From an uncultured Opitutia bacterium (GTDB lineage: Bacteria; Verrucomicrobiota; Verrucomicrobiia; Opitutales; Opitutaceae), in assembly GCA_903900845.1 (NCBI GenBank), contig CAIUOU010000074.1, forward strand, positions 1-44,998: a stretch of DNA of 44,998 bases, written 5' to 3'. A program made the translations under genes and the position numbers. Below are positions 1 to 44,998 of the stretch, piece after piece. The notes under the pieces were generated by a model. The model was not told where the DNA came from, ran no database searches, and saw only the letters and a list, made by a program, of their open reading frames with translations. Numbering within the stretch: position 1 is the stretch's first letter; the number at the start of each line of letters is the position of its first letter.

Positions 1-557
1 ATGAGGGCGCGTCGCGCCATTTCCGTGGATGTGTGGGTGAAGGCGGCGTGCTCCAGTTTGTCCCGCAGCCACCAGTCACCCCCGTGCTCGAAGATGTCGT
101 AGGCGTGGGCGGCGGCGCTGAAGCTGTGCCCGTCGATGCGCCAAAGGAGCCACGCCGCCGTGGCGGGCCCGCCACCCCAGGCGGCGTGGATGTGGTCGGG
201 CGGATCGCGGCGAAACTCCCGCGCCACCACGCAAGCGAAGCCGGCGCCGAGCATGTTTTCCCAGAAGTTGAGCCACGACGGCGCCCGACGGGTGAAAAGG
301 CCCTGGAGCAGCTGGCGCAGGACCGCGGGCCGCCGCGAGGCCTCATAGGCTATGAGCCAGAAAAGCGTGAGCAGGCGCCACTTGTTGAAGCGCTGGACCG
401 GCAGGCCGCGGAAGGAAGCTCCGCCGCCCCAGAGCGAGTAGATCCGCATCCTCACCCCGAGGCCCTTCATCGCCACGATCTCCCGCTGCAGGAAGGTCTC
501 CGTGCCCTTGGGGAAGGTGGTGAAGAAGTAGGCGATGACAGGCGATTCGGCGGGCAA
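1..557 (-). CDS. Glycosyltransferase family 4, N-terminal part (3' end outside window)
   Basis: The minus strand reads open from about 557 to the window edge, giving 185 residues of an incomplete protein. The translation has the GT-B N-terminal signature of exopolysaccharide-type GT4 enzymes: an early IAYFFTTFPKGTETFLQREI segment, then HIHAAWGGGPATAAWL and FSAAAHAYDIFEHGGDWW, matching the acceptor-side 'H.H.A.G...A.........S.TAHA.DIF' pattern of WcaL/colanic-acid-like transferases. The UDP-sugar-binding C-terminal half is missing. An in-frame TAG lies just upstream, and the only early initiation codon is TTG at 555-557, so a TTG start is likely but weakly supported because no strong Shine-Dalgarno is seen. 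It follows the MGDG-synthase-like gene by 60 bases and is probably the last visible gene of the same transcript. It most likely adds a sugar to a lipid or polymer; donor and acceptor cannot be read from sequence. Confidence 0.8.
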   Translation of the reverse strand, partial: MPAESPVIAYFFTTFPKGTETFLQREIVAMKGLGVRMRIYSLWGGGASFRGLPVQRFNKWRLLTLFWLIAYEASRRPAVLRQLLQGLFTRRAPSWLNFWENMLGAGFACVVAREFRRDPPDHIHAAWGGGPATAAWLLWRIDGHSFSAAAHAYDIFEHGGDWWLRDKLEHAAFTHTSTEMARRAL

Positions 558-617
558 GATCCCGATTCGCTAGCAGTCCGGAACCGCGGGAGACAGCGCT
601 TTTTTGCGCGCCGCGGT

Positions 618-1814
618 TCAGGGCGGGAAGGAACGCCGTCGCAGGGAGGCGCCCGCCACCGAGTTGGCGAGCGCGACGAGTTCGTCGATCACGACGGTCG
701 GATCCTCATCGTGGCGGAGACGCAGGAAATGGTCGCGGACGCGCGCGTAGGCGGCGGGCTCGGCCATCCAAGTATCGATGATCCGGGTGAAATCCGCGGC
801 GTCCTCGATCTTTTCGCAGGCGGCGCCGTTGCGGAAGAACTTCCACGTGAGCCGCTCCTGCGGCATGATGCCGCCGAAGGCGTTGAAGATGATCGGGCAG
901 CTGAAGTGCAGGGCCTTGGCGCAGGTGGTGGTGCCGCCGCGCGTGACGATTGCGTCGCTCGCCTGCATGAGCAGGTGCACATCCTCGGAGTAGCCCTGGA
1001 TGTGGCAGGGAAACTCGGGATGTTCCGAGCGCCAGTGAATGAGCTGGTTATAGGCCTCGCGGTTGCGCCCGCAGATGACGATCGCCTGGACGCGGTCGGC
1101 GTGGCGGACGAGGGCGGGAAGGAGTTCCGCGTGGTTGTTGGCCCCGTTGGCCCCGGTGGCGAGGAAGACGGTGAAGCGGTCAGGCTCGAGTCCCAGGACG
1201 TTGCGACGGTAGGTCCGCCGCTCCGCGCTTCCGAGTACCTCGAGGTGGGAGCGCGGGAGCATCAGGTGGCCGCGGACGCGCGCGCGTGCGGGCGGGAGGC
1301 CGCACTTCACCGCGTAGTCGCGCGCGGTCGGGGTGCGCGAGATATAGAGGTCGGCGGTGGGCTCGATCCAGTTGCGCGAATAACCCCAACCGCCCGAGAA
1401 TTCGCCGCAGTAAGTGGCGCAACGCACCGCGTTTTCCCCGAGGATTCGGCGCGCCTCCTGGAAATAGCCGCGGTTGAGACAGTCGTGGACGCTGAAGACG
1501 AGATGCGGGCGGTACTCCCGGATCACGCTTCCGTAGTAGGATCCGCCGATGCTGACGGACCGGTGGTTAAGGTAGCTCAGGACCTCGACCGCGGTGTAGA
1601 ACAACGTGTGCACCCACGGCGCGCGGCGCTGGATCAGGTTGTAGAGGCTCACCCCGCCCCGGTGCACGAGGGAGGATTTTTCCAGCATCTGCTCGATGCG
1701 GACGTCCAACTCGTGCCCGTACAGTTGGAAGCACCATTCCGCGAAAGCCTCGGCGCGGGCGTCGTGGCCGCCGCCGGTGCTGGAAGTCAGGACGAGGATA
1801 CGGACTTTCGCCAT
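618..1814 (-). CDS. MGDG-synthase/MurG-like glycosyltransferase (GT28 type)
   Basis: This 398-residue protein begins with ILVLTSSTGGGHDARAEAF. The GGGH motif at residues 14-17 marks the monogalactosyldiacylglycerol synthase N-terminal domain (as in UgtP and plant MGD enzymes). The C-terminal half has the nucleotide-sugar site: VFLATGANGANNHAELLPAL, then a CGRN strand and DAIVTRGGTTTCAKAL, where the usual glutamate after GGT(T) is replaced by Cys-Ala. Family members transfer glucose or galactose from a UDP-sugar to diacylglycerol or a related lipid at the cytoplasmic face of the inner membrane. It lies 7 bases after the short-chain reductase gene in a ketosynthase/ACP operon, so the acceptor may be a product of that operon rather than ordinary diacylglycerol. 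Fold and class are secure; substrate is inferred. Confidence 0.85.
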   Translation of the reverse strand: MAKVRILVLTSSTGGGHDARAEAFAEWCFQLYGHELDVRIEQMLEKSSLVHRGGVSLYNLIQRRAPWVHTLFYTAVEVLSYLNHRSVSIGGSYYGSVIREYRPHLVFSVHDCLNRGYFQEARRILGENAVRCATYCGEFSGGWGYSRNWIEPTADLYISRTPTARDYAVKCGLPPARARVRGHLMLPRSHLEVLGSAERRTYRRNVLGLEPDRFTVFLATGANGANNHAELLPALVRHADRVQAIVICGRNREAYNQLIHWRSEHPEFPCHIQGYSEDVHLLMQASDAIVTRGGTTTCAKALHFSCPIIFNAFGGIMPQERLTWKFFRNGAACEKIEDAADFTRIIDTWMAEPAAYARVRDHFLRLRHDEDPTVVIDELVALANSVAGASLRRRSFPP

Positions 1815-1821
1815 GCGGTGC

Positions 1822-2658
1822 TCAGTCGAGGCCGAAATAACGCGTCTGGATCCGGCGGCTCAGCGCCAGCGGTGCGAGCCGGGCGAGCAGGGGTCCCGCG
1901 ACGGCCTGGAAAAACCGTCCGGTGCGCACCGTGGCGGAGCGATGACGCAGCAAGGCACGGCGCAGCGCGGCGGCGGCGTGGTCGGGAGGCGGCCCCGAGC
2001 GCATCATTTTCCCGAACGCCGCCCACGCGCGCCTGGCGCCCGGCGCCTCCGCTCCGGGCAGTCGCGCGACGGCGCCCTCGAAATCAGTACGGTAGTCTCC
2101 GGGGCGCACATCGAGCACGATCACACCCGTGCCGCGCGTCTCGACCATCAGGCTTTCGCTCAGGGCAGAAAGGCCCGCCTTGGCCATGTTGTAGGCTGGC
2201 TGGAAGGGCAGCGGGAACTCGGCGGCTAGGGAGGAGATATTGACCAGCGCCCCGTGACCGCGGACGAGCATGCCGGGGAGGGCGGCGTGGGCGAGTGCCG
2301 CGGTGTGGACCAGCATCACTTCCAGTTGGTCCCGCCAAACGGCGAAATCGGCGGCCGCGAAACCTCCGAAGGCTCCGTAGCCCGCGTTGTTAACCACGAG
2401 ATCGAATCCGCCGGCTGATTCCTCCGCCGTACGGAACGCCGCGACCGCGGCGTTGGCGTCGCGGAGGTCGAGGGCCACCGGGAAGAAGCTCCCCGGATGA
2501 GCCGCCGCCGTTCCAGCCAGTCGCGCTGTTTCGCGGGAGGTTCCCCAGACCCGCACGCCCTCCGCCAGCAGCATTTCGGCGAAGGCGCGCCCCAACCCGG
2601 TGCTCGCCCCCGTCACGAACGCGGCGCGGTGCAACTCGGAGACGCGGGTCGCGGCCAC
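1822..2658 (-). CDS. Short-chain dehydrogenase/reductase
   Basis: A 278-residue classical SDR. The NAD(P)-binding TGASTGLG motif is at residues 16-23, a VVNNAGYG segment stabilises the Rossmann core, and the catalytic triad is present as ISS (Ser) and YNMAK (Tyr and Lys). A C-terminal extension of about 60 residues with hydrophobic stretches goes beyond FabG-type reductases and resembles membrane-associated lipid-acting SDRs. Translation starts at GTG, 3 bases after the ketosynthase stop, indicating translational coupling. In this locus it may be the ketoreductase for 3-ketoacyl intermediates made by the neighbouring ketosynthase, since no FabG is visible nearby. A ketosphinganine-reductase-like or sugar-lipid role cannot be excluded. 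Confidence 0.85.
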   Translation of the reverse strand: MAATRVSELHRAAFVTGASTGLGRAFAEMLLAEGVRVWGTSRETARLAGTAAAHPGSFFPVALDLRDANAAVAAFRTAEESAGGFDLVVNNAGYGAFGGFAAADFAVWRDQLEVMLVHTAALAHAALPGMLVRGHGALVNISSLAAEFPLPFQPAYNMAKAGLSALSESLMVETRGTGVIVLDVRPGDYRTDFEGAVARLPGAEAPGARRAWAAFGKMMRSGPPPDHAAAALRRALLRHRSATVRTGRFFQAVAGPLLARLAPLALSRRIQTRYFGLD

Positions 2659-2661
2659 GGC

Positions 2662-3924
2662 TCAGGCGACCCGCCGGTAGACCAGCGCGACGTTTGCTCC
2701 GCCGAAGCCGCTGCTGTTCTTCAGCGCGATCCTCGGGGCGCGGTCCTCGGTGGTCCGCGGGAGATTCAGCCCGGCGCATTCGGGGTCGGGGCGCGTCAGA
2801 TGCGCGTTCCCCGGGACGAAGCCGTTCCGCAGCGCCAGGCAGCAGAACGCGCTCTCCATGGCGCCGGCGAGGGACAAGCCGTGGCCGGTAAGGGCCTTGG
2901 TGCTGCTCACGGCGACCCGTGGCAGCGCCTCGCCGAACATCGACTTCAAGGCCCGCGCCTCGGAGATGTCGCCGATCAGGGTCGAGGTGGCGTGCGCGTT
3001 GACGTAGTCGACATCGGCCACCGCGGTTCCCGCGTGCCGGAGGGCGTTTCGCATCGCCATCAGCAGGCCTTGGCCGTCGGGGTGGGAGATGGCGACATTG
3101 TGCCCATCCGATGCCTGGCCCCAACCGACCAGCTCCGCGTAGGGTTTCACGCCGCGGCGCGCGACCTCCTCCTCCGTTTCCAGGACCAGCACGGTGGCGC
3201 CCCCGGTGCCGACGAAGCCGTCGCGCGCGGCGTCGAAAGGCCGCGAGGCGAGGTTCGGATCGTTTTGCAGGGAGAGCGTGCGCATACCCGCGAAAGGCAG
3301 GATGGCGTCGTTGTTGCCGTCCTCCGCCCCGACGATGAACATCCGCTTTTGCCGGCCGAGTTGCAGATCATCGAGGGCGAAACCGATCGCGTGGGCCGAT
3401 GACGCGCAGGCGGAGGAGAATCCACCGGAGGACCCCTTGATGCGGAACGCCGCGACGAGGTTGAAGTTCAGCGTGCCTACAATCGATGCCACGATGCCCA
3501 GCGGGGAGCAGCGCATCACGCCGACCTTGAGCAGTCGTTCGTGGTGAAAGTGGGTGAGGAACGGGGACCCGCCGGAGGCCGCGTAAAGTCCCGTGTCGGG
3601 GTTCGAAACATCCGCCTCCGATAGTCGCGCGTCCTCCAGGGCCTGGAGCATCGCGCAATGGGCAAAGAGCCCGTTGGGCGCCATCGAGCGCAGTAGTTCC
3701 CGCTTGATCCGGTACCGCTCCGGGAAAGTCCAATCCTCCGGATCGCCCGACTCGGTGTTGAAGCCCTTGACGGTACCGACGACCTTGCAGGGTATCTCCG
3801 GCTTCTGGAAAGGCGGGTAAAGTTCAAACCCGTGCCGGAGGGCGCGAAGGTTGGCGGTGACGGTGGCGGCGTCGTTGCCGATGCTGGTGACGAAGCCGAG
3901 ACCGGTGATGAAGACTCGAGGCAT
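2662..3924 (-). CDS. Beta-ketoacyl-ACP synthase, KAS I/FabB-like
   Basis: This 420-residue condensing enzyme shows the full Cys-His-His catalytic set. Nucleophile Cys173 lies in SSACASSAHA, His311 in VNAHATSTLIGD and His348 in STKALTGHGLSLAGAMES. The last two motifs resemble FabB (KAS I) more than FabF. It catalyses decarboxylative condensation of malonyl-ACP with an acyl-ACP in the cytoplasm. It lies directly downstream of the fused ACP-dehydratase gene and 3 bases before the reductase, so the operon encodes a carrier, condensation, reduction and dehydration module without a malonyl transferase. The insertion around residues 31-75 before the first conserved helix is longer than in E. coli FabB. 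The ATG at 3922-3924 is preceded one base upstream by a perfect hairpin that may limit translation. Assignment to the KAS family is firm; whether it serves primary or specialised lipid synthesis is inferred. Confidence 0.92.
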   Translation of the reverse strand: MPRVFITGLGFVTSIGNDAATVTANLRALRHGFELYPPFQKPEIPCKVVGTVKGFNTESGDPEDWTFPERYRIKRELLRSMAPNGLFAHCAMLQALEDARLSEADVSNPDTGLYAASGGSPFLTHFHHERLLKVGVMRCSPLGIVASIVGTLNFNLVAAFRIKGSSGGFSSACASSAHAIGFALDDLQLGRQKRMFIVGAEDGNNDAILPFAGMRTLSLQNDPNLASRPFDAARDGFVGTGGATVLVLETEEEVARRGVKPYAELVGWGQASDGHNVAISHPDGQGLLMAMRNALRHAGTAVADVDYVNAHATSTLIGDISEARALKSMFGEALPRVAVSSTKALTGHGLSLAGAMESAFCCLALRNGFVPGNAHLTRPDPECAGLNLPRTTEDRAPRIALKNSSGFGGANVALVYRRVA

Positions 3925-3925
3925 G

Positions 3926-3948
3926 ATTTTCCGCGCGGGGCGGAAAAT
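3926..3948 (-). promoter_or_regulatory. Perfect 9-bp hairpin just upstream of the ketosynthase start codon
   Basis: Plus-strand arms ATTTTCCGC (3926-3934) and GCGGAAAAT (3940-3948) are exact inverted repeats around a 5-base loop. In the minus-strand mRNA the stem ends one base before the ATG of the ketosynthase and covers the position where a Shine-Dalgarno would lie. It sits in the 49-base gap after the ACP-dehydratase stop codon. It could reduce ketosynthase translation, protect or process the upstream ACP message, or attenuate read-through. There is no classical U-tract, so simple intrinsic termination is less likely. Confidence 0.55.
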
Positions 3949-3973
3949 TGGGGGCGCGTCGGCCCGGAGGCAA

Positions 3974-4957
3974 CTAGGCGTTGATGGCCGCGCGGAGCGG
4001 GGTGGTGGACGGGGCCGCCTCCGTGCTCACGGCGGGAGGCACGTCGGCGTTGCCGTTGATCGGCACCGGCGCGTTAGCGGCGTCCACGAAACCGTAGGTA
4101 AGAGTGAGCTCCTCCACGATGACGGCCTTATCCTGACCCACGCGGATAGCCCCCTCGAAGGTAGCGAGGGGCATCTTCATGCGCTTGGGCTTGATCGAGA
4201 GGGTGAGGATCTCGCCGGGTTTGCAAATCCGGTGGGCGCGCACGCCCTCGCACCCGGTGAAGAAAATCGTCTGCGGGCTGACCACCTTGCCCGGCTCGGT
4301 CGGCGCACCCTCCAGCAAGTAGAGCACCCCCAGTTGCCCTAGCGCCTCGAGCATGATCGAGGCGGGCATGACCGGGTTATCCTTGAAGTGGCCCTGAAGG
4401 AAGAACTCCTGACCGGTGATCTTGTACTTGCCGTTAGCCGACGTCGAACTGACCGATGCCTCGTTGAGGAAAAGGAACGGAGGCTGAATCGGCATCACGG
4501 TGCCGATGTGCTCGATGGGGAGGAACTTCGTCGGTTTGGGCAGCGGCAGGCCGCGAATCTTGCAGTCGATGAAGGTCTTCACGTCACCCACCGTGCGCAG
4601 GTTGCGGAGTTCCTCGTTGTTGATCGACATCTGGAGGACGTCCTCCACGAGGATGACGATCTCCATCATGGTGAGCGAATCGATCCCTAGATCCTCGATG
4701 AGACGTAGATCGTCGTCGGCATCCTTCAGTTTGATCCGCAGGTCGGGCTCTACAAAACGCTCGATCACCCCGATCACCACCGCCGGAACATGTTCGGCAT
4801 TATTGGTTTTACGAAACTGGACAGCTGCCTCGAAGGTCGACGGGGAGCAGCGCTTCAGGGACTCGCGGAGGGCTGTCTCGTCCTCGGGACCGAACGGTTT
4901 GTGCGCCGTGACCGGCGATTTGTTCGCGCCCGGGCTGGTGGGAACTCCTTCTGACAT
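3974..4957 (-). CDS. Fused acyl carrier protein - FabZ-like 3-hydroxyacyl-ACP dehydratase
   Basis: This 327-residue protein combines two fatty-acid synthesis activities. Residues about 55-135 form an acyl carrier domain with LIEDLGIDSLTMMEI, where Ser94 is the expected phosphopantetheine attachment site. Residues about 147-292 form a hotdog dehydratase with MPIQPPFLFLNE and FFLQGHFKDNPVMPASIMLE, carrying the FabZ catalytic pair His190 and Glu204 (FabA would have Asp). The N-terminal 50 and C-terminal 35 residues look disordered and Pro/Ala/Thr-rich. The frame is open upstream to 5161, but that would cross the divergent GT4 start and encode an atypical basic segment, so ATG at 4955-4957 is preferred. 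It is first in a minus-strand operon with the ketosynthase, reductase and glycosyltransferases. Tethering ACP to the dehydratase suggests a dedicated carrier for this pathway. Confidence 0.88.
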   Translation of the reverse strand: MSEGVPTSPGANKSPVTAHKPFGPEDETALRESLKRCSPSTFEAAVQFRKTNNAEHVPAVVIGVIERFVEPDLRIKLKDADDDLRLIEDLGIDSLTMMEIVILVEDVLQMSINNEELRNLRTVGDVKTFIDCKIRGLPLPKPTKFLPIEHIGTVMPIQPPFLFLNEASVSSTSANGKYKITGQEFFLQGHFKDNPVMPASIMLEALGQLGVLYLLEGAPTEPGKVVSPQTIFFTGCEGVRAHRICKPGEILTLSIKPKRMKMPLATFEGAIRVGQDKAVIVEELTLTYGFVDAANAPVPINGNADVPPAVSTEAAPSTTPLRAAINA

Positions 4958-5111
4958 TGTGGATGTTTTGTAAGTTACGGTAGCCGGCAAAGTAAACCCC
5001 TTAATTCTGTAAAGCCGGTAACGTGCCAAGCGCGCTTGCCTCGCGGCGAGTGCCTTCGCTTGATGCGGTCCCGATCCAAGCGGCCCGCGCCCGCGACGCC
5101 GCGATCCTTGC
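4958..5111. promoter_or_regulatory. Divergent promoter region between the lipid operon and the GT4/thioesterase pair
   Basis: This 154-base gap separates two divergent start codons. The half next to the ACP-dehydratase gene is clearly AT-richer than the surroundings. On the minus strand a TTGGCA hexamer is followed 17 bases later by AATTAA, and further on TTTACT is followed 17 bases later by TTACAA; either could be a sigma-70-like promoter for the lipid operon. Assignments are by eye and weak. The plus-strand promoter for the GT4 gene is not recognisable. Confidence 0.4.
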
Positions 5112-6281
5112 ATGAGACTTTCCTCGACCGCCGCCGGCTTTGAACCGGTCACCCTGATCACCCACGAGTTTTATCCTCGGCGGGGCGGGATCGCCACGTT
5201 CGCGGAGGAGATCGCGCGGGCTTCGGCTGATTTGGGGCATGAGGTGGAGGTGTGGGCGCAGGCTGCGCCACCCTCGGCCCGGAAAGCGGATTGGCCCTTC
5301 CAGCTGAGGAGGCTGCCGTTGCGGGGGACGCAGGATTTGAGCTGTCAGTTTCAACTGGCGCGTGAATTGATCCGCCAGCGCCGGCGCTTGCGCCGGGGCA
5401 CGGTTTACCTGCCGGAGCCGGGGCCGATGCTCACGATGATGCTGCTGCAGTTCTTCCGGGCTTTCCGCCCGCAGCGGCTCGTGCTCACTTTCCACGGCTC
5501 CGAGATCCTCTCCTTCGCCGCCAGTCCGCTCCGCCGACGGTTGGCCGGAGGCCTCATCCGCCGGGCGACGCGGGTGAGCACGCTGAGCACCTACACCCAG
5601 GAACTGCTGCTCGATCATTTTCCGGGGGCCGCCGACAAGATAACCCTCACTCCGGGGGCGCTTCGGTCGGATTTCGCGGTGGTGGCGCCGCGGCAGCGCG
5701 CCCCGCGGGAAAAGGTAGTGATCCTCACGGTAGGCCGTCTTCATCCCCGCAAGGGCCAGCTGCAGACCCTGGAGGCGCTCCAGGCCTTGCCGGCCAGCGT
5801 CCGCTCCCGCCTCGAGTACTGGATCGCCGGCGGCCAAAGCAAAGGAGGCTACGAGGAGACGCTCCGGGAGCGCGCGGCGGGGTGCCCCGACCTGGCGGTA
5901 CGGTTTTTCGGCAACCTACCGGATGACGAACTGTCGCAGGTGTACGAGGACGCCGACATCTTTGCGATGACCAGCCTGCAGCTCGATCGCAGTGTGGAAG
6001 GCTTCGGATTGGTTTACCTGGAAGCGGCGGCTCATGGATTGCCCGTGGTCGCCCACCACGTCGGCGGAGTCGCCGATGCGGTCGTGGATGGCCGCACCGG
6101 GCTTTTGGTTCCGGAGAACCGGCCCGCTCAGCTCGCCGCCGCGTTCGAGCGCCTGATCCACGAGCGTGATCTCCGTCTACGGCTCGGGGAGGCCGGCCGG
6201 GAATGGGCGCGCCGTAACTGTTGGAAGGCATCGGCCGCGGCGCTCTTCCAGACTGCACCGATGGAGGGCGGCCGTGATTGA
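5112..6281 (+). CDS. Glycosyltransferase family 4
   Basis: This 389-residue GT-B enzyme has the N-terminal acceptor-domain signature ITHEFYPRRGGIATFAEEIA and LTFHGSEIL. In the C-terminal donor domain, VGRLHPRKGQ begins the fold and the EX7E motif appears as E296-GFGLVYL-E304, followed by GLPVVAHHVGG and DGRTGLLV. These are the standard features of retaining GT4 enzymes that use nucleotide sugars at the inner face of the membrane. The ATG at 5112 fits the family's N-terminus. The gene overlaps the thioesterase gene by 8 bases, so both are co-translated. It is divergent from the acyl/glycolipid operon and is the second GT4 protein in the region, which suggests a product carrying more than one sugar. 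Donor and acceptor are unknown. Confidence 0.9.
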   Translation: MRLSSTAAGFEPVTLITHEFYPRRGGIATFAEEIARASADLGHEVEVWAQAAPPSARKADWPFQLRRLPLRGTQDLSCQFQLARELIRQRRRLRRGTVYLPEPGPMLTMMLLQFFRAFRPQRLVLTFHGSEILSFAASPLRRRLAGGLIRRATRVSTLSTYTQELLLDHFPGAADKITLTPGALRSDFAVVAPRQRAPREKVVILTVGRLHPRKGQLQTLEALQALPASVRSRLEYWIAGGQSKGGYEETLRERAAGCPDLAVRFFGNLPDDELSQVYEDADIFAMTSLQLDRSVEGFGLVYLEAAAHGLPVVAHHVGGVADAVVDGRTGLLVPENRPAQLAAAFERLIHERDLRLRLGEAGREWARRNCWKASAAALFQTAPMEGGRD

Positions 6282-6681
6282 GTCTCGCACTCAGGTAACG
6301 GTGCGCTACGCGGAAACCGACATGATGGGCGTCGTTTACCACGGGAACTACCTGCCGTGGTTCGAGGTGGGCCGGACCAACCTCCTGAAGGAGCTCGGGC
6401 TCCCCTACCGCCGGCTGGAGGAGGAGGGGTTCCGGCTTCCCGTCCTGGAGGTCTCGGCCCGCTACCTGCGCCCAGCGATCTACGACGACACCGTCACAAT
6501 AGTGACGCGCCTTTCCGAAAAACCGCTGTTACGCATCCGTCTCGAATACGAGGTGAGGCGTGGCGAGGAGTTGCTCGCGACCGGACACACGGTGCACGCG
6601 TTCATCGACCGTGAGGGGCGTCCGGTGCGCCCGCCGGCCTCGGTGGCGGCGGTCTTCAACACCGCGTTCCGGGCGGCGTAG
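6274..6681 (+). CDS. YbgC/FadM-type acyl-CoA (acyl-ACP) thioesterase
   Basis: A 135-residue single hotdog-fold protein of the 4-hydroxybenzoyl-CoA thioesterase family. The hallmark VRYAETDMMGVVYHGNYLPW carries the catalytic aspartate near residue 14, as in YbgC and FadM. The frame extends further upstream, but a GGAGGG ribosome site at 6263-6268 is well placed for GTG at 6274-6276, which also gives the usual family N-terminus. The start overlaps the end of the GT4 gene by 8 bases. Such enzymes hydrolyse acyl-CoA or acyl-ACP thioesters in the cytoplasm. Beside the ACP/ketosynthase operon it may release a finished acyl chain. Its last 26 bases overlap the convergent queG gene. Confidence 0.88.
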   Translation: MIESRTQVTVRYAETDMMGVVYHGNYLPWFEVGRTNLLKELGLPYRRLEEEGFRLPVLEVSARYLRPAIYDDTVTIVTRLSEKPLLRIRLEYEVRRGEELLATGHTVHAFIDREGRPVRPPASVAAVFNTAFRAA

Positions 6682-7813
6682 CGGGTTCCGCCGAGTCGTA
6701 TTCAGCGAGTACCAGTTGATCCGTTTCGTCGCGGCGCGCTGCCGTCAGCCCGGATACTCCGCCGAGCGCCTTGACCGCCCAGACGGCGTGCGCGCGGACG
6801 AGTGGCAGCGGGTACGATGCGGCGAGCGGCAGCAGATCCGGCAGCAGCGAGCGGTCGCCGCTGTTGCCCGCGGCCACGCATGCGTTGCGCAGCAGGCCGC
6901 CAAGCTTGAGGCGCTTCACCGGCGTGCGGCGAAAAGTGGCGGCAAAGGTCTCCGGGGTGAGGCGAAGAATGTCACGCAGGGATAGGCCTGCGAGATCATG
7001 ACGGGCCGATAGAAGAAGACGGCGTCCCTCGCGGGCGAAGCGGTTCCAGGGGCACACTTCCAGACAGACGTCGCAACCGAAGATGCGGGTGCCGATGCCT
7101 GGTCTGAGTTCCCGCGGGATCGAGCCCTTGTTCTCGATCGTCTGGTAGGAAACGCAGCGCCGCGCATCGAGGGTGCCGGGCGCGGGAAAGGCGTCCGTGG
7201 GACATGCGTCGAGGCAGCGCGTGCACTTGCCGCAAAGCAGTCCGACTTTTTCCGCGGGACGATTTTCCGCCACGGGCGGGTCCGGCTCGAATGCGACGCG
7301 CGTCAGGATCGAGGAAAGCAGCAGCCAGTTGCCGTGCCGCCGCGAAATCAGCATCGCGTTCTTTCCGGTGAACCCGAGTCCGGCGCGCACCGCCCAGCTG
7401 CGTTCGAGAACCGGTCCGGTATCGACGTACCAGCGGTGGTCGTCCGGCGCCGCGCCGAATATCGTTTCCAGCAGCTTTCCCGCCGCCTCCAGCGCCGGCC
7501 GGATCGTGTCGTGGTAGTCCTCGTGGAGCGCGTAGCGGGCCCACACCGGACGCCCGTCGCCCGCTTGGTCCCGCAGTTTCTCCGACCAATAGGAAACACC
7601 GAGCATCACCACCGAGCGGGCACCCGGTAGCACTTGGTGCGGATCCAGGCGTTTGTCCGCGGTCCTTTCCATCCATGCCATGTCGGCATGGTGCCCCGCG
7701 TTCAGCCATGCGCGCAGCGGCGGAGCGGGAGGAGGCTCGACGGCGGCGAAGCGCACGGCGTCGAACCCGAGTTCCCCCAGCCCTCGGCGGAACTCCTCGC
7801 GGTCCGCGGGCAT
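6656..7813 (-). CDS. queG: Epoxyqueuosine reductase QueG
   Basis: This 385-residue enzyme reduces epoxyqueuosine to queuosine in tRNA, the last step of Q synthesis, using cobalamin and two [4Fe-4S] clusters. The sequence shows an N-terminal cobalamin-binding part (LPGARSVVMLGVSYW, WYVDTGPVLERSWAVRAGLG, GFTGKNAMLIS), then the ferredoxin motifs CGKCTRCLDACPTDAF and CDVCLEVCPWNRF, and a C-terminal HEAT-like helical tail (LRNACVAAGNSGD). Two starts are possible: GTG at 7825, overlapping the aroK stop as GTGA, or ATG at 7813. The AGGTG nine bases upstream favours ATG. It follows aroK directly and is probably co-transcribed with it. Confidence 0.93.
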   Translation of the reverse strand: MPADREEFRRGLGELGFDAVRFAAVEPPPAPPLRAWLNAGHHADMAWMERTADKRLDPHQVLPGARSVVMLGVSYWSEKLRDQAGDGRPVWARYALHEDYHDTIRPALEAAGKLLETIFGAAPDDHRWYVDTGPVLERSWAVRAGLGFTGKNAMLISRRHGNWLLLSSILTRVAFEPDPPVAENRPAEKVGLLCGKCTRCLDACPTDAFPAPGTLDARRCVSYQTIENKGSIPRELRPGIGTRIFGCDVCLEVCPWNRFAREGRRLLLSARHDLAGLSLRDILRLTPETFAATFRRTPVKRLKLGGLLRNACVAAGNSGDRSLLPDLLPLAASYPLPLVRAHAVWAVKALGGVSGLTAARRDETDQLVLAEYDSAEPATPPGTRC

Positions 7814-7821
7814 GTCCGGGT

Positions 7822-8367
7822 TCACCTTTTCGCCGCCGCGAAATCGCGGGCGTCCCGCTGCCAGATCCGCACCACGTGGGCCGCGATGTCGCCCAGCGGC
7901 CGAGAGTCCGTCAGCACCATCGTGCCCGCGCGGCGGTAGACCGGCTCCCGGGCGGCGTAGAGGGTGCGGATGCGCTCCTCGGGATTCTCGACCTCCAGCA
8001 GCGGCCGGTTGCGGCTGCGCGATGTCCGTGCGAGCACCGTCTCGAGCGAGGCGTGGAGGCACACGATGATGCCCCGCGACTGCAGCGTTTCCAGCATGCC
8101 CGGCGGAACGACCAGCCCGCCGCCGCAGGAAACCACGGTGCGCTCGCCCGGGTGGCCGGTTTCGATGAACGCCTTCTCCATCGCGCGGAAAGCCGGCTCG
8201 CCGTCCTGCGCGAAGATCTCGGTGATCGTGCGACCCTGGGCCCGCTCGATCTCATGATCGCTGTCGAGCAGCTGAAACCCGAGGCGGACGGCCACGGTGC
8301 GGCCCACCGTGCTCTTGCCGGTGCCCATGAACCCCACCAGGTACAAGTTGACGTCGGCCGGTTCCAT
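7822..8367 (-). CDS. aroK: Shikimate kinase
   Basis: A 181-residue P-loop kinase that phosphorylates shikimate at the 3-hydroxyl in aromatic amino-acid synthesis. The Walker A motif GFMGTGKST spans residues 12-20, the shikimate-binding aspartates occur in LDSDHEIE (Asp35, Asp37), Arg61 is in EPAFR, and the glycine-rich substrate loop is SCGGGLVVP. The lid arginine region SRSRNRPLL is present. Length and motif spacing match AroK/AroL. The stop codon abuts queG, so the two genes are probably one transcript starting in the 57-base gap before the divergent threonine aldolase. Confidence 0.94.
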   Translation of the reverse strand: MEPADVNLYLVGFMGTGKSTVGRTVAVRLGFQLLDSDHEIERAQGRTITEIFAQDGEPAFRAMEKAFIETGHPGERTVVSCGGGLVVPPGMLETLQSRGIIVCLHASLETVLARTSRSRNRPLLEVENPEERIRTLYAAREPVYRRAGTMVLTDSRPLGDIAAHVVRIWQRDARDFAAAKR

Positions 8368-8424
8368 CGCGTGCAGCTTGAGCAGAACCGCGGGCGAGGT
8401 AGGTTGTCACCCGAGAAACTCTTC

Positions 8425-9474
8425 ATGAGCCCACTTGTCGCCAACTACGCTTTCGCCAGTGACAACACCGCGGGGATCTGTCCCGAGGCCTTCGCCGCCC
8501 TCGGGGCCGTGAACGACGGTTGTGTGCCGAGCTACGGCGACGACTTCCACTCCGCGGAGGCCCGGCGGCTGATCGCGGAGATTTTCGAACGCGAATGCGA
8601 CGTGTTCTTTGTCTTCAACGGCACGGCCGCCAACGCGGTCGTGCTCGCCTCTCTTTGCCGCTCCCACCACGCCGTGCTCTGCCACGCCATGTCGCACGTC
8701 GAGACCGACGAGTGCGGCGCGCCCGAGTTCTTCACCGGCGGGGCGAAGCTGCTGCCGATGCCGGGCGAACTCGCGAAGCTTCGCGCCGGGGACCTCGGCC
8801 CCGCGTTGCACCGCGGTCACGGCATTCACTTTCCGAAGATTCGCGCCGTCTCCGTGACGCAGACCACCGAACTGGGCACATTCTACACCCCGGCCGAGCT
8901 GGGAGTGCTGGGCGAGTTCGCGCGGACGCACGGGCTCGCGCTCCACATGGACGGGGCGCGATTCGCCAACGCCGCCGCGACGGCCCGCGACCGGGGGCTG
9001 ACGCCCGCCGACATCTCCTGGCGGGCGGGAGTCGATGTGCTGTGTCTCGGCGGCACCAAGAACGGCCTGCTGAGCACCGAGGCCGTGGTCTTTTTCAACC
9101 GCGAGTTGGCGCGGGAGTTCGACTACCGGGTCAAGCAGGCCGGCCAGCTGGCTTCCAAGATGCGTTTCGCGGGCGCCCAATGGGCGGCGGTGTTGCGCGA
9201 CGGCGCGTGGCTGCGTCACGCCGATCACGCCAACCGTCTGGCGAGACGTCTGGCCGACGGGTTGCAGGGTCTCGGTCTCACGCTCATCGCCCCGACCGAG
9301 GCCAACGGCGTCTTTGTCGAGATGCCTGGTGCGCTCGCCCACGGCTTGGAGGCGCGCGGGTGGCACTTCTACCGGTTTGTCGGCGAGCATGGCTACCGGC
9401 TGATGTGCTCCTGGGCGACGACCGAGGCCGACGTCGCTGCATTCATCTCCGACGCGCGCGAGGTGCTGGTCTGA
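8425..9474 (+). CDS. ltaE: Low-specificity L-threonine aldolase
   Basis: A 349-residue fold-type I PLP enzyme of the beta-eliminating lyase group that cleaves L-threonine (or allo-threonine) to glycine and acetaldehyde. Typical features are the N-terminal FASDNTAGICPEAF, the AALHMDGARFANA-like segment HMDGARFANAA, and the PLP lysine Lys212 in CLGGTKNGLLSTEAVVFF. The frame stays open far upstream, antisense to aroK and queG, but the family N-terminus and the gap after aroK support ATG at 8425. It is monocistronic as far as visible, divergent from aroK. A closely related phenylserine or 3-hydroxy-amino-acid aldolase is possible. Confidence 0.9.
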   Translation: MSPLVANYAFASDNTAGICPEAFAALGAVNDGCVPSYGDDFHSAEARRLIAEIFERECDVFFVFNGTAANAVVLASLCRSHHAVLCHAMSHVETDECGAPEFFTGGAKLLPMPGELAKLRAGDLGPALHRGHGIHFPKIRAVSVTQTTELGTFYTPAELGVLGEFARTHGLALHMDGARFANAAATARDRGLTPADISWRAGVDVLCLGGTKNGLLSTEAVVFFNRELAREFDYRVKQAGQLASKMRFAGAQWAAVLRDGAWLRHADHANRLARRLADGLQGLGLTLIAPTEANGVFVEMPGALAHGLEARGWHFYRFVGEHGYRLMCSWATTEADVAAFISDAREVLV

Positions 9475-9561
9475 GGTGCGTCGCAGGTCGGGCGGTCCGG
9501 CGGGATTTTTCGTGCATCGCCGGCGCGGTGGGGACGTCATCAAGGGAGATTCCCCCGCCGT

Positions 9562-10536
9562 ATGAAATCACTTCGTCCTTTTTCCCGTGTTCTGCTCGCC
9601 GTGCTGCTCCTCGTGCCGCTCGTGCCGCGCGCCGTCGAGGCCGCGCCGAAACGCGTGCTCGTGGTGACGGTAACCACGGGCTTCCGGCATTCCTGTATTC
9701 CGGTCTCGGAGGCGGTGCTGGCCCGGCTCGCGAAGGACGACGGCCGCTTTTCCGTGGATTTCGTGCGCCAGCCGGAAGGCATGCCTCGTCCGCCCGCCCG
9801 GCCGCGTCCGGGCCCGGCCGGGGTTCAGGATCCGGCCCATCAGGCGGCGCTACGGAAGTTCGCCGCCGATGAGAAGGCGTTCAACGACACCTGGAATCCG
9901 CGGATCGAGGCGGCGTTGCGGGCGCTCAGCCCCGCCAACCTGCGGAATTACGACGCGGTGCTATTCGCCAGCACCACGGGTGATCTCCCGCTCCCGGACA
10001 AGCAGGGGTTCATCGACTGGGTGGCGGGCGGCAAGGCGTTCATCGGTGTGCACGCGGCGACGGACACCTTCCATGGCTTCCGGCCTTTCATCGACATGAT
10101 CGGCGGTGAATTTCGCACCCACGGGCCGCAGGTTGCGGTCGAAGTGGTCAACGACGACCCGGCGCACGCCGCGGCCGCGCCCGTGCCGGTGAAGTGGCCC
10201 GTGTTCGACGAGATCTACCAGTTCAAGAGCTACGAGCGGAACCGCGTGCGCGACCTGTTGCGACTCGAGCAGCTGATGCTGACCGCCGAGGACATCAAGG
10301 CCGGTCGCGCCACCACCGGGCATTTCCCGGTCGCGTGGTGCCGGACGTTCCAGAAGGGCCGCGTCTTCTACACCTCGCTCGGCCACCGCGAGGACATGTG
10401 GGATCCGGAATTCACCGACAAGGCCGGCCGGAGGAATTCCGTGGAGAACGCCCGCATCTTCCAGCGCCATCTCGTCGGCGGCATCCTCTGGGCCCTCGGC
10501 CTCGCGCCGGGTGAAGCGACGCCGCGGTCGCGGTGA
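9562..10536 (+). CDS. Secreted ThuA-domain protein
   Basis: This 324-residue protein has a signal peptide (KSLRPFSRVLLAVLLLVPLV, cleavage near VEAAPKR) followed by a ThuA/trehalose-utilisation-type glutamine-amidotransferase-like fold. Visible family segments are VLVVTVTTGFRHSCIP, a YDAVLFASTTGDLPLP turn, GGKAFIGVHAATDTFH, GGEFRTHGP and a final WCRTFQKGRVFYTSLGHRED. An insertion rich in Pro/Arg around residues 72-90 separates the first strands. ThuA proteins are frequent in polysaccharide-degrading Verrucomicrobiota and Planctomycetes but their reaction is poorly known. A GGGAGA ribosome site lies about 12 bases upstream. It converges with a lipoprotein gene. Confidence 0.88.
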   Translation: MKSLRPFSRVLLAVLLLVPLVPRAVEAAPKRVLVVTVTTGFRHSCIPVSEAVLARLAKDDGRFSVDFVRQPEGMPRPPARPRPGPAGVQDPAHQAALRKFAADEKAFNDTWNPRIEAALRALSPANLRNYDAVLFASTTGDLPLPDKQGFIDWVAGGKAFIGVHAATDTFHGFRPFIDMIGGEFRTHGPQVAVEVVNDDPAHAAAAPVPVKWPVFDEIYQFKSYERNRVRDLLRLEQLMLTAEDIKAGRATTGHFPVAWCRTFQKGRVFYTSLGHREDMWDPEFTDKAGRRNSVENARIFQRHLVGGILWALGLAPGEATPRSR

Positions 10537-10545
10537 CGCTCCCGC

Positions 10546-10971
10546 TTATTTACGGAAGAGGCGGCCGACCAGTTCCCGGACGGCGTCGGGCGGTGCTTTC
10601 GGCGTGAGCGATGGCTGATAGTATTGGGCGTCGGCGAGTTTCTTCGAGGGGAAGACGGTGTGGAACTCGAGGTTCAGCTCGATGAGGTAGGTTTTGAAAT
10701 CCCAATTCCAGCGCGCGTCGTAGGTCACGATGACCTGGGTGTCCTCTGGCATCATGGTCCGAGGCCCGGACCCCGCGATGTGGCCCCGGGCGCGAATCTC
10801 CGCGGCGATGAGCTCGTCGACGCGGTTGTTCTCGTTGAGCCGGCGTTCGACGTAGAAACGCTGGAATCGGCCAAGTTCGACCACCTGCCGGCTGTTCACC
10901 GACGAACAGCCGGAGAAAAGGCCCGCCAGCAGGGCGAACAAGATGAAGCGCCGTAACAACACCAAGGTCAC
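10546..10971 (-). CDS. Hypothetical lipoprotein
   Basis: About 141 residues with a short basic N-terminus, a hydrophobic stretch (FILFALLAGLF) and the lipobox LFSGC followed by SSVNSRQ, so it should be a lipid-anchored envelope protein. The mature part contains FQRFYVERRLNENNRVDELI and VIVTYDARWNWDFKTYLIEL, reminiscent of small DUF4136-like lipoproteins, although the match is weak. Two GTG starts are possible; 10971 gives a standard-length signal and has a GGGGGA eleven bases upstream, while 11010 adds 13 residues and has no ribosome site. It converges with the ThuA gene and lies downstream of xylA on the same strand. No function can be assigned. Confidence 0.7.
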   Translation of the reverse strand: MTLVLLRRFILFALLAGLFSGCSSVNSRQVVELGRFQRFYVERRLNENNRVDELIAAEIRARGHIAGSGPRTMMPEDTQVIVTYDARWNWDFKTYLIELNLEFHTVFPSKKLADAQYYQPSLTPKAPPDAVRELVGRLFRK

Positions 10972-11036
10972 GGCGCGATCTGTCCCCCGGTAGAGCGGGT
11001 TGGCAAGCACGGGCAGGGACCGCGGCTGCCCCGCGG

Positions 11037-12371
<1,335 letters not shown>

Positions 12372-12583
12372 GGGTGGCAATAGGGGGAGTCTACCCTCCC
12401 GGCCGTTTCGGCGGGTAACAAAGTTCCATATATTTCTTTTGATAATTAATACCGCTGCCACTCGCTACCGGGCATGCCCAGCCTTGCCGTACTGCCGTCG
12501 TCTCCCCTGGGGTACGACGCATCCCGTGGCAAATGCCGGGGGCGGGGCGGGGAGTCCGGTTGGTCGTCGGGGGGAGGGGCGGA
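12372..12583. promoter_or_regulatory. xylA-xylR divergent intergenic region with AT-rich core
   Basis: The two start codons are separated by 212 bases. Positions about 12418-12452 form an AT-rich island, including TTCCATATATTTC and TTTTGATAATTAATA, in otherwise very GC-rich DNA. It is the natural place for both divergent promoters and for binding of the neighbouring XylR-type regulator. On the plus strand TTCCAT followed 17 bases later by TAATAC is a possible weak sigma-70 promoter. A short inverted repeat, GGGAG and CTCCC, lies near 12390-12405. No exact direct repeat typical of E. coli XylR sites was found. Confidence 0.45.
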
Positions 12584-13741
12584 ATGCGGAAGGTCGCGCT
12601 GCTGATCGAGACGTCCAACCGCTACGGGCGCGACCTGCTGTACGGCGTGCGCGACTGGATGCAGCAGGGCGAACGCTGGGCGATCCGCTTCACCGAGCAG
12701 GCCCGGCTGGCGCCGTTGCCGGGCTGGCTGCGGGAATGGGAGGGCGATGGCATCATCGCGCGGGTCGACTCCCCGCGGATCGCGGCGGCGCTCCGGCGCA
12801 CCGGCCGGCCCGTGGTCGATGTGAGCGCCGAGCGCGACGCCTCCGAGTTTCCCCGCGTGAGCGTCGACAACGCCGCGGTCTCGCGGCTCGCGGCGGAACA
12901 CCTCGTCGCGCGTGGGTTCCGGCATTTCGCCTACTTTGGCGACGAGCAGTTCCTCTGGTCGCGCGAGCGCGGCCGAGAGCTCCGCCGGCGGCTGGCCGAG
13001 ACCGGGAGGCCCTGTGCGGAGTTCGCCGGCCGGGCGCGCGGCGTCCGGCCCGGTTCCGACGGGGAGATCCGCGCCATGGCGGATTGGCTGGCGGACCAGC
13101 CGCGGCCGCTCGGGGTGTTCGCGTGTTACGACGGCCGTGCGCGCCACGTGCTTGAGGCCTGCCAGCTGCGCGGCTGGGCGGTGCCGGACGAGATCGCGGT
13201 GCTGGGCGTCGACAACGACGAAGTGCTCTGCGAGCTGTGCACGCCGCCTTTGAGCAGCGTGCAGCCCAACGCGCGCCGTACGGGATTCGAGGCGGCGGAA
13301 CTTCTATCCCGCATGATGCGGGGCGAGCTTCCCGGCCGGTTGACGCGGCGCGTCGAGCCGGTGCGGGTGGTGGAGCGGCAGTCGACCGACACCGTGGCGG
13401 TGGCTGATTCCAAGGTCGCCGCGGCGGTGCGGTTCATCCGCGAGCATGTGGGGGATGGGATCGACGTCGGCGACGTGCTGCGCGCCGTACCGATGTCGCG
13501 CACCTTGCTCGAACGGAAGTTTGAGGCCGCGCTCGGGCGTTCGCCCCACCGGGAGATCCTGCAGCAGCGGATTGCACGGGCGCGCCACCTGCTGGCGGAG
13601 AGCGAGGTTTCCGTCGCGGTGGTGGCGGAGCTCGCGGGTTTCGGCGATGCGAGCTACCTCAGCGTGGTGTTTCGCCGCGAGACGGGTGAGAGCCCGCGCG
13701 CCTACCGCCTGCGGCAACGCGCTTCCACCGCCGCGGATTAA
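12584..13741 (+). CDS. xylR: XylR-type AraC-family regulator with LacI-like sensor domain
   Basis: This 385-residue transcription factor has an N-terminal periplasmic-binding-protein-like sensor (VALLIETSNRYGRDLLYGV, VSVDNAAVSRLAAEHLVARG, VLGVDNDEVLCELCTPPLSS) and a C-terminal AraC-type double helix-turn-helix in the last 100 residues (VLRAVPMSRTLLERKF, AELAGFGDASYLSVVFRRE, SPRAYR). This architecture is that of E. coli XylR, which senses D-xylose. A strong ribosome site GGGGAGGGG at 12571-12579 fixes the ATG at 12584. Divergence from xylA supports control of xylose use. The stop codon shares the palindrome TTAA with the convergent HugZ-like gene. Confidence 0.88.
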   Translation: MRKVALLIETSNRYGRDLLYGVRDWMQQGERWAIRFTEQARLAPLPGWLREWEGDGIIARVDSPRIAAALRRTGRPVVDVSAERDASEFPRVSVDNAAVSRLAAEHLVARGFRHFAYFGDEQFLWSRERGRELRRRLAETGRPCAEFAGRARGVRPGSDGEIRAMADWLADQPRPLGVFACYDGRARHVLEACQLRGWAVPDEIAVLGVDNDEVLCELCTPPLSSVQPNARRTGFEAAELLSRMMRGELPGRLTRRVEPVRVVERQSTDTVAVADSKVAAAVRFIREHVGDGIDVGDVLRAVPMSRTLLERKFEAALGRSPHREILQQRIARARHLLAESEVSVAVVAELAGFGDASYLSVVFRRETGESPRAYRLRQRASTAAD

Positions 13742-14262
13742 GCGTTTCGGCGGGGCACGGAAAACGCCCGGAGTTTCGTCCAGTCGGACGGTTCCGCCTC
13801 ATAGGTCTCGCCGAATCCGGCGACGAGTCGCCCGCTTTGCGGCGCTAGACGGACGACATGGAAATCCGGCAGCGCGAGGGTGAGTTCGAGCGTGGCGCCG
13901 AAGCGGGCGCGCAGTGCCTCGACCGCCTCGGACCATCCGGGCTGGCCGGGCATGACGAATTCCGCTTCGCAACGCCAGGTGAGGCGGCGGCGAGCAAGAG
14001 GCTGGGTCGTTGCATTCTCATCCTCCGCTAGCAGCACGGAAGCTCGGCCGGTTTCTCGGAGATGGCGCGTGTGGGCGGCGAGATCGCTCACGTGGAGGAG
14101 GAACCCGCCGCGGCCGTCGAGCGCGGCCGCGACCACGGACGCCTCGGGCTCGCCGGTCGATGAGGCGGTGGCGAGAAAGACGGTGCGGAAGGTCGCGCGG
14201 TGATCCTCGACCCACGCCCGGGCGCGGGCGAGCCGTGGATCGGGGGACGCACCGGTCGACAT
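13738..14262 (-). CDS. Pyridoxamine-phosphate-oxidase-fold (HugZ-like) protein
   Basis: A 174-residue split beta-barrel protein of the FMN-binding PNPOx-like superfamily. The N-terminal strands TVFLATASSTGEPEASVVAA and FLLHVSDLAAHTRHLRETGRASVLLAED are typical, and the C-terminal FHVVRLAPQSGRLVAGFGETY matches the end of the HugZ/HutZ group, which includes heme-degrading enzymes. No classical heme-uptake genes are adjacent. It could therefore be a flavin reductase-like or F420/FMN protein rather than a heme oxygenase. The last codons overlap the convergent regulator by four bases (TTAA used as TAA on both strands). It is located 7 bases upstream of the tricorn protease stop on the same strand. 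Confidence 0.8.
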   Translation of the reverse strand: MSTGASPDPRLARARAWVEDHRATFRTVFLATASSTGEPEASVVAAALDGRGGFLLHVSDLAAHTRHLRETGRASVLLAEDENATTQPLARRRLTWRCEAEFVMPGQPGWSEAVEALRARFGATLELTLALPDFHVVRLAPQSGRLVAGFGETYEAEPSDWTKLRAFSVPRRNA

Positions 14263-14269
14263 GAGCGGA

Positions 14270-17200
14270 TCAGCGTGTCGCCGGACGCGTCATCACCGGG
14301 TAGGGCGGCGGGTTCGGCACGGGGCGGGGGTCGGCGGCGATCTTCTCCTTCAGCAGGCGGATGGCTGCGTCAAGTTGCGCGTCGCGGCCCTTGAACGTCT
14401 CGTGCGGCAGGTTGTCGACCTTGATGTCGGGATCGATGCCGGTGCCCTCGACGACCCAGACGCCCTCGGGCGCGTAGGTGCCGAACTCGGCGGCCGAAGC
14501 GATGCCCTTGTCGACGAGTGTGTTCGCGCTGCGGAGCCAGACGCCGCCTCCCCACGTGCGCGTGCCGATCAGCGTGCCGAGTCCGAGGCGCCGGACGCCG
14601 TTTGCGGCCGCCTCGCCGTCGGACGCCGTCCATTCATTGATAAGAACCACCAGGTGTCCGCGGAACGCGCCCTGCATGTTCCAGTACGGTTCGCCGTCGC
14701 GCGAAGACCAGTACATCCAGGCCTTCCGCATGAGGCGATTCAGGATCCAGCTGTCGATGTTGCCTCCGCGGTTGTGGCGGAGGTCGAGGATGAGCCCTTC
14801 GCGATCGAACACCGGATAATAGTCGCGGGCCCATTGGGCCATGTCGCTGGTGCCCATCGCGCGGAGGTGCACGTAACCGATCCGGCGGTCGGATTCGCGG
14901 TCGACCGTATCCCGCCGCGAGATTTCCCAGTCGTCGTAGCGGAGTCCCTGGGCGGCGAGGGTGGCGATCGGCGTGACGATCGCGTCGCGGGACGCGCCGT
15001 CGGTTGACTTGATCCGTAGCAAAACCTGGCGGCCGGCTTTCTGGCGGAGCAATGCCCCGGGGTGCGGGACCTCGAGGGTGCCGACGCCGTTGATCGACTC
15101 GATGACTTCGCCTTCGCGCACGCCGAGACCGGGCTTGGCGAGCGGAGCCAGCGACTTCGGATAGTCGGGATCGGCCCGGTAGAGTCGGGTGATTCGCCAG
15201 CCGCCGGCGGCATCGTCCCGCGTCAGTTGCGCGCCGAGTGATCCGAGCGCGATGTCGTCGGGCCCATCACGCAGGTCGCCGCCGCGGACCGCGGTGTGCA
15301 GGGCGGAGAGCTCGCTCATCATGTAGGCGATGAGGTCGTTGAGTTCGGCGCGGTCGGTGACGCGATCGACCAGCGGGCGGTGCTTCGCGAGGTTGGCGGG
15401 CCAGTCCACGCCGTGCATCGCCTTGTCGTAGAAATAGTCGCGGTGCAGGCGCCACGAGTCGGTGAAGATCTGGCGCCAGTTCTCGCGCGGGGAGTAGGAG
15501 AAGCGGAGCGCCGAAAGGTCGACGCGCGCCTTGTCGAGTTTTTCGGGCGCCTTCGTTGCGGCGTCGAAAACGTAGAGGGCGTCGCCGCGGCCGGGTGCCT
15601 CGGACTTGTGGACCAGCAGCTTCTTGCGGTCGGCCGAGAGCCGGAACGCCTTGATGTCGTCGATGACCGTCGAGGTTTCCACGTCCTTGTTACGGATCTC
15701 GACTGCGACGAGGCGGGTTCGCCCGTTGGGTCCGCCGCCGCGATCGGTGTAGAACAAATGCTTATCGGTGACGACGAGGCGCCCGAGATTCCCGGCGGGA
15801 ACCGGCACCTCCCATTGGCGCGTCTCGAGGCCCTCGAAGTCGATATTCACCGCGGCGGGCTTGGCGTCCTTGGCACTACCGGCCTTGGCATTGGTCTTCG
15901 TGGCGGGCGGGGTTGCCTCCTTCGCTTCGGCGGGCTTGGGGTCAGCCGCGTCTGCCTTCGGTTCCTCCTTGGTCGGCGCGGGGGAGGGAGTTGGAGCGGG
16001 CTTTTCCGCGTCGGCCGCGTTCAACTCGTCGACGGGATCGAAGGGAGAACGTCGCTGGGCGGCGGTCAGCGCGATCTGGTAGATTTTGTCGACCTTGTCG
16101 AAGTAGGGTTCCGGCTGCCGGTTGCCCCAAGGGGAGCTCACGGTCGACTCAAGGTTACGTTCGGAGGTGAAATACAGCCATTTCCCATCGGGGCTCCACG
16201 CGGGACTCGCGCTGGCGGAGCGCGGGCTGGTCACCGCGGTGCTGCGGTCGTCATCGAGGCTGTAGACGAAGACGCGGCTGAGACCGCTGCGGTTGGGCGA
16301 CATCACGTAGGCGAGCCACCGGCTGTCGTGCGACCACGCCAGTTCGGCGTTGTCAAAATCCGTGGCGGGCGACTTGGCGACGCGGCGGGCCTGACCGGTG
16401 GCCATCTCGTGCACCCAGAGCTCCTGGTCGCGCTCCGCGTAGGCGATCCATTTACCGTCGGGGGAGGCGAGGCCGGAGATCCGCAGCGTCGCGGCGTCGC
16501 GCGTCAATTGCTTGCGAGGGCCGACGCCGTTGGCGGGCAATAGCCAGAACTCCACCTCGCCGGACTCGTCGGACAACGCGAGCAGCGACTTGCCGTCGGG
16601 CAGGAAGGACGCCTGACGGTAGCGTACGCCGCTCTGGCGCGAAGCCTCGGCGAGCCGGCCCGGGCCCGTGGGTGCGACGAAGACCTGGCCGCGCACGGTC
16701 AGGGCCACGCGGTCGCCATTCGGGGAAATCGCGTGGCCGCTCAGGTATTCGAGGGGCTTGTCGACCCACTTTTCGCGGGTCTGGTCGAAATCGGAAGCCA
16801 GCGTGATCGGAATCACCACGTTGCGGCCCGAGGTGATTTCGAGCAGCCACAAGTCGGCGCCGTTCTGGTAGACGATGCGGCCGCCCTGTCCGGCCGGAAA
16901 GCGCACGCCGAAGTCGGTGTGGCGCGTGTGCTGGCGGAGGTCGGAGCCGTCTGGTCGCATCGACCAGACGTTGAGGTGGCCGTCGCGGTCCGTGGCGAAG
17001 TAGAGCCGGCCGCTCCACCAGAGCGGCGACTTGCTGGTGCCGGCGTGGTCGGAGGTCAGGGGAACCGCCTCGGGGCCGCCGGCGGGGAAACGCCACAGGT
17101 TTTGCGCGGTGCCGCCGGCGTAGCGTTTGGCGTGGCTGCTCTGGGCGGAGAGGCGGGTGAAGTAAAGGTTGCCGGCCTCGTCGTAGCAGCCCTCGTCGGC

Positions 17201-17677
17201 TTGGGCGAGGGGGACGCTCGAACGGGCCATCGTCGCCGGAGTGATGGCGACGAGCTGGCGATTGGGCAGGGTGGACTCGGCGAAGGTGCTGACCAGCACG
17301 CGGCCATCCGGGGTCCAGCCGCGCACCAAGGCGCTTTCACCGTCGAACGTGATGCGCTTGGGCAAGCCGCCGGCGAACGGCATCACGTAAGCCTCGACCG
17401 GGCCCTCGTACTGGGCCGAGAAGGCGATCCACTGGCCGTCGGGGGAGAGGGAGGCGTTGGTTTCCTGGCCGGGATGCGTTGTGAGCCGTTGTGCGACGCC
17501 GCCCTGCGCGGAAACGCGCCAAAGATCGCCTTCGGCGGTGAACACGACGTGGTCCCCATGGATCGCGGGGAACCGGTAATATCCAGCGGCGGGATCGGCG
17601 GCGGCAGGCCTCGCGGCCAGCAGCAGGATCGTCAGAAGAAGCGGGGAAATCCGTGGGGAGGTTTGCGGGAAGGACAT
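14270..17677 (-). CDS. Exported tricorn-type S41 protease
   Basis: A 1135-residue protein with an N-terminal signal peptide (ISPLLLTILLLAARPAAA). The order is: two beta-propellers with PD40-type repeats (SLSPDGQWIAFSAQ, WSPDGKWLYFTSE), a Lys/Ala/Pro/Glu-rich linker at about residues 550-610, the C1 helical domain (WRLHRDYFYDKAMHGVDW), a PDZ domain (GLGVREGEVIESINGV) and the S41 C2 domain with Ser1019 in NEWTASDGEAA. The catalytic His is in SALHTAVRGG, and the C-terminal GTGIDPDI segment is typical. Tricorn degrades oligopeptides; here export suggests periplasmic or extracellular peptide processing. The frame is open to 17977, but the signal peptide fixes ATG at 17677. It follows the LuxR-type regulator on the same strand with a 131-base gap. 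Confidence 0.92.
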   Translation of the reverse strand: MSFPQTSPRISPLLLTILLLAARPAAADPAAGYYRFPAIHGDHVVFTAEGDLWRVSAQGGVAQRLTTHPGQETNASLSPDGQWIAFSAQYEGPVEAYVMPFAGGLPKRITFDGESALVRGWTPDGRVLVSTFAESTLPNRQLVAITPATMARSSVPLAQADEGCYDEAGNLYFTRLSAQSSHAKRYAGGTAQNLWRFPAGGPEAVPLTSDHAGTSKSPLWWSGRLYFATDRDGHLNVWSMRPDGSDLRQHTRHTDFGVRFPAGQGGRIVYQNGADLWLLEITSGRNVVIPITLASDFDQTREKWVDKPLEYLSGHAISPNGDRVALTVRGQVFVAPTGPGRLAEASRQSGVRYRQASFLPDGKSLLALSDESGEVEFWLLPANGVGPRKQLTRDAATLRISGLASPDGKWIAYAERDQELWVHEMATGQARRVAKSPATDFDNAELAWSHDSRWLAYVMSPNRSGLSRVFVYSLDDDRSTAVTSPRSASASPAWSPDGKWLYFTSERNLESTVSSPWGNRQPEPYFDKVDKIYQIALTAAQRRSPFDPVDELNAADAEKPAPTPSPAPTKEEPKADAADPKPAEAKEATPPATKTNAKAGSAKDAKPAAVNIDFEGLETRQWEVPVPAGNLGRLVVTDKHLFYTDRGGGPNGRTRLVAVEIRNKDVETSTVIDDIKAFRLSADRKKLLVHKSEAPGRGDALYVFDAATKAPEKLDKARVDLSALRFSYSPRENWRQIFTDSWRLHRDYFYDKAMHGVDWPANLAKHRPLVDRVTDRAELNDLIAYMMSELSALHTAVRGGDLRDGPDDIALGSLGAQLTRDDAAGGWRITRLYRADPDYPKSLAPLAKPGLGVREGEVIESINGVGTLEVPHPGALLRQKAGRQVLLRIKSTDGASRDAIVTPIATLAAQGLRYDDWEISRRDTVDRESDRRIGYVHLRAMGTSDMAQWARDYYPVFDREGLILDLRHNRGGNIDSWILNRLMRKAWMYWSSRDGEPYWNMQGAFRGHLVVLINEWTASDGEAAANGVRRLGLGTLIGTRTWGGGVWLRSANTLVDKGIASAAEFGTYAPEGVWVVEGTGIDPDIKVDNLPHETFKGRDAQLDAAIRLLKEKIAADPRPVPNPPPYPVMTRPATR

Positions 17678-17808
17678 GGTCCGGAGCGGGGTGAGATCCG
17701 TCCAGAGAGCACGGCCCCTCGCGGTCCGGCAACCCTGGTCTCGGAGCCGGTGCAGCGAGGGTCGGGGATTGCCTCCGGCCGGTTCCGCCGGGGCCGCGGA
17801 GCCGCCGA

Positions 17809-18819
17809 TCAGGTTCCGTTTGCCGCCCGCAGCCGGTCGACCGCGATCAAGGCGGCGCAGGCGCGATTCTCCACCTCGAGCTTGGCCAACAGGTGCTCGA
17901 CATGCGTCGCGACGGTTCGCCGGGCCGCGCCGATGATGAGCGCGATCTCGGGGTTGGTCTTGCCCTGGCTGATCCAAAAAAGAACCTCCGCCTCCCGCGG
18001 GGTTAGGCCGAGGGCGATCAGATCCTTCGGACCGGGCTCGGGTCGTTGCTCCTCGATGAACAGGACGCTGATGTCGGGGTTTCCCTCTCGGTCCTGAAAG
18101 CGGCGCAGCCGGAGCGGGGTGAGCTTCAGGGCCTCGTCGCTGGGAAGTATTCCACGATCGTGCGACGGCAGATGCTTGAACAGCAGCGTCGTGGCCAGCT
18201 GGGTCTGGAAAAGGATCTGGCCCCGCGCGTTCACCAGCACCAGGGCGCGGTCGAGCGAATTGACGAGCACGCGCTCAAGGTCGCCGCGGACCTCGATCTC
18301 CTGCTTGAGCCGTCGATTTTCCTCGGCCAGCTGGCGCTGCAGGATCGTGATCTCCCGGTACACGCGGATCTTCGCGAGGAGCTCGGGCAGCGCGGCGATC
18401 TTGTGCATGCAGTCGCTCGCGCCGCAGGCGAAGGCGCGCCGGCGCCGTGCCTCATCCTCCTCGGCAGTCAGGATGAAGATGGGCAGGGTGCGGCCCGCGG
18501 GCAGCGTTCGCAGCCGGCGGCAGGTCTCGAATCCGTCCACCTTCGGCATCGGGTCGTCGAGCAACACCATCTCGACGTCGCCATTGGCGACGCGACGTAG
18601 CGCCTCGTCGCCGTCCGTGGTATCCGTGACGGTGGCGCCGTCGGGTTTGAGCGCCTCGCGTAGGACGTTCACGTACTCCGGCTCGTCATCCACCGCGATG
18701 ATGTTGAAGGGATGCCCTCCCCGGGGAATCCGGGATGGGGCCCTCGGCGTGCCGCGACGGCCTGGGAAACGGGCTGCTGCGATCGGTGGGGCGCTGGGCG
18801 AGGACGAAAGGAGACGCAT
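17809..18819 (-). CDS. Response regulator: REC, coiled coil, PAS-like, LuxR HTH
   Basis: With ATG at 18819 the protein has 336 residues. The receiver domain (about 38-152) has the acidic pair Asp44/Asp45 in AVDDEP, phospho-acceptor Asp88 in VLLDDPMPKVDGFE, Thr118 in FILTAEED and Lys140. The usual Lys-Pro is Lys-Ile here (CMHKIAALPELL). A coiled coil follows (QRQLAEENRRLKQEIE), then a PAS-like segment (ALVLVNARGQILFQT), and a LuxR-type helix-turn-helix at 271-330 (LTPREAEVLFWISQGKTNPEIA). The frame reaches ATG 18879, but that codon lies inside a palindrome that is better explained as an operator. The first 36 residues look non-domain, so the start remains uncertain. No histidine kinase is near, so it is an orphan regulator whose targets are unknown. 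Confidence 0.82.
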   Translation of the reverse strand: MRLLSSSPSAPPIAAARFPGRRGTPRAPSRIPRGGHPFNIIAVDDEPEYVNVLREALKPDGATVTDTTDGDEALRRVANGDVEMVLLDDPMPKVDGFETCRRLRTLPAGRTLPIFILTAEEDEARRRRAFACGASDCMHKIAALPELLAKIRVYREITILQRQLAEENRRLKQEIEVRGDLERVLVNSLDRALVLVNARGQILFQTQLATTLLFKHLPSHDRGILPSDEALKLTPLRLRRFQDREGNPDISVLFIEEQRPEPGPKDLIALGLTPREAEVLFWISQGKTNPEIALIIGAARRTVATHVEHLLAKLEVENRACAALIAVDRLRAANGT

Positions 18820-18876
18820 CGGCACTCTGTTGTCCAAGTGCGCCGGTGTCAGGTCAACGGCCGTTGCCTCCGGTCG

Positions 18877-18896
18877 CATCGGTCGAGCGACCGATG
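18877..18896. promoter_or_regulatory. Operator-like palindrome upstream of the LuxR-type regulator
   Basis: CATCGGTCG and CGACCGATG are exact 9-base inverted repeats separated by AG. The 20-base size and dyad symmetry are those of LuxR-type regulator sites. It lies 58 bases upstream of the preferred start (18819) and overlaps the alternative upstream ATG. Further downstream on the minus strand TTGACC is followed 17 bases later by GACAAC, a possible promoter. Autoregulation by the encoded protein is an inference. Confidence 0.45.
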
Positions 18897-19079
18897 GCGC
18901 GCGGGCCGCCTGTATCCGCGATTGAGCTACTAACCTGGCCGGGCGGGCAGGCGGCGGGAGTGTTCCGGCCCGGGCGGCAGGCGTTCAGCGGGGACGGAAG
19001 CTGCACCTGCCGTCGGCGCGGATCGCTCGGGCGGCCCCGGATCGGTGGCGACCGTCTCACGTCACGTTCCGCGGCCGAA

Positions 19080-19108
19080 GGCTCCGTCCGCCCGGCGGGG
19101 ACGGAGCC
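19080..19108 (-). terminator. Stem-loop after the sugar epimerase gene
   Basis: GGCTCCGTCC (19080-19089) and GGACGGAGCC (19099-19108) form a perfect 10-bp stem with a 9-base loop, beginning 7 bases after the epimerase stop codon on the minus strand. Only two U residues follow, so it is a strong hairpin without a full U-tract, as is common in GC-rich genomes. The remaining stretch to 18897 shows no other gene or clear signal. Confidence 0.6.
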
Positions 19109-19115
19109 AAAGGGT

Positions 19116-19961
19116 TCAGCGGAACGAGCGATGGAGGAACTTCAGGCCCTTAACCGCGATGTCGTTACGGCGGGGCTCGATCTTGCGCCAGATGGCGGCG
19201 GCGCGGGCGATGACCTTGACGTCGGTGGTGAACGACTCGATGACGACGTCGCCCTTGTAGCCGACGGACTTCAGGGCCTTCACGATCGAGGGCCAGGCGA
19301 TGTGGTCGCCGCCGGGAGTGCCGCGGTCGCTGCCGCAGGCGTGGAAGTGGCCGAGGAGCTTGCCGGCTTTGCGGATGGAGGCGGCCTGATCCTTCTCCTC
19401 GATGTTCATGTGGAACGTGTCGAGATGGAGTTTCAGGGCAGGTGAGCCGACGGCCTTGATCAGACGCAGGCCCTGGTCGCAGGTGTTGAGGAAGTCGGTC
19501 TCGAAGCGATTGAGCGGCTCGACGCAGATGGTCACGCCCTTCTTGGCGGCGTAGGCGGAGAGCGCCTTCAGGTTCTTCACGACGAGCGCCCACTCGACCT
19601 TCTGCTGCGCGGGCTCGACGGCGTCGGCCTTGCCCACGACGGAGTAGACGGGGCCGATGAGGGACGGGCAGCCGAGGACGACCGCCTGGTCGATGAGGGC
19701 CTTGCAGTAGGCCATCGCGGCGGCTTGGTCGGCCTTGCTGCCGCGGAAATCGCGTCCCGGTCCCATGCACGCGCAGACGCTGCCGATGGCGATGCCGGCC
19801 TTGTCAGCCGCGGCCTTCACCTTCGCGGGATCAATATGCGACGGGTCCTCGATCGGTATCTCAACGGTGTCGAATCCCCACTTCTTGAAAGTCTTGAAGA
19901 GGGAGATGCTCTTCGTGGTGAAGGGCGACGTGAAGAGGAACGAATTGATGCCGAAGCGCAT
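19116..19961 (-). CDS. Sugar phosphate isomerase/epimerase (D-tagatose/psicose 3-epimerase-like)
   Basis: A 281-residue TIM-barrel protein of the AP-endonuclease-2/ketose 3-epimerase superfamily. The divalent-metal ligands are visible in order: Glu in CVEPLNRFETD, Asp in KLHLDTFHMNIEE, His in HFHACGSDRGTPG and Glu in DVVIESF. The N-terminus FGINSFLFTSPFTTKS matches D-tagatose 3-epimerase-like proteins. The likely reaction is interconversion of keto-sugars at C3, though members also act on hydroxypyruvate or inosose-type substrates. No signal peptide, so cytoplasmic. It lies 123 bases downstream of the DUF1501 gene on the same strand, and may use products delivered by the periplasmic proteins upstream. 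Confidence 0.88.
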   Translation of the reverse strand: MRFGINSFLFTSPFTTKSISLFKTFKKWGFDTVEIPIEDPSHIDPAKVKAAADKAGIAIGSVCACMGPGRDFRGSKADQAAAMAYCKALIDQAVVLGCPSLIGPVYSVVGKADAVEPAQQKVEWALVVKNLKALSAYAAKKGVTICVEPLNRFETDFLNTCDQGLRLIKAVGSPALKLHLDTFHMNIEEKDQAASIRKAGKLLGHFHACGSDRGTPGGDHIAWPSIVKALKSVGYKGDVVIESFTTDVKVIARAAAIWRKIEPRRNDIAVKGLKFLHRSFR

Positions 19962-20047
19962 GGGGCGGTTTGGGATTTTAGGTTGAGGTCTGGGTTTCGA
20001 AAGACGCGAGGGTCGTCACGATGGTGGCGGAAAAACGGAGGGCAAGA

Positions 20048-20063
20048 CCGGCCCTGCGGCCGG
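20048..20063 (-). terminator. Possible weak hairpin after the DUF1501 gene
   Basis: CCGGCC and GGCCGG around a CTGC loop form a 6-bp stem 21 bases after the DUF1501 stop codon. A run of five U residues appears only about 14 bases further along the minus strand, so this is at best partial termination before the epimerase gene. Confidence 0.3.
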
Positions 20064-20084
20064 CTGCCGGCATCACGGTCGCAC

Positions 20085-21557
20085 TCAGGCGAGAATCTGG
20101 GTCACGACCTTGGCCGGCTCCACGCCGGTCAGGCGCACGTCGAGCCCCTGCGAGCGGTAGCTGAACTTGAGGTGGTCTATGCCGAGGCAGTGCAGCAGCG
20201 TCGCGTTGAGGTCGTGCAGATGCACCGGATCGCGGGTTATGTTGTAGGAGAAATCGTCTGTCTCGCCGTAAACCACGCCTCCCTTGATGCCGCCACCCGC
20301 GAGCCAGACGGTGAAGCAGCGCGGGTGATGGTCGCGACCGTAGTTGGTGCGCGTGAGGGTGCCCTGGCTGTAGACCGTGCGGCCGAATTCGCCGGCCCAG
20401 ATCACGAGGGTGTCGTCGAGCAGTCCGCGTTGCTTCAGGTCGGCGATCAGGCCGTAACAGGCGTGATCGGTGTCCTGGCACTGGATTCGCAGGTGCTCGG
20501 GCAGGGTGCCGTGCTGGTCCCAGCCGCGGTGGTTGATCTGGACGACCCGCACGTTGCGCTCCACCAGCCGCCGGGCGAGCAGGCAGCTGGCGGCGAAGGT
20601 GCCGGGCTCCTTCACGCCTGGTCCGTAGAGATCGAGGGTGGCCTCGGATTCCCCGCTGATGTCGGTCAGCTCCGGCACGCTGGCCTGCATGCGGAACGCC
20701 ATCTCGTACTGCGCGATGCGGGTGAGGGTCTCTGGGTCACCGTGCCGTTCGTGGTTGCGCTGGTTGAGCTTGGCCAGGGAATCGAGCATCGCGCGGCGGG
20801 CGGCGGTGTCGACGCCGGACGGGTTGTCGAGGAAGAGCACCGGATCGCCCTGCGCGCGGAGCGCGACCCCGGTGTGACGGGTCGGGAGGAAACCGCTGCT
20901 CCACATGCGGGTGAACAATGCCTGGGCGGCCACCTTGGGCGAGAAGCGCGGGGTGAGCACCACGAAGGAGGGCAGGTCGTTGTTGTCGCTGCCGAGGCCG
21001 TAGGAGAGCCAGGAGCCCAGGCTGGGACGGCCCGGGATCTCGCTCCCGGTCATCAGGAACGTGCACGCGGGATCGTGGTTGATCGCGTTGGTGTGCACGC
21101 TGCGGAGGATGGCGATGTCGTCGACGACCTTCGCGGTCCAGGGCAGCAGTTCGCTCACCCACGCGCCGCTCTTCCCGTGCTGGGAAAACTTGAACATCGA
21201 GGGTGCCACCGGAAAGCGGCTCTGGCCGCTCGTCATCGTGGTGATGCGCTGACCCTGGCGGATCGAGTCCGGCAGCTCCTGGTCGTAATATTTATCGAGG
21301 GCGGGTTTGTAATCCAGCGTATCGAGCTGGGACGGCCCCCCGTTCATATGGAGGTAAATGATGCGCTTCGCCCGCGGGGCGAAATGCGGGAAGCCGGCCA
21401 GCGGAGGATGCACGCGGGCGTCCAGCGGGTTGTTCGGGCGCGCGGCTGAGGCGCGGCCGGCCAGGCAACTGAGCGCGACGCTGCCGAGGGCTAGTCCGGA
21501 GCCGCTGAAGAACTGGCGGCGGGTGAGATGGCGCAGGTAGTCGAGGGCGCGATTCAT
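20085..21557 (-). CDS. DUF1501 (sulfatase-like fold) Tat-exported protein
   Basis: A 490-residue protein with a twin-arginine signal ([20 protein letters not shown]) and the DUF1501 core: [39 protein letters not shown]-like region, [38 protein letters not shown] and [17 protein letters not shown]. The fold is related to alkaline phosphatase and sulfatase, but the family's reaction is not established. These proteins are almost always encoded beside PSD1-type cytochromes in Planctomycetes and Verrucomicrobiota, as here with 7 bases between the genes. The pair is proposed to act on carbohydrates or sulfated glycans in the periplasm. Confidence 0.93.
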
Positions 21558-21564
21558 GGCCGTG

Positions 21565-24500
21565 TCAGTTGCGGTTCACCGTCTCGTCGAGGTTGAGGAC
21601 GAGGTTGGCCACCATCGTCCACGCCGCGAATTCGGGCGCGGGGATGCGATCGGAAGGTTTGGACTCGCCGTTGGTGATCACGCGTCGAGCCGCCTCGGGG
21701 TCGCGCGAGAACTGTCCGCGATGGGTTTCTAGCGCCGTGGCGAGGAGACTTAATTCGCCGGCGTCGGGCGCGCGGGCGGTCGCGCTGCGGAAGGCCAGTT
21801 CGAGGCGCCCGGCGTCGGTCTGCGTCGGGAGCAGCAGTCGCTCCGCGAAGGCGCGGGCGGCCTCGAAGTGCTGCACGTCGTTCATCAGGGCGAGGGCCTG
21901 CAGGGGGGTGTTGGAACGCGGGCGTACCATGCAGAAATTCTCCCGGGCGGGCGCGTCGAAGGTGCTCATCGAGGGCGCCGGGGCCGTGCGCTTCCAGAAG
22001 GTGTAAAGGCTGCGGCGGTAGATCGCGGCGCCCTTGTCCTGCACGTAGTTCTTGGTGTTGCTGCCGCCGAACGCGACCGGCTCCCAGATGTTGACCGGCT
22101 GGTACGGTTTCACCGGGGCGCCGCCGATATCGGGCACCAGGAGGCCGCCCAGCGCGAGCACCTGGTCGCGCAGCACCTCGGCGTCCAGCCGCAGGCGCGA
22201 GGCGCGCGCCAGCCAGCGGTTCTCCGGATCCCGCTCGAGCATCTCCGGTGTCACGCGGGAATCCTGACGGTAGGCGCGGGAGGTCATCAGCAGGCGGATG
22301 AAACCCTTCGTGTCCCAGCCGGTGCGCACGTATTCGGTGGCGAGCCAGTCGAGCAGCTCCGGATGGGTCGGCGGCTCGCCCTGCGCGCCGAAGTCGCTCG
22401 GGGTGCGGACGAGCCCGGCGCCCATGAATTGCTGCCAGAGGCGGTTGGCGGCGACCCGCGCGGTGAGGGGGTGGGCGGGGTCGACCATCCATCGCGCCAG
22501 ATCGAGCCGGTCCGGACGGCTGCCGCGCGGCTTGAGGGGAGGGAGGAAGGAAGGGGTCTCGGGGGACACTTTGTCCCCGGGTTTGTCATACTGGCCGCGG
22601 ATGAGTACGTGCGCGGGCAGCGGCTCTTCCCGTTCCCGCGAGATCGGTGACACCGGCAGGGTCTGCTCGTAGTGGACCTGCTCGGCCATGAGGCGCCGCG
22701 CGGCGTGTGCTTCCGGCTCCAGGTCCGTCCGCAGAGGGCCATAGATGTAGTCCCGGTAAAATTCCTCCAGCTTCCGTTTCTCCTCATTGACCTGCTGGGT
22801 GCCCGAAAGGCCGACGAGGAAATTGATGTCGTGCCGTAGCGTAAGCGTGGAGAAGGCTCGGGCCCCGCTTCGGAGGCTGTTCACCCAGGCATCCTTGGAA
22901 AGCAGCGGATCCGCCGCGGGATTTGTGGTCATGTGCACCGCTCCCGCGCGGTCCCACCACGCTGAGCCGCCCCGCTGCGTGATGCGCAGGCCGGTGTAGG
23001 TCTTTCCCTCCTTCACGCCGGAGTCGCAGGCGGACAATTCGAGACGCCCGTAGGCTCCGGGTGTGGGCAAGGGCCCGGCATGGAGGGCGTCCTTGGCTTC
23101 CTCGGCCCCGAACGCGGACAGGTCGCCCCAGATCATGCGGCGGGTCTTCTCCTCGCTGAGGAACTCGAGACTCACGGCGCGCGGAGGCCGGGCGGGGTCG
23201 CCGTGGTAATGCACGAAGGCGGTGGCCTCGTTGCGGACGGTCAGGGTGACGTCGCCCGCGGTGAAGATGAACGGCCGCCCCGTGTCGCCCTCGAGCCGCA
23301 GGGCGCGTCTTCCGCCGGCGACCGGCACGCCCGCTCCCCCCCGCCACTCCCCGGGGGACGGCGGCGCGAGCACGGTTTCGGCTGTTGGAAGGTCGGAGTC
23401 CTCCGCGAAAACCACCTCGTAGGTCACCGGGTCCTTGCCCGGCTTGATCACCTTTCGGCCCGCGGCCTCGAGTTCCGCGGAGCGGGCGCGGAGCTTCGCC
23501 TCAAGCCGGGCCGACTCCGCGACCAGATTGTCGATGTAGCGTTGTTTCTTCTCGTCGGGAGCGATGATGGCGATCGGCGCGGCGATGCGCACGTTACCGT
23601 CCCAGCACCGGTCGGCCAGGCCCTTGAAGAACGCGCCGAGCGAGTAGTAGTCCTTGGTCGTGAACGGGTCGAACTTGTGGTCGTGGCACGACGCGCAGCT
23701 GGCGGTGAGCCCCAGCCAAACCGCCGCGGTGGTATCGACGCGGTCGGCCGTGTTGCGGGCTTCGGCTTCCTCCTCGATGGATCCGCCCTCGGAGGTGGAG
23801 AGGATATTGCGGTTGTAGCCCGTCGCCACGAGTTGATCGATGCGGGGGTTCGGCAGCAGATCGCCCGCGAGCTGTTCGATGGTGAATTGGTCGAAGGGCA
23901 GGTTGCGGTTGAACGCGTTCACCACCCAGTCGCGGTACGGCCAGATGGTCCGGACGTTGTCGAGATGCAGGCCGTGGGTGTCGGCGTAGCGCACCGCGTC
24001 GAGCCAGTGCCGCGAGAGGTTCTCGCCGAAGCGGGGGGAGGCCAGCAAGCGGTCCAGGAGGCGGGCGTAGGCGTCGGGCGAGCGGTCGTTGACGAACGCG
24101 TCAACCTCGGTGGGCGTGGGCGGGAGCCCGGTGAGGTCGAGCGTCGCCCGGCGCACGAGCGCCTCGCGGGGCGCCTCCGCGGAAAGCGCGAGGCCTCGGG
24201 GGGCCAGACGCTCGGCGATGAAGCGGTCGATGGGATGCTCCAGGCCCGGTTTCGCCGCTGGTGGCGCGGAACGCGCGATCGGCTCGAACGACCAGTGGCG
24301 CTGGTAGGTCGCGCCCTGTTCGATCCAACGCTTGATCACGTCGCGTTGCACGGGGGTGAGAGGCACCTTGTGGGCGTCCGGCGGCGGCATGACCTCGTCC
24401 TCGTGCGGACTGATGATGCGCTGCCAGATCTCGGAAGCCTCGACGATTCCGGGCACGATCGCCCGCACGCCCTTGCGTTCGGCGTAAGCCGACTCCGGCT

Positions 24501-24675
24501 CGTCCAGCCGGAGTCCCGCCTTACGGTGCGCGGCGTCGGTCCCGTGGCACGCGAAACAATTCTGGGAGAGAATCGGCCTCACGTGCTCATTGAAGGAGAG
24601 CTTTTCGTCCGCGGCGTGGGAACGCGGGAGGATCGAGGCGAGCAGCAGGACGGTGGTGGGGCGAAGGGGCAGCAT
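21565..24675 (-). CDS. Planctomycete-type cytochrome c protein (PSCyt1-PSCyt2-PSD1)
   Basis: A 1036-residue exported protein with a short signal ([14 protein letters not shown]) and the three-part PSCyt1-PSCyt2-PSD1 architecture. A c-type heme site, CFACHG, follows [11 protein letters not shown] near residue 37, with [13 protein letters not shown] and [14 protein letters not shown] typical of PSCyt1. PSCyt2 begins after residue 150 ([14 protein letters not shown]) and contains [16 protein letters not shown], a second CXXCH. The C-terminal PSD1 domain includes [21 protein letters not shown] middle insertion of about 200 residues resembles a carbohydrate-binding or jelly-roll domain. It is paired with DUF1501 downstream. 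Substrate and electron acceptor are unknown. Confidence 0.93.
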
Positions 24676-24850
24676 ACTGGGTACCGGCGGGTGCCGGAAC
24701 GTCTACGCGAGGTCGGGGTCCGTCAACCCCGGCCGTGCCGCGCCGCATCGCTCTACCCGGATTCGGGGTGGTAATCTCGTTGACCGAGTCGGCACTGGTT
24801 TCAGGCTGCGGGCGCTTTCCCGCCGGAGCTCAAATGCCCGGTTTTTCGCG
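24676..24850. other. Divergent gap between the PSD1 cytochrome and PQQ-propeller genes
   Basis: This 175-base region must contain both divergent promoters. I see no convincing -35/-10 pair, palindrome or ribosome site. Sequence composition is close to that of the flanking genes. Confidence 0.35.
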
Positions 24851-26101
24851 ATGAAAATCTCCAACTCAGGCCTGCGATTTTTCCTTCTCCTTGCGCTCCC
24901 CGCGCTTCCCGCTTCCGCCCAGGAGTGGACGCGCTTTCGCGGTCCCAACGGCGCTGGTATCGTCGACGTCCGCGGGATTCCGGTCAAGTGGACCACGAAC
25001 GACTTCGTGTGGAGGGTCCCGCTTCCGGGCACCGGACACTCCCAGCCGGTCATCTGGGGCGACCGCATTTTCCTCACGACGGCCCGCGACAACGGCCGCG
25101 AGCGTCTCTTGGTCTGCCTCGACAAGCGCGACGGGCGGCAGGTCTGGACCAAGTCCTACGAGCTGCCGATGCCGCGGCTCACCAACCGCAACACGAGCTA
25201 CGCCAACGGATCCGCGGTCGTCGACGCCGAGCGCGTCATCGCGACCTTCGTCTCGACGGAGCACTTCTGGGTGCGGGCTTTCGCGCACGACGGCGGGCTG
25301 CTTTGGGAGCGGGATCTCGGCACGTTCACCTCCCAGCATGGCCACGGCGCCTCGCCGATGATCTACGAGCGGACGGTGATCGTGACCAATGATCAGGACG
25401 CCACCAGCTCGGTCGTCGCGCTCGACCTCGCGACGGGGAAGACGGTCTGGGAGGCGAATCGCCGCGCGTCCGACAACGGCACCGCCTACAGCACGCCTTG
25501 CGTGCACACGCGCCCCGACGGCACCGACGAACTCCTGCTCACCAGCAAGTCGCACGGTATTTCGAGCCTCGACCCAAGGACCGGCCGGTCGAATTGGGAG
25601 GCGCCGGTCTACAAGCTGCGCATGGCGGCCTCGCCGGTCGTCGCGGGCGGCGTCGTGATCGGCAGCTGCGGCCAGGCCGGAGGCGCGGGCAACCAGCTTA
25701 CCGCGGTACGCCTCGGTGGCCGGGGCGACGTGGGCGCGACACACGTGGCCTACGTCATCCGGAAGGCCACGCCTTACGTCACGACCCCGCTCTACCGCGA
25801 CGGCATCCTCTACTGGGTGAGTGACGGCGGAGTCGCCACCGCCTTGGAGGCGGAGACGGGCCGCGAATTGTGGTCGGAGCGCCTCCGCGCCGAGTTCTTC
25901 GGTTCGCCGGTGATGATCGACCGGCGCATCTACGTTCCGACGGTGAAGGGCGAGATGGTCGTGCTCGCGACGGGGGAGAAATTCGAGGAACTCGCGCGCA
26001 ACCCGATCGGTGAGGGCAGCCACACGACGCCGTGCGTCGACGGCGGCCGGCTCTACGTGCGCACCTTCAACCACCTTGTCTGCATCGCGCCGAAATCATG
26101 A
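24851..26101 (+). CDS. Exported PQQ-like beta-propeller protein (first of pair)
   Basis: A 416-residue protein with a signal peptide (GLRFFLLLALPALPASAQ) and PQQ-enzyme-type blade repeats (RLLVCLDKRDGRQVWTKSYE, VVALDLATGKTVWEANRR, ATALEAETGRELWSERL). It begins EWTRFRGPNGAGI, the form found in Planctomycetes and Verrucomicrobiota 'PQQ-like' or outer-membrane-BamB-like proteins. No quinoprotein catalytic residues can be recognised, so it may be a scaffold rather than a dehydrogenase. The frame is open from 24590, but the signal peptide fixes ATG at 24851. It overlaps the next gene by ATGA. Confidence 0.88.
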   Translation: MKISNSGLRFFLLLALPALPASAQEWTRFRGPNGAGIVDVRGIPVKWTTNDFVWRVPLPGTGHSQPVIWGDRIFLTTARDNGRERLLVCLDKRDGRQVWTKSYELPMPRLTNRNTSYANGSAVVDAERVIATFVSTEHFWVRAFAHDGGLLWERDLGTFTSQHGHGASPMIYERTVIVTNDQDATSSVVALDLATGKTVWEANRRASDNGTAYSTPCVHTRPDGTDELLLTSKSHGISSLDPRTGRSNWEAPVYKLRMAASPVVAGGVVIGSCGQAGGAGNQLTAVRLGGRGDVGATHVAYVIRKATPYVTTPLYRDGILYWVSDGGVATALEAETGRELWSERLRAEFFGSPVMIDRRIYVPTVKGEMVVLATGEKFEELARNPIGEGSHTTPCVDGGRLYVRTFNHLVCIAPKS

Positions 26102-27456
26102 TCCGGAAACTTGTTTCCCTGCTCGCGTTGCTCGCCCTCGCGACCGACTCGCCTGCGGCCGATTGGCCGATGCTCGGCGGCCGGCCCGACCGCAACATGG
26201 TGTCGAGCCCCGTGGCGATCCCCGGCGGATGGAGTTGGGAGGAGGGTGGCGCCGGGAAAAACATCCGTTGGACGGCCCCGTTGGGGCACGTGACGTACGG
26301 CGCGCCGGTGATCAGCGACGGGCGGGTCTTCATCGGCACCAACCTGCCGGAGGAGGACCGGCGCAAGGGTGGCGTGCTGAAGTGTTTCGCGGAAAATGAC
26401 GGCCGTCTGCTTTGGGAGGCGGTCCATGAGAAGCTCGGTGACGCCACCGAGGACGACGTGAGCATCGGAGTCTGCTCCACCCCCTGCGTGGAGGGCGACA
26501 CGATCTACTACGTGAGCAACCGCGGGGAACTGGTGGCACGCGCCGTCATCGACGGGACGGAACGCTGGAAAATCGACCTTCGCGCGACGCTCGGGGTCGC
26601 TCCCAACCAGGCTTCCGCCTCCTCGCCGGTGGTCGCTGGAAACCTGGTCTTTGTGCTCACCGGACACGGCGCGAGCCCCCGCACTGGCAAAGTCGCCAAT
26701 CCCGCGGTGCCCAGCTTCGTGGCGGTCGACCGGAACACCGGCCGGATCGTCTGGAAGGACAGCTCGCCGGGCGCTCGCATCCTCACGGGTCAGTGGGGAT
26801 CCCCGGCCCACGGATTGGTGAAAGGGGAGCCGCAAGTGGTGTTCCCCGGCGGCGACGGCTGGATCTACGCTTTTGAGCCCGCGACCGGAAAGTCGCTGTG
26901 GCGCTTCAACTGCAAGGCCCACGAGAAGATCCACCCCGAAGGAGATCCGGAGACGACCTACAACCTGGTGTCGGCGCCGGTGATCATCGGCGATTCCGTG
27001 GTGGTCGCGATCGGCGAGCCTGAGGCCGGGGGCGGACCCGGCGCCTTGCGCCGCATCGATGCCACGGGCCGCGGGGATGTCACCGCCACCGCCGAGCGCT
27101 GGCGCCTCGGCGGGGAGGCGTTCAACGACAGCATCTCGACCGTCGCGGTGGTCGATGGGCTGGTGTACGCGACCGACACCGCCGGGTTTCTCAACTGCGT
27201 CGATTTCGCGACGGGCGCGCGCGTCTGGGTCCACGATCTCAAGGCGGCGGTCTGGGGTTCGCCGCTCGTCGCGGGTGACCGCGTGCTGGTGCAGACGGCC
27301 GACGGCGACGTGGTGATTTTCGCCACCGGCCGCAAAAAGAAACTAGTCGCCCGGCATGAACCTCTGCCGGATTGCGCGCACGGTACGCCGGTGCTGGCGA
27401 ACGGCACGCTGTACATCACGGGCCAGCGCCGCCTCTACGCGGTGGGCGGAAAGTGA
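26098..27456 (+). CDS. Exported PQQ-like beta-propeller protein (second of pair)
   Basis: A 452-residue protein with a signal peptide (KLVSLLALLALATDSPAAD) and repeated propeller blades, for example VLKCFAENDGRLLWEAV, FVAVDRNTGRIVWKDSS and IYAFEPATGKSLWRFNC. The beginning DWPMLGGRPDRNMVS is characteristic of a different subgroup from the preceding propeller, so the pair is not a simple recent duplication. Its ATG overlaps the previous TGA as ATGA, indicating translational coupling. A short DUF2851 gene follows after 6 bases. A joint periplasmic role with the divergent cytochrome/DUF1501 proteins is plausible but unproved. Confidence 0.88.
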   Translation: MIRKLVSLLALLALATDSPAADWPMLGGRPDRNMVSSPVAIPGGWSWEEGGAGKNIRWTAPLGHVTYGAPVISDGRVFIGTNLPEEDRRKGGVLKCFAENDGRLLWEAVHEKLGDATEDDVSIGVCSTPCVEGDTIYYVSNRGELVARAVIDGTERWKIDLRATLGVAPNQASASSPVVAGNLVFVLTGHGASPRTGKVANPAVPSFVAVDRNTGRIVWKDSSPGARILTGQWGSPAHGLVKGEPQVVFPGGDGWIYAFEPATGKSLWRFNCKAHEKIHPEGDPETTYNLVSAPVIIGDSVVVAIGEPEAGGGPGALRRIDATGRGDVTATAERWRLGGEAFNDSISTVAVVDGLVYATDTAGFLNCVDFATGARVWVHDLKAAVWGSPLVAGDRVLVQTADGDVVIFATGRKKKLVARHEPLPDCAHGTPVLANGTLYITGQRRLYAVGGK

Positions 27457-27462
27457 GTTGCC

Positions 27463-28686
27463 GTGATCGCGGGGACCGATCCCTGCGTCGCGGAGCTCCA
27501 GGGCATCCACGGCGCCTTCGCCTTCCCGGAGCGGTTGCTCCAGAAGATCTGGCTGCGCGGTGACTTTGATCGCGCCGCGGCGCGGCTCGTGGATGGGCGG
27601 GCGCTGCGCATTCTTTTCCCAGGGCGCTGGAATCTGCTCGGAGGACCGGATTTCCGGCAGGCACGCCTGCGGTTCGGGACCGGCGTGGACGCGCCGGTGT
27701 TCACAGGGGACGTCGAGTTGCACCTGCACGCCGCCGACTGGGATGCCCATGGTCATGCGCGTGACCCGGCCTACAACGACGTCGGGTTGCACGTCGTGCT
27801 TTTTCCGCCGCCGCCGGGTTCGGTTACCGTCGGGACCGGTGGAAATCGCATCCCGGTGCTCGCGTTGTTGCCGCTCCTGCACCGGGGTTTGGAGGAGTTC
27901 GCGGCCGACGAGGCGGTCGAGCAAATGGCGGGGCGCGTGCTCGCGCGTTTGCCGGACGAACTCGCGCAGGTTCCGGCGGAGGAGCGCCGACGCCTGCTGG
28001 AGAATCATGCGGCACGGCGTTGGCGGCAGAAGGTGCATTTCGCCGGGCTGCGCCTGCGACGCCTCGGTTGGGAGGCCGCTTGCCACCAGACCGCGCTGGA
28101 AATCCTCGGCTACCGCTTCAACCGCGCGCCGATGCTGCGCCTCGCGGCCTGCCATCCGTTGCCGGATTGGCGCGAACGACCGCCCGACCCCGCGGCACTG
28201 GCGGCGACCGGTGACGAGACCTGGAGCCTCCAGGGGGTGCGTCCCGCCAACCGTCCCGTGGTGCGGTTGCGCCAGTACGCCGCCTGGGTGGCGCGCGTGC
28301 CGCGCTGGCCCGAGGTCTGGCGTGACGCCGCCCGGGCGCTGGAGGCGGGGCTCCCCGCGCCCGTCGAGGGCGCGGCCGCGGTGCGACGGGCGGAGGGTTT
28401 CGGCGAATGGCGCGCGAAGGTGGCGGAGAGGGTTTGCGGCGGGGCGATTCCGGGCACGCGCCTCGATTCCCTGATCTGCGATGGGTTGCTTCCGTTGGCC
28501 GCGGCCGAGGGACTTTGCATCGCGGCGGCGGAGCGGCGTTGGCGCCATTGGTTTCCCGGCGATCTGCCGCCTTCGCTCCGGCGGGTGCTCGTCGCGGCGG
28601 GGGAGTGCGATGGCGCCGCGCATCCGCTTTCCCACGGCGCGGCGCAGGGCGCGCTCGGCTGGCTGATCGAGCGCGGGCAACGGTGA
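27463..28686 (+). CDS. DUF2851 family protein
   Basis: A 407-residue cytoplasmic protein with the DUF2851 signature: ELQGIHGAFAFPERLLQKIW, IRILFPGRWNLLGGPDF-like RILFPGRWNLLGGPDFRQAR, TGDVELHLHAADWDAHGH followed by DPAYNDVGLHVVLF, and a C-terminal GAAQGALGWLIERGQR. The GDVE.H....DW..H.H.....Y..V.LHVV pattern resembles a metal- or nuclease-like active site but no activity is known. Translation starts at GTG 27463, 6 bases after the propeller gene, so it is in the same operon. Its link to the propeller proteins may be transcriptional only. Confidence 0.87.
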   Translation: MIAGTDPCVAELQGIHGAFAFPERLLQKIWLRGDFDRAAARLVDGRALRILFPGRWNLLGGPDFRQARLRFGTGVDAPVFTGDVELHLHAADWDAHGHARDPAYNDVGLHVVLFPPPPGSVTVGTGGNRIPVLALLPLLHRGLEEFAADEAVEQMAGRVLARLPDELAQVPAEERRRLLENHAARRWRQKVHFAGLRLRRLGWEAACHQTALEILGYRFNRAPMLRLAACHPLPDWRERPPDPAALAATGDETWSLQGVRPANRPVVRLRQYAAWVARVPRWPEVWRDAARALEAGLPAPVEGAAAVRRAEGFGEWRAKVAERVCGGAIPGTRLDSLICDGLLPLAAAEGLCIAAAERRWRHWFPGDLPPSLRRVLVAAGECDGAAHPLSHGAAQGALGWLIERGQR

Positions 28687-28767
28687 CCTTTCGGGACGTC
28701 TCGTGCGGTTGGTTTCCAAAAGCTCCCTTGCCTCCTGTTTACCGTGGGGCAACGCTAGACCTTTCCC

Positions 28768-30330
28768 ATGAGCAACGTCGTCAAGATCTATGACACCACC
28801 CTCCGCGATGGCACGCAGGGTGAGGGCATCAGCTTCTCCGTGACCGACAAGCTGCTCATTGCGGAGCGGCTCGACCAGTTCGGCGTCGATTACATCGAGG
28901 GCGGGTTTCCCGGCTCGAACCCGCGCGACATCACGTTTTTCCAGGAGGCGAGGAAGCTCAAGTTGCGCCACGCGCGGCTGGCGGCCTTCGGCTCCACGCG
29001 GCGCGCCGGCGTCAAGGCCGCCGAGGATCTTCAGCTGCGCACGCTCCTCGACAGCGGCATGCCCGTGATGACCATCGTCGGGAAAACGTGGAATCTCCAC
29101 GTCACCGAGATCCTGCGCACCACCCTTGAGGAGAACCTCGCCATGATCGAGGACTCCGCGCGCCATCTGGTCGCCGAGGGGCGCGAGGTCATCTACGATG
29201 CGGAGCACTTCTTTGACGGCTTCAAGTCCGACGCCGACTACGCGCTGCGCACCCTCGCGGCCGCGGTGCGCGGCGGCGCGTCGAACCTCACGCTTTGCGA
29301 TACCAACGGCGGCACGCTGGTGGACGAGTTCAAGGAAATCGTTGCCCGCGTGGTGAAGGAGTTCGGCGCCGACAAGGTCGGCGTGCATTGCCACAATGAC
29401 AGCGGACTGGGCGTCGCGCTCTCCCTGGCGGGAGTGGCCGCGGGCGCCACGCTCGTCCAGGGCACCGTCAACGGCTACGGCGAGCGCGTCGGAAACGCCA
29501 ACATGACGACGATCCTGCCGAACATCGTGCTGAAGATGGGCCGCACCGCCCGCTGCGCGGGCCATCTCGCCCAGTTGCGCGACCTGTCCCTTTTCTTCGA
29601 CGAGCTCGCGAACCTTCGGCCCGATCCCAAGGCACCCTTCGTCGGGCAGTCGGCCTTCGCCCACAAGGGAGGCCTCCACGCCAACGCCGCCCAGAAGGTG
29701 GCGCGGAGCTACGAGCACATCGACCCCGCCCTGGTCGGCAACCGTACTCGCGTGCTGGTTTCGGACATGGCCGGCCGCAGCAGCCTCGCGCTCAAGGCGC
29801 GCGAGCTCGGCATCGAGCTCGACGAGAAACGCCCCGAGATGAAGGCGCTGATCGATGAGCTGAAGGAACGCGAATTCCGCGGTTATGAATACGAGGCGGC
29901 CGACGCCTCCTTCCGGCTGCTCGTCGCGCGGCACCTTGGCCAGCGGCGTTCCTTCTTCGAGGTCGAGGGCTACCGGGTGATCATCGAGCGTCACGGCGGC
30001 GAGCTCTGGGCCGAGGCGACGGTGAAGCTTCGCGTCAACGGCGAGACCGTGCACACGGTGGCCGAGGATATCGGGCCGGTCGGCGCGCTCGACAAGGCCC
30101 TGCGGCTGGCGCTGGAGCGCACGTTCCCCGCCTTGCGCGAGGTGGGGCTGCGCGACTACAAGGTCCGCATCCTTGAGGGCAGTGACGGCGCCGGCGCGCG
30201 TACCCGCGTGCTGATCGAGAGTGGCGACGGCGCCCGCATCTGGGGCACCGTCGGTGTGAGCGACAACATCATCGATGCGAGTTGGGAAGCCCTGCGGGAG
30301 TCGGTGGAGTACAAGCTCTCGCTCGGCTGA
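28768..30330 (+). CDS. cimA: (R)-citramalate synthase
   Basis: A 520-residue enzyme of the HMGL-like/LeuA superfamily that condenses pyruvate and acetyl-CoA to citramalate, the entry to the threonine-independent route to 2-oxobutyrate and isoleucine. The N-terminal YDTTLRDGTQGEGISFS and DYIEGGFPGSNPRD are the CimA form (LeuA has a different sequence after the DGEQ). HCHNDSGLGVA is the metal-binding HXH motif, and VNGYGERVGNAN follows. The C-terminal 150 residues are the LeuA-type allosteric domain, so isoleucine feedback is likely. ilvD lies 7 kb downstream on the other strand. The next gene begins 4 bases after the stop. Confidence 0.94.
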   Translation: MSNVVKIYDTTLRDGTQGEGISFSVTDKLLIAERLDQFGVDYIEGGFPGSNPRDITFFQEARKLKLRHARLAAFGSTRRAGVKAAEDLQLRTLLDSGMPVMTIVGKTWNLHVTEILRTTLEENLAMIEDSARHLVAEGREVIYDAEHFFDGFKSDADYALRTLAAAVRGGASNLTLCDTNGGTLVDEFKEIVARVVKEFGADKVGVHCHNDSGLGVALSLAGVAAGATLVQGTVNGYGERVGNANMTTILPNIVLKMGRTARCAGHLAQLRDLSLFFDELANLRPDPKAPFVGQSAFAHKGGLHANAAQKVARSYEHIDPALVGNRTRVLVSDMAGRSSLALKARELGIELDEKRPEMKALIDELKEREFRGYEYEAADASFRLLVARHLGQRRSFFEVEGYRVIIERHGGELWAEATVKLRVNGETVHTVAEDIGPVGALDKALRLALERTFPALREVGLRDYKVRILEGSDGAGARTRVLIESGDGARIWGTVGVSDNIIDASWEALRESVEYKLSLG

Positions 30331-30333
30331 GCT

Positions 30334-31725
30334 ATGCGCCCGGCGCGTTCCGTTGTCGCCGGGATTTTCGCGGGATTGATCGCCGCTGCCGCCATCGCGG
30401 CCGCGCCCTTGGCGCCTTGCCGTATCGACGTGGTGGAGCGCGGTTCCGGCTGGCCGGTCCCGCTGGTCGAGCTGCGCACCTTGCACGGGGTTAGGTTCGT
30501 TTCCGACAATGCGGGCGCGGTCGCCTTCGACCTGCCCGAGTTCATGGGACAGGAGTTGTGGCTGGAGGTCGCCGGGCATGGTTACGGGGTGCCGGCCGAC
30601 GGGTTCGGTTACCGAGGTGTTCGATTGACGCCGGTTCCGGGCGGGCGGCTGCGCGTGGAGGTCGAGCGCACCAGTCTCGCGCGGCGGCTCGGACGCGTGA
30701 CGGGGGCGGGGATCTTCGCGGAAAGCCAGAAGCTCGGGCTCGAAAGCCCCTGGAGCGAGACCGGCGTGCTCGGCTGCGACAGCGTGCAGGCCGTGCCATT
30801 CGGCTCCGGGCTTTTCTGGGCATGGGGCGACACGACGCTGCCCCATTACCCGCTCGGGATCTTCCACATGTCGGCGGCGCGTACTCCCGCGCGGCCGTTG
30901 GCGGTTTTCGAGCCGCCGCTTCGTTTGGAGTTCTCTCACCTTCGCGGGTCTTCCGGTCGGCCACGCGACGTCGCGCGCTTACCGGGGCCGGGGCCCACTT
31001 GGCTGAGCGGGATGATCGTTCTGCCGGATGGTGCCGGCCGTGAACGGCTCGTCGCCGCGTACGCCAAGGTCCGTCCGCCACTCTCCGTTTATGAGACCGG
31101 GCTCTGCGGATGGAACGAGGCGTCGGAAAACTTCGAACCGCTGGCCGTGCTCTGGCGCGAGCTGGATGCCGGCCCGCGTCCACCGCCCCTTCCTGACGGC
31201 CAGGCGTTCGTGGCGGCCGACGAGCGGGGGGTGAAGTGGGCTTATTTCGGCAATCCGCTTCCCGTGCTGCGCTGCCGCGCAACCTTCGAGACATGGCGTG
31301 ATCCGGCGCGGTGGGAAAAGCTGGAGGCTCCGGTGACCCTCGCCCCGGCGGACGGCGGCCCGCCGGTGAAAGTGCACGGTGGCTCCGTCGCCTGGCATCC
31401 GTGGCGGCGGAAGTGGGTTACGATCTTCACGCAGGCGGGCGGTGCGGGCTCGTTTCTTGGTGACATCTGGTATGCGGAGGCGCCGGCGCCGACCGGTCCG
31501 TGGGGGCCCGCCGTCAAGGTGCTCGGCCACGACAATTACACTTTCTACAACCCTCGCATCCACGCCATGTGGTTCGAGGCGGATTCGCCCGTGCTGATCT
31601 TCGAGGGCACGTTCACCCGCGAGTTCGCCGACCGGCCGCCGGCGGTGCCACGGTACGATTACAACCAGATCATGCACCGGCTCGATCTGGATGAGCCGGG
31701 GCTGGCCGCGGCGCGCATCCCCTGA
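30334..31725 (+). CDS. Secreted propeller-like protein (DUF4185/GH43-like)
   Basis: A 463-residue protein with a signal peptide (RSVVAGIFAGLIAAAAIAAA). Residues about 28-110 resemble a small carboxypeptidase-regulatory-like beta sandwich (VVERGSGWPVPLVELRTLHG). The rest looks like a five-bladed propeller: LGCDSVQAVPFGSGLFWAWGD, WLSGMIVLPDGAGRERL, VKWAYFGNPLPVLRC, GSVAWHPWRRKWVTIFTQ and NYTFYNPRIHAMWFE. This fits DUF4185/GH43-like proteins, some of which are glycosidases. No acidic catalytic triad could be assigned. It follows cimA by 3 bases, an unexpected pairing that suggests co-transcription with an amino-acid biosynthesis gene. Confidence 0.78.
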   Translation: MRPARSVVAGIFAGLIAAAAIAAAPLAPCRIDVVERGSGWPVPLVELRTLHGVRFVSDNAGAVAFDLPEFMGQELWLEVAGHGYGVPADGFGYRGVRLTPVPGGRLRVEVERTSLARRLGRVTGAGIFAESQKLGLESPWSETGVLGCDSVQAVPFGSGLFWAWGDTTLPHYPLGIFHMSAARTPARPLAVFEPPLRLEFSHLRGSSGRPRDVARLPGPGPTWLSGMIVLPDGAGRERLVAAYAKVRPPLSVYETGLCGWNEASENFEPLAVLWRELDAGPRPPPLPDGQAFVAADERGVKWAYFGNPLPVLRCRATFETWRDPARWEKLEAPVTLAPADGGPPVKVHGGSVAWHPWRRKWVTIFTQAGGAGSFLGDIWYAEAPAPTGPWGPAVKVLGHDNYTFYNPRIHAMWFEADSPVLIFEGTFTREFADRPPAVPRYDYNQIMHRLDLDEPGLAAARIP

Positions 31726-31794
31726 GGTTTCCTTGCCGTTCGGCGGGCTTGCGGCCGGGGGGTGCGGCGCTAGGGTCGCGCGCCTACCCTCCCC

Positions 31795-33141
31795 ATGAAG
31801 GAATTTCACGTCTCCCGTCGTCGTTTCATGCAACGTTGCGCCGCGTTCGCCGCGGTTTCCGGCGTGCCGGTCTGGTTCGCCGAGCGCCAGTTGGTCGCGG
31901 CCGAGGCGGTGCGACGCCGCCGGCTCTCGCCGAACGACCGGCCGGGCATCGCGCTGGTGGGCGCGGGCGGGCAGGGCACCAACGATGCCCGCAACGCCGC
32001 CAACTGGGGTGACGTGCGCGTCGTGTGCGACGTCGACCGCAAGCGCGCCGCGACGGCCATCGAGAAGCTCACCGTGGAGGGGCGTAAGCCCGAGGATTGC
32101 GCCGACTTCCGCCGGGTGCTCGCGCGGGACGACATCGACGTGGTGATCAATGGCACGCCTGATCACTGGCACACTCTGGTCAATCTCGGCTGTGCGCGCG
32201 CCGGGAAGGACGTGTACGCCGAAAAGCCCCTGACGCTCACGATCGACGAGGGCCGTCGGTTGGTGGAAGCGGTCCGAAAGTCGGGCATCGTGCTGCAGAC
32301 GGGCACCCAGCAGCGCAGCTCACAACGCTTCCGGCTCGCCTGCGAACTGGTGCGCAACCAGCGCATCGGGAAGCTGCGCGCGGCCGACGTCTGGCTTCCG
32401 GCGGGCCTCCGCGAGGGGCCTTTCAAGACGGCAGCCGTGCCGGCGGAGCTCGACTGGGACTTCTGGCAGGGGCCGGCTTCCGCCCATGATTACGTCCCGG
32501 AGCGCTGCCACCGCACCTTCCGGTTCTGGTACGAGTACTCGGGCGGAACGATGACCGACTGGGGCGCGCATCACAACGACATCGCCTACTGGGCGATCGG
32601 CCTGCTCGCTCCGCGCACCGTGAGCTCGCGGGTTATGGCGGAGCCGGTCATCGGCGGCTACACGACGTTCAGCGAGTACGAGGTGAACTACACCTACGAG
32701 AACGGTGTGCGGCTCAATATCCGCACCACACGCGACGACTCCATCTACGGCGCCAAGATCAACGCCGACGGCCAGCGCAACGGGATCCGCTTCGAGGGCG
32801 AGAACGGCTGGATCTGGGTGAACCGCGACCAGATCAAGGCCAGCGACCCGGAGATCCTGAAGGCTCCGCTGCCCGACGGGGCCGTGCGCTTGTACGAGAG
32901 CAAGAACCACACGGAGAACTTCTTCGACTGCGTGCGCTCCAGGCAGGCGCCGGTTTGCGACGTGGAGACCGGCCACCGCAGCGCGACCATGTGCCATCTC
33001 GGGGCCATCTCGATGCGCACGGGCCGCACCCTGACTTGGGATCCGCAGGCCGAACAGTTTACCGGCGCGTTCGCCGCCGAGGGCAATGCGTTCGTCGCGC
33101 GGGAACTCCGCGCGCCGTACGATTACTCTTTCGTCGCCTGA
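31795..33141 (+). CDS. Tat-exported Gfo/Idh/MocA oxidoreductase
   Basis: A 448-residue protein with a twin-arginine leader (SRRRFMQRCAAFAAVSGVPV) and a Rossmann domain (IALVGAGGQGTNDARNAANW). The family active-site segment is present as GKDVYAEKPLTLT, with PDHWHTLVNLGCARAGK before it. The C-terminal alpha/beta domain includes GGTMTDWGAHHNDIAYWAIG, where the conserved Asp and His lie. Exported Gfo/Idh proteins are common in Verrucomicrobiota and Planctomycetes and often act on sugars or glycosides with tightly bound NAD. An upstream TTGCGG followed 16 bases later by TAGGGT (about 31753-31780) may be its promoter. Confidence 0.92.
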   Translation: MKEFHVSRRRFMQRCAAFAAVSGVPVWFAERQLVAAEAVRRRRLSPNDRPGIALVGAGGQGTNDARNAANWGDVRVVCDVDRKRAATAIEKLTVEGRKPEDCADFRRVLARDDIDVVINGTPDHWHTLVNLGCARAGKDVYAEKPLTLTIDEGRRLVEAVRKSGIVLQTGTQQRSSQRFRLACELVRNQRIGKLRAADVWLPAGLREGPFKTAAVPAELDWDFWQGPASAHDYVPERCHRTFRFWYEYSGGTMTDWGAHHNDIAYWAIGLLAPRTVSSRVMAEPVIGGYTTFSEYEVNYTYENGVRLNIRTTRDDSIYGAKINADGQRNGIRFEGENGWIWVNRDQIKASDPEILKAPLPDGAVRLYESKNHTENFFDCVRSRQAPVCDVETGHRSATMCHLGAISMRTGRTLTWDPQAEQFTGAFAAEGNAFVARELRAPYDYSFVA

Positions 33142-33159
33142 TGACGTTCCGGCCGCCGC

Positions 33160-34110
33160 TCAGCCGAGACCGAGGGTCTCGGCGGCGAGGCCGTGCCGCA
33201 GGTTGCAAAGCGAGTGGCGGACCGCGCCGGCTCCGGCGTGTTCGAGCAGCGCCACCACGGTCGCGAGCGCGGCGGGAAACACATCCGCCCGGGCGGCCGG
33301 CAGGCCCGGCAGCGCGCGACGCCCCTCGATCGGCAGGCCGGCGGTCTCCGTCATAAGTTCCCGGATACGGGCCAGCGTTATCACCGGACTGCTGGAATCG
33401 AAGTCGTGTCCTTCGCGGCGGGCGAGGATGGCGCGTGTGGTCGAGATCGTGCCGCCGGTGCCGACCATGGCGCCCGCCCGCGCAGACGTGAAATCAAAGC
33501 CCGAAGCCGCGAGGCTTGCCCGGGTGTGGGCCGCGACGGCCGCCAGCGCCGCCGGTGCCACCGGCGCGGCGGGGTCGGGTACAAAGCGTTCCGTGAGGCG
33601 CACGCAACCGAGCGGCAGGCTCACCTTGCTCCTGATCGCGCGACCGGTGAACGCGACGCACTCGAGGCTGCCCCCGCCGAGATCGCACAGGATGAAATCG
33701 CGCAGTTCGCGCAGTCCGGGATCGCAGAGCAGGCCGCGACCGATCAGCGCGGCCTCCTCGTCGCCGCTCAGGATGCGGAGGGTGACGCCGGTGGCGGCGC
33801 GCACCCGCTCGCGGAACTCGGCGCCGTTGGCGGCGTCGCGCACCGCGCTGGTCGCCACGATCACGGGACTTGCGGCCCCGAGGGCGGCCGACTCCGCCGC
33901 GAGTTCCCGGATGGCGGTCAGGGCGGCCTCCATGCCCGGCTCGGACAGACGCGGGTGTTCGCGGCTGATCCCGGCGCCGATCCGCGCGTCGAGCGTGTGC
34001 GCGCTCACGTGCTCGAGGCCGCCGCCATCGCCGCGCCGGGCGACAAGCACCTTGATGGAGTTGCTGCCGACGTCGATGACGGCGACGGGGGCGGACGACG
34101 CGCTCGCCAT
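33160..34110 (-). CDS. Ppx/GppA exopolyphosphatase-family protein
   Basis: A 316-residue sugar-kinase/actin-fold phosphatase of the Ppx/GppA family. Motif I VIDVGSNSIKVLVA starts at residue 10, the adenine/phosphate loops appear as ILSGDEEAALIGRG and LCDLGGGSLECVAF, and MVGTGGTISTTRAI completes the core. It is the short single-module form without the C-terminal HD domain of E. coli Ppx, so it could hydrolyse polyphosphate or pppGpp. It is separated by one base from rsmI upstream and is the last gene of a five-gene run starting with pgi. Confidence 0.9.
   Translation of the reverse strand: MASASSAPVAVIDVGSNSIKVLVARRGDGGGLEHVSAHTLDARIGAGISREHPRLSEPGMEAALTAIRELAAESAALGAASPVIVATSAVRDAANGAEFRERVRAATGVTLRILSGDEEAALIGRGLLCDPGLRELRDFILCDLGGGSLECVAFTGRAIRSKVSLPLGCVRLTERFVPDPAAPVAPAALAAVAAHTRASLAASGFDFTSARAGAMVGTGGTISTTRAILARREGHDFDSSSPVITLARIRELMTETAGLPIEGRRALPGLPAARADVFPAALATVVALLEHAGAGAVRHSLCNLRHGLAAETLGLG
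33163..33183. terminator. Hairpin at the convergent end of the Gfo/Idh and Ppx genes
   Basis: GCCGAGACC and GGTCTCGGC form a perfect 9-bp stem with a GAG loop. It covers the last codons of the Ppx/GppA gene and lies 21 bases beyond the Gfo/Idh stop, so it could stop transcription from that side. No U-tract is present, and the repeat may partly reflect coding sequence. Confidence 0.35.
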
Positions 34111-34111
34111 G

Positions 34112-34822
34112 TCAGAGCGTGAAATCCGCCGGCGCGATGAGGAGCACGAACTCCCCGCGCAGGCTGGCTTTGGCGAGGCGCGCCTGCACGTTGGCGGCGG
34201 GACCGGTAAGGAAAGTCTCGTGGAGCTTGGTGATTTCCTTCGCCACGCAGATGACGCGCCCAGGCCCTAGCCCGGCGACGATCTCATGGACGGCCTTGTC
34301 GATGCGATGGCAGCTCTCGAACAGGGCGATGGTGTACGGGAAGTCGCGGTGACGTTCGAAAAAGGCGATCCGGGCGGCGCTCTTGGGCGGCAGGAAGCCG
34401 GCGTAGAGAAACCCGTTGGTCGGCAGGCCGCTGGCGCTCAGTGCGGCGACGACGGCGCTCGCACCTGGCACGGGGACCACAGGCAGGCCGCGCCGGCGGC
34501 AGGCGCGCACGACGCGGAATCCCGGGTCGCTGATCGCCGGGGTGCCCGCGTCGCTCACGATGGCGATCGACCTTCCCGCGGAGAGCAGGTCGGCGAGCCG
34601 CTCGGCGGCCTCGGTCTCGTTGTGCTCGTGGTACGCGAAAAGCTCGCGGCTCAGCCCGAGGCGCGAGAGCAGGGCGCCGGTGGTGCGGGTGTCCTCGCAA
34701 GCCACCAGGTCGACGGCGCCGAGGATCGCGCGGGCCCGGTCCGTGAGATCGGCGAGGTTGCCGATCGGGGTCGCGACCACGTAGAGGTGGCCGGGCTGCG
34801 GGGTGAGGGAGGAGTTCTCCAA
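34112..34822 (-). CDS. rsmI: 16S rRNA cytidine-1402 2'-O-methyltransferase
   Basis: A 236-residue SAM-dependent tetrapyrrole-methylase-fold enzyme that methylates the 2'-oxygen of C1402 in 16S rRNA. Signature segments are LYVVATPIGNLADLTDRA, ACEDTRTTGALL, HEHNE, IVSDAGTPAISDPGFRVV and VPGASAVVAALSASGLP with GFLYAGFLPPKSAARI. Translation appears to begin with TTG at 34820-34822, as no in-frame ATG precedes the first conserved strand. No clear ribosome site is seen. The length is shorter than E. coli RsmI because the C-terminal domain is absent, which is common in many bacteria. Confidence 0.95.
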   Translation of the reverse strand: MENSSLTPQPGHLYVVATPIGNLADLTDRARAILGAVDLVACEDTRTTGALLSRLGLSRELFAYHEHNETEAAERLADLLSAGRSIAIVSDAGTPAISDPGFRVVRACRRRGLPVVPVPGASAVVAALSASGLPTNGFLYAGFLPPKSAARIAFFERHRDFPYTIALFESCHRIDKAVHEIVAGLGPGRVICVAKEITKLHETFLTGPAANVQARLAKASLRGEFVLLIAPADFTL

Positions 34823-34856
34823 GGAAGGCCGGAGGCCGGCGGTTCCGTCGGGAGCC

Positions 34857-35021
34857 TCAGCGGCCGCTGGGTTGGCCCATGCCCGGGATCTGGCCTTCCC
34901 AGCCGGCGGGCCGGCTCCAGGGAATCGAGGTCTGCTTGGGGCTGTTGGTGCTGCAGCCCGTGGCGAGCAGGCCGAGCGCGGTGGCGACGGCGGCGAGGAG
35001 GATGCGGCGGAGTGAGCTCAT
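34857..35021 (-). CDS. Small lipoprotein (54 residues) with PWSRPxGWEG tail
   Basis: A 54-residue protein with a signal peptide (RRILLAAVATALGLLATG) and lipobox LATGC followed by STNSPKQTSIPWSRPAGWEG and a short Gly/Pro-rich end. An upstream start at 35054 is possible but would overlap the coiled-coil gene, whose stop is at 35029; ATG 35021 leaves an 8-base gap and is preferred. The mature peptide of about 30 residues is too short for an enzyme. The W-S-R-P...W-E-G arrangement looks like a conserved binding peptide or an anchor. It lies between a membrane coiled-coil gene and rsmI. I do not recognise a characterised family. Confidence 0.72.
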   Translation of the reverse strand: MSSLRRILLAAVATALGLLATGCSTNSPKQTSIPWSRPAGWEGQIPGMGQPSGR

Positions 35022-35028
35022 GTTCGTT

Positions 35029-35796
35029 TCAACGTATAAGGACGGCGGAATCACCCTTCTGCAAGACCCCGCGGAGGGACTCAGGTTGCACCTGGGCGAC
35101 CGAAAAGTGGGCGCGGACGTCGCTGATGACGGCGGTAGCGACCGCGATGGTGCCCTGGCTGATGTTGAGACGATGGCCCAGCTGGGCGCCGCGGGCGGAG
35201 CCGAAGTTCACCACGACAAAGGATCCTTGGGGGCCGACGCTAAGCACGGTGGAGCGGCCCGCGCGGTTGGTGAAGACGGCGGTTGACGCTCCCGCGGCGG
35301 CGGGCAGGGCGGCGCCGTTGCGGGCGGTGGCCAGCTGGCGCTCGAGCTCCGCGATGGTGTTCCGGTACGCCTGCACGGCCTCCGGTGAGGCGTTGGCGCG
35401 GCGGCTCTGCTCCAGGTCGCGGCGAAGCGCGGTGATCTCGTCGCCGAGGGATTTGGCCGTCGACTCGTAGACCGCGAGGACGGTGCGGGTGTCGGCGAGG
35501 TTGCGCTCGAGGGCGGCGCCCTGGCTTTCGGCGGCGGTGAGTCGCTCGCGGGTGCGGGCGAGCTCGAGCTCGTGTTTGGCGGCGCGCGTGGCGTCGGCCT
35601 CGGCGCGGGCGCGGGCCTCCTCGCCCTCGCGTTTCGCCGCGGAAAGATCGGAGCCGAGCTGCGCGCCGCGACGTTCCGATTCGGAGAGCCTGATCTCCAG
35701 CACCCGCTTCGAATCGCCGATGCGCAGATACAACGCGCCGGAGAGGAACGTGCAGGCGAGGGCGACGAGGCAGAGAATCAAGGGCAGCCGGTGCAT
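35029..35796 (-). CDS. Membrane-anchored coiled-coil protein
   Basis: A 255-residue protein with one N-terminal membrane segment (LPLILCLVALACTFLSGALYL), a long charged heptad-rich coiled coil from about residue 30 to 160 (SESERRGAQLGSDLSAAKRE, LERNLADTRTVLAVYEST) and a beta-rich C-terminal domain of about 75 residues (VLSVGPQGSFVVVNFGSARG, LGHRLNISQGTIAVATAVIS, VLQKGDSAVL). The C-terminal pattern, a short strand set ending in a GD motif, resembles the small beta-barrel found at the ends of envelope assembly proteins. The function is unknown. It follows pgi by 36 bases and precedes the small lipoprotein by 7 bases, so a joint envelope role is possible. Confidence 0.78.
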   Translation of the reverse strand: MHRLPLILCLVALACTFLSGALYLRIGDSKRVLEIRLSESERRGAQLGSDLSAAKREGEEARARAEADATRAAKHELELARTRERLTAAESQGAALERNLADTRTVLAVYESTAKSLGDEITALRRDLEQSRRANASPEAVQAYRNTIAELERQLATARNGAALPAAAGASTAVFTNRAGRSTVLSVGPQGSFVVVNFGSARGAQLGHRLNISQGTIAVATAVISDVRAHFSVAQVQPESLRGVLQKGDSAVLIR

Positions 35797-35832
35797 GGTC
35801 CGCTAGGACCGACGCTTCGCCCGCCACGGGGG

Positions 35833-37413
35833 TTACGCCAGCCGAAACGTGGACTCGACGACGCGGGCGCGGGCGCGCTTGCGCACACCGGAGCCGCGGT
35901 TGGCGGCGAGGCGCTCGAGGATCTTGAAGGCAGCCTCCGCGCGATCCGGTGCCCCGGCGCGCGCGGCGAGTTCCCCGGCGTTCAAGGCCTCGCCGCCGGC
36001 GGAGCGCAGCGCCTCCATGAGCTTCAGCTTCAGGGCGATCACGGCGCCCGCGGCTTTCTTACCGGCCTCGACGCCCGGCTGGTGATAGGCATTGATGCCG
36101 ATCAGCGTCGCGTAGAGCCCGGTGACGCGCTCGTGGAGCGCGATCAGCATGCCCAGCGAGCGCGGCGAAACGTCGGGCAGGGTGAGCGTGATCGAGGGCC
36201 GGCCCTTTTCGCTGAGCGCGTCGCGCGTCCCCAGCAGGAATCCCTGCAGGTAGTCGCCGGACGTGACGCCCGGCTCGACCTCGAGCGAGGCCTTGGCCTC
36301 GCGGTCCTTCAGGACCTCGATGAACGTGACGAAGAAATTATTCACGCCCTCGCGGAGTTGCTGCACATACGCGTGCTGGTCGGTGGATCCCTTGTTGCCG
36401 TAGACGGCGAGGCCCTGGTTGACCACGCGTCCCTCGAGGTCCAGCTCCTTGCCCAGCGACTCCATCACGAGTTGCTGGAGGTAACGGGAGAAGAGCAGCA
36501 GGCGATCCTTGTAGGGCAGCACCACCATGTCCCGCGCGCCTTTTCCCTCGGTGGCTGCGTACCACGCGAGCGCCATGAGCGCGGCCGGGTTGCGCGCCGT
36601 TTCGGGAACGCGCGTGAGTTCGTCCATGGCGGCGGCGCCCGCCAACATGGCGTCGATGTCGATGCCCTGCAGGGCCGCGGGCAGCAGGCCGACGGCGCTC
36701 AGCTCGCTGGTGCGGCCGCCGACCCAGTCCCACATCGCGAAGCGCGCGAGCCAGCCCTCGCGTTCCGCGGTCTGGTCGAGCTTGGAGCCCGCCCCGGTGA
36801 CGGCCACGAAATGCCGCGCGGGCTCGAGGCCGGCGGCGCGGAAGGCGGCGATGGTCTCGAGCATGCCGTTGCGGGTCTCCGCGGTGCCGCCGGACTTCGA
36901 GATCACGAGCACGAGGGTGCGGGCCAGGCGGCCACGGAGCGCGGCGAAGACCCCGTCGAAGCCGTCGGGATCGGTGTTGTCGAGGAACCAGACCGCGAGC
37001 TTGTCCCGGCGGGGACGGCCGAGCGCCTGGGCGACGAGTTGCGGGCCGAGCGCGGAGCCTCCGATGCCGATGACGAGCAGGTCGCGGAATCGACCCTTGG
37101 GGCCGGCGATCTCACCCGCGTGCGCGCGGGCGGTGAAGTCCCGCACGGCGGCCAAGGTGGAGGCGATCTCCCCCGTGATGGCGGGGTTGGGCGCAAGGTG
37201 GGGTGCGCGGAGCCAGTAGTGACCGACCATGCGGCCCTCGTCGGGGTTGGCGATCGCCCCGCGCTCGAGTTCCCGCATGGCGGCGAAGGCCGCCTGCATC
37301 CGCGGCTCCATGCCGGGAAGGAAGTCATCCCCGAACGGCAGCCGGGAGAGATCCAGCGACACGCCGATCTCCGGGTAATGGTGGAAGTGCTGTTGGAAGC
37401 GGGACCAGGTCAT
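35833..37413 (-). CDS. pgi: Glucose-6-phosphate isomerase
   Basis: A 526-residue glycolytic isomerase interconverting glucose 6-phosphate and fructose 6-phosphate. The phosphate-binding loops [11 protein letters not shown] (residues 115-125) and [11 protein letters not shown] are present, and [20 protein letters not shown] carries the family's active-site His/Gln region in the form used by many non-enterobacterial PGIs. The ATG at 37413 gives the full-length N-terminal domain. It is probably the first gene of the minus-strand run ending with the Ppx/GppA gene. Confidence 0.95.
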
Positions 37414-37471
37414 CGGGTGGACGGGCGGCTGCGGATACGGACGTCGGAGGAGGTGGTCGTTGCTACTATTC

Positions 37472-37505
37472 CCTGCGTGGCGCCCGGATCCGGGCGCCGC
37501 GCAGG
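37472..37505. terminator. Long hairpin between ilvD and pgi
   Basis: Arms CCTGCGTGGCGCCCGG (37472-37487) and CCGGGCGCCGCGCAGG (37490-37505) are inverted repeats with one G-U position, and the central 20 bases (37479-37498) form a perfect palindrome GGCGCCCGGATCCGGGCGCC. It lies 38 bases after the ilvD stop and 58 bases before the pgi start, so it may terminate ilvD transcription or fold in the pgi leader. There is no poly-U tract. The sharp centre also resembles a protein-binding dyad. Confidence 0.5.
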
Positions 37506-37543
37506 ATGCGAAGCCCGCGCCCGGCGAGGGGCCGGTGTGCGGT

Positions 37544-39247
37544 TCAGAACAGATTCTTGTCGGTGACCGCGCCTTCGGAGGCGCTGGTCACGGTGCGGGC
37601 GTACTTCGCGAGCACGCCGCGGGTCTCGCGGGGGGCGCGCGGTTTCCATGCCTTGAGGCGCGCCTTCAGCTCGCGGGCCGCGACGCCGAGCGTGAGCTCG
37701 TTACGGACGGCGTCGATGGTGATGGGGTCGCCGTTGCGGATGACGCCGATCGGGCCGCCGACGGCGGCTTCGGGCGTGATGTGGCCGACGACGAAGCCGT
37801 GGCTGCCGCCCGAGAAACGGCCGTCGGTGATCAGGGCGACCTCCTTGCCTAGTCCACGGCCCATGATGGCGCTGGTGGGGCTGAGCATCTCGCGCATGCC
37901 CGGGCCGCCGACCGGACCCTCGTTGCGGATGACGATCACGTGGCCGGCCTTGACGCGCCCGGCGAGGATGGCGTCGAGCGCCTTTTCCTCGCTCTCGAAG
38001 ACAAGCGCCTTGCCGGTGAAGGAGAGCCCCTCCTTGCCGCTGATCTTCGCCACCGCGCCATCCGGGGCGAGGTTACCGTACAGCACTCGCAGATGGCTGT
38101 CGGACTTGATCGGGTTGGAGATGGGCCGCACGACATCCTGGTCGGCGGCGTAGGGACGGACGTTGCGCAGGTTCTCGGCGACGGTGCGCCCGGTGACGGT
38201 CAGGCACTCGCCGTGGAGCAGGCCGGCGTCGAGAAGGATCTTCATCAGCGGCGGAAGTCCACCGATGCGGGTGAGGTGGACCATGCCGTACTTTCCGGAG
38301 GGCTTCAGATCTCCGAGCACCGGTACCCGCTTCCCGATGCGCGTGAAATCGTCGATCGACAGTCGCACGCCGCAGCAGTGGGCGATGGCGAGAAGATGTA
38401 GGACGGCGTTGGTGGAGCCGCCGAGCGCGATGGTGACGGTGATGGCGTTTTCGAACGCCTTCCGGGTCATGATGTCGCGCGGCTTCAGGTCGGCCTTGAG
38501 CAGCGCGAGGGTGGCCTCGCCGGCGCGGCGGCAGTCCTCGCGTTTCTCGGCGCCGATCGCGATCTGGTTTGAGCTGTTGGGCAGGCTCATGCCCAGCGCC
38601 TCGATGGCGGAGGCCATGGTATTGGCCGTGTACATCCCGCCGCAGGAGCCGGGGCCGGGGATGGAGCAGGCCTCGATCTTGCGCAGGCCGGCGTCGTCTA
38701 CCTTACCCGCGGCGTGCTGGCCGATCGCCTCGTAGACCGACACGATGTCGCATTCCTTCTTCGTGTCCGGATGGATCCCGGGCAGGATGGTCCCGCCGTA
38801 GACGAAGACGCCCGGGCGGTTGAGCCGGGCCATCGCCATGATGCAGCCTGGCATGTTCTTGTCGCAGCCGCCGATCGTGACGAGACCATCGAAGCCCTCG
38901 CCGCCCGCGACCGCCTCGATCGAGTCGGCGATGATCTCGCGCGAAACGAGCGAGTAGCGCATGCCCGGTGTGCCCATGCTGATGCCGTCGGAGACGGTGA
39001 TGGTGCCAAAGATGACGCCCTTGCCCCCGGCGGCGTTGGTGCCGGCCTCGGCCTCCACGGCGAGCTTGTCGATGTGCATGTTGCACGGCGTGACCATGCT
39101 CCAGAGCGAGGCGATACCGACCACGGGCTTCTTGAAGTCCTCGTCGGTGAAGCCGACGGGGCGTAGCATGGAGCGCGCGCCGGCGCGGCTGGGGCCGTCG
39201 ACGACGACGGAGGAATGTCTGCGGGTGTGGTCGGGAACGGAGCTCAT
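37544..39247 (-). CDS. ilvD: Dihydroxy-acid dehydratase
   Basis: A 567-residue Fe-S dehydratase of the branched-chain amino-acid pathway, converting 2,3-dihydroxy-isovalerate and -3-methylvalerate to the 2-keto acids. The cluster ligands occur in [23 protein letters not shown] and [12 protein letters not shown], and the C-terminal [29 protein letters not shown] is split by the family signature as expected. The frame is open to 39376, but ATG 39247 gives the family N-terminus. Together with cimA it supports synthesis of isoleucine and valine. Confidence 0.95.
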
Positions 39248-39376
39248 GGAGTAAAGGTCAGCGAAGGGACCAAAGGGCGGCGGCACCGGCAAGAGCGGAT
39301 GAGCCCGGGGGGGCGCGGAAAATTGGTGTTTACTTGGCGCGTCTCTTTTCCCCAACCTCCCGCTCCTTTTTTTCAC

Positions 39377-39452
39377 GGGCCAGTAGCTCAGTTGATAGAG
39401 CGCATCGTTCGCAACGATGAGGTCGTCGGTTTGATCCCGATCTGGTCCACCA
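39377..39452 (+). tRNA. tRNA-Ala (anticodon CGC)
   Basis: A full 76-base cloverleaf. The acceptor stem is GGGCCAG pairing with CTGGTCC, including the G3-U70 wobble that identifies alanine tRNAs. The D arm is GCTC/GAGC, the anticodon stem CATCG/CGATG with loop TTCGCAA (anticodon CGC, reading GCG), the T stem GTCGG/CCGAT, and the CCA end is encoded. Unusually, D-loop position 19 is A instead of G and T-loop position 56 is T instead of C, so the tertiary 19-56 pair is A-U rather than the near-universal G-C. The gene lies between divergent ilvD and the end of a glycosidase gene. No promoter could be assigned with confidence. Confidence 0.95.
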
Positions 39453-39460
39453 AATTTCGA

Positions 39461-39477
39461 ACCCGCGTCACGCGGGT
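39461..39477 (+). terminator. Hairpin just after the tRNA
   Basis: ACCCGCG and CGCGGGT form a perfect 7-bp stem with a TCA loop, starting 8 bases after the CCA end. It may act in tRNA 3' processing or termination. No U-tract follows. It also lies 53 bases past the end of the convergent glycosidase gene. Confidence 0.5.
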
Positions 39478-39529
39478 GGGAGGCGGAAAAGGTCCGAGGG
39501 ACCCTGTGAGCGAGGAACCGAGACGCCGC

Positions 39530-41869
39530 TCAGCGTCGGGAGACGGAAAACCGGATGATCTGCCGGCCCGATAGTCCCGTGAGATCGACCGTGCCGCGCG
39601 GATCGGCCGCGAGCTTGCGTCCGGTCGCGTTGGCGCCGGTAACGGCCCAGCCTTCCGGCACACGGGCGCGGAGAAGGGTGCGGGTGGGGGTCTGGCGCGA
39701 GGGCAGATCCACGGTCGCGATGACTTCGCCGGCGGAGAGGCGCGATTCCAAGGTCGCCCCGACGTCGCCCCATGCGGTGGGGGTGCGTTCCACGCGGATT
39801 TTTTTGCCGTCCTCCAGCCAGCGCCGTGAGGTGCCGAACATCAGGCGCAGCGTTTCGGGCCGGCCATCGTCGTCGAGATCCCACTCCTGCACGAGCAGCT
39901 GGCGCACCATTGAGAGCACATGTGCGCTGGCGGCGCTGTTGGGCGGGCAGTAGAAAAAGCGACCGTCGGCGTCGACGGGGCGCAGCGTGCAACCCTCGCC
40001 ACCAACGAAGGTATTCCGGGTGAGTCCCTGCGCGAGGGTGCCGTACAAGCTCAGCAGCGCCCTCTCGGGTTCATCGCGGCGCAGAGCGTCGAGGGTATAG
40101 CGGGTGCCGTAGAGCGGGTTAACCCGCTCGGGGCCTGTCCAGAAATTGAAGGTGTCGCCGCCGGATCGCACCATGCCGAGGAAGATGCCCCCGTGGCGCT
40201 CCTGGTAATGCGGGATCCAATGCTCGGCTTCGCCGCCCGTCGGGAAGATGCCGCTGCCGATCGTGTAGCCGATGATGATGTTCCAGTAGGACCCGATCCG
40301 CGAATGCAGGATCGGGCTGTGCACGGGTTCCCCCCCGTCGAGGGCGATCGGGACAAAGGGCGGCTCCGTGGTGCGGGAAGCCACCCGCTCCACGGCTTGC
40401 AGCACGACAGGCCGGAAGGAAGCGGCCTCCGCGGAGTAGCGTCGTCCGAGCTCAGGGTCGCCGAAGACGCTATGCAGTGCGCCGAAATCGTGCATCGCCC
40501 GCCACGCCCGCGCGTTGACGTTCAAGCTCTGCACCGGGGTGTGGATGTCGCCGCAATACTGCTCCTTGGGAAAGAGGCCACCCGGGCCCGTGCGGCCGTC
40601 CAAAAAGCGCGCGATCTCCTTTTCCCATCGCGGGCGAAGTTCCGCGAGGGCCGCAGTGTCGCGGGTTTGCCAGACGTAGCGAGCCAGGTTGCCGAGCTTG
40701 AAGGAGGCCTGGTGCAACTCGAGGTTGCGGCGGGTGAAGTCAAACAGTGGCTCGAGGAGACGGCGTGCCTCCGCCGCATAACCCCACGAGAGCAGGGCCA
40801 TCACGGCGTCGCTCCCCTCGGCCGCGTAGATCTGGTCGTACTGGTTGCCCGTGCTGTAACGCAGCTGGCCGTGGTTGATCAGCTGGAAGTTCTGCACGAT
40901 GGCGTTGCGCCACGCGTGATTGATGCGCGGCTCCGGCACGTCGACATGCGCGGCGCGGTCGACCAGCGCCTGCCACGTCGCGACACACGCCGCGCGCTGG
41001 TCGGCATATGCGGCAGGGCTGACGGCCAAGTCGGCCGCGGCCGGAAGCGGGGTCGTGGGCACCGCCAGCGTGGCCGCGGCGCCTTTACGGACGCGGGCCA
41101 CCATCCTTCCGCGTTCCCGCTTCCACGTGGTGTCGAACACCGCGATGACGCGGCCGGCGGAGTCCAGGAGACGTCCGTTTTCAAAACGGGCTCCCGGGGC
41201 GTCGACGTCGACGCTGAGGAAGCCGTTGGCTCCCTGCGCCAGATCGAACCGGACAAACACCACGCAGTGCTCCACGAGTCCCGGCGTGGTGGCTGCAAAC
41301 GCCTCGAGCCGGTAGATCTCCGGGGCGGGACGAGGGCCGGTCGGCGCCAGTGGAACCATTCCCTCGGCTTGGACCGGGGAGCGGTGCGCGTAGCGGATCT
41401 CCGTGATCGGCAGCCAGCCCTCGGCGAGCACCGGCTCCGTGACGCGGTCGCGCAGGCCGCCGAAGGCGAACTCATCCGGGCCGACACGGAAGCGCACCGG
41501 GACCCCGACGTCGTTCCAGCTTCGGCTGCCGCCGCGCAAGTTCAGCCCGCTTCCGTCCGAAATCAGCCGCGCCTTGGGCCGCGCTCCGGCGCTCCCGCTG
41601 CGGCGGAATTCGACCGGCCCCGAAGGAATCTCGCCGGGAGGGCAAAGGATGATCGGATAGTGGCGGAAGTCCGCGTGCACGTAACGCGGCGGTGGCAGCA
41701 GCGGAGCGAGGAACTCGTAGCTGGGGCCGTTTGGCTGCGCGAGAGCGGCCTCGCCCCAGAGATCGCGGGTGGCGGTGATCGCCTCCTCCAGCGATGGAAG
41801 CGCGGGGGCGGCGGGAAGGTGGGCCGCGAGGGCGAGGATGAGGGCGCCGGCGCGCAGGGAGGGAGGCAT
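39530..41869 (-). CDS. Secreted six-hairpin glycosidase-like protein
   Basis: A 779-residue exported protein with a signal peptide (RAGALILALAAHLPAAPA). The N-terminal 350 residues are beta-rich; the remainder looks like an (alpha/alpha)6 barrel of the six-hairpin glycosidase superfamily: INHAWRNAIVQNFQLINHGQ, YDQIYAAEGSDAVMALLSWG, FKLGNLARYVWQTRD, WTGPERVNPLYGTRY. A calcium-loop-like DLDDDGRPETLRL lies near the C-terminal beta domain. Catalytic residues and the exact GH family could not be fixed. It is 2 bases downstream of the TonB-dependent receptor gene, so the two probably form a glycan-degradation/uptake pair. The open frame upstream of ATG 41869 is antisense-type sequence and was excluded. 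Confidence 0.8.
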   Translation of the reverse strand: MPPSLRAGALILALAAHLPAAPALPSLEEAITATRDLWGEAALAQPNGPSYEFLAPLLPPPRYVHADFRHYPIILCPPGEIPSGPVEFRRSGSAGARPKARLISDGSGLNLRGGSRSWNDVGVPVRFRVGPDEFAFGGLRDRVTEPVLAEGWLPITEIRYAHRSPVQAEGMVPLAPTGPRPAPEIYRLEAFAATTPGLVEHCVVFVRFDLAQGANGFLSVDVDAPGARFENGRLLDSAGRVIAVFDTTWKRERGRMVARVRKGAAATLAVPTTPLPAAADLAVSPAAYADQRAACVATWQALVDRAAHVDVPEPRINHAWRNAIVQNFQLINHGQLRYSTGNQYDQIYAAEGSDAVMALLSWGYAAEARRLLEPLFDFTRRNLELHQASFKLGNLARYVWQTRDTAALAELRPRWEKEIARFLDGRTGPGGLFPKEQYCGDIHTPVQSLNVNARAWRAMHDFGALHSVFGDPELGRRYSAEAASFRPVVLQAVERVASRTTEPPFVPIALDGGEPVHSPILHSRIGSYWNIIIGYTIGSGIFPTGGEAEHWIPHYQERHGGIFLGMVRSGGDTFNFWTGPERVNPLYGTRYTLDALRRDEPERALLSLYGTLAQGLTRNTFVGGEGCTLRPVDADGRFFYCPPNSAASAHVLSMVRQLLVQEWDLDDDGRPETLRLMFGTSRRWLEDGKKIRVERTPTAWGDVGATLESRLSAGEVIATVDLPSRQTPTRTLLRARVPEGWAVTGANATGRKLAADPRGTVDLTGLSGRQIIRFSVSRR

Positions 41870-41871
41870 GG

Positions 41872-44800
41872 TCAGAAAGTCCCGCGGAGGCCGAAGATCC
41901 ACAACGCGCCGTAGCGATCGCTCTGGCGGAACCTCGCGCGGTCGGGCGTCTGCGGGCCGCGCCGCTCGAAGTCCTCCGGTTCGTCGCCGAGGTTGCGGAT
42001 ATTGCCGAAAACGCTGACGCGGCGCGTGATGTTGAACTCCGCGTTCACGTCGAGGAGCCGGCGGGGTGTGGCGTAGGTGAAGGTGCCGGGGCCCACGCTG
42101 AGCCCGTTGATCTGGGCGAGCTTCCGTTCGCTCTGCATCGTCCAATTGACGCGGACGTTGAAGCGCGGGCGCGTCAGCACCAGTCCGACGCTGGCGGTGC
42201 GCGGGATGAGGCCGGAGAAATTGTCGGCCTCGGCGCCGGAGATGCGCTGGGTGGCTCCGCTCGCGATCACCTGCACCCCGCGCGCCCAGGCGGGCAGGAA
42301 CGTGAGCGCCTGCCGGTACTGGAAATCCAGGCCTTGGATGTGGACCGCCCCGGGCACGTTGTACTGTGTGGCGACGTCGAACCGGCCGTATTCCGCGGCG
42401 GCGATACCGTGGACCTCGAGGAACTCGGACGTGGCGGGAAATACCGTGCTACCGAAGAAATTCTCGAATTGCCGGCGGAATGCGCCCACCGAGAGGAGAC
42501 CGACACCCTCGAAGTAGTGTTCCAGCGCCACTTTCCCGGTGCGGGCGCTCCAGACCTTGATCGCGGTGTTGCTCACGACGATGCGGTTGGAAGGCGAGGG
42601 TGCGGCGTCGAGGTCGGGGAGCGTGATCCCGCCCGCGTACTGGTTGTAGTTGGGCCGGCCGACACTGTGGTAATACGCGGCGCGCAGGAGAGTGTTGGCC
42701 CGGAGATTCCAGGTCGCGTTGAGGCTGGGGAACCAACGCAGGTACTCCTTCTCCACGCGGGATCCGCGCTCGAGGTAGGTGCGCCGGGAGATTTCCAGCG
42801 CGGTGCCGGGCAACTGGAGCGGCTGGCCGTTGGCGCCGCGGAGCACGCGGCCGGAGGCGTCGCGCTGGTAGTTGCGCGTGAGGTCCTCCAGTGGTCCTTC
42901 GGCGTCGATGTTCGTTTGCTCGCCTCGCAGGCCGCCGACGAGCTTCAGCCGATTCCTGAACAGTGTGGCGTCGGCGCGAAGGTAGGCCGACGAGGTGGTC
43001 TCCCGAGCGAACTTCGAAAGGCCGAGTGTGGACCGGTAATGGTTGTTCTCGTTGTAGGTGAACCACGCTGGGTGGGTTGCGAGCAGGTCGAACAGCTTGG
43101 CGTTGGAGGGTCGCTGCGTCGCCGGGAAGCCGAACACACCCGGGCGGCGGGAGAACACGTCGTCAAGGATCGGCGCCGCGTTGTCGTCGGCCGTGCCGGC
43201 CCGTCCGTCGGCGCCGACGAAACTCTGCGCCATGCTCCCGCCGATCCGGTCGCGCCAGTTCTGCCGCAGGTCGAGCCCCGCCTTCAGCGTCACGGGCGCG
43301 GGCCACGCGAAATCACGGGCGGCGAACGCGTACGCGCTGCGTTTGCCGTCGCGGGTGATGTCATCAAAGCCGCGGCCGTGGATCGCGTTTCCCGATCCGC
43401 TGACGATCGAGTAGCTGGCGAGATGGTGGGGGTCCACCGTCGCGCCCGCCGCGTCGGTGACGAGAATCCGGCCGGGTTGCTCGAAACCGATGTCCTCGAA
43501 CGCGATCGTGACGCCGGTGCGCTGCACGGTCATGCCTCCGAAGTAGCCGCGCGAGTAGTTGCTGGAGACGCTGCGGGCGCGGGAGTCGCCAAGGCCGAGC
43601 TCGGTTTTCCACACCGGGCCGGCGTGTCGGTGGATGAAGCCCACGCTGAGGTTGCGGGAGTCCTGGTCGCGGTCGGCGTTGGCCTGGGTGAGAGACCCCG
43701 CGCCGGCGGCGCCGCGGGTGAAGGCAGGTCCGAAGCTACCGGGTAGCACGCGCGTGATGGAGTAAGTCAGGTCGCGGCTGCTGTAGTCGCCGTTGAACGC
43801 GGTCGTCTGCACCGAAAGCGACACGCGGTCGTGACGCCCGAGCTTCCAGTCGAGGGTGGCGCCCGCGGACTTGCGTTTGGTGAGGCGGGGAAAGTCGCGA
43901 ACCAGGAAGTCGGTGAGGTACGGCTGGTCGGGCGTGGTGTTGGGGAGGGTGCCGCCGTTGGTCGCGGCCGCGGCGCCGCGCCAGGTCGTCTGGATGAAGG
44001 TGGACGGCTGGTATTGCGTCGATCCGCCGCCCGAGAGGGTGAACCCGAAACGCTCGTTGACCGGCTTCACGTACGAGAACTCGAAGCCCGGCTGGATCTT
44101 GGGCATGGTGCCGCGTCCGGGCCCGGGTGTGCGGGCGAGGCTGCGGTCGCCGTCGCGCATGAGCAGGTAGGTGCTAACGTTGAGCGCCGGCCGGGCGCGA
44201 TCGAAGGCGGAGCGCACGACCATGTTGATGGTGCCGGCCAGGGCACTGCCCGGGGAGTCGGGCGTGGGCGAGAAGCGCACCTCGATACGCGACAGGTTGT
44301 TGGTCGCGACGTTCGTCATCTGGATGTTCCGGGCGGTGTTAGCCTGCGCGCTCGCCTGTTCGAACCCGTTCACCGTGACGGGCGTGTAGTCGGCGGGCAC
44401 GCCGTTGAGCTGGATGTTCATCGCCTCGCCGCCCACCCAAGCCACCTGCACGCCCGGGACGGTCTTCAGCAGCTCTCCCACGGAGCCGTCCGCGGTCGTG
44501 CCGAATTCATCCGCCGCGAGCACCTTGCGCATATCGGCGGCGAAGCGCTGGTCGTTCACCGCGATCGCGGCGCCGTCCATTTCGCGCGAGGTCGCGACGA
44601 CAAAGCGGTCGAGTTTAACCGTCGCGGCCGTCGCCGGGGCCGGGGCGGATTCCCCGGCCAGCGCGAAGTCCCGCCGGGTGACCTGCCCGGCCGCAACCAC
44701 CACCGTGGCCGTCTCTCCGGGCAGGCCGGTGTAGAATACCCGAATCCGCGCATCGCCCGCGGGCACTTCGGCGAAGAGATAGGCCCCGGCGGAGTCGGTG

Positions 44801-44994
44801 AAGGCCTCGCGTCCGGCGCCTTCCAGCGTGACGCGCGCGAGCTCGAGATACTCGCCGCTGGCGGCGAAAGAGACACGCCCGGTCACCGTGCCGGTGCCAG
44901 CCTCGGCGGCGCAGAGGGTCGCGGCGCCCGAAAGCAGCGCCAGCAGCAGGCGGGCGAGACGGATGGACTGAACGGAGGACGATGGGCGAGGCAT
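41872..44994 (-). CDS. TonB-dependent receptor
   Basis: A 1040-residue outer-membrane receptor. It has a signal peptide (ARLLLALLSGAATLCAAEAG), a carboxypeptidase-regulatory-like N-terminal domain (GTVTGRVSFAASGEYLELAR, DSAGAYLFAEVPAGD), a TonB-box-like KLDRFVVATSRE, a plug domain (VGELLKTVPGVQVAWVGGEA, IQLNGVPADYTPVTVNG, IEVRFSPTPDSPGSALAGTI) and a C-terminal beta-barrel ending in GTF with a terminal Phe. The plug motifs resemble Opitutaceae and xanthomonad receptors for oligosaccharides or catecholate-like ligands. It lacks a SusD partner. The ATG at 44994 is near the window end, so its promoter is outside. Confidence 0.93.
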   Translation of the reverse strand: MPRPSSSVQSIRLARLLLALLSGAATLCAAEAGTGTVTGRVSFAASGEYLELARVTLEGAGREAFTDSAGAYLFAEVPAGDARIRVFYTGLPGETATVVVAAGQVTRRDFALAGESAPAPATAATVKLDRFVVATSREMDGAAIAVNDQRFAADMRKVLAADEFGTTADGSVGELLKTVPGVQVAWVGGEAMNIQLNGVPADYTPVTVNGFEQASAQANTARNIQMTNVATNNLSRIEVRFSPTPDSPGSALAGTINMVVRSAFDRARPALNVSTYLLMRDGDRSLARTPGPGRGTMPKIQPGFEFSYVKPVNERFGFTLSGGGSTQYQPSTFIQTTWRGAAAATNGGTLPNTTPDQPYLTDFLVRDFPRLTKRKSAGATLDWKLGRHDRVSLSVQTTAFNGDYSSRDLTYSITRVLPGSFGPAFTRGAAGAGSLTQANADRDQDSRNLSVGFIHRHAGPVWKTELGLGDSRARSVSSNYSRGYFGGMTVQRTGVTIAFEDIGFEQPGRILVTDAAGATVDPHHLASYSIVSGSGNAIHGRGFDDITRDGKRSAYAFAARDFAWPAPVTLKAGLDLRQNWRDRIGGSMAQSFVGADGRAGTADDNAAPILDDVFSRRPGVFGFPATQRPSNAKLFDLLATHPAWFTYNENNHYRSTLGLSKFARETTSSAYLRADATLFRNRLKLVGGLRGEQTNIDAEGPLEDLTRNYQRDASGRVLRGANGQPLQLPGTALEISRRTYLERGSRVEKEYLRWFPSLNATWNLRANTLLRAAYYHSVGRPNYNQYAGGITLPDLDAAPSPSNRIVVSNTAIKVWSARTGKVALEHYFEGVGLLSVGAFRRQFENFFGSTVFPATSEFLEVHGIAAAEYGRFDVATQYNVPGAVHIQGLDFQYRQALTFLPAWARGVQVIASGATQRISGAEADNFSGLIPRTASVGLVLTRPRFNVRVNWTMQSERKLAQINGLSVGPGTFTYATPRRLLDVNAEFNITRRVSVFGNIRNLGDEPEDFERRGPQTPDRARFRQSDRYGALWIFGLRGTF

Positions 44995-44998
44995 GGAG

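Follow-up and report, generated by a model that had tools for sequence, protein, structure and literature searches.

Seven genes at one end of an Opitutaceae contig appear to supply the acyl chain and add the sugars in a sphingoid-lipid pathway that is conserved in part of the class, a reading to which we give somewhat better than even chances. A first-pass annotation had proposed that this locus builds a special acyl chain and attaches at least two sugars to it. The dedicated character of the locus is borne out by its separateness from housekeeping fatty-acid synthesis and by its conserved gene order, but the proposal was incomplete, since the chain is probably joined to an amino acid by a serine-palmitoyltransferase (SPT)-type enzyme encoded outside the contig. 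The product is thus more likely to be a sphingoid lipid bearing sugars than an unclassified glycolipid. What we computed is the gene content and order of the locus, the co-occurrence and proximity of the SPT-type gene in relatives, the placement of that gene in the SPT clade, and the separateness of the locus from housekeeping fatty-acid synthesis.

A gene cluster with its own acyl carrier protein

The window, 44,998 nucleotides long, is the whole of contig C74 of the Opitutaceae genome (G000). All seven genes were confirmed at the positions given by the first-pass annotation, whose inventory and strand assignments agree with domain scans (Pfam and NCBIfam, covering eight window proteins), intact motifs and conserved order. 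Five genes lie on the minus strand with intergenic gaps of 3 to 60 bases. The first of these (3974..4957; 327 aa) encodes a fused acyl carrier protein and FabZ-type hot-dog dehydratase, termed ACP-DH (PF00550 and PF07977), and is followed by a FabB/FabF-type beta-ketoacyl-ACP synthase (KAS, 2662..3924; PF00109 and PF02801), an SDR (1822..2658; PF00106), a GT28 of the MGDG synthase/UgtP type that is a candidate first sugar transferase (618..1814; PF04101), and the glycosyltransferase GT4a (3..557; EpsE-type in NCBIfam), of which only the N-terminal 185 aa are present because the contig end cuts the gene. Divergent from ACP-DH on the plus strand are a second glycosyltransferase, GT4b (5112..6281), and a YbgC/FadM-type 4HBT thioesterase that overlaps the end of GT4b and most likely spans 6274..6681, its start being placed by reference to relatives.

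The start codon of ACP-DH was likewise picked by comparing relatives, and the N-terminal extension LRESLKRCSPSTFEAAVQFR is conserved. Motifs of both domains are intact (GIDSL in the ACP, GHF and LEALGQ in the dehydratase), with the His of GHF and the Glu of LEALGQ invariant in 13/13 rows of an alignment. His and Glu form the catalytic pair of FabZ-type enzymes, whereas FabA has Asp as its active-site acid. The hot-dog domain, with its PF07977 match and this pair, is predicted to be of the FabZ type. An AlphaFold model of the fusion protein built from 20 close sequences was poor, with a mean pLDDT of 56.

The active-site motifs of the ketosynthase (ACASS, NAHATST and LTGH) preserve the Cys-His-His triad. 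Its earlier description as FabB-like is supported by the PDB, in which the closest structures are KAS I, but not by NCBIfam, in which FabF (322 bits) scores slightly over FabB (307 bits), both under their cut-offs. In a phylogenetic tree, a comparison that the first-pass annotation had suggested, the enzyme falls, together with its paralogs, in a clade (support 100/100) apart from E. coli FabB and FabF and from the FabF-type enzymes of its own genome. The paralogs form a distinct branch of the same tree (nine rows, 100/100). One of them belongs to a flexirubin/aryl-polyene-like cluster found in the same genus (L061, L062), where it is accompanied by a similar small ACP, and the locus might on this account be the remnant of a pigment cluster. 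Such an origin is extremely improbable given the separate branch of the paralogs and given that the partners of aryl polyene and flexirubin clusters, namely a chain-length factor, aryl starter enzymes, a halogenase and an exporter, are missing among the scanned window genes; genes of this sort do occur in the L061 cluster of a relative.

Housekeeping fatty-acid synthesis is encoded elsewhere in the genome. Three other KAS genes are present, together with an AcpP 62% identical to that of E. coli on contig C175 and a FabD on contig C157. The locus had been open to interpretation as the primary fatty-acid synthase had the chromosome lacked other KAS and ACP genes, and this reading was dropped in view of these additional sets. 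Within the window, E. coli AcpP matches the ACP domain alone, and weakly (27% identity, 24.6 bits), and E. coli FabH and FabD queries have no match. The claim that fabD, fabH and fabG are all absent is thus upheld for the first two. For fabG it is insecure as a statement of function because the SDR shares 29% identity with E. coli FabG. This protein has intact TGASTGLG and YNMAK motifs and is a candidate 3-keto reductase acting on keto-sphinganine or 3-oxoacyl-ACP, two functions that comparison with families and PDB structures did not tell apart.

The best NCBIfam match of the GT28 protein is diglucosyl-diacylglycerol synthase, at 74.9 bits and far under the cut-off of 500. It also matches MGD1 (58.7 bits) and processive diacylglycerol glucosyltransferase (55.0 bits), which likens it to the MGDG synthase/UgtP family; however, these scores of 55-59 bits are far below curated cut-offs, and the acceptor may instead be a sphingoid lipid. 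The GT4a fragment has no Pfam match of its own and scores 35 bits against a cut-off of 400 for NCBIfam EpsE. Its orthologs in relatives are longer, at about 400-420 aa.

Conservation of the cluster in the class

The gene order recurs in other Opitutaceae, as the first-pass annotation had proposed to check, and the core of the cluster is found in other orders of the class. Among the best 80 of 292 relatives, 59 named loci continue for 7.5 kb or more to the right, and 31 of these, all near relatives only, have the order ACP-DH, KAS, (SDR), GT28, GT4a and GT4c, followed by the SPT-type gene on the opposite strand. Because this order is kept in many genomes, the arrangement is not a matter of chance. 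For these and the following locus counts, stop-to-stop frames were searched with profiles.

A survey of 65 loci (45 from Opitutales and 20 from other orders), for which we chose the score thresholds, reveals how far each component is retained. It includes three loci in which ACP-DH is weak or lies outside the stretch (L136, L053 and L056), and it excludes loci with a paralogous or isolated KAS (L061-L063, L065-L073), the other KAS genes of the genome (L074-L076) and weak single-domain matches (L116, L133-L135). At least one glycosyltransferase of the set is present in 38/45 Opitutales loci, and GT28 is present in 12/20 loci from other orders. GT4b was seen in 29 and 7 loci of the two groups, respectively, mostly divergent and adjoining ACP-DH. 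The YbgC/FadM thioesterase occurs in 25/45 Opitutales loci and in 0/20 of the others.

The retention of glycosyltransferases bears on the idea that ACP-DH and KAS make unsaturated fatty acids anaerobically, in a branch like FabA-FabB or FabN-FabO, with the glycosyltransferases as unrelated neighbors. The dehydratase does adjoin the ketosynthase, as fabA and fabB can, and the similarity of the latter to KAS I is compatible with this role. Nonetheless, we consider it quite improbable, because the sugar transferases accompany so many of the loci, the active-site acid is the FabZ-like Glu rather than the Asp of FabA, and a general branch of lipid synthesis is not expected to track SPT.

Linkage to an SPT-type gene

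In this genome the SPT-type gene resides on a different contig (C110:48417-49610), so that its physical linkage to the cluster is seen in relatives rather than here, which weighs against the sphingoid-lipid reading. ACP-DH was detected in 58 of 286 class genomes and the SPT-type ortholog in 53, with both in 51 genomes, ACP-DH alone in 7, SPT alone in 2 and neither in 226 (Fisher p 4e-46, kinship ignored). When the two genes share a contig, they lie within 15 kb of each other in 25 of 30 pairs. The association also holds within one genus (g36), of which two genomes (G185 and G294) carry both genes and two (G128 and G269) carry neither.

The encoded protein most closely resembles Sphingobacterium SPT among PDB entries (309 bits, compared with 264 bits for the best Kbl/BioF-type match), and its best NCBIfam match is SerpalmtaseCFB at 371 bits, under the curated cut-off of 640. 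In a tree for which 26 rows were picked from 92 ortholog rows scoring at least 611 bits, its neighbors are the SPTs of Sphingobacterium and E. coli, with Kbl and BioF set apart (100/97). An S-K-S motif that is common to SPTs and absent from Kbl and BioF is present, and most residues of the PLP site of Sphingobacterium SPT are kept. The off-window gene thus probably encodes the SPT-clade alpha-oxoamine synthase by which bacterial sphingolipid pathways are recognized.

It is also conceivable, though in our view unlikely, that this enzyme takes cysteate, alanine, glycine or lysine and yields not sphinganine but a sulfonolipid-like base, a 1-deoxy base or yet another one. The choice of amino acid is not readable from the sequence, in that Kbl and BioF, like the present enzyme, have the serine-contacting Asn of Sphingobacterium SPT, while Thr241 is replaced by Ser here, and for environmental bacteria other substrates of Spt-like proteins have been suggested (PMC11334938). 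The SPT-like S-K-S motif, on the other hand, argues for serine, as does the score of 309 bits for the Sphingobacterium enzyme versus 197 for the solved cysteate acyltransferase.

The linkage has exceptions. An SPT ortholog is absent from seven of the 58 genomes with ACP-DH (G051, G055, G056, G088, G099, G217 and G261). One of these, G056 (L064), has GT28 and GT4a adjoining ACP-DH and KAS, yet no SPT ortholog. In three others (G055, G217 and G261; loci L059, L125 and L126), the ACP and dehydratase occupy separate frames and no glycosyltransferase of the set was seen, and in G051 (L057) a dehydratase without ACP stands beside KAS, again with no glycosyltransferase of the set seen, the next gene being a Kdo transferase. 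No SPT match was found in G024 (L043), which keeps ACP-DH, KAS, GT28 and GT4b. Parts of the cluster thus persist in genomes that lack SPT, and the module can have a different role; these exceptions slightly lower our confidence in the main reading.

Such a role might be the synthesis of a special acyl chain, very long or hydroxylated, for lipid A or another glycolipid, with the SPT-type gene linked but belonging to a separate pathway. The rhizobial acpXL-fabZXL-fabFXL cluster, which makes very-long-chain fatty acids, includes the same kinds of enzymes (a dedicated ACP, FabZ, KAS and a dehydrogenase) and likewise lies outside the housekeeping operon. Lipid A is probably made in these bacteria, as LpxC was found in 24/24 genomes tested, a result that also led us to drop the notion of a glycolipid replacing lipopolysaccharide. 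The Kdo transferase beside the L057 ketosynthase and the persistence of the glycosyltransferases in G056 fit the same account. However, the rhizobial cluster also includes a lipid A acyltransferase, whereas the eight scanned window proteins include no acyltransferase, and glycosyltransferases and, in many relatives, SPT are found instead. Moreover, SPT accompanies ACP-DH in 51/58 genomes compared with 2/228 genomes that lack ACP-DH. We therefore regard a lipid A-type role as rather unlikely. Genes of the PlsC type are located near two loci, L105 and L115.

Other genes of known sphingolipid pathways are scarce. The bacterial ceramide synthase (bCerS, yghO type) has no match at E 0.001 in G000 or G029 and was matched in 7/57 relatives and in 0/80 fetched loci. 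CerR ceramide reductase has no match at 1e-15 in G000, and its matches in 9/57 relatives are mostly weak, with a strong one only in G034. The conserved locus was accordingly rejected as a canonical ceramide operon. Separately, G034 and G012 carry canonical ceramide genes in addition to the conserved locus. The SDR may act in place of CerR. An SDR match at E 1e-25 is absent in 8/24 genomes (G023, G024, G025, G038, G039, G051, G053 and G055), five of which have the SPT ortholog (G023, G025, G038, G039 and G053).

A proposed route to glycosylated sphingoid lipids

In the sphingoid-lipid pathway that we favor, KAS and the dehydratase would work on the dedicated ACP domain, making or modifying an acyl chain, with the starter, malonyl and enoyl-reductase steps presumably borrowed from housekeeping FAS II. 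The acyl-ACP would then pass to the SPT-type alpha-oxoamine synthase, encoded on C110 here and beside the cluster in many relatives, which would condense the chain with an amino acid. The sequence of this enzyme points to serine as the most probable partner. The SDR would reduce the 3-keto group, and the GT28 and GT4 enzymes would add sugars, as suggested by family for the reaction class and by linkage for the acceptor. Two or more sugars may be attached to the sphingoid product. An unlikely but more specific variant is that the fused dehydratase hands trans-2-enoyl-ACP straight to SPT before enoyl reduction, such that the 3-keto base would carry a 4,5-trans double bond. The bacteria would then make true sphingosine instead of dihydrosphingosine with no need for an oxygen-dependent desaturase, and it would be clear why the module combines a condensing enzyme and a dehydratase with its own ACP yet lacks an enoyl reductase.

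According to PMC9386255, experiments in Rhodobacteria provide a precedent for a dedicated ACP that serves SPT. The Rhodobacterial ceramide pathway (Spt, AcpR, AasR, CerR and bCerS, as in E. coli BL21(DE3) and Caulobacter) resembles the present system in having an SPT-type enzyme and a dedicated ACP encoded by clustered genes. The Opitutaceae locus differs in the fusion of its ACP to a dehydratase, in the pairing of this ACP with a KAS of its own and in the attached GT28/GT4 set, and the SPT-type gene of the class falls in a separate clade. In addition, the E. coli BL21 proteins AasR and AcpR have no match at 1e-8 in the 80 fetched loci. Among solved structures, the Bacteroidetes SPT of Sphingobacterium multivorum (3a2b) is closest to the product of the SPT-type gene. 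Bacteroidetes SPTs are described as acyl-CoA users in PMC11324152, whereas the SPT-type gene considered here has a dedicated ACP module conserved beside it. SPT homologs have increasingly led to the prediction of sphingolipids in bacteria, among them Verrucomicrobiota of the Black Sea (22 genomes; PMC11334938), and we found no description of a sphingolipid locus of Verrucomicrobiota in the open-licence papers searched.

If the proposed pathway is correct, part of the class would use a dedicated acyl-ACP module to make sphingoid lipids that carry sugars, in place of the AasR route in which better-studied bacteria reuse preformed fatty acids. The enoyl-ACP route to sphingosine would then be directly testable. 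The cluster would also provide a gene set for seeking the missing ceramide synthase, and would predict which uncultured bacteria make such lipids.

Genes of the locus and their separation from primary fatty-acid synthesis

The genome is assembled into 205 contigs (4.4 Mb), and the window comprises all of contig C74, placing the locus at a contig end. Family searches and motifs bear out the gene set that the first-pass annotation had assigned to positions 1-6681. The minus strand carries an acyl carrier protein (ACP) fused to a FabZ-like dehydratase (ACP-DH, 3974-4957), a ketosynthase (KAS, 2662-3924) and an SDR (1822-2658), all assigned by families and motifs, and then a GT28 protein (618-1814) and a GT4 (GT4a, 3-557), both assigned by family, the latter cut off after 185 residues. 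Successive genes from ACP-DH down to GT4a are spaced by 49, 3, 7 and 60 bases. A divergent GT4 (GT4b, 5112-6281), separated from ACP-DH by 154 bases, and a YbgC/FadM-type protein (about 6274-6681) are assigned by family on the plus strand, and the housekeeping neighbors QueG and AroK come next. Residues 24-51 of ACP-DH (3974-4957) form an N-terminal extension ahead of the ACP, in which a Cys (KRC motif) is invariant among 13 diverse rows. A model of poor overall quality predicts this extension to be helical, and small ACPs of paralogous loci bear a looser version of it.

The proposal that the locus stands apart from the primary fatty-acid synthase holds, as three further KAS, an AcpP on contig C175 (62% identity to E. 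coli AcpP) and a FabD on contig C157 are present elsewhere in the genome; these genes rule out the locus as the primary synthase. Within the window, E. coli FabH and FabD queries gave no match, and E. coli AcpP matched weakly, to the ACP domain of ACP-DH only. A phylogeny of 39 KAS places the locus type with its paralogs in a single 34-row clade (support 100/100), adjoined with weak support (80/57) by E. coli FabB. Two of the other KAS of this genome group with E. coli FabF (99/97), and the third, encoded on C157, forms a long branch whose placement is uncertain.

A second unusual fatty-acid cluster lies on C157 (L076:8834-15016), with a FabF-type KAS, an 87-residue ACP, two CrtI/CrtD-like FAD oxidoreductases, FabZ and FabI. 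The arrangement is reminiscent of FAS II clusters that contain phytoene-desaturase-like genes and have been discussed in anammox bacteria and Desulfotalea (PMC2649909). In the same genus, a flexirubin/aryl-polyene-like cluster (L061:5465-19901, and L062) combines a halogenase-like flavoprotein and a UbiE-like methyltransferase with a paralog of the KAS at our locus and with a shortened KAS-like protein; these families were assigned in L061, to which L062 is linked by shared gene clusters.

Conservation of the locus and an adjoining SPT-type gene

KAS is found in 46 of 57 relatives at E 1e-80, an order-level count that may take in paralogs. ACP-DH occurs in 66 of 286 class genomes at E 1e-25, with best matches of at least 184 bits in 58 and weaker, single-domain matches of 98-114 bits in the other 8; in a phylum sample of 387 genomes, all 49 matches at E 1e-40 fall within the same class. 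Gene order, too, proved to be conserved. Under score thresholds and a locus selection that we set, 65 fetched loci hold ACP-DH (62), KAS (60), SDR (39), GT28 (38), GT4a (31) and GT4b (36). Twenty of the 65 come from other orders (ACP-DH 19, KAS 18, SDR 15, GT28 12); there GT28 is on the opposite strand, so that the neighborhood is kept and the operon order is not. In one such order, an aminotransferase and a protein of ~260 residues lie between SDR and GT28 (L108:5100-7117, L109:13506-15534); in L108 the former is class III and the latter has no Pfam match, and the L109 pair is assigned from position and likeness only. At E 1e-25, SDR was not found in eight of the 24 genomes tested (G023, G024, G025, G038, G039, G051, G053, G055), five of which (G023, G025, G038, G039, G053) hold the ortholog described next.

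In many relatives (for example, L045), a 398-residue gene lies on the other strand downstream of the last GT4. It encodes an alpha-oxoamine synthase that scores highest in NCBIfam against CFB-type serine palmitoyltransferase (SPT; 371 bits against a cut-off of 640), followed by SPT (338) and BioF (322). In the PDB, Sphingobacterium SPT ranks first (309 bits), ahead of the best Kbl/BioF-type entry (264) and cysteate acyltransferase (197). In a 34-row tree, 26 chosen orthologs form one clade (100/99) within a group that also takes in the SPT of Sphingobacterium, Spt of E. coli BL21 and two SPTs that relatives carry in canonical gene sets. This group is split (100/97) from a set made up of E. coli Kbl, BioF, chain 8s1y and the Kbl-like enzyme encoded by genome G029. 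Of the PLP-site residues of SPT (PMC10196870), Asn52, His138, Asp210, His213 and Lys244 are kept and Thr241 is replaced by Ser; most are common to Kbl and BioF, and the S-K-S motif is the discriminating feature.

The SPT-type gene follows ACP-DH, KAS, (SDR), GT28, GT4a and a further GT4 (GT4c) in 31 of 59 loci, these being the named loci, drawn from the best 80 of 292 relatives, whose right-hand flank extends 7.5 kb or more. It falls inside the fetched stretch in 15 of the 65 loci, several stretches ending at contig ends. It lies immediately upstream of ACP-DH in L114, L115 and L113, the last with a broken frame; in L154 (G033) it accompanies SDR, GT28, GT4a and GT4c, with ACP-DH and KAS on a different contig. 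The genome studied here carries it at C110:48417-49610 (80% identity to the G029 copy). At L150:4735-8016, for which other genus members have similar places beside the SPT gene, a PMT_2-type and a weakly GT87-like (below the GT87 cut-off) membrane protein adjoin the SPT gene and might transfer sugars to the same glycolipid.

Co-occurrence, exceptions and a lipid A alternative

A profile built from nine of these enzymes gave two-peaked scores across the same 286 genomes: 51 reach 617-769 bits and all others at most 408, aside from partial matches in G230 (contig end) and G283 (broken frame), for a total of 53. ACP-DH and SPT occur together in 51 genomes, ACP-DH only in 7, SPT only in 2 and neither in 226 (Fisher p 4e-46, uncorrected for shared descent). 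Thirty of the 51 pairs share a contig, 25 of them within 15 kb. Within genus g36, two genomes hold both (G185, G294) and two hold neither (G128, G269). Among the 57 relatives, KAS and SPT are both present in 41, KAS only in 5 (G024, G035, G051, G055, G056), SPT only in 3 (G019, G037, G052) and neither in 8 (p 1e-4).

The SPT-only genomes of the larger set are G115, which has a separate small ACP and a KAS near the SPT gene on one contig, and G208. Those with ACP-DH only are G051, G055, G056, G088, G099, G217 and G261, with G088 and G099 being 85% and 74% complete. G056 (L064) retains GT28 and GT4a beside ACP-DH and KAS, and G024 (L043) retains ACP-DH, KAS, GT28 and GT4b; genome searches found no SPT ortholog in either, and thus glycosyltransferases from the set can be retained where SPT is absent. 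ACP and dehydratase are separate frames in G055, G217 and G261 (L059, L125, L126), and in G051 (L057) a lone dehydratase adjoins KAS, with a Kdo transferase as the next gene. No glycosyltransferase of the set was seen in these four loci, where the module must do something else. Such exceptions, both the sets that lack SPT and the split or lone modules, slightly lower our confidence in a sphingoid-lipid pathway and slightly raise it for service in lipid A or another glycolipid, which we nonetheless regard as unlikely.

A putative sphingoid-lipid pathway

On balance, gene content, order, co-occurrence and family lead us to favor, with some reserve, a sphingoid-lipid pathway in which an acyl module would feed SPT, with reduction and glycosylation to follow. 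In Rhodobacteria, a specialized ACP, which AasR charges from free fatty acid, carries the acyl chain to SPT (PMC9386255). The ACP of the locus differs in having its own dehydratase and traveling with its own KAS, and therefore the chain might be built or finished on this dedicated carrier and handed to SPT. The SDR would then reduce the product, and the GT28 and GT4 proteins would glycosylate it.

The sphingolipid gene set of E. coli BL21(DE3) has been described (PMC9386255). AasR, AcpR and the ceramide synthase bCerS gave no match in 80 fetched loci. A homolog of this ceramide synthase (yghO) was detected in 7 of 57 relatives and not in the genome studied here or G029; at E 1e-15, ceramide reductase (CerR) was detected in nine of the 57, strongly in G034 only and moderately in G012. 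Besides the conserved locus, these two Opitutaceae each have a contig that bears bCerS and CerR together with an SPT-like gene (L261, G034 contig C13; L262, G012 contig C350). One additional SPT groups with E. coli and the other with Sphingobacterium, which suggests that the sets were acquired separately.

SPT-like proteins in Verrucomicrobiota have already been published, from 22 Black Sea genomes (PMC11334938); among the open-licence papers searched, we found no description of a sphingolipid locus that has ACP-DH, KAS and a GT28/GT4 set of its own. The locus would function like a bacterial sphingolipid pathway, yet bCerS and CerR, which define the described pathway, were not found in this genome. 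It would thus represent a variant of such pathways that falls outside the canonical ceramide gene set.
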